Source: Bordetella petrii
GTDB lineage: Bacteria; Pseudomonadota; Gammaproteobacteria; Burkholderiales; Burkholderiaceae_B
Assembly (NCBI RefSeq): GCF_017356245.1
Contig: NZ_JAFMZZ010000001.1
Location: forward strand, 3,490,168-3,531,348
DNA length: 41,181 bases
Direction of reading: 5' to 3'
Both the position numbers and the translations under genes were made by a program. Below, piece after piece: positions 1 through 41,181 of the stretch; positions within the stretch are counted from its first letter, which is position 1; each line of letters opens with the position of its first letter. The notes under the pieces were generated by a model. It saw nothing but the letters and a program-made list of their open reading frames with translations, was not told the DNA's origin and did no database searches.

Positions 1-237
1 GCGCCGACACCGCTGGCCCGCACGCCGCGGGACGGGGCTAGAACGCAAACCCCCAAACGCAATATCCAAAGGTGCATAAGGCCAATACCCAGGAAATCAC
101 CGGACCGGCCCCAAGGTAGCGCCATGGGTGTCAAATACCACGCGGTTGAAGCAGTCAGACATCTGCTGCAAGGCGCCCGCCGATGCCCGGCCACGGACGT
201 GGCTACACTATTCTTCCCATCCCATAACGAGAACCGC
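1..237. other. Left-edge intergenic region
   Basis: No gene is recognised in the first 237 bases. The reading frame of the downstream lyase stays open back to an ATG at 124, but the 38 residues added by that start do not resemble an export signal, whereas the ATG at 238 begins a clear signal peptide. This stretch is therefore taken as leader or promoter DNA. No convincing -35/-10 pair was found. Confidence 0.5.
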
Positions 238-1773
238 ATGAGACATCCCCTGACCGCCCTGGGCCTGGCGCTGGCCCTGTCGTTTTCCGCCGCGGGCGCG
301 CTTGCCCAGGCGGCGCAGTCCGCGGCGGCCGCCCAGGCGCCCCGCGATCCGTTCTTCTGGCTGGGCGAGATCAACAAGGCCACCGCCGTCATCAATACCG
401 ACGAAGGGCTGCTCGACAAGGCCATGGCGCCGCGCCTGGCGGCGGGCGTGGCCAAGGTGATCGAAGACGGCAACCAGCCCGGCGCCAAGCGGCCGGCCAC
501 GGTCATTACCTTCGAGCCGCTGCTGATCAAGGCGGCGGGCCAGGACATCACGCTGCTGCACGCCGGCCGCTCCAGCCAGGACATGCACGCCACCTACCGC
601 AGCGCGATCCTGCGCGACAAGCTGCTGGAGCTGGCCGACCAGCTCAACGCCACTTCCGCCACCCTGGTGAACCTGGCCGCCAGGCACGCGGACACCATCG
701 TGCCCAATTACACCAATGGCGTGGCGGCGCAGCCCAACAGCTACGGCCACTACCTGCTGGGCCACGCCGCCGGCCTGGACCGCGATGCGCAGCGCATTCG
801 CGAAGCCTACGCGCGCATCGACCGCTCGCCCATGGGCACCACCGTGCTCAACGGCACCAGCTGGCCGCTGGACCGCAAGCGCATGGCGCAGTACCTGGGC
901 TTTGCCGCCCTGGTCGACAACGCCTACGACGCCTCGCAGATTTCTTCCATGGACCAGCCCGTGGAAGTCGCGTCCATCGTGACCAGCATCGCGCTGCACA
1001 CCGGCAACTTCGTCGAAGACGTGATGACGCAGTACGCGCAATCGCGCCCGTGGATTCTGCTGGAAGAGGGCGGCGGCAATACTTATGTATCGAGCGCCAT
1101 GCCGCAGAAGCGCAACCCGGGCCTGCTGAACGACACGCGCAGCGGCGCATCCACGGCCGTGACGCTGGCCATGGGCCCGGTGCTGCAGACCCACAACATC
1201 ACGCCGGGCATGAGCGACCCCAAGAGCGTGAAGCAGAATTCCGCCATGGTCGACAGCGCCATCGGCGTGCTCAAGCGCTGGGACCGCGTGCTGAACGCCA
1301 TGGTCATCAGCCCCGACCGCGCGCTGGAAGAACTGAACAGCGACTGGACCGCATCGCAGGAGCTGGCCGACGTGCTGATGCGCAAGTACAAGCTGCCGTT
1401 CCGCGTGGGGCACCATTTTGCGTCCGAGGTGGTCAGTTACGCCAAGGCCAACAACATCAAGCCGCTGGATTTCCCGTACGGCCAGGCGCGGCGCATTTAT
1501 GAAGAAGCGGTGAAGGGCTCGACGTACCCGGCCGAACTGCCGATGAGCGAAACGGAATTCCGCGCCACGCTGGATCCGGTGGCCATCGTGAAGCACCGCG
1601 CCACCCTGGGCGGCCCGCAGCCGGCGGAAATGCAGCGCATGCTGCAGGAAGCGCGCGACCGGCTGGCCGCCCAGGACGCCTGGATCAAGGCCCGGCGCAA
1701 GCACATCAGCGATTCGCTGGCCGAGCTGGACAAACAGTTCGACCAACTGGTCGCCAGCGGGCAGGGGCGCTAG
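238..1773 (+). CDS. Exported lyase, fumarase/argininosuccinate lyase superfamily
   Basis: A 511-residue protein. The ATG at 238 is chosen because it starts a signal peptide (hydrophobic core about residues 6-22, likely cleavage after ALA in GALAQA), so the enzyme should act in the periplasm. The superfamily signature SSAMPQKRNP lies at about residues 284-293 and carries the mobile-loop serine. An upstream GRSSQDMHAT segment matches the GRSRNDQ region of argininosuccinate lyase, and YTNGVAAQP aligns with its YTHLQxAQP. In that alignment the catalytic-region THLQ has become TNGV, so the active-site histidine is missing. Family members make fumarate by beta-elimination; the substrate here is unknown. 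Calling it ArgH would be unsafe given the export signal and the changed residue. It stands alone, 130 bp ahead of a GntR regulator gene on the same strand. Confidence 0.8.
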   Translation: MRHPLTALGLALALSFSAAGALAQAAQSAAAAQAPRDPFFWLGEINKATAVINTDEGLLDKAMAPRLAAGVAKVIEDGNQPGAKRPATVITFEPLLIKAAGQDITLLHAGRSSQDMHATYRSAILRDKLLELADQLNATSATLVNLAARHADTIVPNYTNGVAAQPNSYGHYLLGHAAGLDRDAQRIREAYARIDRSPMGTTVLNGTSWPLDRKRMAQYLGFAALVDNAYDASQISSMDQPVEVASIVTSIALHTGNFVEDVMTQYAQSRPWILLEEGGGNTYVSSAMPQKRNPGLLNDTRSGASTAVTLAMGPVLQTHNITPGMSDPKSVKQNSAMVDSAIGVLKRWDRVLNAMVISPDRALEELNSDWTASQELADVLMRKYKLPFRVGHHFASEVVSYAKANNIKPLDFPYGQARRIYEEAVKGSTYPAELPMSETEFRATLDPVAIVKHRATLGGPQPAEMQRMLQEARDRLAAQDAWIKARRKHISDSLAELDKQFDQLVASGQGR

Positions 1774-1840
1774 CCGCAAGCGGGAGCCTGGGCGGCGCTA
1801 TCATCTGGCCCGGCCGGGTGCGCGGACATCCGGTAATTGT

Positions 1841-1870
1841 TCATATGATGGCGCGGGCCAAGTGATATGA
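1841..1870. promoter_or_regulatory. Candidate paired operator before the GntR gene
   Basis: TCATATGA (1841-1848) is a perfect palindrome, and a near copy TGATATGA (1863-1870) follows 22 bp away centre to centre. Both are followed by TGG. The motif resembles the two sites in front of the dehydratase gene at 2668 and 2691, which are also about two helical turns apart. Autoregulation by the adjacent GntR protein is inferred. Confidence 0.4.
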
Positions 1871-1903
1871 TGGCCTGCAACGCGCCGTGCCGCAGGAGAA
1901 CCC

Positions 1904-2653
1904 ATGAAAACCCCTGTCCCCGCCCAGGCCAGAAAGAAAACCCTTTCGTCACAAGTGGCCGACGAGCTCCGGTCCCGCATCGAGGGCGGCATGTACGCCG
2001 CGGGCGACAAGCTGCCCACCGAACAGGTGCTGGTGGAAAAATTCGGCTTCAGCCGCACGGTCATCCGCGAAGCGGTGGCCACCCTGCGCGCCGACGGCCT
2101 GCTGGAATCCCGCCAGGGGGCGGGCGTGTTCGTGCTGGGGCCGCAGCAGTCGGACGAGACCCTGACGCTGTTTTCGCACGCCACCGACAAGATCTCGGAC
2201 ATCATCGAAGAGCTCGAGCTGCGCATCGGCATCGAGGTCGAGGCGGCCGGGCTGGCGGCGGCGCGCAGCTCGCCCGCCCAGGAAGCCGCCATCCAGGCCG
2301 AACTCGACCATTTCGCCCAGCTCATGGCCGAAGGGCGGTCCACCGACGAATCCGATTTCGGTTTTCACATGGCGATTGCCGCGGCCACCAACAACAGCCG
2401 CTTCAAGACCTTTCTCGAACACATCGGCCGGCGCATGATCCCGCGCGTGAAGTTCCGTACGGTAATGGGCGGGGTCGATCCGCTGCCCAACCGCGACCAC
2501 ACCATCCTGGCCGAACATGCCGAGATCGCCGAGGCCATTTTCGCCAGCGACGTGGACCGCGCCCGCGACGCCATGCGCCGCCACCTGCTGATCGGCATCC
2601 AGCGCTACCGCTCGCTGACCCGCCGCACGCCGGTGGCCGCGCAAAGTGATTGA
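1904..2653 (+). CDS. GntR/FadR-family transcriptional regulator (FCD domain)
   Basis: A 249-residue DNA-binding repressor or activator. The winged helix-turn-helix spans about residues 12-77 (KLPTEQVLVEKFGFSRTVIR is typical GntR). The ligand-binding FCD domain follows at about 95-235 and shows the expected metal-site pattern D151-x3-H155, H205 and H227. FCD regulators usually sense organic or sugar acids. AGGAG lies 6-7 bases before the ATG. The gene sits 63 bp ahead of the dehydratase operon on the same strand, so it probably controls that operon; its stop codon overlaps the -35 box of the next promoter. The effector cannot be read from the sequence, but the neighbour suggests a hexarate or a breakdown product. 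Confidence 0.9.
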   Translation: MKTPVPAQARKKTLSSQVADELRSRIEGGMYAAGDKLPTEQVLVEKFGFSRTVIREAVATLRADGLLESRQGAGVFVLGPQQSDETLTLFSHATDKISDIIEELELRIGIEVEAAGLAAARSSPAQEAAIQAELDHFAQLMAEGRSTDESDFGFHMAIAAATNNSRFKTFLEHIGRRMIPRVKFRTVMGGVDPLPNRDHTILAEHAEIAEAIFASDVDRARDAMRRHLLIGIQRYRSLTRRTPVAAQSD

Positions 2654-2679
2654 CGTGCCTTCAAAAGTCATAATATGAT
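2650..2679 (+). promoter_or_regulatory. Sigma70-type promoter of the dehydratase operon
   Basis: TTGACG (2650-2655) and TATGAT (2674-2679) are separated by 18 bp, a near-consensus pair. The -35 box overlaps the stop codon of the upstream regulator, so the operon can be expressed independently of it. A palindrome (2668-2678) covers the -10 box, the expected position for a repressor site. Confidence 0.55.
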
Positions 2680-2701
2680 TTCTCGGAAATACATACTATG
2701 A
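2668..2701. promoter_or_regulatory. Two candidate GntR operators at the dehydratase promoter
   Basis: TCATAATATGA (2668-2678) is a perfect odd palindrome covering the -10 box. ACATACTATGA (2691-2701) repeats its core (CATA-N-TATG) 23 bp downstream, centre to centre. The spacing of about two helical turns fits cooperative binding of two dimers on one DNA face. Assignment to the adjacent GntR protein is inference. Confidence 0.45.
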
Positions 2702-2707
2702 CACTGA

Positions 2708-3622
<915 letters not shown>

Positions 3623-3646
3623 TCTGCGCAGCAGCAGCCCAGGCGA

Positions 3647-3666
3647 GGCCGCGCCGCGGCGCGGCC
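3647..3666. promoter_or_regulatory. Perfect GC palindrome between kdgD and the receptor gene
   Basis: A 20-bp perfect palindrome made only of G and C, starting 25 bp after the dehydratase stop and ending 64 bp before the receptor start. There is no T-run, so it is not a classical terminator. As RNA it could act as a processing or stability element between kdgD and the receptor gene. Confidence 0.4.
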
Positions 3667-3730
3667 CGCCACCGGCAATCGCCGAGAAGAACAACGCAAG
3701 ACTGTTGCACAACCCCCAACGGAGGAAGAC

Positions 3731-5242
3731 ATGAATCCAGCAGGCATTGTTTCACTTGTCTCGGCGGCCATCCTGGCCGGCGCGGCAGGCCCCGCCCTGG
3801 CGCAGGGCGGCAATCATGAAGTCCGCATCGTGCTGCCGGAACAGCCGGCCAACCTCGAGCCCTGCGGCAGCATCATGACCAACGTCGGCCAGGTGCTGAA
3901 CCAGAACATCACCGAATCGCTGACCGTTATCGACGCCAAGACCGGCAAGGCCATGCCGAAGCTGGCCACCAGCTGGGAGCAGGTCGATCCGAACACCTGG
4001 CATTTCAAGGTGCGCCAGGGCGTCAAGTTCCATGACGGCGCCGCGCTCGACGCCAAGGCGGTGGCCTTCTCGATCGACCGCATGACCGGCGGCAAGCTGA
4101 CCTGCAACAACATGGCCAAGTTCGGCAACGCCAAACTGACGGTCAAGCCGCTGGACGAATACACGGTCGAGATCAAGTCCGACCGGCCCCAGCCCATCCT
4201 GCCCACGCTGCTGAGCGTGGTGATGGTGGTGTCGCCCAATACCCCGGTCGACAAGGCCGTGAACGATCCCATCGGCACCGGCCCGTTCAAGCTCACGACT
4301 TTCTCTCCGCAGACGGTGGTGCTGGATCCGTTCCCGGGTTACTGGGGCAAGAAGCCGGCGGTAACCAAGGCTACCTATGTCTGGCGCCAGGAATCATCCA
4401 TCCGCGCCGCCATGGTGGAAACCGGCGAAGCCGACCTGACGCCGTCCATCGCCATCCAGGACGCCTCGAATCCCAAGACCGATTTCGCCTACCTGAACTC
4501 GGAAACCACCGCCATCCGCATCGACCTCGAACAGCCGCCGCTGAACGATGTGCGCATCCGCAAGGCGCTGAACCTGGCCATCGACTGGGACGGCCTGAGC
4601 CAGCTGTTCGGCGACGACATCCAGCGCGCCTCGCAGATGGTGGTGCCGGGCATTATCGGCCATGACGACAAGCTCGAGCCCTGGAAGTACGACGCCGCGC
4701 AGGCCAAGAAACTGGTGGCGGCCGCCAAGGCCGACGGCGTGAAGGTGGACACCGAGATCAAGCTGATCGGCCGCAACGGCATCTACCCGAACGGCGCCGA
4801 AGCCATGGAAGCCATGATGACCATGTGGCAGGGCGTGGGCCTGAACGTCAAGCTGGTGATGCTGGACGTGGCCGACTGGACGCGCTACCTGCAGAAGCCG
4901 TTCCCGGCCGAGCGCGGCGCCAACCTGGTGCAGATGATGCACGACAACAACAAGGGCGACGCGGCGTTCACCATTCCCATCTTCTACCGCTCCAGCGGGC
5001 AGTATTCGACGGTGAGCGACCCCGCCGTGGACAAGGAAATCGACACGGCCATGGCCGCCACCGGCCAGGCCCGCGAAGACGATTTCAAGAAGATCTTCCG
5101 CCAGATGCGCACGGAAATCGTGCCGGATATTCCCATGTTCCACATGATCGGCTACACCCGCGTGGGCAAGCGCCTGGACTGGAAACCGGACATCACCACG
5201 AACAGCGAAATCCCCCTCGCGAATATTCAGTTCAAGAACTGA
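3731..5242 (+). CDS. ABC transporter substrate-binding protein, family 5 (peptide/opine type)
   Basis: A 503-residue periplasmic receptor. The signal peptide covers residues 1-24 (cleavage after PALA). The mature part has the SBP_bac_5 layout of DppA/OppA-type proteins: an opening on bound ligand and efficiency (LNQNITESLTVID), the TWHFKVRQGVKFHDG block at about residues 86-100, and DPIGTGPFKL at about 180. GGAGG lies just before the ATG at 3731. It is the first of four consecutive importer genes. Family 5 receptors bind peptides, opines, oligosaccharides and other compounds, so the peptide label is only nominal; the flanking catabolic enzymes suggest a sugar-acid or hydroxy-acid ligand, which is inference. 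Confidence 0.9.
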   Translation: MNPAGIVSLVSAAILAGAAGPALAQGGNHEVRIVLPEQPANLEPCGSIMTNVGQVLNQNITESLTVIDAKTGKAMPKLATSWEQVDPNTWHFKVRQGVKFHDGAALDAKAVAFSIDRMTGGKLTCNNMAKFGNAKLTVKPLDEYTVEIKSDRPQPILPTLLSVVMVVSPNTPVDKAVNDPIGTGPFKLTTFSPQTVVLDPFPGYWGKKPAVTKATYVWRQESSIRAAMVETGEADLTPSIAIQDASNPKTDFAYLNSETTAIRIDLEQPPLNDVRIRKALNLAIDWDGLSQLFGDDIQRASQMVVPGIIGHDDKLEPWKYDAAQAKKLVAAAKADGVKVDTEIKLIGRNGIYPNGAEAMEAMMTMWQGVGLNVKLVMLDVADWTRYLQKPFPAERGANLVQMMHDNNKGDAAFTIPIFYRSSGQYSTVSDPAVDKEIDTAMAATGQAREDDFKKIFRQMRTEIVPDIPMFHMIGYTRVGKRLDWKPDITTNSEIPLANIQFKN

Positions 5243-5254
5243 TGCTTCCTTCCA

Positions 5255-5286
5255 GGAACGCCGCCGCGCCGCTGCGGCGGCGTTCC
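5255..5286 (+). promoter_or_regulatory. Strong intercistronic hairpin after the receptor gene
   Basis: Two perfect 13-bp arms (5255-5267 and 5274-5286) enclose a 6-base loop, 12 bp after the receptor stop and 36 bp before the first permease start. The arm begins GGAACGCCGCC. It is followed by GGTTGCTGCCTTTCT rather than a clean T-run. Hairpins at this place in importer operons commonly protect the receptor mRNA from 3' decay and lower permease expression; that role is inferred. Confidence 0.6.
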
Positions 5287-5322
5287 CGGTTGCTGCCTTT
5301 CTAGCAAGTCAAGGACCCGATC

Positions 5323-6237
5323 ATGCTGCATTATCTTGGACGACGGGCGTCCTATAGCGTTATTTCCATACTGGGTCTGCTGACCCTGGTCTTCTTCCTG
5401 ACCCGCCTGACCGGCGACCCCTCCGCGCTGTACCTGCCGCTGGATTCCACACCCGAAGCGCGCGCGGCCTTTGCCCACCTGAACGGGCTCGACCAGCCCA
5501 TCTATATCCAGTTCTGGAATTACCTGGCCGATTTGCTGCGGCTGGATTTCGGCGAATCGATGCGGCAGCACCGCTCGGCCATGGAAGTGGCGCTGGAAGC
5601 TTTTCCGCAGACGCTGAAGCTGGCCTTCGTGGCCATGCTGCTGTCGCTGTCGCTGGCCATCGTGGTGGGCGCCCTGGCGGCCGCCCGGCCGCGCGGGCTG
5701 TTCGACCGCATCGCCACCGTGGTGTCGCTGGCCGGCGCCAGCGCGCCCGATTTCTGGGTGGCCATCGTGGCCATCCTGGTGTTTGCCGTGGGCATGGGCG
5801 TGCTGCCGACCTCGGGCACCGGCGGCTGGGAATTCTGGGTGATGCCGATCTTCGTGCTGATGCTGCGGCCGTTCGGCCTGCTGGTGCAGGTGGTGCGCGG
5901 CACCATGCTGTCGTCGCTGGCCTCGCCCTACATCAAGACCGCGCGCGCCAAGGGCCTGCCGCGCCGCGCGGTGGTGTTCGGCCACGCCCTGCGCAATTCG
6001 CTGCTGCCCGTCATTACCGTGGCCGGCGACCTGGCCACCGGCCTGGTCAACGGCGCGGTGATCGTCGAGTCGGTATTCGGCTGGCCGGGCATCGGCAAGC
6101 TGATGATCGATTCGATCATCCAGCGCGACTTCGCGGTCGTGCAATCGACGATCCTGGTCACCGCGACCGCGATCTTCATCCTGAACATTTTGATCGACCT
6201 GCTGTACGCGGTGCTCGATCCTCGCGTGCGGTACTGA
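5323..6237 (+). CDS. ABC transporter permease (DppB-like)
   Basis: A 304-residue inner-membrane permease with about six transmembrane segments. The N-terminal LGRRASYSVISILGLLTLVFFL is the usual first helix of the DppB group, and the GDPSALYLP loop follows as expected. The ATPase-contacting EAA loop is at about residues 200-228 (TARAKGLPRRAVVFGHALRN). The C-terminus LYAVLDPRVRY is characteristic of this family. It should form a heterodimeric channel with the next gene product, whose start lies only 2 bp after this stop codon, indicating translational coupling. Confidence 0.92.
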   Translation: MLHYLGRRASYSVISILGLLTLVFFLTRLTGDPSALYLPLDSTPEARAAFAHLNGLDQPIYIQFWNYLADLLRLDFGESMRQHRSAMEVALEAFPQTLKLAFVAMLLSLSLAIVVGALAAARPRGLFDRIATVVSLAGASAPDFWVAIVAILVFAVGMGVLPTSGTGGWEFWVMPIFVLMLRPFGLLVQVVRGTMLSSLASPYIKTARAKGLPRRAVVFGHALRNSLLPVITVAGDLATGLVNGAVIVESVFGWPGIGKLMIDSIIQRDFAVVQSTILVTATAIFILNILIDLLYAVLDPRVRY

Positions 6238-6239
6238 CC

Positions 6240-7169
6240 ATGTCTGCGATCTCCTCTTCTGTGCAAGCAGCGCCCGCGGCCCGGCCCGGGCGGGCCCGGG
6301 TGCTGCTCAACTACCTGAAGCGCGACCGGCTGGCGCTGGCCGCCGCCATTTTCCTGGCTCTGCTGGTGCTGGCCGCGCTGCTGGGCCCCTGGCTGATGGG
6401 CGATGCCGCCACCAAGCTGGGCCTGCGCCACCGCAACCTGGCGCCGTTCAACCTGGACGCCGGCTGGCTGTATGTGCTGGGCGCCGACACGCTGGGCCGG
6501 CCCATTCTGCCGCGCCTGGTGGTGGGCGCCAGCAATACCCTGGGCATCGCCGCGGCCGCGGTCTGCACCTCGATGCTGGTGGGCGGGCTGCTGGGGCTGG
6601 TGGCCGGCTATACCGAAAGCTGGTACAGCCATGTGATCCAGCGCGGCGCCGACATCATCATGAGCTTTCCGTCGCTGCTGCTGGCGCTGATCGTGCTGTA
6701 CACGCTGGGGCCCAGCGTCACCAACCTGGTGATCGTGCTGGCCATCACCCGCATGCCGGTGTACCTGCGCACCGCGCGCGCCGAAGTGCTGGAACTGCGC
6801 GAGCGCATGTTCGTCAGCGCGGCGCGTTCGATGGGGGCGAGTTCGGCGCGCATCGTGCTGCGCCACATCGCGCCGCTGGTGGTGCCCACGCTGATCACCA
6901 TTTCGGCCATCGACTTCGCCACCGTGATCCTGGCCGAATCGGCGCTGAGCTTCCTGGGCCTGGGCATCCAGCCGCCCGAGTTCACCTGGGGCGCGATGGT
7001 GGCCAACGGGCGCGGCTATCTTTCCACGGCCTGGTGGATCGCCTTCTGGCCCGGGCTGGCCATCATGCTGACCACGCTGTCGCTCAACATCCTGTCGAGC
7101 TGGGCCCGCACCGCGGCCGACCCGCAGCAGCGCTGGCGGCTGCAGAAACTGAAGAAGGCGGCGCGATGA
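6240..7169 (+). CDS. ABC transporter permease (DppC-like)
   Basis: A 309-residue partner permease. It has the OppC-type N-terminal helix (about residues 25-55, after LLNYLKRDRLAL), a periplasmic section with LGADTLGRPILPRLVVGA, and the EAA loop at about residues 186-216 (SAARSMGASSARIVLRHIAP). The typical LSFLGLGIQPPEFTWGAMV block follows at about 238-256. The stop codon overlaps the ATPase start by four bases (ATGA), so the genes are translationally coupled. Confidence 0.92.
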   Translation: MSAISSSVQAAPAARPGRARVLLNYLKRDRLALAAAIFLALLVLAALLGPWLMGDAATKLGLRHRNLAPFNLDAGWLYVLGADTLGRPILPRLVVGASNTLGIAAAAVCTSMLVGGLLGLVAGYTESWYSHVIQRGADIIMSFPSLLLALIVLYTLGPSVTNLVIVLAITRMPVYLRTARAEVLELRERMFVSAARSMGASSARIVLRHIAPLVVPTLITISAIDFATVILAESALSFLGLGIQPPEFTWGAMVANGRGYLSTAWWIAFWPGLAIMLTTLSLNILSSWARTAADPQQRWRLQKLKKAAR

Positions 7170-8836
7170 ATACCCAAGCAGACAAGCAGCCCATTCTGCG
7201 CATCGACGGGCTGACGGTGGACTTCCTGTCCGACGACGAGCCGGTGCGCGCGGTGGACAACGTGTCTTTCCATGTGCATCCCGGCGAGACGCTGGTCATT
7301 CTGGGCGAAAGCGGCTCGGGCAAGAGCGTCAGCACCAGCACGGTGATGGGGCTGGTGGATTGCCCGCCCGGCGACATCGTTCAGGGCAGCATTCTGTTCG
7401 AAGGCCAGGACCTGGCCCGCCTGGACGACGAGGCGCGGCGCCGCATCAACGGCTGCAAGATCGGCATGATCTTCCAGGACCCGCTGGCCTACCTGAACCC
7501 GGTGTACACGGTGGGGCGGCAGATCGCCGAGGTTTTCCAGTGCCATGGCGCCGCCGACGCCAGGCAGGCCCGCGCGCGCGCCATCGAACTGCTGGCGCGC
7601 GTGGGCATACGCGAGCCCGAACTGCGCGTCGATTTCTATCCGCACCAGTTCTCGGGCGGGCAGCGCCAGCGCGTGATGATCGCCATGGCCATCGCGCTGG
7701 AACCCGATGTGCTGATCGCCGACGAACCCACCACGGCCCTGGATGTCAGCGTGCAGGCGCAGATTCTCGACCTGCTGCGCGACCTGCAGCGCGAGCGCGG
7801 CATGGCGCTGATCATGATCACCCATGACCTGGAGGTGGCCGCGTCGATGGCCGACCGCGTGATTGTCATGAAGTCGGGAAAAATCGTCGAAGCGGGCGAC
7901 GCGCGCGAGGTCTTCACGAACCCCCGGCACGACTACACCCGCACGCTGACGGCCGCGCTGCCGCACGGCGACCAGGCCGATGTATCGAACCGCCGCTCGG
8001 GCGTGGTGGCCCAGGAGCCCGTGCTGCGCGTGGAGCACCTGGTCAAGGAATACCGGCTGATGTCCGGTGCCTTCGCCGGCAAGCGGGTGCTGCGCGCGGT
8101 GGACGACGTCAGCTTCGAGGTGTGCCGCGGCGAAACAGTGGGCATCGTGGGCGAATCGGGCTCGGGCAAATCCAGCGTGGCCCGCATGCTGCTCAGGCTG
8201 TTCGACGCGACCTCGGGCGCCGCGTATTACAACGGCGTGGACATTTTCCGGATGAACGAGCGGCAGATGCGGAAGTTCCGCCGCAAGGTGCAGATGGTGT
8301 TCCAGGACCCGTTCGGATCGATGAACCCGCGCATGACCGTGCACGACATCATCTCGGAGCCCTGGGCGATACATGGCGACATCCTGGCCAGGCCGCGCTG
8401 GCGCGACCGCGTGGCCGAACTGCTGGAACTGGTGGGCATGAAGCCGGAGCACGCGCCGCGCTATCCGCACCAGTTTTCGGGCGGCCAGCGGCAGCGCATC
8501 GCCATTGCCCGCGCGCTGGCCAGCGAGCCCGAACTGGTGGTGTGCGACGAGGCGGTGTCGGCGCTGGACGTGTCGATTCAGGCGCAGGTGATCGACCTGC
8601 TGGCTGACCTGCGCACGCGCCTGGGTCTGTCGTATGTGTTCATCACGCACGACCTGCCCATTGTGCGGCACTTCGCCGACCGCATCGTCGTGATGCAGCA
8701 GGGCAAGATCGTCGAGCAGGGGCCCACCTCGGCCATTTTCAACCAGCCCGGCCACGCGTACACCCGCAGCCTGCTGGCCGCCACGCTGCAGCCCAAGTGG
8801 CTGCGCGCCGACCAGACGCAGGCGGCGCCGGCATGA
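7166..8836 (+). CDS. Double ABC ATPase (DppD-DppF fusion type)
   Basis: A 556-residue cytoplasmic ATPase holding two complete nucleotide-binding domains, as in GsiA-type proteins. Domain 1 has Walker A GESGSGKS (47-54), signature SGGQRQR (from 163) and Walker B with D186-E187 in [10 protein letters not shown]. Domain 2 repeats these as GESGSGKS from 329, SGGQRQR from 438 and CDEAVSALD. Each half ends in the oligopeptide-type C-terminal region. The start at 7166 overlaps the permease stop and matches the family N-terminus; the frame is open further upstream inside the permease gene, but those residues are unrelated. It powers the importer encoded just before it. Both halves look catalytically intact. 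Confidence 0.93.
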
Positions 8837-9912
8837 CGCCCGATACGGAACCCACCATGCCTGATGCCCGCTACGCCCACGAGGCGCTGATTGAATTTGC
8901 GCAGCACTGCCTGCTGGCCATGGACGTCGACCCCTCCATCGCCGCCGTGGTGGCGCGGCGGGTGGTGGATGCCGACCTGTACGGCCACGCCACGCACGGC
9001 CTGGCGCTGCTGCCGCGCTACCTGAAAGAGATCGACGAAGGCGCCACCCAGCGCCGCGGCGAGATCCGGCGCGTGTCGGAAAAGGGCGCCTGCCTGCTGT
9101 GGGATGCCGGCATGCTGCCGGGCCACTGGGTGCTGCACCAGGCCATCCAGGCGGCCTTGCAGCGCGTGCCCGGCCAGGGCATGGTCAGCATCGCCGTGCG
9201 CCACAGCCAGCACATCGGCGCCCTGCAGGTCTACCTGCCCGACCTGACCGAGGCCGGCTACTTGTGCCTGCTGTGGGCCACCGATACCAAGGTGCGCTCC
9301 GTGGCGCCGTTCGGCGGGCTGGACGCGGTGCTGACCAGCGAGCCCATCGCCGCCGGCATTCCCACGCGCGGCACGCCCATCCTGATCGACACCACCACGT
9401 CGCTGACCAGCAACAGCTTCGTCAAGCAGGTGCAGGCGCGCGGCGAGCGGCTGCCCTGGCCGGCGCTGCTGAGCGCGCAGGGGCAGGTGACCGATGATCC
9501 GGGCGCCCTGGCGACCGATCCGCCGGGCACCATCCTGCCGCTGGGCGGCATGGATCATGGCTACAAGGGCTATGCCATGGCGATGCTGGTGGGCGCGATG
9601 TCGCTGGGCCTGTCCGGGCTGGGGCGCCTGTCGGGCGAGAAGGCCCAGGGTTTCCTGCTGCAGGTGATCGACCCGGACGCATTCGCGGGCCGCGACATCT
9701 TCCTGGACGAGATGCAGGCCCTGGCCGACGCCACGCGCGCAGCGCGCCCCATCGACCCGGCCCGGCCGGTGCGCGTGCCGGGCGACGCGGCGCTGGCCCG
9801 CGCCGCGCGCCAGCGCCGCGACGGGGTGAGCCTGGGCGCCGACATCCCGGCCGCGCTCGAGCCCTGGACCCGGCGGCTGGGCGTGCCGTTTCCGCCGGCG
9901 CTGCGGGGCTGA
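8833..9912 (+). CDS. Ldh2-family NAD(P)-dependent oxidoreductase (malate/lactate/diketogulonate type)
   Basis: A 359-residue member of the Ldh2/MDH2 family, which uses NAD(P)H to interconvert 2-hydroxy and 2-oxo acids (malate, sulfolactate, ureidoglycolate, 2,3-diketo-L-gulonate). The family's N-terminal active-site motif appears as GHATHG at residues 51-56, followed by LLPRYL. The C-terminal cofactor region includes LPLGGMDHGYKGYAMAMLV. The ATG at 8833 overlaps the ATPase stop by four bases and is the likely start; ATG at 8857 is an alternative giving 351 residues. It is coupled to an importer and sits with a sugar-acid dehydratase, so a sugar-acid or hydroxy-acid substrate is likely, but which one cannot be told. 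Confidence 0.85.
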   Translation: MTPDTEPTMPDARYAHEALIEFAQHCLLAMDVDPSIAAVVARRVVDADLYGHATHGLALLPRYLKEIDEGATQRRGEIRRVSEKGACLLWDAGMLPGHWVLHQAIQAALQRVPGQGMVSIAVRHSQHIGALQVYLPDLTEAGYLCLLWATDTKVRSVAPFGGLDAVLTSEPIAAGIPTRGTPILIDTTTSLTSNSFVKQVQARGERLPWPALLSAQGQVTDDPGALATDPPGTILPLGGMDHGYKGYAMAMLVGAMSLGLSGLGRLSGEKAQGFLLQVIDPDAFAGRDIFLDEMQALADATRAARPIDPARPVRVPGDAALARAARQRRDGVSLGADIPAALEPWTRRLGVPFPPALRG

Positions 9913-9980
9913 GGGCCTTTGCCCGGACGAACCCGCCCTGGCGGGCGGCGCCCGCGCGCCGCGATCCCACTGAGAATGTC

Positions 9981-10967
9981 ATGACCGATATTGTTTTCCA
10001 CGGCCAGAATGCCGCGACGTACCTTGCGGATTTCCGCGCCGCGCTGGAATCGGAAGCCTGCATCCGGGTGCTGCCCGACAGGCTGGAGGCGCCCGGCGAT
10101 ATCCAGGCCTATCGGCAGGCCGATGTGATTGTCGGCAACCGCCTGGATGCTTCCATGCCCCGGCCGGAGCGCGCCAGGCTGTACCAGGTGTGCGCGGCCG
10201 GCTACGACCGCATCGACCTGGCGGCGCTGCCGGCGCGCACGGCGGTGTGCAACTGCTACGGCCACGGCCCGGCGATTGCCGAGTACGTCATGGCCGCGAT
10301 CCTGAGCCGGCGCGTGCCGCTGGCGGACGCCCATGCCCGCCTGGCCCGCGGCGACTGGCATTACCGTTCGGGCATGCCCGGCGCTCTGCATGGCGAGATC
10401 GGCTCGGCCACGCTGGGGCTGCTGGGGCATGGCCACATCGGCCAGGCCATCGCGCGGCGCGCCAAAGCGTTCGGCATGCGGGTGCTGGCCGCCAACCGCA
10501 GCCCGGTGCCGGTATCGAACGAGGTGGATGCCTGGTTCGGACTGGACTCCCTGGGCGATTTCTACCGGCAGTCGGACTACATCGTGGTCTCGCTGCCGCT
10601 GCTGCCGGCCACCGAGGGCCTGGTGGATGCCGCGGCTTTCGCGCAGATGCGCGAGCACGCCATGCTGATCAACGTGGGGCGCGGGCCGGTGGTGGACGAG
10701 CAGGCCTTGTATGACGCCCTGCTGCGCAAGCGCATCGGCGCGGCGGCCATCGATACCTGGTATCAGTATCCCGCCCGGCCGGACGAGGCGGCCGCGCCTT
10801 CGCGGCTGCCGTTTGCGCGGCTGGACAACGTCATCATGACGCCGCACATGTCGGCCTGGACCGACGGCACCATCGCGCGGCGCGCAAGGGCGATGGCGGC
10901 CAATGTGGATGCCTGCGTGGCGGGGCGCAAGCTGGCGCACCAGGTGCGCGGGGCGGAGCCGCGCTAG
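9981..10967 (+). CDS. D-2-hydroxyacid dehydrogenase family protein, unusual active site
   Basis: A 328-residue protein of the PGDH/glyoxylate reductase family. The NAD-binding GxGxxG is GHGHIG (149-154). Of the catalytic Arg-Glu-His triad, R234 (VGRGPVVDE) and H289 (MTPHMS) are present, but the position normally holding the glutamate in DxFxxEP reads DTWYQYP, with Tyr263 where Glu is expected. The paralogue at 33615-34583 keeps all three residues. The chemistry may therefore differ from that of a standard reductase. It is the last gene of the operon, 68 bp after the Ldh2-type gene, and its stop codon overlaps that of the convergent oxidase gene by three bases. Confidence 0.82.
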   Translation: MTDIVFHGQNAATYLADFRAALESEACIRVLPDRLEAPGDIQAYRQADVIVGNRLDASMPRPERARLYQVCAAGYDRIDLAALPARTAVCNCYGHGPAIAEYVMAAILSRRVPLADAHARLARGDWHYRSGMPGALHGEIGSATLGLLGHGHIGQAIARRAKAFGMRVLAANRSPVPVSNEVDAWFGLDSLGDFYRQSDYIVVSLPLLPATEGLVDAAAFAQMREHAMLINVGRGPVVDEQALYDALLRKRIGAAAIDTWYQYPARPDEAAAPSRLPFARLDNVIMTPHMSAWTDGTIARRARAMAANVDACVAGRKLAHQVRGAEPR

Positions 10968-12103
10968 CGCGCCGGCGACACCACCCGTGGATCCACCCGC
11001 CATTCCTGCAGCGACGCATCGAGCGGGTCTTGCAGCAGCAGGTTGGCCGCCAGCAGCGAGGCGCCGGGCGAGGTCTGGATACCGTAGCCGCCTTGTCCGG
11101 CCAGCCAGAAGAAACCTTCGGTGCGCGGATCGTGGCCGATGACGAATTCACCATCGGCCACGAATGAGCGCAGGCCGGCCCAGGTATGCGTGGGCCGGCG
11201 GATGGACAGGTGGGTGGCGGTTTCGATCCGGTCGATGCCCAGCGCCACGTCCAGCTCTTCGGCGACGACGTCATGCGGTTCGACCGGATCGGCATTGGCC
11301 GGCGAACCGAGCAGCTGGCCGGCGTCGGGCTTGAAATAAAAACTCTCGTCGATGCCCACGACGGCCGGCCAGTGCGCGACCTCGGCCGGGTCGGCCGTGT
11401 CGGGCGCCTTGAAGGTGAAGGCGCTGCGCCGCTTGGGTGTCAGGCCCACCGGCGCCGCGCCGAACAGTCCGGCGATGCGGTCGGCCCAGGCGCCCGCGGC
11501 GTTCACCACCGTGCGCGCCCGCGCGGTTTGCCCATTCGCCAGCTGCACATGCCACACACCCGCGCGGCGTTCGGCGCCCGTGACACCGGCATTGAACAGG
11601 AACTGCGCGCCGCCCGCCCGCGCGCCTTTCAGAAACCCTTGCAGGACGGCATTGGCGTCGACGTCCATTGCTTCGGGCTCGGCGATGGCGCCCAGCAGGC
11701 CGTCCGCCCGGATGCATGCCACCCGGGCCACGACATCGGCGGCGGACAGCTTGCGGATGCGCGCGCCCGCCGCCGTCAGTGCGTCGTGGGTCTGCGCCAG
11801 CAGATGCTGCTGGCCGTCGCGGGCGATATACAGCACGCCGCGCTCGGCCAGCAAGGGATGCGCGCAGAATCCTTCCGGCGGGTGCTCATAGAAATGCCGG
11901 CTGGCGCGCGTCAGGGCCTGGATCGTGGGCGTGCCGTAGGTTTCCATGAACATGGCCGCCGACCGGCCCGTGGCGTGGTAGCCCGCCTGGCTTTCCATGT
12001 CGGCCACCAGCACCGAGCCGCGGCCGCGCAGCCGGTACGCCAGCGAGGCGCCGGCAATGCCGGCGCCGATGATCAGGAAGTCGTGAACAGGTGTGTCGGT
12101 CAT
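10964..12103 (-). CDS. FAD-dependent oxidoreductase (DAO/glycine oxidase family)
   Basis: A 379-residue flavoprotein. The N-terminal dinucleotide-binding fold is FLIIGAGIAGASLAYRL (G13, G15, G18), followed by the family's ATGRSAAMF segment. VVNAAGAWADRIA in the middle and the C-terminal GLAGQGGYGIQTSP-like block (WLAGQGGYGIQTSPG) are typical of D-amino acid and sarcosine oxidase relatives, which oxidise secondary or D-amino acids with FAD. No signal peptide is visible. It is divergent from a MarR regulator gene with a 91-bp gap, so that regulator may control it. The substrate is not predictable. Confidence 0.85.
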   Translation of the reverse strand: MTDTPVHDFLIIGAGIAGASLAYRLRGRGSVLVADMESQAGYHATGRSAAMFMETYGTPTIQALTRASRHFYEHPPEGFCAHPLLAERGVLYIARDGQQHLLAQTHDALTAAGARIRKLSAADVVARVACIRADGLLGAIAEPEAMDVDANAVLQGFLKGARAGGAQFLFNAGVTGAERRAGVWHVQLANGQTARARTVVNAAGAWADRIAGLFGAAPVGLTPKRRSAFTFKAPDTADPAEVAHWPAVVGIDESFYFKPDAGQLLGSPANADPVEPHDVVAEELDVALGIDRIETATHLSIRRPTHTWAGLRSFVADGEFVIGHDPRTEGFFWLAGQGGYGIQTSPGASLLAANLLLQDPLDASLQEWRVDPRVVSPAR

Positions 12104-12194
12104 GGCAGGATTCTTCCCGTTTTCATGGTGTTTGGGGGCATGGTGCGCGGCTGATTGCCTGTATCATCGACGCGTCGAAACCGTTGGAACCGCC

Positions 12195-12695
12195 ATGGCG
12201 CCATCCCGCAAAAAACAGACAACGCCCAGCGTCGATCCGACCAACCTGCTTGCATACCGTGTGCTTACCCTCAGCCAATTGCTGAATCGCGGCATCGAGG
12301 TCATTCTGGACACGCATCTGGGCCTGTCGGTGCGCCAATGGCGCGTGTTGCTGTGCGTGGCCAATGCGGGGCCGCAGTCGGTGCAGGATATCGCCGATTT
12401 CTGCCGGTACGACAAAAGCCAGGTCAGCCGCGCGGTTGCCGAGCTGCTGGACAAGAAGCTGGTGGCAACCACGCCCAGCCCCACCGATGGGCGCCGCATC
12501 CTGGTGGGCATGACCGCGGCCGGCCGCTCGAAATACCAGCGCGGCATGCCGCTGAGCCTGGCGCGGCAGCAGCGGCTGGCCAGCTGCCTCAGCCCCAAAG
12601 AACTCGAAACCTTCGAGAAGGCCATGCAAACCCTCATTCACCAGGCCGAAGCCCTGCTGCAAGAAGCCCACGAAGCGCGCGGCAAAGCGCGCTAG
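12195..12695 (+). CDS. MarR-family transcriptional regulator
   Basis: A 166-residue winged-helix regulator. The ATG at 12195 is chosen because the upstream in-frame extension lies in the divergent promoter region and is unlike MarR proteins. The DNA-binding part is about residues 50-105: SVQDIADFCRYDKSQVSRAVAELLDKKLV forms the helix-turn-helix, and SPTDGRRILVGMTAAG the wing. MarR proteins usually respond to small aromatic or organic acids. The neighbouring divergent FAD oxidase is the most likely target; the convergent gamma-glutamyltransferase gene begins its 3' end only 14 bp away. Confidence 0.85.
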   Translation: MAPSRKKQTTPSVDPTNLLAYRVLTLSQLLNRGIEVILDTHLGLSVRQWRVLLCVANAGPQSVQDIADFCRYDKSQVSRAVAELLDKKLVATTPSPTDGRRILVGMTAAGRSKYQRGMPLSLARQQRLASCLSPKELETFEKAMQTLIHQAEALLQEAHEARGKAR

Positions 12696-12709
12696 CCGCC
12701 GCGGGCGGG

Positions 12710-14311
12710 CTACCAGCCGCCCGCGTGGCCGTCTTTGCGGTGGTCGGACGCGCCCGCATAGCCGTCGGCCAGCCTGGCGATGGCCTGCGCCCCGCCGAAT
12801 TCGTCGGAAAAGCGCGGCGCGACCTCGACCTGGTGGCCCTTCTGGCGCAGCCCGGCCACCGCCGCTTCGGGAAAATTCCATTCCACCAGCACGGTGACGT
12901 TATCTTCAAGAATGCGCCAGCGCGGCGCGTCGATGACGGCCTGCGGATTCTGCCCGTGCGCGATGCGCGCGGCCACCTGCATGTGCCCCTGGGCTTGCAG
13001 TGAACCGCCCATGACGCCGAAGCTCATCAGCGGCTTGCCGCCGCGCATCAGGAAACCCGGAATGATGGTGTGGAACGGGCGCTTGCCCGGGCCCACCTGG
13101 TTGGGATGGCCCGCGACCAGATTGAAGCCCCAGCCGCGGTTGTGCAGGGCGATGCCGGTGTCCGGCACCACCAGCCCGGAGCCGAAGCCCTTGAAGTTCG
13201 ATTGAATGAACGACACCATCATGCCGCCGGCGTCGGCGGTGGTCAGGTAGGTGGTGCCGCCTTTCAGGGGCAGGCCCGGGCCGGGATAACAAGCGCGGGC
13301 CGGATCGATGCCGCCCGCGCGGCCGGCCAGGTAAGCCGGTTCCAGCAAGGCCTGGGCGTCGACTTCCTGCATGTGGCGGCTGTCGGCCACGTATCGCTGC
13401 ATGTCGGCCAGCGCCAGTTTCATGGCCTCGATCTGGGCATGGAAATACTCGGTCGAGTCCAGCGGCAGGCGGTGCGCATCGATGGCGTCCAGCATGCCCA
13501 GCGCCATCAGGGCGCCGATGCCTTGCCCGTTGGGGCCGATTTCGTGCAGCGCGATGTCCTGGTATGGCATGGATATCGGCTCGACCCAGTCGGCTTCGTG
13601 CGCTTCGAGATCGGCGCGGGTCATGGCGCCGCCGGTAGCCTGGGCATACGCCGCGATGCGGTCGGCCAGCGCGCCGCGGTAGAACGACGCGCCTTCGGTG
13701 CGCGCGATGTCTTCCAGGGTGGCCGCCTGGCCCGGGCAGATGAAGCGCTGCCCCGGGGCGGGCGCGTGGCCGCCGGGCGCGAAGGCCTCGACGAATCCGG
13801 GAATGTGCTTGATGTCGGCGATCTGGGTTTCCCATTGCCGGCTGACGATGGGCGTGACGATATAGCCGTCGCGCGCATAGCGTATGGCCGCCTGGAACAG
13901 GTCGCCGAAAGGCAGCTTGCCGAAGCGCCGCGACAGCGCCACCCAGCCGGACACGGCGCCCGGCACGGTGACCGAATCCCAGCCGCGGGCCGGCATGGCC
14001 TGATACTTCGAGAAGTATTCGGGCGTCCAGGCTTGCGGCGCGCGGCCCGAGGCGTTCAGGCCGTGCAGCTGCCTGCCGTCCCAGACCATGGCGAACACAT
14101 CGCCGCCGATGCCGTTCATGCACGGGGCCACGACGGTCAGCGTGATGCCGGCGGCGATCGCGGCGTCGACCGCGTTGCCGCCCGCGGCCAGGGCGCCCAG
14201 GGCGGCCTGGGTGGCCAGGGGCTGTTCGGTGCAGGCGATGTTCTCGGCCAGCACCGGCATGCGCTGCGAGGTATAGGGAAAGGTCCAGTCGGACCCGTTG
14301 AAAGAAGGCAT
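12710..14311 (-). CDS. Gamma-glutamyltransferase family protein
   Basis: A 533-residue Ntn-hydrolase. Family members are made as one chain that cleaves itself before a threonine to give large and small subunits and then transfer or hydrolyse gamma-glutamyl groups. Here the GGTTYLTT segment places the likely nucleophile at Thr353, leaving a small subunit of about 180 residues. AAGGNAVDAAIAAG and PCMNGIGGDVF near the N-terminus and FGVMGGSLQAQGHMQ near the C-terminus are family hallmarks. No signal peptide is seen, so it resembles the cytoplasmic YwrD-like group. The ATG at 14311 is chosen over the longer frame because upstream residues overlap the Bug gene. The 25-bp gap to that Bug receptor gene indicates an operon. 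Confidence 0.88.
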   Translation of the reverse strand: MPSFNGSDWTFPYTSQRMPVLAENIACTEQPLATQAALGALAAGGNAVDAAIAAGITLTVVAPCMNGIGGDVFAMVWDGRQLHGLNASGRAPQAWTPEYFSKYQAMPARGWDSVTVPGAVSGWVALSRRFGKLPFGDLFQAAIRYARDGYIVTPIVSRQWETQIADIKHIPGFVEAFAPGGHAPAPGQRFICPGQAATLEDIARTEGASFYRGALADRIAAYAQATGGAMTRADLEAHEADWVEPISMPYQDIALHEIGPNGQGIGALMALGMLDAIDAHRLPLDSTEYFHAQIEAMKLALADMQRYVADSRHMQEVDAQALLEPAYLAGRAGGIDPARACYPGPGLPLKGGTTYLTTADAGGMMVSFIQSNFKGFGSGLVVPDTGIALHNRGWGFNLVAGHPNQVGPGKRPFHTIIPGFLMRGGKPLMSFGVMGGSLQAQGHMQVAARIAHGQNPQAVIDAPRWRILEDNVTVLVEWNFPEAAVAGLRQKGHQVEVAPRFSDEFGGAQAIARLADGYAGASDHRKDGHAGGW

Positions 14312-14336
14312 CGGGAAATCCGGTATGGGGTCGGGT

Positions 14337-15332
14337 TCAGCGGGACGGCTGCAGCAGGTTCTTGGCCAGGCCCGGCCACAAGGCGAATTCCTGGCCGATG
14401 ACGGCGCCGAACGCATTGGGCGCGGTGAACTTGGCAACGATGCCGGTGTTTTCCAGCGTGGCGATGACTTCCGGGTTTTCCACCGCTTTGCGCACGGCTT
14501 CGGTCAACACCTGCAGGGCATCGGGCGGCGTGCCGGCGGGCGCCAGCAGCACGAAGGCGTTGTCGGCCTTCAGGTCGTAGCCCAGCTCTGCCATGGTGGG
14601 CACCTGGGGCAGCTGCGGCACGCGGCTGCTGGCCGCGGTGGCCAGCGCCACGAGCCTGCCCGCGCGCACATGGGGCAGCACCGACGACACGCTGTCGAAC
14701 ATCATGCTGGTGGCGCCGCTGATCAGGCCCGGGATCGCTTCGGAACTGCCTTTGTAGGGCACGTGGGTGGCCGATGCGCCGGCCTCGGCCAGAAACACCG
14801 CCGATTCGATGTGCGACAGCGAGCCGGCGCCCTGCGAGGCATAGTTGTAATAATCGGGCCGGCTTTTCAGCAACGCCAGCAGGCCCTTGACGTCTTTGAT
14901 GCCCAGCGATGCCGGCACCACCAGCACGTGCGGGGCGTCGGCAATACCGGCCACGATGGCGAAATCGCGGCCAATGTCGGGCAGGTCTTTATAGGTGACG
15001 GTGGCGATGGCCGTGCCCGCCACGGGCACCAGGCCGATGGTATAGCCGTCGGGCGCCGAGCTGGCCAGGCTTCTGAAGCCGATGGTGGCCGCGGCGCCCG
15101 GCTTGTTCTCGACCACGACCTGCTGGCCCAGGGTCTGGGCCATGTGGCGGGCAATGGCGCGGGCCGAGGTGTCTCCGGCGCCGCCCGGCGGCGCCGGCAC
15201 CAGCAGGTGGACCGGCTTATCGGGAAACCCTGCCTGCGCATGCGCCGCCGCCATGCCGGCCGACAACCCCAGGCCCAGCAAGCATTGGAATATTCCCCGT
15301 ACAACTCTGGCACTGCCGGTCAACCTGGTCAT
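14337..15332 (-). CDS. Bug-family (TctC-type) periplasmic receptor
   Basis: A 331-residue extracytoplasmic binding protein. The signal peptide covers about residues 1-33 (cleavage near AHA-QA). Mature hallmarks of the Bug family follow: FPDKPVHLLVPAPPGGAGD, VVVENKPGAAATIG, and APDGYTIGLVP. These receptors bind carboxylates such as glutamate or citrate for tripartite TctAB transporters. AGGAG lies 8 bases before the ATG. No TctA or TctB gene is adjacent. Its operon partner is a gamma-glutamyltransferase, which makes a glutamyl or pyroglutamate-like ligand plausible, though this is inference. Confidence 0.9.
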   Translation of the reverse strand: MTRLTGSARVVRGIFQCLLGLGLSAGMAAAHAQAGFPDKPVHLLVPAPPGGAGDTSARAIARHMAQTLGQQVVVENKPGAAATIGFRSLASSAPDGYTIGLVPVAGTAIATVTYKDLPDIGRDFAIVAGIADAPHVLVVPASLGIKDVKGLLALLKSRPDYYNYASQGAGSLSHIESAVFLAEAGASATHVPYKGSSEAIPGLISGATSMMFDSVSSVLPHVRAGRLVALATAASSRVPQLPQVPTMAELGYDLKADNAFVLLAPAGTPPDALQVLTEAVRKAVENPEVIATLENTGIVAKFTAPNAFGAVIGQEFALWPGLAKNLLQPSR

Positions 15333-15408
15333 GGTTCGCTCCTGGGCGCGGGGCCATGCCGGCTGCGGGTGCCGAGCCGGTTCTTGTGGCCTCAGGAGCG
15401 CATCATAT

Positions 15409-15442
15409 CGGCCATGTAGTTGCTACGTCAACTACATGGCCG
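15409..15442. promoter_or_regulatory. Perfect 14-bp inverted repeat before the Bug/GGT operon
   Basis: CGGCCATGTAGTTG (15409-15422) is repeated in inverse as CAACTACATGGCCG (15429-15442) around a 6-base spacer. It lies 77 bp upstream of the Bug start and 11 bp after the WXXGXW gene stop (both on the minus strand). No T-run follows on either strand, so an operator for the Bug/GGT operon is as likely as a terminator. A GntR-type dimer would fit, but no such gene is adjacent. Confidence 0.5.
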
Positions 15443-15453
15443 GGCCGTCATCA

Positions 15454-16671
15454 TCAGTTGTCGCGGCCGCCCCGGTTGCCGTGATCGCCGCCGCCAGAGC
15501 CGCGGTCCACGCGCTGGGCCTGCTGCTGGCGCCGCATGTCCTGCTGCTGGCGGGCCTGCTGCTGACGGGCCTGTTGCTGGCGTTGCTCCGCCTGCTGGCG
15601 CTGCCTGGCCTGCTGCTGTTGCTGCTGCCGTTGCGCTTCCTGCCGCTGGCGCTGTTGTTGCTGCTGGCGCTGCGCGTCCTGCCGCTGGCGTTGCTCTTGC
15701 TGCTGGCGCTGCGCGTCCTGCCGCTGGCGTTGCTCTTGCTGCTGCCGTTGCGCTTCCTGCCGCTGGCGCTGTTGTTGCTGCTGGCGCTGCGCGTCCTGCC
15801 GCTGGCGCTGCTCTTGCTGCTGGCGCTGCGCATCCTGCCGCTGGCGTTGATCTTGCTGCTGGCGCTGCGCGTCCTGCCGCTGGCGTTGGTCTTGCTGCTG
15901 GCGTTGCGCGTCCTGCCGCTGGCGTTGGTCTTGCTGCTGGCGCTGCGCGTCTTGCCGCTGGCGCTGCTCTTGCTGCTGCCGCTGCGCGTCATCGCGGCGC
16001 TGCGCCTGTTGGTGTTGCTGGCGGTCATGCATGGCGTCGCGCTTGCGGCGGTCGGCGTCGCGCGCGGCCTGGTAGCGCTCGTGTTCGCGCTGGACGGCGA
16101 TCTCGTGCTTGTTGGGGCGGCGCTGGATACCGCCCTTGCCGCCGTGATAGCTGATGCGGCGGTGGTCGTCGTGCCTGACCTCTACCTTGCGGCTGTAGAC
16201 GTTGGTGATGCGCGTGACGTTGATGTTGTTCACTTCGCGGTTGTAGTAGAAGCGGTCGCGTTTCCAGTAGCCGCCGTGGTAGCCGGTGCCGAAGTAGCCG
16301 AAGCCGTAGTTGATGCCGCCGTAATAGCCCACCTGGTGGCCCCAGTAGCCCGGGTGCCATTGGTAGACATTGCCGAAGAACGCCCAGTAGCCGGGTGTCC
16401 AGAGCGCGCCCGTAAAGGGCGGCAGCACCCAGGCGCCCGGCACCCAGTAGTAGCCGTGGTGGTTCACCGCCCAGTAGCCGGGCGTCCAGATGTAGCCGGG
16501 ACCCGGGATCATGGGCTGGCTATACGCGGGGAAAGGCGGCGGCGGTTCGCCCCAGGCGTTCACGCCGATGCTGATGGAAACGTCGGCCAGCGCGGGGCGG
16601 GGCGCGGCGGCTGCGGCCAGCAGCATCCCCGTGGCCAGCAGCGTGGCGGACAGTCGTTGGAATGTGTTCAT
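15454..16671 (-). CDS. Secreted WXXGXW-repeat protein with Gln/Arg-rich tandem repeat tail
   Basis: A 405-residue exported protein in three parts. Residues 1-29 are a signal peptide (cleavage after PALA). Residues about 60-115 hold four aromatic WXXGXW units: WTPGYW, WVPGAW, WTPGYW and WHPGYW, followed by a Tyr/Gly-rich stretch to about 137. After a basic linker, residues 228-357 are ten tandem copies of a 13-residue unit DAQRQQQxQRQRQ, then a Gln/Arg tail ending in a Gly-rich end. The tail carries very many arginines and glutamines and should form a long, positively charged helix or bind acidic polymers. Function of the WXXGXW family is not known; an envelope role is assumed. It shares its strand with a small lipoprotein gene just upstream. 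Confidence 0.85.
   Translation of the reverse strand: MNTFQRLSATLLATGMLLAAAAAPRPALADVSISIGVNAWGEPPPPFPAYSQPMIPGPGYIWTPGYWAVNHHGYYWVPGAWVLPPFTGALWTPGYWAFFGNVYQWHPGYWGHQVGYYGGINYGFGYFGTGYHGGYWKRDRFYYNREVNNINVTRITNVYSRKVEVRHDDHRRISYHGGKGGIQRRPNKHEIAVQREHERYQAARDADRRKRDAMHDRQQHQQAQRRDDAQRQQQEQRQRQDAQRQQQDQRQRQDAQRQQQDQRQRQDAQRQQQDQRQRQDAQRQQQEQRQRQDAQRQQQQQRQRQEAQRQQQEQRQRQDAQRQQQEQRQRQDAQRQQQQQRQRQEAQRQQQQQQARQRQQAEQRQQQARQQQARQQQDMRRQQQAQRVDRGSGGGDHGNRGGRDN
15601..15990 (-). repeat. Ten tandem 39-bp repeats inside the WXXGXW gene
   Basis: Ten in-frame units of 39 bp, each encoding 13 residues (DAQRQQQDQRQRQ and close variants). Units differ at residue 8 (D, E or Q), at residue 1 (D or E) and in synonymous positions; the last unit is degenerate. 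Being a multiple of three, gain or loss of copies would change tail length without breaking the frame. Confidence 0.9.
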
Positions 16672-16692
16672 GTCGAGCTCCCGACAGGAATG

Positions 16693-16854
16693 TCAATATC
16701 GGTAATGGCGAGGGCCGGGGTAGTAGTACGCCGGCGGCCCGGGATAGACGTACGCGGGCCCCGAGCGGTAATAGCCCCGGTGGTGGTGGCTGGGCACCAC
16801 AATGCATCCCGCAAGCGTGGTGGCCATGACCAGCATTGCAGCGATCGTTTTCAT
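16693..16854 (-). CDS. Small His/Tyr/Pro-rich lipoprotein (53 residues)
   Basis: A 53-residue predicted lipoprotein. Residues 1-16 form the signal, with lipobox TLAGC and the lipidated cysteine at residue 17. The mature part contains HHH and then alternating Pro, Gly and Tyr (PGPPAYYYPGPRHYRY) to the end. It starts at the ATG at 16854; a longer in-frame start lacks a signal. The stop is 21 bp before the WXXGXW gene start on the same strand, so the two may be co-transcribed. Small lipoproteins of this composition are common in Burkholderiales, but I know no function. Confidence 0.7.
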   Translation of the reverse strand: MKTIAAMLVMATTLAGCIVVPSHHHRGYYRSGPAYVYPGPPAYYYPGPRHYRY

Positions 16855-16956
16855 GGCGGTTGCTCCATCAAGGGTGCGCGGATGATTCTGCGCACTCGCG
16901 CCCATTTAGGCACAGAGCAGGGGGCCGCGGCCGATTCTGTAATGGCTTCGAAATCA

Positions 16957-16988
16957 CTTAATCGTGACCAAAGCGCTTATTCGTGACC
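16957..16988. promoter_or_regulatory. Direct repeat upstream of the small lipoprotein gene
   Basis: CTTAATCGTGACC (16957-16969) and CTTATTCGTGACC (16976-16988) match at 12 of 13 positions with a 19-bp period, roughly two helical turns. They lie 103-134 bp upstream of the lipoprotein start (minus strand). A tandem activator site is plausible; no specific regulator is assigned. Confidence 0.35.
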
Positions 16989-17009
16989 GACTGTGTAGGG
17001 GCGTTGCAT

Positions 17010-17027
17010 CCGCCGCTTCGGCGGCGG
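17010..17027 (-). terminator. UUCG-loop hairpin downstream of the aldolase gene
   Basis: CCGCCGC, TTCG, GCGGCGG: a 7-bp GC stem with an extra-stable tetraloop on the plus strand (CGAA loop on the minus strand), 59 bp past the aldolase stop. It lacks a T-run in either direction, so it may be a 3' stability or Rho-linked end rather than a true intrinsic terminator. Confidence 0.35.
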
Positions 17028-17085
17028 CGCAAGCCATGAAAATTGCAAGACCCGGTAAGCGGTGTATCTGCCGAGTGTGGCGAAA

Positions 17086-17892
17086 TCAATACGCCGCGGA
17101 CGGGCCCCCGGGCTGGCCGGCAGCAGCCGGCGCCAGGAATTGGGCGGCCAGGCGGCGCGCCGCGCCGGCATACAGCAGCACGTCGACGCCGGTGGCCACG
17201 AAGGTGCAGCCCAGGTCCAGGTAGCGGCGCGCCAGCGCCGGGTCGGATGTCAGCGTGCCGGCGGCCTTGCCGCTGCCGATGATGATGCGCATGGCGCGCT
17301 CGATGGCCTGCTGCACTTCGGGCGCGCTGGGGCGGCCGCGGAATCCCATCGAGGCGGCCAGGTCGGCCGGGCCGATGAAGACGCCGTCCACGCCCGGCAC
17401 GGCGCAGATGGCCTCCAGGTTGCGCAGGGCGGTGGCCGTTTCGGCCTGCAGCAGCAAACATATTTCGTCGTCGGCCACGTCCAGGTAATCGGCGCGCGCG
17501 CTCCATTGCGAAGCGCGTCCCACGGCGCTGCCCACGCCGCGCACGCCGTGCGGCGGATAGCGCGTGGCCGCCACGATGGCGCGCGCCTGCTCGGCGGTAT
17601 CCACCATGGGCACGAGCAGGCTGCGCGCGCCGATATCCAGCAGCTGCTTGATGCGCGGCGTTTCGCCCGCCACCACGCGCACCACGGCCTGCGAGGGGTG
17701 CGGGGCAATGGCCTGCAGCGCCGCTAACGTGCTGCGCAGATCGTTGGGCGCATGCTCGCCGTCGATGAGCAGCCAGTCGAAACCGGCCGTGGCCGAGACT
17801 TCCGCCAGGTAGGGGTCGGCCATCGAGAGCCACAGGCCGATCTGGGGCTGGCCGGCGGCCAGCGCCGATTTGAAGAGGTTGTGTGCGGGCAT
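17086..17892 (-). CDS. HpcH/HpaI-family class II aldolase
   Basis: A 268-residue metal-dependent aldolase. Family members (HpcH, GarL, YfaU) cleave 2-oxo-4-hydroxy acids to pyruvate plus an aldehyde. The catalytic [11 protein letters not shown] is present with E46-H47, as are the pyruvate-binding arginine region [11 protein letters not shown], the metal-binding glutamate of [12 protein letters not shown] and aspartate of [13 protein letters not shown]. It lies 24 bp downstream of an altronate/galactarate dehydratase gene on the same strand. In that setting the most natural role is GarL-like cleavage of 5-dehydro-4-deoxyglucarate to pyruvate and tartronate semialdehyde; this substrate is inferred from context. 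Confidence 0.88.
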
Positions 17893-17916
17893 GATGGCGG
17901 GTCGGGAAATAGGGGG

Positions 17917-19440
17917 TCAGCTGACGATGCCCAGGTGCCACGGCACGAATTCGTGGTTGCCCAGGCCCAGCAGCTCGCTCTTGGTGGGTTCGCCGGACGC
18001 CGCGCGCAGGATGTGCTGGAAGATGCGCTGGCCCATCTGGCCGATGTCGAGTTCGCCGTCGAGCACGGCGCCGCAATTGATGTCCATGTCTTCCTCAAGG
18101 CGGGCGTACATGGCCGAATTGCTGGCCAGCTTCAGCGTGGGCGCGGGCTTCGAGCCGAACATCGAGCCGCGCCCGGTGGTGAAGCAGATCAGGTTCGCGC
18201 CGCTGGCGATCTGCCCGGTGACGGCCACCGGGTCGTAGCCGGGCGAGTCCATGAACACCAGGCCGTGCCGGTCGATGGGCTCGGCGTACTGGTACACGGC
18301 CTGCAGGGGCGTGGTGCCTCCTTTCATGGCCGAGCCCAGCGATTTTTCGAAAATGTTGGCCAGCCCGCCCTGCTGGTTGCCATGGCCCACCACGCCGTTG
18401 AACTGCGCGTTCTGGCCGGCCGTATAGCGTTCCCACCAGGCCAGGCGGTCCAGCAGTTTCTGGCCGACTTCGGGCGTGGCCGCGCGGCGAGTCAGCATGT
18501 ATTCCACGCCGTGGATTTCCGGCGTTTCGGACAGGATGGCCGTGCCGCCGTGGCGCACCAGGGTGTCCATGGCCGCGCCCAGCGCCGGGTTGGCCGTGAT
18601 GGCCGAGAACCCGTCCGAGCCGCCGCATTCCAGCCCGATTTTCAGGTGGCTGGCAGATACGGGCTGGCGCCGCGCCGCGTTGGCCCGCGGCAGCATGTCT
18701 TCGATGGCGCGGATGCCGGCGGCGATGGTGGCGCGCGTGCCGCCGCTGTCCTGCATGACCAGCGTGCGCATGTGCGCGCCCGGCGCCAGGCCCTGCGAAT
18801 CGACCAGCGCCGCGACCTGGTTGCGTTCGCAGCCCAGCCCGACCAGCAGCACGCCGGCCAGGTTCGGATGGCGCGCATAGCCCGCCAGCGTGCGCCGCAG
18901 CACGTCGAAATGCTCGCTGGGCGAAGACATGCCGCAGCCGCTGGTCTGCGCGAACGCCGCCACCCCATCGACGTGCGGAAAAGCCGCCAGGCGTTCCGCC
19001 GTGAAGTGCGCGGCGATATGGTTGACCACGGTGGCCGAGCAGTTCACCGATGCGATGATGCCGATGAAATTCCGGGTGCCCACCCGTCCGTCGGGCCGCA
19101 CGTAGCCCTGGAATGTGGCGCGCTCGGCCTCGGGCAGCAATTGCACCGGCCGCGCGTCGCGGCAGAAGGCCGGGTCGCGGTCGAAATCCGCCAATGCCAG
19201 GTTGTGCGTATGCACGTGCTCGCCGGGCTCGATGTCGCGGGCGGCCACGCCGATGATGGTGTCGTACTTGCGCACCGGCGTGCCGGCCGGAATGCGGCAG
19301 GCGGCGATCTTGTGGCCGCCCGGCACCTGCGCGCGCAGGCGCAGGGCCAGCTCCGGCACGGCCATGCCCAGCGCCAGCGCCTGGCGCGCGATCAGGACGT
19401 TGTCGTGGGCATGCAGCCGGATCAATGGATGAGAGCTCAC
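17917..19440 (-). CDS. Altronate/galactarate dehydratase (UxaA/GarD family)
   Basis: A 507-residue sugar-acid dehydratase with a GTG start at 19440. The N-terminal SAF domain (about residues 1-85) ends in GEHVHTHNLALAD, like UxaA. The main domain begins at about 115 with GYVRPDGRVGTRNFIGII, followed by the Cys-containing VNCSATV, QTSGCGM and VGLGCERNQ segments that hold the metal or catalytic cysteines. C-terminal IGLECGGSDGFSAITANP and CFTTGRGSMFGSKPAP are family signatures. Members dehydrate altronate to 2-keto-3-deoxygluconate or galactarate to 5-dehydro-4-deoxyglucarate. The aldolase next to it favours the galactarate reading, but sequence alone does not separate the two. It starts 7 bp after the Bug gene stop, indicating an operon. 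Confidence 0.87.
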   Translation of the reverse strand: MSSHPLIRLHAHDNVLIARQALALGMAVPELALRLRAQVPGGHKIAACRIPAGTPVRKYDTIIGVAARDIEPGEHVHTHNLALADFDRDPAFCRDARPVQLLPEAERATFQGYVRPDGRVGTRNFIGIIASVNCSATVVNHIAAHFTAERLAAFPHVDGVAAFAQTSGCGMSSPSEHFDVLRRTLAGYARHPNLAGVLLVGLGCERNQVAALVDSQGLAPGAHMRTLVMQDSGGTRATIAAGIRAIEDMLPRANAARRQPVSASHLKIGLECGGSDGFSAITANPALGAAMDTLVRHGGTAILSETPEIHGVEYMLTRRAATPEVGQKLLDRLAWWERYTAGQNAQFNGVVGHGNQQGGLANIFEKSLGSAMKGGTTPLQAVYQYAEPIDRHGLVFMDSPGYDPVAVTGQIASGANLICFTTGRGSMFGSKPAPTLKLASNSAMYARLEEDMDINCGAVLDGELDIGQMGQRIFQHILRAASGEPTKSELLGLGNHEFVPWHLGIVS

Positions 19441-19447
19441 TGCGCGG

Positions 19448-20452
19448 TCAGCCTTTCTGCAGCAGGTCTTTCAGTTTCAGGCGATCGATCAGCGCGGTTT
19501 CCTGGCGGTACACCGAGGCGACATAATTCTTGTAGTCCGGGCCGTCCAGGTACATGACCGGCGCGTCGATGCGGTTGGCTACCTGCTTGAAGGTGTCGCT
19601 GAGCACGGCGGTGCGGAAAGCCTCGCGCAGCTTGTGCTCCACCTGCGGATCCAGTCCTTTGGGGGCGCCGATGCCGTTGGGCGCCTCGACCACCACGTCG
19701 TAGCCCAGTTCTTTCAGGGTGGGCGCGTTGTTGAAGCGCGTGGCGCGCTGTTCGCCCCAGGTGGCCAGCAGGCGCAGCTTGCCGGCCTCGACATGCGGCG
19801 CCCAGGAACTGGAATCGGCCAGCAGGTCTACCTGGCCGCCCAGCAGGTCTTGCAGGGCGGCCGCGCCGCCTTTGTATGCGATGGCGTTGAACTGCACGCC
19901 GGCCGCCATGGCGAACTGTTCCATACCCACGTGCGTGGCGCCGCCGACGCCGGCGTGCCCGTAGGTGATTTGCCCGGGGTGCGCTTTGGCGTAGGCCACC
20001 ATGTCCTGCAGGCTCTGGAAGCGCGAGCTGGCCAGCACGGCGATGCCGAAAGTCTGGCCCGAGGTGCGCGCCAGGTAGGTGAGATCGCTGCGCGGGTCCA
20101 GATGCAGCATGCCCAGCTGCGAGAAGCGCGTGACCGAAATGGGGATCTGCCCGATGGTGTAGCCGTCGGGCTTGGCCTGCGACAGGGCGGTCGTGCCGAT
20201 CATGCCCGAGGCGCCGGCGCGGTTCTCGACCACGATGGACTGGCCCAGCACCTGGGATGCCACCTGGCACAGGGCGCGCATGGATTGGTCTCCCGTGCCG
20301 CCGACGGGCCAGGGGCAGATGAATGTGATGGCGCGGGCAGGATAGTCGGCGGCGCGCGCCGACCAGGGCGCCAGCAGGCCGGCGGCGCCGGCACAGGCAG
20401 CGCCGGCCAGCAGCCGGCGCCGTTGCCGGTCCAGGGGCGGGTTGTGTTCCAT
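19448..20452 (-). CDS. Bug-family periplasmic receptor with Tat-like signal
   Basis: A 334-residue TctC/Bug receptor. The N-terminus has RQRRRLLAGAACAG, a twin-arginine-like motif, and cleavage near ARA-AD; Tat export is possible. Mature family features are YPARAITFICPWPVGGTGD, IVVENRAGASGMIG and KPDGYTIGQIP. The ATG at 20452 is used because the longer open frame runs backwards through the divergent regulator gene. It is first in the operon with the dehydratase and aldolase genes, so its ligand is probably a sugar acid such as galactarate or glucarate (inference). No TctA/TctB permease genes are adjacent. Confidence 0.9.
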   Translation of the reverse strand: MEHNPPLDRQRRRLLAGAACAGAAGLLAPWSARAADYPARAITFICPWPVGGTGDQSMRALCQVASQVLGQSIVVENRAGASGMIGTTALSQAKPDGYTIGQIPISVTRFSQLGMLHLDPRSDLTYLARTSGQTFGIAVLASSRFQSLQDMVAYAKAHPGQITYGHAGVGGATHVGMEQFAMAAGVQFNAIAYKGGAAALQDLLGGQVDLLADSSSWAPHVEAGKLRLLATWGEQRATRFNNAPTLKELGYDVVVEAPNGIGAPKGLDPQVEHKLREAFRTAVLSDTFKQVANRIDAPVMYLDGPDYKNYVASVYRQETALIDRLKLKDLLQKG

Positions 20453-20565
20453 GTGATCGTCTCCTTTGGTTTTTATGTCGGGCCGGCGCGGCGGGCGGCC
20501 GTGGCCCGGGCCCAATTCTGGGGCGCAACGACCATAACAATCAAATAAAATACAATCATTGCCAG

Positions 20566-20581
20566 ATAACGTTTTCGTTAT
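20566..20581. promoter_or_regulatory. Candidate LysR-type site in the divergent promoter
   Basis: ATAACG-TTTT-CGTTAT is a perfect inverted repeat, 16 bp in all, 15 bp before the LysR start and 114 bp before the Bug start. It lies within an AT-rich island unlike its surroundings. LysR proteins usually bind such imperfect or perfect dyads between divergent genes, so autoregulation plus control of the Bug operon is inferred. Confidence 0.5.
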
Positions 20582-20596
20582 GTACAGGATATTCGC

Positions 20597-21592
20597 ATGG
20601 CGCATCTGGACCGTGTCTTCCGTTCCAACCTGAAACTGCGCCACCTGCAGATGGTGGTGGCGCTGGACGAGTTCCGCCATCTTGGCCGCACGGCCGAATT
20701 CCTGGCCGTGAGCCAGCCGGCGGTGTCGCGCATGCTGGCCGAAGTCGAGGCTATGCTGGGCCTGGCTTTGTTCGAGCGTTCGTCGCGCGGCACCGAACCC
20801 ACCCAGGCGGGCGCGTCGGTGGTCCGCTTCGCGCGCGGCGTGCTGGCGCAATACGAGCGCACCCGCGATGAGATCGATGCGGCCGCCAGCGGCGCGGCGG
20901 GCCGCGCGCGCGTCGGGTCGATGGCGGTGGCCGCGCCCGTGCTGCTGGCCGGGGCGGTCGAACGCCTGAAGGCGCGCTCGCCGCGCGCCACGGTGCTGGT
21001 TGAAGAAGGCGACCTGACACACTTGCTGCCCAAGCTGCGGCTGGGCGAGCTGGATTTTTTCGTGGGGCGGCTCGAGCCCGGCTACGCCGCGCCCGACCTG
21101 GCCACCGAAACCCTGTACGAAGAGCCCATGGTGGCGGTGGCCGCGCCATCCAGCGCCATTGCCGGCGCGCGCCAGCCTGCCTGGGCCGACATGGCGGGCC
21201 TGCCGTGCGTCATGCCGCCGCCGTGGGCGTCGCTGCGCGTCAAGCTCGAACAGCAGTTCCACCGCCATGGCGTCGAGCCGTCGGCCGACTTGATGGAAAC
21301 TTCGTCGTATCTTGCCGCGCTGGCGTTCGTGGGGCAGCGCGGCGCGGTGGCTTTCCTGGCCCAGCTGGCCGCGCAGCACTTCGAGCGCCAGGGGCTGTGC
21401 CGCATACTGCGCATTCCGCTGGAGCTGGACGTGCCCCCGGTGGGCATCATCACGCTGCGCGACGCGCGGCTGTCGGCCAGCAGCAGGCAGCTGCTGCAGT
21501 GCCTGCGCGACACCGCGGCGCGGCTCAGGCGTTCCTGGCCACCATTGCCACGATCGTTTCGAAAAGCTCATGCTGCGCCTGCGCGGCGCTGA
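20597..21592 (+). CDS. LysR-family transcriptional regulator (GbpR-like)
   Basis: A 331-residue LysR protein. The helix-turn-helix is at about residues 15-72 (RHLGRTAEFLAVSQPAVSRM). The opening FRSNLKLRHLQMVVALDE and the FERSSRGTEPTQAG wing are typical of the GbpR group, which tends to sense sugars and sugar-related acids. The effector domain occupies about residues 100-305. It is divergent from the Bug-dehydratase-aldolase operon, with 144 bp between starts, and most likely activates it when the substrate is present. Its last 68 bases overlap the 3' end of the convergent TetR gene, an unusual antisense overlap between two regulators. Confidence 0.88.
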   Translation: MAHLDRVFRSNLKLRHLQMVVALDEFRHLGRTAEFLAVSQPAVSRMLAEVEAMLGLALFERSSRGTEPTQAGASVVRFARGVLAQYERTRDEIDAAASGAAGRARVGSMAVAAPVLLAGAVERLKARSPRATVLVEEGDLTHLLPKLRLGELDFFVGRLEPGYAAPDLATETLYEEPMVAVAAPSSAIAGARQPAWADMAGLPCVMPPPWASLRVKLEQQFHRHGVEPSADLMETSSYLAALAFVGQRGAVAFLAQLAAQHFERQGLCRILRIPLELDVPPVGIITLRDARLSASSRQLLQCLRDTAARLRRSWPPLPRSFRKAHAAPARR

Positions 21593-22139
21593 TGGCGCCG
21601 GTGGCGGCCGCGTACGACAGGGCCTCTGCCGCGCCCAGCATGGCCCACAGGCCGGCCGGCGCGATCTTGCGCGCGGGGGCGAAGGGCGATAGCGCTTCGC
21701 GGCAGGTCTGCATGAATGCGGCCTCGTAATCGCGCTTGATTTTCTCGAGTTCCGGTGAGCCGGTCAGCGCGGCGATGACGCCGGGTATTTCGCGGCCCTG
21801 GCTGAGCACGCACTGTACGTATGACGAAGCAATGACGGCCGCGCGGCTGGCCAGCGTGGCCGCGCCGGTGCGCAGCGCCGCGGTCATCAGGGATGTCTGG
21901 TTGGCATCGTATTCGCGGTACAGGGCCGCCAGCAGCCCGGCGCGCGTGCCGAAATGGTCGTACACAACGGGCTTGGTAACGCCGGCCTCTTCGGCCAAGC
22001 GTCCCAGCGCCAGAGCTTCGGTGCCTTCTTCCCGCACCAGGCGCCAGGCGACATCCAGCAGTTGGCGATACCGCTGCGCCCTGGACAGGCGGCGGCGTGG
22101 CGCGGCGGGATCGGAAAGGGAAGCGGCAGAGCTTGACAT
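21525..22139 (-). CDS. TetR-family transcriptional repressor
   Basis: A 204-residue TetR-type regulator. The N-terminal helix-turn-helix is at about residues 22-68 (ALALGRLAEEAGVTKPVVYDHFGTRAGLL). The remainder is the all-helical ligand and dimer domain, which is too variable to name a ligand. It is divergent from the quinone reductase gene, with 104 bp between starts that hold three tandem palindromic motifs. Autoregulation and repression of the reductase gene are inferred. Its 3' end overlaps the LysR gene by 68 bp in antisense. Confidence 0.88.
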   Translation of the reverse strand: MSSSAASLSDPAAPRRRLSRAQRYRQLLDVAWRLVREEGTEALALGRLAEEAGVTKPVVYDHFGTRAGLLAALYREYDANQTSLMTAALRTGAATLASRAAVIASSYVQCVLSQGREIPGVIAALTGSPELEKIKRDYEAAFMQTCREALSPFAPARKIAPAGLWAMLGAAEALSYAAATGAISAAQAQHELFETIVAMVARNA

Positions 22140-22145
22140 GCTAAT

Positions 22146-22186
22146 GTACTAAAGGTAACTTACTGACCGTAACTTACTAAGGGTAG
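22146..22186. promoter_or_regulatory. Three tandem TetR-type operator motifs
   Basis: GTACTAAAGGTAA (22146-22158), TTACTGACCGTAA (22160-22172) and TTACTAAGGGTAG (22174-22186) are copies of TTACTNANNGTAA with a period of 14 bp. Each has TTAC/GTAA-type half-sites. They fill most of the gap between the TetR gene and the quinone reductase gene, starting 7 bp from the TetR start codon. Confidence 0.6.
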
Positions 22187-22243
22187 GTTTGGCGACTATA
22201 CAAGCCGCCGGCCGCGCCCGCAACCCGACACCGGAGATTTCCC

Positions 22244-22855
22244 ATGCACGCACTGATCGCTGTCGCGCATCCCGAGCCCGAATCCCTGACCCACGCCGTC
22301 GCTGCCCGTATCGGGCAGGGGATGCTTCGGGCCTGTCCGGGCAGCTCGTTCGAAATCGCCGATCTGGCGGCAGAAGGGTTCGATCCGCGTTTCGGCGCGG
22401 CCGATCTGGCCGTGCACCGCCGCCAGGCCCCGCCGCCGGCCGACGTGGCTGCCGAGCAGGCCCGCATCGACCGCGCCGATGCCCTGGTGCTGGTGTATCC
22501 GGTGTATTGGTGGTCGATGCCCGGCCTGCTGAAAGGGTGGGTGGACCGCGTGTTCGCCAATGGCTGGGCATTCGATTTCAGCCTGAATGCCAAGCTGGAA
22601 AAGAAGCTGCAGCGCCTGCAGGTGCACCTGGTGGGCGTGGCAGGCGCCGATGCGGGCACCTACGCGCGGCACGGCTATGCCGGCGCCATGCGCGCGCAGA
22701 TCGATCATGGGATTTTCGACTATTGCGGCGCCCAGGTGGCGTCGTCGGAGCTGTTGCTGAATTCGGAAACCGCGGATCCGGCCGCGGCCCTGCAGGCGGC
22801 GCTGCGGATCGGCGAGCGTGTGCCGGGCGCGCAATGCATGCCGGCTGCGGCTTGA
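22244..22855 (+). CDS. NAD(P)H dehydrogenase (quinone), flavodoxin-like fold
   Basis: A 203-residue flavoprotein of the NQO1/KefF/MdaB type. Such enzymes reduce quinones by two electrons with FMN or FAD and NAD(P)H, avoiding semiquinone radicals. The N-terminal ALIAVAHPEPESLTHA is the flavin phosphate loop. VLVYPVYWWSMPGLLKGWVDRVF (about residues 82-105) is the hallmark flavin and active-site segment. CCGGAG lies before the ATG. Control by the divergent TetR repressor through the triple motif at 22146-22186 is inferred. It ends 6 bp from the convergent DUF2182 gene. Confidence 0.88.
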   Translation: MHALIAVAHPEPESLTHAVAARIGQGMLRACPGSSFEIADLAAEGFDPRFGAADLAVHRRQAPPPADVAAEQARIDRADALVLVYPVYWWSMPGLLKGWVDRVFANGWAFDFSLNAKLEKKLQRLQVHLVGVAGADAGTYARHGYAGAMRAQIDHGIFDYCGAQVASSELLLNSETADPAAALQAALRIGERVPGAQCMPAAA

Positions 22856-22861
22856 TGGCGC

Positions 22862-23671
22862 TTACGCCGGCCAGGCGGCGCGCGTCAGCCAGATCAGCCC
22901 CGCCGCCATCAGAACCAGGCCCGCCGCCTGCGCCCAGCGCCGGCCCGAAGGCGCCAGGCGCTCGATCGTGACCGCGGCGGCGGTGGCGGCCATGACGCGC
23001 AGGTCCATGATGCCCAGGGCCAGCAGCACCGCCGTGAAGCCCGCGCAGCTGCACAGGCACCGCCGGCCCAGGCGCCAGCCATGGCGCCAGGCGCCGGCTG
23101 CGCCGGCCGCCAGCGCTGCGGGTTCGCGCCGCCGGCAGCGCGCCAGGTGGCCGGCTTTCCAGGCCGAACACTGAACCGCGCCCGCCAGGACGAGCACCGC
23201 GCCGGTGGCATACGGGGCGGCGGCCGCCAGCATGGGCTGCCCTGCCTGCAGGGCGGCCCGCATCAGCTCGAACGGATAGACCGCCGCGCCCAGCAGGGCC
23301 CACGCGCTGAAATACCCGGCGCCCCCCAGCAGGGCCAGCAGGCTGGCCCGCAAGCCGCCGGCAGGGGCGGCCGACTGCCGGTAGCGATACAGCGCGGGCG
23401 CCAATGACGGCAGCATCATGGCCGCCATCATCACGGTCCACATACCTGTGAAAGCAGCGGCGGCGGCCAGCCGCGGCGCGGCCAGGGCCATGCCCGCGCC
23501 GCCGCACAGGGGCAGCATGTCCAGGGCCGGCGCGTAGGCGTGCGCGGCCGTCGCCGCCACCGCCGCCGCGAAGGCCAGCGCCAGCAGGCTCGCGAACGCC
23601 AGCCGGCCGGCGCTGTCGCGCCGCACAGGCGGGCGCGGCGCCATCCGCATGGCCGGGAGCATGGCATTCAT
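22862..23671 (-). CDS. DUF2182 integral membrane protein
   Basis: A 269-residue membrane protein with about six to seven hydrophobic segments. The diagnostic block is WTVMMAAMMLPSLAPALYRY (about residues 78-97), a Met-rich membrane helix; a Cys-containing stretch QCSAWKAGHLARCR and CLCSCAGFTAVLLALGIMDLR follow in the second half. DUF2182 proteins are annotated as predicted metal-binding membrane proteins; no reaction is known to me. GAGG precedes the ATG. It starts 8 bp after the DUF899 gene stop, so the two form an operon. Confidence 0.85.
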   Translation of the reverse strand: MNAMLPAMRMAPRPPVRRDSAGRLAFASLLALAFAAAVAATAAHAYAPALDMLPLCGGAGMALAAPRLAAAAAFTGMWTVMMAAMMLPSLAPALYRYRQSAAPAGGLRASLLALLGGAGYFSAWALLGAAVYPFELMRAALQAGQPMLAAAAPYATGAVLVLAGAVQCSAWKAGHLARCRRREPAALAAGAAGAWRHGWRLGRRCLCSCAGFTAVLLALGIMDLRVMAATAAAVTIERLAPSGRRWAQAAGLVLMAAGLIWLTRAAWPA

Positions 23672-23679
23672 GGCAAGCC

Positions 23680-24456
23680 TCAGCCTTGTCCATATTCATC
23701 ATGCCGGCGCCACCACACGCCCGTCTCGTTGCGTCCCTTGGGTGCGCGGTCCAGCCATTGGTACATGCCCCAGAGTCCGTCCAGGCCGCGCGCGTAGGCG
23801 GAATAGGTGTGATACACCGCGTCGCCTTCCCGCACAAAGGCGCTGAGGCCGGGGCGGTCGCGCTGGAACGTGGCGGTGTCGGTGCCGCACATGGCGGCGA
23901 TCTGGTCTTCGGCGGGATCCCCGCTGTCGTCCTGGCCCGGGCGCCAGTCCAGCTTCTGCTCGCGCCGGTAGTTGTATTCGATGCCGCCGTCGCGCTGCTG
24001 CGCCTCGCTGAACCAGATGTTGAAGTCGGCGTTGAAGTCGCTGCCGGCCGACGAGGCCCACGGAAAGGTCCAGCCCATGCGCCGCTTGTACGCGGCCAGC
24101 TTGGCCAGGGGCGCGCGCGATACGGCCATCAGCATGACGTCGTGGTTGGCCAGATGGGTGGCGATGCCATTGAACCCGTCGGCGATGGACGAGCATGAGG
24201 GGCAGCCGGCCTGGTAGTCGGTGCCGAACATGAAGTGGTAGATCAACAGCTGCGAACGGCCCTGGAACAGGTCCGCCAGGGTGGCCGGGCCTGCCTCGGT
24301 GTCGAAGCGGTACGGCTTGTCGATGCTTACCCAGGGCAGTTCCTGCCGCCGCCGCGCCAGTTCATCGCTGCGGCGGGTCAGCTCTTTCTCGGCCTGCAGC
24401 AGCGCGCGGCGCTCGGCCAGCCAGGTTTCGCGGGTTCCGATCGTATGTGCGGTCAT
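23680..24456 (-). CDS. DUF899 thioredoxin-like protein
   Basis: A 258-residue cytoplasmic protein of the DUF899 family, which has a thioredoxin-like fold. After a charged N-terminal helix (ERRALLQAEKELTRRSDEL), the LLIYHFMFGTDY strand leads to CPSC at residues 85-88, a CxxC redox pair, then DGFNGIATHL. FNIWFSEAQQ and WGMYQWLDRAP near the end are family features. The function is unknown; a disulfide or peroxide-related role is suggested by the fold only. GGAGAAAG precedes the ATG. It is divergent from a TPR/winged-helix regulator gene (122 bp gap), which may control it. Confidence 0.87.
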   Translation of the reverse strand: MTAHTIGTRETWLAERRALLQAEKELTRRSDELARRRQELPWVSIDKPYRFDTEAGPATLADLFQGRSQLLIYHFMFGTDYQAGCPSCSSIADGFNGIATHLANHDVMLMAVSRAPLAKLAAYKRRMGWTFPWASSAGSDFNADFNIWFSEAQQRDGGIEYNYRREQKLDWRPGQDDSGDPAEDQIAAMCGTDTATFQRDRPGLSAFVREGDAVYHTYSAYARGLDGLWGMYQWLDRAPKGRNETGVWWRRHDEYGQG

Positions 24457-24578
24457 GATGGCTTTCTCCAGTGAGTGATGTGGCGGCGGGGCAGCCGGGC
24501 GGCGCCTGGCTGAACCCTGAGTGATAGGTTAGGATCGCCGCATGACCCGGGGGGAGTGACAAATGTGGCGCGATTTCC

Positions 24579-25796
24579 ATGGACCAGCTGATCTCGGACG
24601 CCGCCCGCGCGCTGGCAGCCGGTAGGCCCCTCGAAGCGCTGAAGCGCGTCGCCCTGCGCGACGACGCGCCCGCGCTGGCGCTGCGCGGCATCGCCATGGC
24701 GCAGCTGGGCGACCTGGAACGCGCGCGGGGCTGCATGCGCGGCGCGGCCCGCGCCTTCGGGCCGCACGCGGCGGTGGCCCGGGCCCGCTGCATGGTGGCC
24801 GAAGCCGAGATCGCGCTGGCCCTGCGCGACCTCGCGTGGCCGGCCAAACCGCTCGATGCGGCGCGCGCCGTGCTGGAACGCCACGGCGACGCGGTCAATG
24901 CCGCGCATGCGCAGTACATCGAAGCCCGCCGCCTGCTGCTGATGGGCCAGCTGGACCAGGCCGAACGCATGCTGGCGCGGCCCGGCGGCCGGCCCCTGCC
25001 GGCCGCCCTGCAGGCCGTGGCGGCGCTGGCCGAGGCCGGCATCGCCATGCGGCGCATGCAGGCGGGGGCCGCGCGCGCGGCGCTGGCCAGGGCGCGGCAG
25101 ATTGCCGGGCGGGCGGGCAGCGCCCCCTTGCTGGCCGAGGTCGACCACGCGCTGCGCACTCTGGATGCCCCGGCGGCGCGCCTGAGCGCGCATGGCGGGC
25201 AGCGCCTGGTCGCGCTGGACGACATCGAAGCCCTGTCGGCCTCGCGCACGCTGGTGGTGGACGCCTGCCGCCACGCGGTGCGCGACGGCCGCACGGTGGC
25301 CGCGCTGGCGCGGCGCCCCGTGCTGTTCCTGCTGGCGCGCGCGCTGGGCGAGGCATGGCCCGGCGACGCGCCCCGCGATGCGCTGATCGCCCGGGTGTTC
25401 CGCACCCGCCATCCCGACGAGTCGCACCGGGCGCGGCTGCGGGTCGAGATGGGGCGGCTGCGCGGCGCGCTGCGCGCGCTGGCGGGCATCGAAGCCACGC
25501 CGCGCGGCTATGTGCTGGCGCCGCGCGCGCGCCAGGTGGCGGTGCTGGCCTGGCCCGACGAGACCCCGCATGCCGCGGTGCTGGCCTTGCTGGCCGATGG
25601 CGAATCGTGGTCCAGTTCGGCGCTGGCCCTGGCGCTGGGCGCCAGCCAGCGCACGGTGCAGCGCTCGCTTGATGCGCTGGCCGCGGCGGGCAGGGCGCGG
25701 CCGGTGGGCCGCGGGCGCGCCCGCCGCTGGCTGGCGGCTTCGGTGCCGGAATTCGCGACAAGCTTGTTACTTCCCGGCCCCTGGTTCAGCAACTAG
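24579..25796 (+). CDS. TPR/winged-helix transcriptional regulator
   Basis: A 405-residue protein that I read as a regulator with three parts. Residues about 1-205 are Ala-rich helical repeats resembling TPR units. Residues about 230-320 resemble an OmpR/SARP-type winged helix: RVFRTRHPDESHRARLRVEMGRLR followed by IEATPRGYVL. Residues about 330-390 hold a second helix-turn-helix (SSSALALALGASQRTVQRSLDALAAAGRARPV). No receiver or sensor domain is visible, so the signal is probably sensed by the helical part. It is divergent from the DUF899-DUF2182 operon and 54 bp ahead of a beta-propeller gene. Control of the DUF899 operon is inferred. Confidence 0.7.
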   Translation: MDQLISDAARALAAGRPLEALKRVALRDDAPALALRGIAMAQLGDLERARGCMRGAARAFGPHAAVARARCMVAEAEIALALRDLAWPAKPLDAARAVLERHGDAVNAAHAQYIEARRLLLMGQLDQAERMLARPGGRPLPAALQAVAALAEAGIAMRRMQAGAARAALARARQIAGRAGSAPLLAEVDHALRTLDAPAARLSAHGGQRLVALDDIEALSASRTLVVDACRHAVRDGRTVAALARRPVLFLLARALGEAWPGDAPRDALIARVFRTRHPDESHRARLRVEMGRLRGALRALAGIEATPRGYVLAPRARQVAVLAWPDETPHAAVLALLADGESWSSSALALALGASQRTVQRSLDALAAAGRARPVGRGRARRWLAASVPEFATSLLLPGPWFSN

Positions 25797-25850
25797 GATG
25801 CAGGCGTGGCTGGCGTTTTCCCGGCCGCGACAACCGACAAGGATGCCGAC

Positions 25851-26504
25851 ATGAACAAACCCGCTGAAATCATTCGTGAGTATGGCCCGTTTCCGGGCAT
25901 CGACCAGGTCAATGGCGTGACCTATGACGGCCGGCATGTGTGGCTGGCCACCGGCGGCACCTTGCAGGCCATGGACCCGGACAGCGGCCAGGCCGCGCGC
26001 AGCTTCGAGGCCGCGACGCCGGCGGGCACCGCCTTCGACGGCAAGGTCTTCTACCAGATTGCCGGCGACCGCATCCAGAAAATCGACCCCCAGACCGGCA
26101 AGGTGCTGTCGACCATTCCCACCCCCGACGGCGAGGGCCATTCCGGCCTGGCATGGGCCGACGGCATGCTGTGGGTGGCGCATTTCAACAACCGCAAGAT
26201 CTACCAGGTCGATCCGGACACCGGCAAGGTGCTGAATACGCTGGAATCGAATCGCTACGTCACCGGGGTGACGTGGGTTGATGGCGAGCTATGGCACGGC
26301 ACCTGGGAAAACGATGCCAGCGAGCTGCGGCAGATCGACGCGCGCACCGGGCAGGTGCTGGTAAGCCTGGACATGCCGGCCGGCACCGGCGTGTCGGGGC
26401 TGGAGTCGGATGGCGCAGACCGGTTTTTTTGCGGCGGCGGCGAAAGCGGCAAGCTCAGGATAGTGCGCCGGCCCCGCTCGCGCGCCGCCACGCCGGCGCC
26501 CTGA
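25851..26504 (+). CDS. Beta-propeller (Vgb/glutamine-cyclotransferase-like) protein
   Basis: A 217-residue protein built from repeated beta-propeller blades of about 40 residues: VNGVTYDGRHVWLATGG, TAFDGKVFYQIAGDRIQKIDP, SGLAWADGMLWVAHFNNRKIYQVDP, VTGVTWVDGELWHGTW and SGLESDGADRFFCGG. Each blade has a xxDPxTGKVL connection. No signal peptide is present. The repeats resemble virginiamycin B lyase and glutaminyl cyclotransferase propellers, but the full-length catalytic set is not evident and five blades are fewer than usual. The ATG at 25851 is chosen over an upstream start that adds 15 unrelated residues. Function unknown. Confidence 0.75.
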   Translation: MNKPAEIIREYGPFPGIDQVNGVTYDGRHVWLATGGTLQAMDPDSGQAARSFEAATPAGTAFDGKVFYQIAGDRIQKIDPQTGKVLSTIPTPDGEGHSGLAWADGMLWVAHFNNRKIYQVDPDTGKVLNTLESNRYVTGVTWVDGELWHGTWENDASELRQIDARTGQVLVSLDMPAGTGVSGLESDGADRFFCGGGESGKLRIVRRPRSRAATPAP

Positions 26505-26546
26505 ACACGGTAATCTGGCGGCTTTTGTGCAGCAGGAGTCGCGGCA

Positions 26547-27713
26547 ATGAGGTTCCGTCGTTTTTGCGCCGCTGTGGCCGCCTGCGCGGCGGCGGGCGCC
26601 GCCATGGCCGCGCAGGCCGATGAGCGGCAGGCCCGGATCCGCCGCGTGGTGGATGCCGCCGTCGAACCGGTGATGCGGCAATACGGCATACCCGGCATGG
26701 CGGTGGGCATCGTGGCCGGGGACGCATCCCTGGTGCTGAACTACGGCGTGCAATCGCTGCAGACCGGCCGGCCGGTGGCGGCCGACACGCTGTTCGAAAT
26801 CGGCTCGGTCAGCAAGACATTCACGGCCACGCTGGCTGCCTGGGCGCAGGCGCGCAACCGGCTGTCGCTGTCCGATTCCATCGGCCGGCGCCTGCCCGAA
26901 CTGCGGGGCACCGAGTATGGCGGGGTCGGCCTGCTGCACCTGGCCACGCATACCGCGGGCGGCCTGCCGCTGCAGGTGCCCGACGGCATCCACGACCAGG
27001 CGCAGCTGATGGATTACTTCAGGGCCTGGCATGCCACGTATCCGGCGGGCACCTATCGCACCTATACCAATCCGGGCATCGGCACGCTGGGCTTGGCGGC
27101 CGCGCGCAGCCTGGGGCAGGATTTCACCGCGCTGGCCGAAGGCCAGCTGTTTCCGGCGCTGGGCATGGCCGACACCTGGCTGGATGTGCCCGCCGCCCGC
27201 ATGGCGTCATATGCGCAGGGTTACACGAAAGACGGCCGGCCGATCCGGCTGGCGCCCGGCGTGCTGTGGCGCGAGGCGTACGGCGTGAAGTCCACGGCGG
27301 CCGACATGGTGCGCTTCATGCAGGCCAGCATGGGCATGCGGGCGCTGGATCCGGCACTGCGGCGCGCCATCATGGATACCCACGCCGGCTACTTCCAGGC
27401 CGGGCCCATGACGCAGGCCCTGGTCTGGGAACAGTATCCCTATCCGGTCAGCCTGCAGGCGCTGCTGGACGGCAATTCGGCCGCGCTGACCTTCGAGCCC
27501 ACGCCGGTGGCCGGCATCACGCCGCCGCAGCCGGCCCGGGCCGACGCGTGGATCAACAAGACAGGCTCGACCAACGGTTTCGGCGCCTATATCGCTTTTG
27601 TGCCGCAGCGGCGCCTGGGCGTGGTGCTGCTGGCCAACAGGAACTTTCCGGTCGAGGCCCGCGTGCGCGCCGCCTACGGCATCGCCATGGCGCTCGACCG
27701 GCCCATGCCGTAA
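26547..27713 (+). CDS. Class C beta-lactamase (AmpC type)
   Basis: A 388-residue serine hydrolase with a signal peptide (residues 1-23, cleavage near MAA-QA), so it acts in the periplasm. All class C active-site motifs are intact: SVSK at 87-90 with nucleophile Ser87, YTN at 173-175 and KTG at 338-340 (NKTGSTNGFGAY). HTAGGLPLQVP and WEQYPYP are further AmpC hallmarks, and the length matches the family. GGAG precedes the ATG. No ampR gene is divergent from it; the upstream neighbour is a propeller gene in the same direction, so the usual inducible arrangement is absent. The activity is expected to be cephalosporin-directed; spectrum cannot be deduced. Confidence 0.92.
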   Translation: MRFRRFCAAVAACAAAGAAMAAQADERQARIRRVVDAAVEPVMRQYGIPGMAVGIVAGDASLVLNYGVQSLQTGRPVAADTLFEIGSVSKTFTATLAAWAQARNRLSLSDSIGRRLPELRGTEYGGVGLLHLATHTAGGLPLQVPDGIHDQAQLMDYFRAWHATYPAGTYRTYTNPGIGTLGLAAARSLGQDFTALAEGQLFPALGMADTWLDVPAARMASYAQGYTKDGRPIRLAPGVLWREAYGVKSTAADMVRFMQASMGMRALDPALRRAIMDTHAGYFQAGPMTQALVWEQYPYPVSLQALLDGNSAALTFEPTPVAGITPPQPARADAWINKTGSTNGFGAYIAFVPQRRLGVVLLANRNFPVEARVRAAYGIAMALDRPMP

Positions 27714-27723
27714 GGCCCGCGCG

Positions 27724-28353
27724 TCAGTGCTTGCGCCCGCTCTTTTTGGCGCGGGCGGCCGGCTTGGCGGCCAGGCCGCCGTTGTTGCTGAGCTGGTCCA
27801 CCCACGACAGGGCGTCCAGATACGACAGGAACTGGTGCAGGTAGCCCGGCGACTGCTGGCGCATCAGCGACAGGGCCCGGTGCACCAGGTGGTTGGAATT
27901 GAGCGGGCCGGCATTCTCGTGCACCTGCTCTTGCGACTGCCGCAGCTGCCGGTCGGTGCTGAGCCGGGCCCAGGTGGCCTGGAAATAGTCCAGCAGGTCC
28001 AGTTCCGGGTACTGGCCGCGCCGGCGCGCGCGGGCATCGGCGCCGGCGCCGGCATGAGCCGGCGCGTCTGGCGCGGCGCCGGTTTCGATGTAGTCCAGCA
28101 GCGCGGCCAGTCCGGCCGGCGCGGCGGGTTGCGGCGCGGGCTCGCCGGCCGCGCCGGCGGCCCGTGCCTCATATTGCCGGACCAGTTCGGCCAGCCGCGC
28201 GTCCAGCACGCGGCGCGCCTCGCCGTCATGGCGGGCGGCGCGCCCGGCCAGCGCGGCGATCACATTGAAGCGCAGCGGGTCGGCGCGATCGGCGCCGCGC
28301 GCGCGCCACGCGTCGAGCGTGGCCTGGATGTCGAGGACGTGGCTGTCAGCCAC
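27724..28353 (-). CDS. DUF2894 protein, last gene of the MotAB-like operon
   Basis: A 209-residue cytoplasmic protein. The GTG at 28353 is chosen as start (VADSHVLDIQATLDAWRARG matches the family N-terminus); it overlaps the OmpA-gene stop by 8 bases. Family features are LRFNVIAALAGRAARHDGEARRVLD near the N-terminus and ELDLLDYFQATWARLSTDRQLRQS, then NSNHLVHRALSLM and SPGYLHQFLSYLDALSWV. A basic Lys/Arg tail closes it. The middle (about 70-115) is Ala/Pro-rich and likely flexible. No function is known to me; constant association with the membrane pair upstream suggests a cytoplasmic partner. Confidence 0.82.
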   Translation of the reverse strand: MADSHVLDIQATLDAWRARGADRADPLRFNVIAALAGRAARHDGEARRVLDARLAELVRQYEARAAGAAGEPAPQPAAPAGLAALLDYIETGAAPDAPAHAGAGADARARRRGQYPELDLLDYFQATWARLSTDRQLRQSQEQVHENAGPLNSNHLVHRALSLMRQQSPGYLHQFLSYLDALSWVDQLSNNGGLAAKPAARAKKSGRKH

Positions 28354-28993
28354 GAGCGGGCACCGCTTCTTTGGCCGGACGCGCCACCGGCACGATTTCC
28401 ACGCGCCGGTTGCTGGCCCGCCCTTCGGCGCTGTCGTTCGAGGCCACCGGCTGCTCGGCGCCGAACGCGGCCGCAAACACCGACGCGGGCGCGATGCCCT
28501 GCTCGATCAGGGCGCGGGTAACCGTCAGGGCGCGCTGGGCGGACAAGTCCCAGTTGTCGGCAAAGCGGCGGTTGTTGCCGTGCACCGGCTGGTTGTCGGT
28601 AAAGCCGCTGACCATCAGCACTTCGTCGCGCGTCTGCAGGTAGGCCGACAGCGGCCCCACCAGGCTCTTGAGCACGTCCAGGCCTTCGGGCTGCAGTTCG
28701 TCGGAATTCAGGGCGAACAGCACGCTGCCGCTGATGCCGATGCGGCCGTCCACCAGCGTGACCCGGCCGGCGGCCAAAGGCCCCGCCAGGGCCTGCTCCA
28801 GTTCGATGCGCCGCTGGGTTTCTTCCTGCCGCTGCTTCACTTCGGACTCCAGCCGGGCCGACAGTTCGAGCTGCACGCCGATCACGCTGACCAGTATCAG
28901 CACGAACGCGCCCAGCAGCACCGACATCAGGTCGCCAAAAACCGCCCAGGCCGGGGCGCTGGGCTCTACACCGGCGTCGATGTCGTCTCTCAT
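28346..28993 (-). CDS. MotB-like OmpA-family protein
   Basis: A 215-residue protein with one membrane helix (about residues 17-40) and a periplasmic OmpA-type peptidoglycan-binding domain (about 85-203). The helix begins FGDLMSVLLGAF; Asp21 sits where MotB and ZorB carry the ion-carrying aspartate just inside the membrane. The OmpA domain shows SGFTDNQP (D133), NWDLSAQRA (147-155) and NRRVEIV (196-201). It is short like ZorB, with a plug-like linker of about 40 residues between helix and domain. Its start overlaps the DUF802 gene stop by four bases, so the two products are probably made in a fixed ratio as stator-like subunits. Confidence 0.88.
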   Translation of the reverse strand: MRDDIDAGVEPSAPAWAVFGDLMSVLLGAFVLILVSVIGVQLELSARLESEVKQRQEETQRRIELEQALAGPLAAGRVTLVDGRIGISGSVLFALNSDELQPEGLDVLKSLVGPLSAYLQTRDEVLMVSGFTDNQPVHGNNRRFADNWDLSAQRALTVTRALIEQGIAPASVFAAAFGAEQPVASNDSAEGRASNRRVEIVPVARPAKEAVPARG

Positions 28994-31185
28994 GCCGTTT
29001 CGCTGTCCGTGGCGGCCTGCTGGCCCGCCAGCTGCTGCAGGTCTTCCAGGATCTGCTTCTGCGACATGATGCTCAGGTCGACCACTTCGCGTGCCTGCGC
29101 CACGTAGTAGGCCAGCTGCTCATCGCTGCGCGCCATGGACTTGTCCAGCGCGGCCTCGATGCGCTGCAGGTGGTCGACCAGCTTGTCGCTGGACTGCCCG
29201 AATACCTGCACGGCGGCGCCGAAGGCTTCGCCCAGGCTGGCGACTTCGGCGGCGCTGCCGGTAACCTGCGCGGCCACGCCGCCCAGCTTGCCGGTCTCGG
29301 TTTCGACCTGGGTGGTGAATTGCGCGCCGACGCGCTCGACCTGGTCCGTGAACTGCGTGCCGACGCGCTCGGCTTGTTCGGTGAACTGGGTGCCGACGCG
29401 GTCGACCTGCTCGGTGAACTGGGCGCCGACCCGTTCGAGCAGGCCGGCCGACGTGGCGATCAGTTCGTCGACGGCGGTGCGCTGTTGCGACGAAGCGTGG
29501 TTCACGGCATCGAGCAGGGTGCCCAGCGTTTCCATCAGGCGGCTGCGCTCGTCCAGCATGGCGTTGTCGCGCGCCATGCTGTCGGACAGCTTCTGGCGCA
29601 GTTCGGCGATGACTTCGGCGGCGGCCTTGGGCGCTTCGGCGGCCGTTTGCACCAGCTGCGCCACTTCGGCGATGGTGCCGCGGGCATGGGCCTGGGTCTG
29701 CGCCGAGATGTCCTGCGCGGTTTGCGCCAGGGTGTCGCAGATCTGCTGCTGCCCGGCGGCGGCCTGCACGGCGGCCTGTTCCCACTGCTGGCGCAGCGTG
29801 CCGGCAATGTCGCCCAGCGAGGCGTGCCAGGCCGCCAGGCGCTGTTCGTCGCGGGCCGCCAGTTCGGCCTGCAGGTCCGCGTGCGATTGGCCGACGGCGC
29901 GCAGCAGCGCGGCCGAATGCTGTTCCAGGCCGGCCGTGGCCGCCGCCAGCGCGCGCTGGTGCTCGCCGGCCAGCCGGGCGCCGGTTTGCTCTTGCTGCGC
30001 CAGCGCGGCGGTCCAGGCGGCCGCCATGCCGGCCGTCGTGGCGTCCAGGCGCGTGCCCACGCCTTCCAGCAGGCCGGCGGAGCGTTCTTCGAAGGTGTGC
30101 GTGAATTGCTGCAGCGACGCGCCCAGGTTTTGCGCCAGCGCATCGCTGGCGCGCTGGTGCTGGGCAAGCGCCGAGGTCCAGGTGTCGGCCACGGTGGTGG
30201 TGGTGGCCTCGAAGCGGCCCGACAGGCCGTCGAGCTGCTGGCGCACGGCCTGCGCCAGCGTGTCCTGCCAGGCAGAGGTCTCGCGCGCCAGGCCGGCCAG
30301 CGTGGCCTGCACGGCCGGCTGGATGGCCGCGCCGGCGGCCGCGGCGCTGTCGGCCACGCTCTGCTTCAGCGCCTGTTCCATGGCGGTGGCCAGGCGCGCG
30401 TAGGCGGCATCCGCCTTGCCATGGAAGGCGTCCTGGCTGGCCGCCAGCCGTTCGTTCAGGGCCTGGCTTTGCTGCTCGATGGCGGCCATCATGGCCTGCA
30501 GGCGGTCTGCCAGCACCGGCATGGCGTCGGCCTGCCGCTGCAGCAGCTGGAAAGCCTGCTCGCGCTGGTGCATGGGCGAGTAAACGCGCAGCGTGGTGGC
30601 GATTTGGGTATCGAGCTGCTGCACGGCCTCGACACGTTCGCGGCGGACCAGCGCCGCCAGCAGGCCCAGCGCGGCCGAGGTGGCCACACCCGCCACCGAG
30701 GTGCCGAAGGCGAAGCCCAGCCCCTTGACCGGCGCGGCCAGCGACGCCCGGATGGCGTGCAGGTCGATGGCGCTTTCCAGGGCGCTGCCGGTGCCGCGCA
30801 AAGTGGCGACCATGCCCAGAAAAGTGCCCAGCATGCCCAGCAGCACTAGCAGGCCCACCAGGTAAGGCGTCAGCGACGGCCCGGGAAAAGCGGCGCGCTC
30901 GCCCTCGACGCGCAGGCGCGCGGTGTTGCGCAGGCCGGCGGGCAGCCGGTCGAGCCAGGCGGCCAGGCTGGGCGGCGTTTCGGCCGGGCCGGCCAGGGCG
31001 CGCGCCAGGGCGGCGGTGCGCTGCTGGTACTGCAGCAATTCGATGGCGCCGGCCAGGTAGAAGGCGCCGATCAGCACGGTAACCGCCAGCGCCAGGGGGT
31101 TCGATCCCACATAGCCGGCGCCGATCCAGCCCGCGACGGACAGGCCTGCCAGGAAAACAACAAAAGCAACGAGATATCGGGTCAT
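28990..31185 (-). CDS. DUF802 MotA/ExbB-like membrane protein with long coiled-coil tail
   Basis: A 731-residue protein with four predicted membrane helices (about 3-24, 30-51, 106-128, 152-180). Helices 3 and 4 carry the MotA/TolQ/ExbB pattern: LGMLGTFLGM at 116-125 and GFAFGTSVAGVATSAALGLL at 157-176. Residues from about 185 to 720 are a very long Ala/Gln/Glu-rich helical tail without further membrane segments, predicted to be a cytoplasmic coiled coil. It contains four 11-residue repeats VGxQFTxQVxR. The design, a proton-channel MotA-type core with a long intracellular tail, matches ZorA of the Zorya defence system in outline. No experimental function is known to me for DUF802. Confidence 0.85.
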   Translation of the reverse strand: MTRYLVAFVVFLAGLSVAGWIGAGYVGSNPLALAVTVLIGAFYLAGAIELLQYQQRTAALARALAGPAETPPSLAAWLDRLPAGLRNTARLRVEGERAAFPGPSLTPYLVGLLVLLGMLGTFLGMVATLRGTGSALESAIDLHAIRASLAAPVKGLGFAFGTSVAGVATSAALGLLAALVRRERVEAVQQLDTQIATTLRVYSPMHQREQAFQLLQRQADAMPVLADRLQAMMAAIEQQSQALNERLAASQDAFHGKADAAYARLATAMEQALKQSVADSAAAAGAAIQPAVQATLAGLARETSAWQDTLAQAVRQQLDGLSGRFEATTTTVADTWTSALAQHQRASDALAQNLGASLQQFTHTFEERSAGLLEGVGTRLDATTAGMAAAWTAALAQQEQTGARLAGEHQRALAAATAGLEQHSAALLRAVGQSHADLQAELAARDEQRLAAWHASLGDIAGTLRQQWEQAAVQAAAGQQQICDTLAQTAQDISAQTQAHARGTIAEVAQLVQTAAEAPKAAAEVIAELRQKLSDSMARDNAMLDERSRLMETLGTLLDAVNHASSQQRTAVDELIATSAGLLERVGAQFTEQVDRVGTQFTEQAERVGTQFTDQVERVGAQFTTQVETETGKLGGVAAQVTGSAAEVASLGEAFGAAVQVFGQSSDKLVDHLQRIEAALDKSMARSDEQLAYYVAQAREVVDLSIMSQKQILEDLQQLAGQQAATDSETA
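29299..29430 (-). repeat. Four tandem 33-bp repeats in the DUF802 tail
   Basis: Four in-frame 33-bp units encode VGAQFTEQVDR, VGTQFTEQAER, VGTQFTDQVER and VGAQFTTQVET. An 11-residue period is the hendecad that gives straight or slightly right-handed coiled coils. Confidence 0.85.
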
Positions 31186-31195
31186 GGGTGTCAGG

Positions 31196-31942
31196 TCAGT
31201 GGGCGCGCAGGGCGGCGAGCAGGCCCTCGATCGGCTGTAAACGGATGTCCAGTTCGGCCCGCAGGACGCTGCGCATGTCGGCGCGGAAAGCGGCCAGCCA
31301 GGGCGCGGATGCGGCGGGGGCGGGCGGGGGCGTTTCGGCGTTTTGCGCGCCGGGCTCCTGCGCGTCTTGCGCCGCCTGGCGCAGGCGCTCGAAGTGCCCC
31401 TCGAGCATGCCCGGTATGGTGCCCAGCAGGCGCCGCTCGTGCAGGCTCAGGGAACGTTCCATAATGGCATCCACCATGGCCAGGCGGGCCTTGGCGGGCG
31501 CCTGGGCCGCCAGCAGGGCGCGCAGGCGCCCGCGTGTCTTGGCGATGCTGGTTTCCATGTTCTGCTGTATGGCCAGATAGCGCTGGCGGTAGGTGGCATA
31601 GGCGGGTTCGGCATCCGCGGGGGCGGCCTGGGCGGCGCCCGGCCCGCGCGGACGGGCCGCCGTGAACGGCCGGTCGTCGGCAATGGCCTGGGCCAGGGCG
31701 CCGCGCATGCGCTCGACCTCGCGCGCCTCGGCGCTGCCTTCGGCCCGGGCGCCCGGCGCCACCGCGGGCGGGCCGCCATCGAGCACGGCGGACAGCGCAA
31801 TGGCGTCAGTCCAGCCCAGCCACAGGCTGAGCCGGTCGGCAAGCGATTGCCGGGATTCGGGAATATCGGCGTCCGTCAGGCGGGCCAGCAAGCGTATGAG
31901 CGTGGGGCCGCTGACACCGGTGCGCCGGGGGGCTTGGACCAT
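31196..31942 (-). CDS. DUF3348 protein, first gene of the MotAB-like operon
   Basis: A 248-residue protein beginning MVQAPRRTGVSGPTLIRLLA, the conserved opening of the DUF3348 family; the ATG at 31942 is used for that reason. LADRLSLWLGWTDAIALSAVLDG follows at about residues 34-56. The middle and C-terminal half are helical and charged (YRQRYLAIQQNMETSIAKTRGRLRALL), with a Pro/Ala linker at about 198-208. No signal peptide or membrane segment is seen. It ends 10 bp before the DUF802 gene, so all four genes (DUF3348, DUF802, OmpA, DUF2894) form one transcription unit. Divergent from an Rrf2 regulator gene. Function unknown. Confidence 0.83.
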   Translation of the reverse strand: MVQAPRRTGVSGPTLIRLLARLTDADIPESRQSLADRLSLWLGWTDAIALSAVLDGGPPAVAPGARAEGSAEAREVERMRGALAQAIADDRPFTAARPRGPGAAQAAPADAEPAYATYRQRYLAIQQNMETSIAKTRGRLRALLAAQAPAKARLAMVDAIMERSLSLHERRLLGTIPGMLEGHFERLRQAAQDAQEPGAQNAETPPPAPAASAPWLAAFRADMRSVLRAELDIRLQPIEGLLAALRAH

Positions 31943-32013
31943 ACTGCCAGAGTCAAAAATCCGGCAGTTTACAGGGTGTGGACGGGCAGGACACGCGGTT
32001 TCCCCCATTTCGC

Positions 32014-32028
32014 GGATATCTAGTATCC
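32014..32028. promoter_or_regulatory. Rrf2-type operator before the Rrf2 gene
   Basis: GGATA-TCTAG-TATCC is an inverted repeat with 5-bp arms and a 5-bp spacer, followed by TTAATTA. The same GGATA-N5-TATCC core recurs in front of the AhpD-like gene at 33159-33181, so one regulator probably binds both, most simply the Rrf2 protein encoded 48 bp downstream. Confidence 0.6.
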
Positions 32029-32039
32029 TTAATTATGAC

Positions 32040-32055
32040 GACTGGCATGCCAGTC
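32040..32055 (+). promoter_or_regulatory. 16-bp palindrome followed by T4 in the Rrf2 leader
   Basis: GACTGGCATGCCAGTC is a perfect palindrome directly followed by TTTT, 21 bp before the Rrf2 start codon. As RNA it would be a 6-bp stem with a CATG loop and a short U-run, like a weak attenuator. It could equally be a second protein site. Confidence 0.4.
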
Positions 32056-32076
32056 TTTTAATGTAGCGGGTTACGA

Positions 32077-32565
32077 ATGATTCTCAAAAGTCAGGTCGAG
32101 TGGGCGCTGCACAGCTGCGCCATCCTGGCGGGCCTGCCGCCGGGGCGGTACCTTTCCACCAAGGCCCTGGCCGAGCTGCACGGCGTGCCGAAAGAATATC
32201 TGTCGAAGGCGCTGCAGTCGCTGTCGCAGGCCGGGCTGGTCGAGACCACGCTGGGGCCCAGCGGCGGCTACCGGCTGGCCAGGCCGGGTTCGGAAATCAG
32301 TTTCCTGGACATCGTCGAGGCCGTGGAAGGGCGGGCCAGCACCTTCGCCTGCAACAACATCCGCGTCAACAATCCGTGCCGGCCGCAGGGGCAATGCGAC
32401 AGCAAGCCCTGCGCCATCGCACGCGTCATGTGGCGCGCCGACGAGGCCTGGCGCAATGCGCTGCGCGAAGTCACGGTGGCCGACGTGATCGACACCCTGT
32501 CCGGCGAAGTGCCGCCCGCCTTGTGGCAGAGCACGTACGAATGGGTGCTGAGCCGGGCCGGCTGA
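32077..32565 (+). CDS. Rrf2-family transcriptional regulator with four-cysteine cluster
   Basis: A 162-residue Rrf2 protein. The winged helix spans about residues 1-80 (STKALAELHGVPKEYLSKALQSLSQAGLVET, then GPSGGYRLARP). C92, C101, C107 and C112 lie in the loop where IscR, NsrR and relatives bind an iron-sulfur cluster, so sensing of oxidative, nitrosative or redox stress by an Fe-S cluster is likely. The start at 32077 fits the family N-terminus (MILKSQVEWALH); the ribosome site is weak. Repeated GGATA-N5-TATCC motifs before this gene and before the convergent AhpD-like gene suggest that it represses both. Confidence 0.87.
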   Translation: MILKSQVEWALHSCAILAGLPPGRYLSTKALAELHGVPKEYLSKALQSLSQAGLVETTLGPSGGYRLARPGSEISFLDIVEAVEGRASTFACNNIRVNNPCRPQGQCDSKPCAIARVMWRADEAWRNALREVTVADVIDTLSGEVPPALWQSTYEWVLSRAG

Positions 32566-32572
32566 ACGCGGC

Positions 32573-32601
32573 GGGGCCCGGCCCGAGGCAGGCCGGGCCC
32601 C
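32573..32601. terminator. Strong hairpin between convergent Rrf2 and AhpD-like genes
   Basis: Perfect 11-bp arms GGGGCCCGGCC and GGCCGGGCCCC flank a 7-base loop, starting 7 bp after the Rrf2 stop. It lies between convergent genes, the usual place for a bidirectional transcription end. There is no T-run on either side, so the termination role is inferred from position. Confidence 0.5.
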
Positions 32602-32664
32602 GCGGGCCGCGTGGCGGCATTCTCACGCCCAGACGGATCGTTGACGTCGGGCCGTTCATACCGC

Positions 32665-33144
32665 TCAGCTCAGGCCGGCCTTGTCCAGGCCGAAGGCCTT
32701 GTCGGCCGAGCCGGGTTCGTTGCGGAACGCCACGTTGATGCGGTTCCAGGCATTGATGGCCATGACCAGGTAGGTGAGGTCGGTGATTTCTTTTTCCGAG
32801 AACTCGCTGCGCGCGTGTTCATAAATGGCGTCGGGCACGCCGCCGTCGGGCAGGCGGGTCAGCACTTCGGCCCAGGCCAGCGCGGCGCGTTCGCGCGCGC
32901 TGAAAAGGGGCGACTCGCGCCAGATGGCGATGTGGTGCAGCCGCAATTCGCCTTCACCGTGGATCTTGGCCTGCTTGATGTGCATGTCCAGGCAGAAGGC
33001 GCAGCCGTTCATCTGCGAGATGCGGATCTGGATCAGGTCGTCGATTTTCTGTTCGATGGTGCCGCCGTGCAGGGCGGTGCTGAACTGCACGAATTTCTTG
33101 AAGAACTCGGGGGACTGCTCGGTATAGTCCAAACGCTGGCTCAT
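32665..33144 (-). CDS. AhpD-like alkylhydroperoxidase (carboxymuconolactone decarboxylase family)
   Basis: A 159-residue all-helical protein. It carries the AhpD peroxidase motif as NGCAFCLDMH: C48-x-x-C51 with H55 three residues on. ERAALAWAEVLTRLP and FSEKEITDLTYLVMAINAWNRINVAF are characteristic of the family. Members use the cysteine pair to reduce peroxides or to pass electrons to a partner. The promoter region holds two GGATA-N5-TATCC-like sites immediately upstream of the start, so control by the nearby Rrf2 protein is likely. No ahpC or other peroxiredoxin gene is adjacent. Confidence 0.88.
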   Translation of the reverse strand: MSQRLDYTEQSPEFFKKFVQFSTALHGGTIEQKIDDLIQIRISQMNGCAFCLDMHIKQAKIHGEGELRLHHIAIWRESPLFSARERAALAWAEVLTRLPDGGVPDAIYEHARSEFSEKEITDLTYLVMAINAWNRINVAFRNEPGSADKAFGLDKAGLS

Positions 33145-33158
33145 TTCTCGCTCCTTAA

Positions 33159-33196
33159 TTAAGGATATTTATTATCCTTAAGGACGAATAATATCC
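33159..33196. promoter_or_regulatory. Double Rrf2-type operator before the AhpD-like gene
   Basis: TTAAGGATA-N5-TATCCTTAA (33159-33181) is a perfect 9-bp inverted repeat. A second, weaker copy GGACG-N5-TATCC (33182-33196) abuts it. The CCTTAATTAAGG palindrome (33153-33164) overlaps the first arm. The sites lie 15-52 bp from the AhpD-like start and between it and the divergent small gene at 33319. Confidence 0.65.
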
Positions 33197-33252
33197 GTAA
33201 AAGGCGCGCACTTCAATACTTTCTTTGCCGGCCCGGGTACGGCGATTGCTGG

Positions 33253-33289
33253 CTGCCGGCGACGCGGCGCATTCGCGCCGCGTTGGCAG
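33253..33289 (+). promoter_or_regulatory. Leader hairpin of the small unknown gene
   Basis: An outer stem CTGCC/GGCAG (33253-33257, 33285-33289) and an inner perfect 9-bp stem ACGCGGCGC/GCGCCGCGT (33262-33270, 33275-33283) with an ATTC loop lie 29 bp before the start codon at 33319. Possible translational or stability control; nothing specific is recognised. Confidence 0.4.
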
Positions 33290-33318
33290 GCGGCTCGGCA
33301 ATTCCAGGGAAAACTCAC

Positions 33319-33570
33319 ATGAACATCGCCACAGGTGTCTTGCTGAACGGGTACAGGGTGTATTGCGACGTTATTGTGTCCGCCGAGGGCGGCTTCGCCA
33401 TCCGGGTGGCGACCCGCCGCGAAGAGCCGGAGCCGGCCGAGACTGAACGGGTGTGGCAGGTGCCGCAATCGCGCGCCTACAGCGAACAGGACGACGCCGA
33501 GCGCGAGGCGTACCGCATCCTGCGCCGCATCAAGCGGGTGTCGCAGAGCGGCGAGCCCTTGTTTGTGTAG
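33319..33570 (+). CDS. Small hypothetical protein (83 residues)
   Basis: An 83-residue protein that I do not recognise. It opens with MNIATGVLLNGYRVYCDVIVS, two short predicted strands, continues with an acidic stretch (REEPEPAETERVW) and ends in a charged helix (DDAEREAYRILRRIKRVSQSG). No signal peptide or membrane segment is seen. The codon pattern is like its neighbours. It is divergent from the AhpD-like gene and shares that promoter region with the double Rrf2-type site, so redox control is possible. The start at 33319 has only a weak ribosome site; an in-frame ATG at 33283 lies inside a hairpin. Confidence 0.55.
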   Translation: MNIATGVLLNGYRVYCDVIVSAEGGFAIRVATRREEPEPAETERVWQVPQSRAYSEQDDAEREAYRILRRIKRVSQSGEPLFV

Positions 33571-33614
33571 CCGCCTGTGCGGCAGCCGCTATCGCGGACA
33601 GGCGCCGTGCTTCA

Positions 33615-34583
33615 TCACAGGGCGCCCTGCAGCCAGCGCCGCAGGTTGTCCACGAAAATCCGCCGCACCCGCGCGGCATTGCCGTCCGAGAAGCCGGCGC
33701 TGTGGGGCGACACGATGACGTTGTCCAGGTCCCACAGCGGCGAGGCGGCCGGCAGGGGTTCGTGGTGGAAGACGTCCAGGAACGCGCCGCCCAGCCGGCC
33801 GTCCTGCAGGGCGCGGATCAGCGCGGGCTCGTCGACCACGTGGCCGCGCGCCACATTGATCAGGCAGGCGTGCGGCGGCAGGGCCGCCAGCATGCCGGCG
33901 CCGACCAGGCCGCGCGTGGCGTCCGTCAGCGGGCAAGCCAGCACCAGCCACGAGGCGCCGGGCAACAGCTCGCCCAGGGCGTCATAGCGCACGGTGCGGA
34001 TGTCCGCGCCCGCCGGCTCGCCGCCGTGGCGCGCCACCGCGACTTCCAGGCCCAGCGCCTGCAGCAGCTGCCCGATGCGCTGGCCGATGCCGCCCCAGCC
34101 CACCACCACGGCCCGCTGGCCTTCCAGGTCGCGCGGCATGCGTTCATCCAGCAGCGGTTCCCAGGCGTGCCGCCGCTGGGCCCGCATCAGCTGCGGCAGA
34201 TGCCGCGCCAGCGCCAGCAGCCCGGTAATGGCCATCTGCGCCACCACCGCGTCCGACGCGCCTTGCGACGCGGTTACCCGCGCGCCGCGCTGGCGGATTT
34301 CCTGGTAGACATCGCGGTCCAGGCCGGCCGAGTGCACATGCAGCCACTGCAGGCCGCGGGCGGCCCGCAGCGCGGCATAGAAGCGCTCGGTGTCGGGCAG
34401 GATCTCGAACTTGGTCGAGCGCCCGGTGATATCGCGCGAAATGAACGCCACATCCGCCTGCAGCGCCTGCGGGTCGCCCGGATGGCACAGCAGGACTTCG
34501 CGCCCCAGGGATTCCAGGCAGGGCGCGAGCCTGGGCGCTTCCTGCGCGGAACACAGGATGCGCAGCGGCGGCGCGGCGCTCAT
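33615..34583 (-). CDS. D-2-hydroxyacid dehydrogenase
   Basis: A 322-residue NAD(P)-dependent dehydrogenase of the glyoxylate/hydroxypyruvate reductase type. GWGGIG at 162-167 is the nucleotide-binding loop. The catalytic triad is complete: R246 (NVARGHVVDE), E275 (DVFHHEP) and H294 (VSPHSAG). The start at 34583 overlaps the Bug gene stop by four bases (ATGA), which marks it as the coupled last gene of an operon with a Bug receptor and a class II aldolase. It probably reduces or oxidises a product of the aldolase reaction; that is inferred from position. Confidence 0.88.
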   Translation of the reverse strand: MSAAPPLRILCSAQEAPRLAPCLESLGREVLLCHPGDPQALQADVAFISRDITGRSTKFEILPDTERFYAALRAARGLQWLHVHSAGLDRDVYQEIRQRGARVTASQGASDAVVAQMAITGLLALARHLPQLMRAQRRHAWEPLLDERMPRDLEGQRAVVVGWGGIGQRIGQLLQALGLEVAVARHGGEPAGADIRTVRYDALGELLPGASWLVLACPLTDATRGLVGAGMLAALPPHACLINVARGHVVDEPALIRALQDGRLGGAFLDVFHHEPLPAASPLWDLDNVIVSPHSAGFSDGNAARVRRIFVDNLRRWLQGAL

Positions 34584-35539
34584 TGGGCTTTGACGTTGGC
34601 CTGTTCCACGATCTTTTTCCATTTGTCGTGTTCGATGTGGGTGAATTTGCCGAACGCCTCGGGCGTGCCGCCCACCGGGTTGGCGCCTTCATTGATCAGC
34701 TGCTGGTGCAGGCCCGGCAGCGCGGCGTTGACGCCCTTGTTGATGACGGCGATCACTTCGGGCGGGGTGCCCTTGGGGGCGAAGAACCCGAACCACGAGC
34801 CGGCGTCGAAATCCTTGAAGCCCGATTCCGCCACCGTGGGCAGGTCGGGCAGCGAGGGCGAGCGCGTGTCGGTGCTGACCGCCAGCGCGCGCAGCTTGCC
34901 GGCGCGGATCTGCCCCATCACCGAGGGCGCGGTGGCGAACATGAAGTCCAGCCGGCCGGCGATCAGATCGTTGATGGCGTCGGCCCCTTTGTAGGGCACG
35001 TGCGTGGCATCCTTGGCGCCGATTTCCTGCATCAGCAGGAAACTGGACAGGTGCGAAGACGTGCCCACGCCGGTCGAGCCGTAGTTCAGGCTTTTCTTGG
35101 ACTTGGCGTATTTCAGGAAGTCGGCGAAGTTCTTGATGGGCAGCTCGGGCGGCACGACCAGCACATTGGGCACCGTGGCGATCTGCACCACGGGCACCAG
35201 GTCGGTCAGCGGGTCGTAGCTCAGCTTGTTCAGCGACGGGTTAACCGCGATCGGGCCCACCGAATCGACGATCAGCGTATAACCGTCGGGGTCCGAGCGC
35301 ACCACGTATTCGGTGCCGATGTTGCCGCCCGCGCCGGGCCGGTTTTCAACCACGAACGACTGCGACAGCTGGTGCGCCAGTTGTTCGCTGACGGCGCGGG
35401 TCAGTTTGTCGGTGGTGCCGCCCGCGGTGAACGCCACCACTACCTTGACCGGCCGGTCGGGGTAGGCGGCCTGGGCGGGCAGGGCCGCGGCCAGGCCCAG
35501 GACGCCCGCCGCCACGATGGAAATGCAGCTTGCCTTCAT
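34580..35539 (-). CDS. Bug-family (TctC-type) periplasmic receptor
   Basis: A 319-residue binding protein. The signal peptide is residues 1-24 (cleavage after PAQA). Family features are YPDRPVKVVVAFTAGGTTDKL, FVVENRPGAGGNIGTEYV, SDPDGYTLIVD and THVPYKGADAIND. It sits between a class II aldolase gene (132 bp upstream) and a 2-hydroxyacid dehydrogenase gene (overlapping), pointing to uptake of a hydroxy or sugar acid that these enzymes use. No TctA/TctB membrane genes are adjacent, as with the two other Bug genes in the window. Confidence 0.9.
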   Translation of the reverse strand: MKASCISIVAAGVLGLAAALPAQAAYPDRPVKVVVAFTAGGTTDKLTRAVSEQLAHQLSQSFVVENRPGAGGNIGTEYVVRSDPDGYTLIVDSVGPIAVNPSLNKLSYDPLTDLVPVVQIATVPNVLVVPPELPIKNFADFLKYAKSKKSLNYGSTGVGTSSHLSSFLLMQEIGAKDATHVPYKGADAINDLIAGRLDFMFATAPSVMGQIRAGKLRALAVSTDTRSPSLPDLPTVAESGFKDFDAGSWFGFFAPKGTPPEVIAVINKGVNAALPGLHQQLINEGANPVGGTPEAFGKFTHIEHDKWKKIVEQANVKAQ

Positions 35540-35581
35540 GAGTGTCTCTCCTCTCTTTATCGTTATGCAGGGGAACTGCGA

Positions 35582-35615
35582 CCGGCGGGCACGGCCGCCG
35601 GCCGTTGCCCGCCGG
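35582..35615 (-). promoter_or_regulatory. Long hairpin between aldolase and Bug genes
   Basis: A 15-bp stem with one bulged base: CCGGCGGGCACGGCC (35582-35596) pairs with GGCCG, a bulged T, then TGCCCGCCGG (35600-35615). It lies in the 132-bp gap between the aldolase stop and the Bug start. It could separate expression of the two genes or protect the upstream mRNA end. No T-run follows. Confidence 0.5.
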
Positions 35616-35671
35616 CCGCATGGACTGCTTGCGGCGGCGGCCCGCGCCGGGCGCGGGAGGCGCTTGATGCT

Positions 35672-36460
35672 TTATTCGCGGTAGCTGCTGTCCAGGCGGT
35701 CGAGCTTGCGCAGCAGCGCCGGCCATTCCATGACGCCGTACGGGCGCCGCGTGCCGGGCTGGTAGTTGTTCCAGGTTTCTTCCAGCACCTGCGGCGCCAC
35801 CTGCTGCAGCGGCTGCTGCGTGGCCTGGGCCGCCAGCTGCGTGCGGCAGGCCAGTTCCAGGCGATGCATCCAGTTGAATGCCTCGCCCACCGTGCGGCCC
35901 ACGGTCAGGGCGCCATGGTTGCGCAGGATCAGGGCCTCGCCATTGCCCAGGTCTTCGATCAGCGAGGCCTGCTCTTTGGTGTCCAGCACCACGCCCTGGT
36001 AATCGTGGTAGCCGATCTTCAGGAACCGCATCGCCGTCTGGGTGCTGGGCACCAGCCCGCAGGCCAGCGAAGACACGGCCATCGAGGCCCAGCTGTGGGT
36101 GTGGATGACGCAATCGACGTCGTGGCGGGCGGCATGCACGGCGCTGTGTATGACGTAGCCGGCCTTGTTGATGCCATAGCCCAGTTCGCCGAAATCGGGC
36201 TTGGCCAGGATGTTGCCGGCCAGGTCGACCTTGATCAGGCTGGACGCGGTGATCTCTTCGTACATCATGCCGTAGGCATTGATGAGAAAGGCGTTTTCTT
36301 CGTCGGGCACCCGCATCGAGATGTGGTTGGCCATCATGTCGGCCATGCCGTACAGCTCGACCAGCCGGTAACAGGCGGCGAGGTCGACGCGGGCCTTCCA
36401 TTCGGCTTCTGAACATTGGCCCCGCATCGACGGAATCTGCAATACGCCGCTCTTGGTCAT
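35672..36460 (-). CDS. Class II aldolase/adducin family protein
   Basis: A 262-residue protein of the AraD/FucA fold. The metal ligands are visible as HTH (H120, H122) in CVIHTHSWASM and H182 in RNHGALTVG. Early ANHISMRVPDEENAFLINAYGMMYEEI is the substrate and phosphate-loop region of the family. Members are aldolases, epimerases or decarboxylases of hydroxy-acid or sugar substrates; the subgroup here resembles generic class II aldolase/adducin proteins in degradation operons and cannot be named further. The ATG at 36460 has AGGGAAGG before it; the longer frame does not. First gene of the operon, divergent from an aldo/keto reductase gene. Confidence 0.88.
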   Translation of the reverse strand: MTKSGVLQIPSMRGQCSEAEWKARVDLAACYRLVELYGMADMMANHISMRVPDEENAFLINAYGMMYEEITASSLIKVDLAGNILAKPDFGELGYGINKAGYVIHSAVHAARHDVDCVIHTHSWASMAVSSLACGLVPSTQTAMRFLKIGYHDYQGVVLDTKEQASLIEDLGNGEALILRNHGALTVGRTVGEAFNWMHRLELACRTQLAAQATQQPLQQVAPQVLEETWNNYQPGTRRPYGVMEWPALLRKLDRLDSSYRE

Positions 36461-36715
36461 GACCTTCCCTTGTATGAATGAGTGATATGGGCCCTGCGGG
36501 GGCGCCATCGGGAACCATTCAATTTAAGAGCGATGGCGGCGCGGCGGTAGTCCTCATTCGTAAAGAGGCCTTCACGGTTCGTGAAGTGCCGCGGCGCGCC
36601 GCCATCCGGCCGGTTCCGGGCCGGGTTCGCCGCGGCCGGCGCGCGCTGCGCCGGCGCTGCATTCGCAGTACGCTTGCAGATTCTTCCTTCTTCTACCAGA
36701 TCAGGACTTCATGCC
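36461..36715. promoter_or_regulatory. Divergent promoter region with inverted repeat
   Basis: The 255 bp between the aldolase and aldo/keto reductase starts hold no gene. CTTCACG-GTT-CGTGAAG (36570-36586) is a perfect 7-bp inverted repeat, and its half ATTCGTAAAG recurs at 36556-36565. A regulator site serving both genes is plausible. No obvious -35/-10 pair stands out, and no regulator gene is adjacent. Confidence 0.4.
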
Positions 36716-37732
36716 ATGAAATACCGTCGTCTCGGTGCCAGCAATCTGCGTGTTTCCCCGTTGTGCCTGGGCACCATGATGTTCGGCGAGCAAACCCCGA
36801 ACGACGAGGCCGCCAGCATCGTCGCGTCGGCGCGCGAAGCCGGGTTGAATTTCATCGATACGGCCGACGTCTATAACCAGGGCCGTTCGGAAGAGGTGGT
36901 GGGCAAGCTGCTGGCCGGCCAGCGCCACGATTGGGTGCTGGCCACCAAGATCGGCAACGCCGTGGCCCGCGCGCCCAACCGGTCGCATTATTCGCGCCAG
37001 TGGATCATGCAGGGCGTCGACGCCAGCCTGGCGCGGCTGGACACCGACTACATCGATATTCTCTACCTGCATCGCGACTTCCATGAAGAAAACCTGGAAG
37101 AGGCCATGCGCGCCATGGGCGACCTGATCCGCGCCGGCAAGCTGCGCAGCTTCGGGCTGTCGAACTTCCGCGGCTGGCGCATCGCCGAAGTCATGCGGCT
37201 GTGCCGCGAGCTGGGCGTGCCCCAGCCGGTGGTGTGCCAGCCTTACTACAACATGCTGAACCGCGGCCCCGAGGTCGAAATCCTGCCGGCCTGCGGCCAT
37301 TATGGCCTGGGCGTGGTGCCGTACAGCCCCATCGCGCGCGGTGTGCTTACCGGCAAGTATGCGCCCGGGCAGCCGCCGGCGGCCGACACCCGCGCCGGCC
37401 GTGGCGACAAGCGCATCCTGGACACCGAGTTCCGCGAAGAGTCGCTGCAGATCGCCGCCGAGCTTGCGGCCTACTGCGAAGGGCGCGGCGTGCGGCCCGG
37501 CCATTTCGCCACCGCATGGGTGCTGGCCAACCCGCTGGTCACCGCCGTGATCGCCGGGCCCCGCACGCTGGCGCAGATGCAGGACTACTACGCCGCGCTC
37601 GATCTGCAGATCACGCCGCAGGAAGAAGCCATGGTCAATGCCTGGGTCACGCCGGGCCATGCGTCCACGCCGGGCTACAACGATCCCAGCTACCCGTTCT
37701 ACGGCCGCCCGGTCGAAGTGGCGCAGGCATAG
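36716..37732 (+). CDS. Aldo/keto reductase
   Basis: A 338-residue NADPH-dependent oxidoreductase with a (beta/alpha)8 barrel. The catalytic tetrad is complete: D48 and Y53 (FIDTADVYNQG), K78 (LATKIGN) and H119 (ILYLHRD). The ATG at 36716 starts MKYRRLGASNLRVSPLCLGT, the standard family N-terminus; the open frame continues upstream but those residues are unrelated. The C-terminal VIAGPRTLAQMQDYYAALD is the usual cofactor-binding end. It is divergent from the class II aldolase operon and ahead of hairpin repeats, and may reduce an aldehyde made in that pathway; this is inference. Confidence 0.9.
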   Translation: MKYRRLGASNLRVSPLCLGTMMFGEQTPNDEAASIVASAREAGLNFIDTADVYNQGRSEEVVGKLLAGQRHDWVLATKIGNAVARAPNRSHYSRQWIMQGVDASLARLDTDYIDILYLHRDFHEENLEEAMRAMGDLIRAGKLRSFGLSNFRGWRIAEVMRLCRELGVPQPVVCQPYYNMLNRGPEVEILPACGHYGLGVVPYSPIARGVLTGKYAPGQPPAADTRAGRGDKRILDTEFREESLQIAAELAAYCEGRGVRPGHFATAWVLANPLVTAVIAGPRTLAQMQDYYAALDLQITPQEEAMVNAWVTPGHASTPGYNDPSYPFYGRPVEVAQA

Positions 37733-37740
37733 CCTGGCCA

Positions 37741-37831
37741 GGTGTCAGGCTCCCGCAGGGGTGCCTGACACCGATGTGTGCAGAGCCTGTTCAATCGTAC
37801 GGTATCTGGCACCCTGCGGGAGCCAGATACC
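37741..37831. repeat. Inverted pair of hairpin repeats after the aldo/keto reductase gene
   Basis: Two hairpins in opposite orientation. Copy A: GGTGTCAGGC (37741-37750), a 12-base loop, GCCTGACACC (37763-37772). Copy B: GGTATCTGGC (37801-37810), loop ACCCTGCGGGA, GCCAGATACC (37822-37831). The loop of B is the reverse complement of TCCCGCAGGGT, which is the loop of A but for one extra G. Stem arms differ between copies but pair perfectly within each. It begins 8 bp after the aldo/keto reductase stop. A second such pair lies after lon (40824-40912). REP/BIME-like. Confidence 0.8.
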
Positions 37832-37955
37832 TGGAATCGGCGGTTGCACTTGCCGCGCGCCGCGCGCATCATGGCTGTACAGGCTGGCCCGGCGCTTGCT
37901 GCGCGGGCCGGCGCGGCGGCGCAGCCGGCGGCTTGCCCGCCACCTGTCCGCGTGG

Positions 37956-37983
37956 CTTGAAATACGCCGACTCGCCGCCAGAT
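37956..37983 (+). promoter_or_regulatory. Candidate sigma32 heat-shock promoter of hsp20-lon
   Basis: CTTGAAA (37956-37962) is an exact match to the sigma32 -35 element. A 13-bp spacer leads to CGCCAGAT (37976-37983), matching five of the seven defined positions of CCCCATNT. Transcription would begin about 20 bases before the hsp20 start codon at 38011, with AGAGGG as ribosome site. The genes it would drive are typical heat-shock genes. Confidence 0.6.
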
Positions 37984-38010
37984 ACGAACTATGGCCAAGA
38001 GGGCAAGTTC

Positions 38011-38414
38011 ATGAGATCGCGCGATTTTTCATCCTGGATCTGGGGCGACGCGCTGTCGCTGCTGGAACACGCCGAGCGCCTGCATCGCCAGTTGCTGCGC
38101 GCCGGCCCCGCCGATGCGCCCCACTGGGAGCCGCCGGTGGACGTCATCGAAACCCCGGCCGCCGTCATGGTCTATGTGGCCCTGCCCGGCGTGCCGTCGG
38201 ACAGCCTGGTGGTGGCCTTCGATCCGGGCGGCATCACCGTCTCGGGCGTGCGCCCGATGCCCTGCACGGCCAACGCCCGCATCCACCGCTTCGAAATTCC
38301 CTACGGCCGCTTTCGCCGCCGCATTCCGCTGCCCCTGCATGCGCTCGAGCCCGAGTCGTCCGAATTGGTGGACGGCTGCCTGGTCTTGACCCTGAATAAA
38401 CTGAGGGAGGCTCC

Positions 38415-38418
<4 letters not shown>
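38011..38418 (+). CDS. Hsp20/alpha-crystallin small heat-shock protein
   Basis: A 135-residue small chaperone. The alpha-crystallin domain is about residues 45-130 (PPVDVIETPAAVMVYVALPG ... RFRRRIPLPLHALEP ... ELVDGCLVLTLNKL), with the final strand near the A-x-x-x-nGvL position as DGCLVL. The N-terminal arm is short. The protein ends six residues or so after LTLN, without the IxI/V C-terminal tail that most relatives use to assemble oligomers. The ATG at 38011 follows AGAGGG. Its stop overlaps the lon start by four bases (ATGA), so both are made together, presumably on heat shock. Confidence 0.85.
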
Positions 38419-40766
<2,348 letters not shown>

Positions 40767-40823
40767 TCGGGAATTTTTTGAGTGCCGATGGCGTCGGCGG
40801 CGGGGGCGTGAACGCCTTGGCCA

Positions 40824-40912
40824 GGTGTCAGGCTCCCGCAGGGTGCCTGACACCGTTGTGGGCAGATCGTCTTGCCAATTCGGTGTCTGACACCCTGCGG
40901 GAGTCAGACACC
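40824..40912. repeat. Inverted pair of hairpin repeats after lon
   Basis: Copy C: GGTGTCAGGC (40824-40833), loop TCCCGCAGGGT, GCCTGACACC (40845-40854). Copy D: GGTGTCTGAC (40882-40891), loop ACCCTGCGGGA, GTCAGACACC (40903-40912). C and D are in opposite orientation, as in the pair at 37741-37831, with a similar spacing of about 28 bp. Starts 57 bp after the lon stop. Confidence 0.8.
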
Positions 40913-41129
40913 TGAACACCTGAACACCTAAGCGACCTGAAGCGCCACGCCAGCCACCACCCGAACGCTCATCCGCGCCGCGCAGGGCGGCGCGGATGAG
41001 CGGCCCTGCACTTTCTTCCCAGAGTCCAAAATCGCGGCCCAAGCAGGCAAGAACCGAAAACGCCCCAGCGATGCGGCAGTTCAGATTCGATGCGAGTCGT
41101 GGCGGGGGGCGTGAGCGCCGCGGCGCCTC

Positions 41130-41166
41130 GGAGCCGGGCCGGGCGCGCTGGGCGCCCGACGGCTCC
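41130..41166. promoter_or_regulatory. Long GC hairpin at the right edge
   Basis: Outer 7-bp stem GGAGCCG/CGGCTCC (41130-41136, 41160-41166) and inner 7-bp stem CGGGCGC/GCGCCCG (41140-41146, 41152-41158) with a GCTGG loop and a small asymmetric internal loop. No T-run follows. It may belong to the transcription end of a gene beyond the window. Confidence 0.4.
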
Positions 41167-41181
41167 GTGAAGCCAAGGCGT

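Follow-up and report, generated by a model that had tools for sequence, protein, structure and literature searches.

A Zorya type III operon of Bordetella petrii with an apparently modular ZorA tail and a genus-level distribution

Zorya type III and the identity of the operon

Zorya type III dates from 2021, when 6,401 loci were reported with a pair of zor genes flanked by genes for DUF3348 and DUF2894 proteins (Payne 2021, PMC8565338), the two partners by which the subtype is defined; PMC11890865 names the same partners. The zor pair is printed as ‘zorBC’ in the locus sentence of PMC8565338 and as ZorA and ZorB in its Discussion. The partner names are swapped between sources, DUF3348 being ZorF and DUF2894 ZorG in the papers, and ZorG3 and ZorF3, respectively, in PADLOC-DB 2.0; the DUF names are used below. 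In E. coli BL21-AI, at least one phage plaqued less well when the cells carried a type III system from Stenotrophomonas nitritireducens (PMC8565338). For all Zorya subtypes, Mariano et al. (PMC11890865) proposed one scheme, in which a nuclease-like complex is recruited.

The window, by which we mean the whole stretch of 41,181 nucleotides of Bordetella petrii DNA that was analysed, contains four genes in the order DUF3348-zorA-zorB-DUF2894. All of them, and all the features located below, lie on the minus strand. The DUF3348 gene (31196-31942; 248 aa; PF11828, 3e-88; PDLC00656, 6e-95) is followed after 10 bp by zorA3, the DUF802 gene (28990-31185; 731 aa; PDLC00650, 1223.6 bits; PF05650, 1.5e-29 over two stretches). 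The zorA gene overlaps zorB3, the OmpA gene (28346-28993; 215 aa; PDLC00651, 2e-112; PF00691, 1e-17; NF006547), by the four bases ATGA, and the DUF2894 gene (27724-28353; 209 aa; PF11445, 4e-54; PDLC00652, 1.7e-74) begins at a GTG codon inside the 3′ end of zorB, with an overlap of eight bases. An earlier sequence-only reading, made without database searches, had described four coupled minus-strand genes with a four-base zorA/zorB overlap, and both their positions and the overlap hold.

The four genes stand together in 77 of the 80 whole-genome loci, the exceptions being two loci at contig ends and one that is decayed, and in 72 of the 80 named loci, the other eight being cut by contig ends; the two locus sets partly share genomes. 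In all 12 gene-by-genome comparisons (three genomes) dN/dS lay between 0.07 and 0.28. The low dN/dS and the retention of the four genes as a unit represent more than chance. The same set recurs over Burkholderiales and other Gammaproteobacteria, and no fifth conserved gene was found within 5 kb of the operon (77 loci, 28 genera).

All four proteins match PADLOC models of Zorya type III, with E values from 0 to 2e-74. ZorA3 scored 952 to 1224 bits against PDLC00647-00650, versus 53 bits or less against the PADLOC type I/II models, and its match to the NCBIfam ZorA2 profile was sub-threshold (36 bits, cut-off 100). ZorB3 scored 374 bits against NCBIfam NF006547 (cut-off 194), a family that carries the name ‘hypothetical protein’. 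At E≤1 the only PADLOC models matched by the DUF3348 and DUF2894 proteins were their own type III ones, and the PADLOC models for ZorC, ZorD and ZorE found none of these in the operon. In its build, too, the locus follows the type: zorA and zorB adjoin each other in one operon with the DUF3348 and DUF2894 genes, ZorA falls in the type III group and has both MotA-like helices and a long tail in the cytoplasm, and ZorB combines a membrane Asp with an OmpA domain.

The sequence-only reading had held that Zorya needs ZorC and ZorD or ZorE, and that DUF3348 and DUF2894 here replace those missing effectors. The three proteins are indeed absent; the two supposed substitutes are themselves the type III components, as named by both the PADLOC models and the papers (PMC8565338, PMC11890865). 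We conclude that the operon comprises all four parts of Zorya type III and quite probably protects against phage through an ion-driven motor that would turn a long cytoplasmic rod. That degree of confidence spans identity and motor jointly; the final step, the block to infection, is taken alone much less certain.

Motor, tail and partner proteins

The ZorA protein has four hydrophobic segments, judged by eye, and the motifs LGMLGTFLGM and GTSVAGVATSAALG, as already recognized in the DUF802 protein by the earlier reading. Motor helices 3-4 (30646..30867, residues 107-180) show approximately 90% majority identity across relatives, residues 91-180 as a whole 88-91% (146 ZorA proteins), and T121, T162 and S163 are invariant in 150/150 rows. 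A profile of residues 1-230, built from 17 relatives and compared with all PDB chains, gave a single match below E = 1, to the ZorA of a Shewanella Zorya system (8VVN_C, 4e-7), with the next match at E = 1; no MotA chain was matched at E≤10. Of the solved structures, a Zorya ZorA is the nearest to this N-terminal part.

ZorB3 consists of one N-terminal helix followed by an OmpA domain. The residue singled out earlier as the ion-carrying position, Asp21 in FGDLM (codon 28931..28933), is present, is D in 157/157 ZorB rows and stands opposite residue 24 of 8VVN_B, the D24 named in PMC11890865; its ion-carrying role is predicted. For the first 110 residues of ZorB the top PDB matches were 8VVN_B (0.006) and 8QYD_F (0.04), both of them Zorya ZorB chains, whereas full-length ZorB is better matched by MotB structures, through the OmpA domain (3KHN, 5.6e-17). 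This domain (28406..28720, residues 92-196; PF00691; MotB structures 3KHN, 6YSL and others) is predicted to bind peptidoglycan, and keeps L150 in 156, R154 in 157 and R197 in 157 of the 157 rows. A His residue of ZorB (His186 in type I, His141 in type II) is needed for peptidoglycan binding and defence (PMC11890865). At the presumed His186 position, whose equivalence was assigned by motif spacing, 156/157 ZorB rows have Phe or Tyr, followed by T or A and D133. These profile matches to Zorya chains agree with the earlier proposal of a ZorAB-type motor that has a long tail in the cytoplasm and a domain of peptidoglycan-binding type.

The cytoplasmic tail of ZorA, put earlier at more than 500 residues, measures approximately 540 and is predicted to form a rod. 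Across 146 ZorA proteins its stalk (residues 181-450) shows 50-73% majority identity, and a stretch of variable length sits between the stalk and a distal tip that is nearly as conserved as the motor, at 76-89%. The tip comprises residues 507-581 (29443..29667; 79-82%) and residues 632-706 (29068..29292; 76-89%); conservation falls to 67% over the final 25 residues (707-731).

ZorA lengths range from 601 to 1229 residues in these 146 proteins, and ZorB frames are 208-229 in 63/78. The ZorA set went from 150 to 146 (138 unique) after exclusions: left out of the length counts were two loci at contig ends (L056, L058), the decayed L093, three in which the ZorA frame is short or ends before zorB (L209, L213, L264) and the eight named loci truncated at the end of a contig. 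Tandem Repeats Finder reported 149 arrays in 92/146 zorA genes, 148 of them with a period divisible by 3. Thirty-five start in the motor region and are mostly two-copy 21-bp repeats; the remaining 114, in 75/146 genes, start in the tail, where the leading periods are 261 bp (36 arrays in 29 genes), 33 bp (24 arrays in 13 genes), 21 bp (14 arrays) and 153 bp (10 arrays in 9 genes). The period-261 arrays are tandem copies of an 87-residue module in longer ZorA relatives; the window’s ZorA has it in single copy (29614..29874, residues 438-524, a position assigned by visual comparison with the repeat unit found at locus L118). Between the two conserved parts of the tip it also has four in-frame 33-bp repeats (29303..29438; 11-residue units at about residues 583-628; 4.1 copies with 83% matches in Tandem Repeats Finder), and its length equals 698+33 residues.

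Lengths of 698+87k, within 3 residues, are found for 59 of the 138 unique ZorA proteins versus 8% expected, with 79/138 lying off this grid; because the grid was chosen after the lengths and repeats had been seen, and the proteins are related, these and the following grid statistics describe the lengths and do not amount to a clean test. The observed periodicity was reached by 0/2000 smoothed resamples, 39/100 proteins are on the grid when those of 770 residues or less are removed, and on-grid lengths occur in 27/29 genes with a 261-bp array versus 33/117 others. Close relatives show single steps: the ZorB proteins of genomes G101 and G120 differ by 2.8% and their ZorA proteins by exactly 87 residues, and the ZorA proteins of G118/G135 and of G133/G156 differ by 22 residues, equal to a pair of 11-residue units. 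Differences of 4, 17, 31, 43, 55, 62, 73 or 122 residues occur in further close pairs, and 22/60 nearest pairs have no length difference. By arithmetic, steps of 11, 51, 80 and 87 residues are close to whole helical turns (3.63-3.67 residues per turn), and a helical bundle would therefore stay in phase. As judged from these alignments and repeats, the ZorA tail is modular, with a variable stretch set between a conserved motor and a conserved tip. We found no mention of a type III ZorA length analysis, of a modular tail or of fixation by genus in the portions of the Zorya literature searched.

The AlphaFold2 model of DUF3348 has eight helices and no strands (mean pLDDT 77.6, pTM 0.71); that of DUF2894, of low confidence, is also all helices without strands (pLDDT 67.7, pTM 0.35). 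Foldseek found no match to either model in the PDB at E≤0.001, and no enzyme or nuclease domain was found in either protein with Pfam, PADLOC or NCBIfam. DUF3348 has the invariant acidic residues D158, E169 and E230, and DUF2894 the near-invariant H158 and D180. Acidic, His and Lys residues are all missing from the fully invariant columns of DUF2894. Its C-terminal tail (27727..27801, 25 residues) is basic, with a net charge of +5, and the corresponding stretch carries +4 or more in 145/157 rows (median +5, range +1 to +9). With neither a nuclease domain nor a conserved fifth gene found, type III shows no agent that could take the nuclease's part, and this fits poorly with the scheme of nuclease recruitment.

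Distribution and inheritance of the operon

DUF3348 is present in 9/9 genomes of the window’s genus and in 72/200 of its family, and ZorB3 at E<1e-80 in the same 72/200 genomes (lists compared by eye). A phylum-wide sample yielded DUF3348 in 24/397 genomes, 23 of them above the family cut-off; those 23 all belong to the window’s order or class (Burkholderiales/Gammaproteobacteria, inferred from the named loci). Among 173 genomes from 21 genera with at least three sampled, genus explained 88% of the presence of the operon (eta squared 0.88) versus 18% of that of HsdR, and 12% in shuffles. Five of the nine operon-carrying genera are fixed for it (9/9, 17/17, 6/6, 5/5 and 4/4), whereas all 17 genera carrying HsdR are mixed, and other sampled genera are without the operon throughout (0/16, 0/14, 0/10 and 0/10). 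The HsdR set of 59 genomes includes one at 4.6e-20, and the 58 at 1e-20 give an eta squared of 0.18; with a lax cut-off of 1e-3 (102 genomes) the value is 0.20 and 18/20 carrying genera are mixed.

All plasmid carriers of the operon (27/27) measure 366 kb or larger, and no viral contig encoding ZorB3 was found. No defence protein or island was found among ten scanned window proteins, so that the defence-island linkage which the sequence-only reading had suggested looking for did not appear there. The operon does not show the typical pattern of mobile defence, namely patchiness among relatives, small mobile elements and defence neighbours. One decayed copy is seen (L093). The neighbourhood differs even within a genus, an Rrf2 gene lying beside the operon in 4/60 loci and an AmpC gene in 4/60. 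For the operon tree, the AU test rejects the topology of rpoB (p 8.4e-06), while operon and rpoB distances still correlate (Spearman 0.46 in the family; 0/499 permutations as high). The picture suggested by these comparisons is of an old transfer followed by long residence, and the operon acts as a resident rather than being rapidly gained and lost.

Possible modes of action

The likely mechanism, built partly by analogy with types I and II (PMC11890865), is a peptidoglycan-anchored ion motor that turns a rod. Five ZorA would surround two ZorB, as in 8VVN and 8VVI; an envelope disturbed by phage would cause the OmpA domains to engage peptidoglycan, and ion flow past Asp21 would turn the ZorA rod. 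DUF3348 and DUF2894 may serve as helical adaptors bound at the conserved ZorA tip, and the basic tail of DUF2894 could reach nucleic acid; the block to infection would come from capture of the DNA or from a nuclease borrowed from the host, and not from one that belongs to the system. The length of the rod would be set by the count of 87-residue modules plus smaller steps; a rod that need only be long enough would explain why length varies while both ends are conserved. In its boldest form, which we put forward tentatively as less likely than not, the system would be a nuclease-free Zorya: an ion-driven rotary rod of adjustable length, lengthened by 87-residue coiled-coil modules in tandem and by steps of 11 residues, would bear on its conserved tip two helical adaptors that stop phage DNA uncut, and whole genera would have kept it over long times as a resident organ of immunity. 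Counted against the main model are the near fixation in genera (eta squared 0.88), which is unusual for defence and compatible with housekeeping; the apparent replacement of the presumed peptidoglycan-binding His by Phe or Tyr in 156/157 ZorB; the weak DUF2894 model (pTM 0.35); the invariant acidic residues of DUF3348 and the near-invariant H158 and D180 of DUF2894, which could fit a novel all-helical nuclease; and the 79/138 unique ZorA lengths off the 87-residue grid.

The lack of a recognizable nuclease in the operon would also suit an ion leak, in which ZorAB opens on phage contact and the membrane potential collapses, with DUF3348 and DUF2894 acting only as a gate. A leak would not need a conserved tip so distant from the membrane, however, and the model for types I and II has nucleases as effectors (PMC11890865); we regard a leak as rather doubtful. 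Much the same doubt attaches to a hidden nuclease, whereby DUF3348 or DUF2894 cuts DNA after recruitment by ZorAB as in types I and II. Such an activity would fit the one scheme suggested for all subtypes by Mariano et al. (PMC11890865), a basic DUF2894 tail that could bind DNA, and the invariant D158, E169 and E230 of DUF3348 with the near-invariant H158 and D180 of DUF2894; yet both proteins are predicted to be all-helical without strands, neither matches an enzyme family, and the fully invariant DUF2894 columns are free of acidic, His and Lys residues.

A role mainly in housekeeping, as an envelope machine for force transfer or wall sensing that protects E. coli from phage only as a by-product of overexpression, appears unlikely. 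It would account for the near fixation by genus (from 4/4 up to 17/17), for carriage only by plasmids of 366 kb or larger with no relative found in viral contigs, and for the lack of a defence protein among the ten scanned neighbours. Against it, whole sampled genera (up to 0/16) do without the operon, one copy has decayed, neighbours shift within a genus and the operon tree conflicts with that of rpoB; the operon is therefore dispensable and transferred, unlike a core machine. The sequence-only reading had favoured a proton-driven envelope machine that has no name yet and stands apart from the Zorya types, in keeping with the absence of the recognized effectors ZorC, ZorD and ZorE. This is very improbable, and as stated is refuted by the type III model matches: all four proteins fall in Zorya type III, a subtype described with these very partners (PMC8565338).

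The operon thus belongs to a known kind of system. It is of value for three features, a modular tail, no recognizable nuclease and fixation at genus level, and through these the type III mode of action can be tested directly. Because no nuclease is recognizable, type III is a natural test of a motor and rod acting without one. The natural ZorA length variants, many of them at 698+87k residues, share the same motor and tip, and make the roles of tail length and tip directly addressable. Genus-level fixation also suggests that rapid gain and loss is not universal among phage-defence systems.

Comparison with known systems

Relative to the MotAB stator, the operon shares a MotB-type OmpA domain, a membrane helix with an Asp and MotA-like helices 3-4, whereas the stator is without the long ZorA tail and the two extra partners found here; no flagellar gene was found among nine window proteins searched with Pfam. 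Zorya type II (ZorABE; 8VVI) has in common with it the ZorAB motor with a tail, but uses the ZorE nickase where this operon has two predicted-helical proteins. Zorya type I (ZorABCD; 8VVN) is alike in the ZorA motor core, the long ZorA tail, the aligned ZorB Asp and the OmpA domain; it differs in having ZorC and ZorD, and type III ZorB has Phe or Tyr at the position presumed from motif spacing to be His186. PMC11890865 describes the component sizes of types I and II as well conserved in each type, in contrast to the 601-1229 residues of type III ZorA. With Zorya type III the operon has all four components in common, and none of the features tested excludes its membership.

Genes flanking the operon

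On its DUF2894 side, the four-gene Zorya type III operon is separated by a gap of 10 bp from a convergent class C beta-lactamase gene (26547-27713, plus strand; NF033085, 517.7 bits against a cut-off of 415), a neighbour that adjoins the operon in only 4 of the 60 loci checked. Upstream of DUF3348 lie a divergent gene for an Rrf2-family regulator (32077-32565, plus strand) and an AhpD/CMD-family gene (32665-33144, minus strand). As Rrf2 adjoins the operon in 4/60 loci, this regulator is probably not dedicated to it. Elsewhere in the window, a 783-aa protein (38415-40766, plus strand) gave weak PADLOC matches, BrxL and AAA-type, and is presumably an ordinary Lon-like protease.

Decay and possible transfer among relatives

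Whilst relatives carry intact type III copies, locus L093 of genome G190 (5761-9032) holds a decayed one, in which the truncated ZorB reads into the end of DUF2894 and DUF3348 was not found. In the operon tree, the copy of genome G095 (genus g42) falls outside its own genus and clusters with that of G017 (genus g10), a placement that suggests movement of the operon between genera. Across 57 genomes of the family, the length of the motor protein ZorA correlated with genome size (rho 0.58, uncorrected for relatedness).

Naming of the partner proteins

The labels of the two partners are swapped between sources: PADLOC-DB 2.0 designates DUF2894 as ZorF and DUF3348 as ZorG, whereas PMC8565338 and PMC11890865 use the reverse, with DUF3348 as ZorF and DUF2894 as ZorG.
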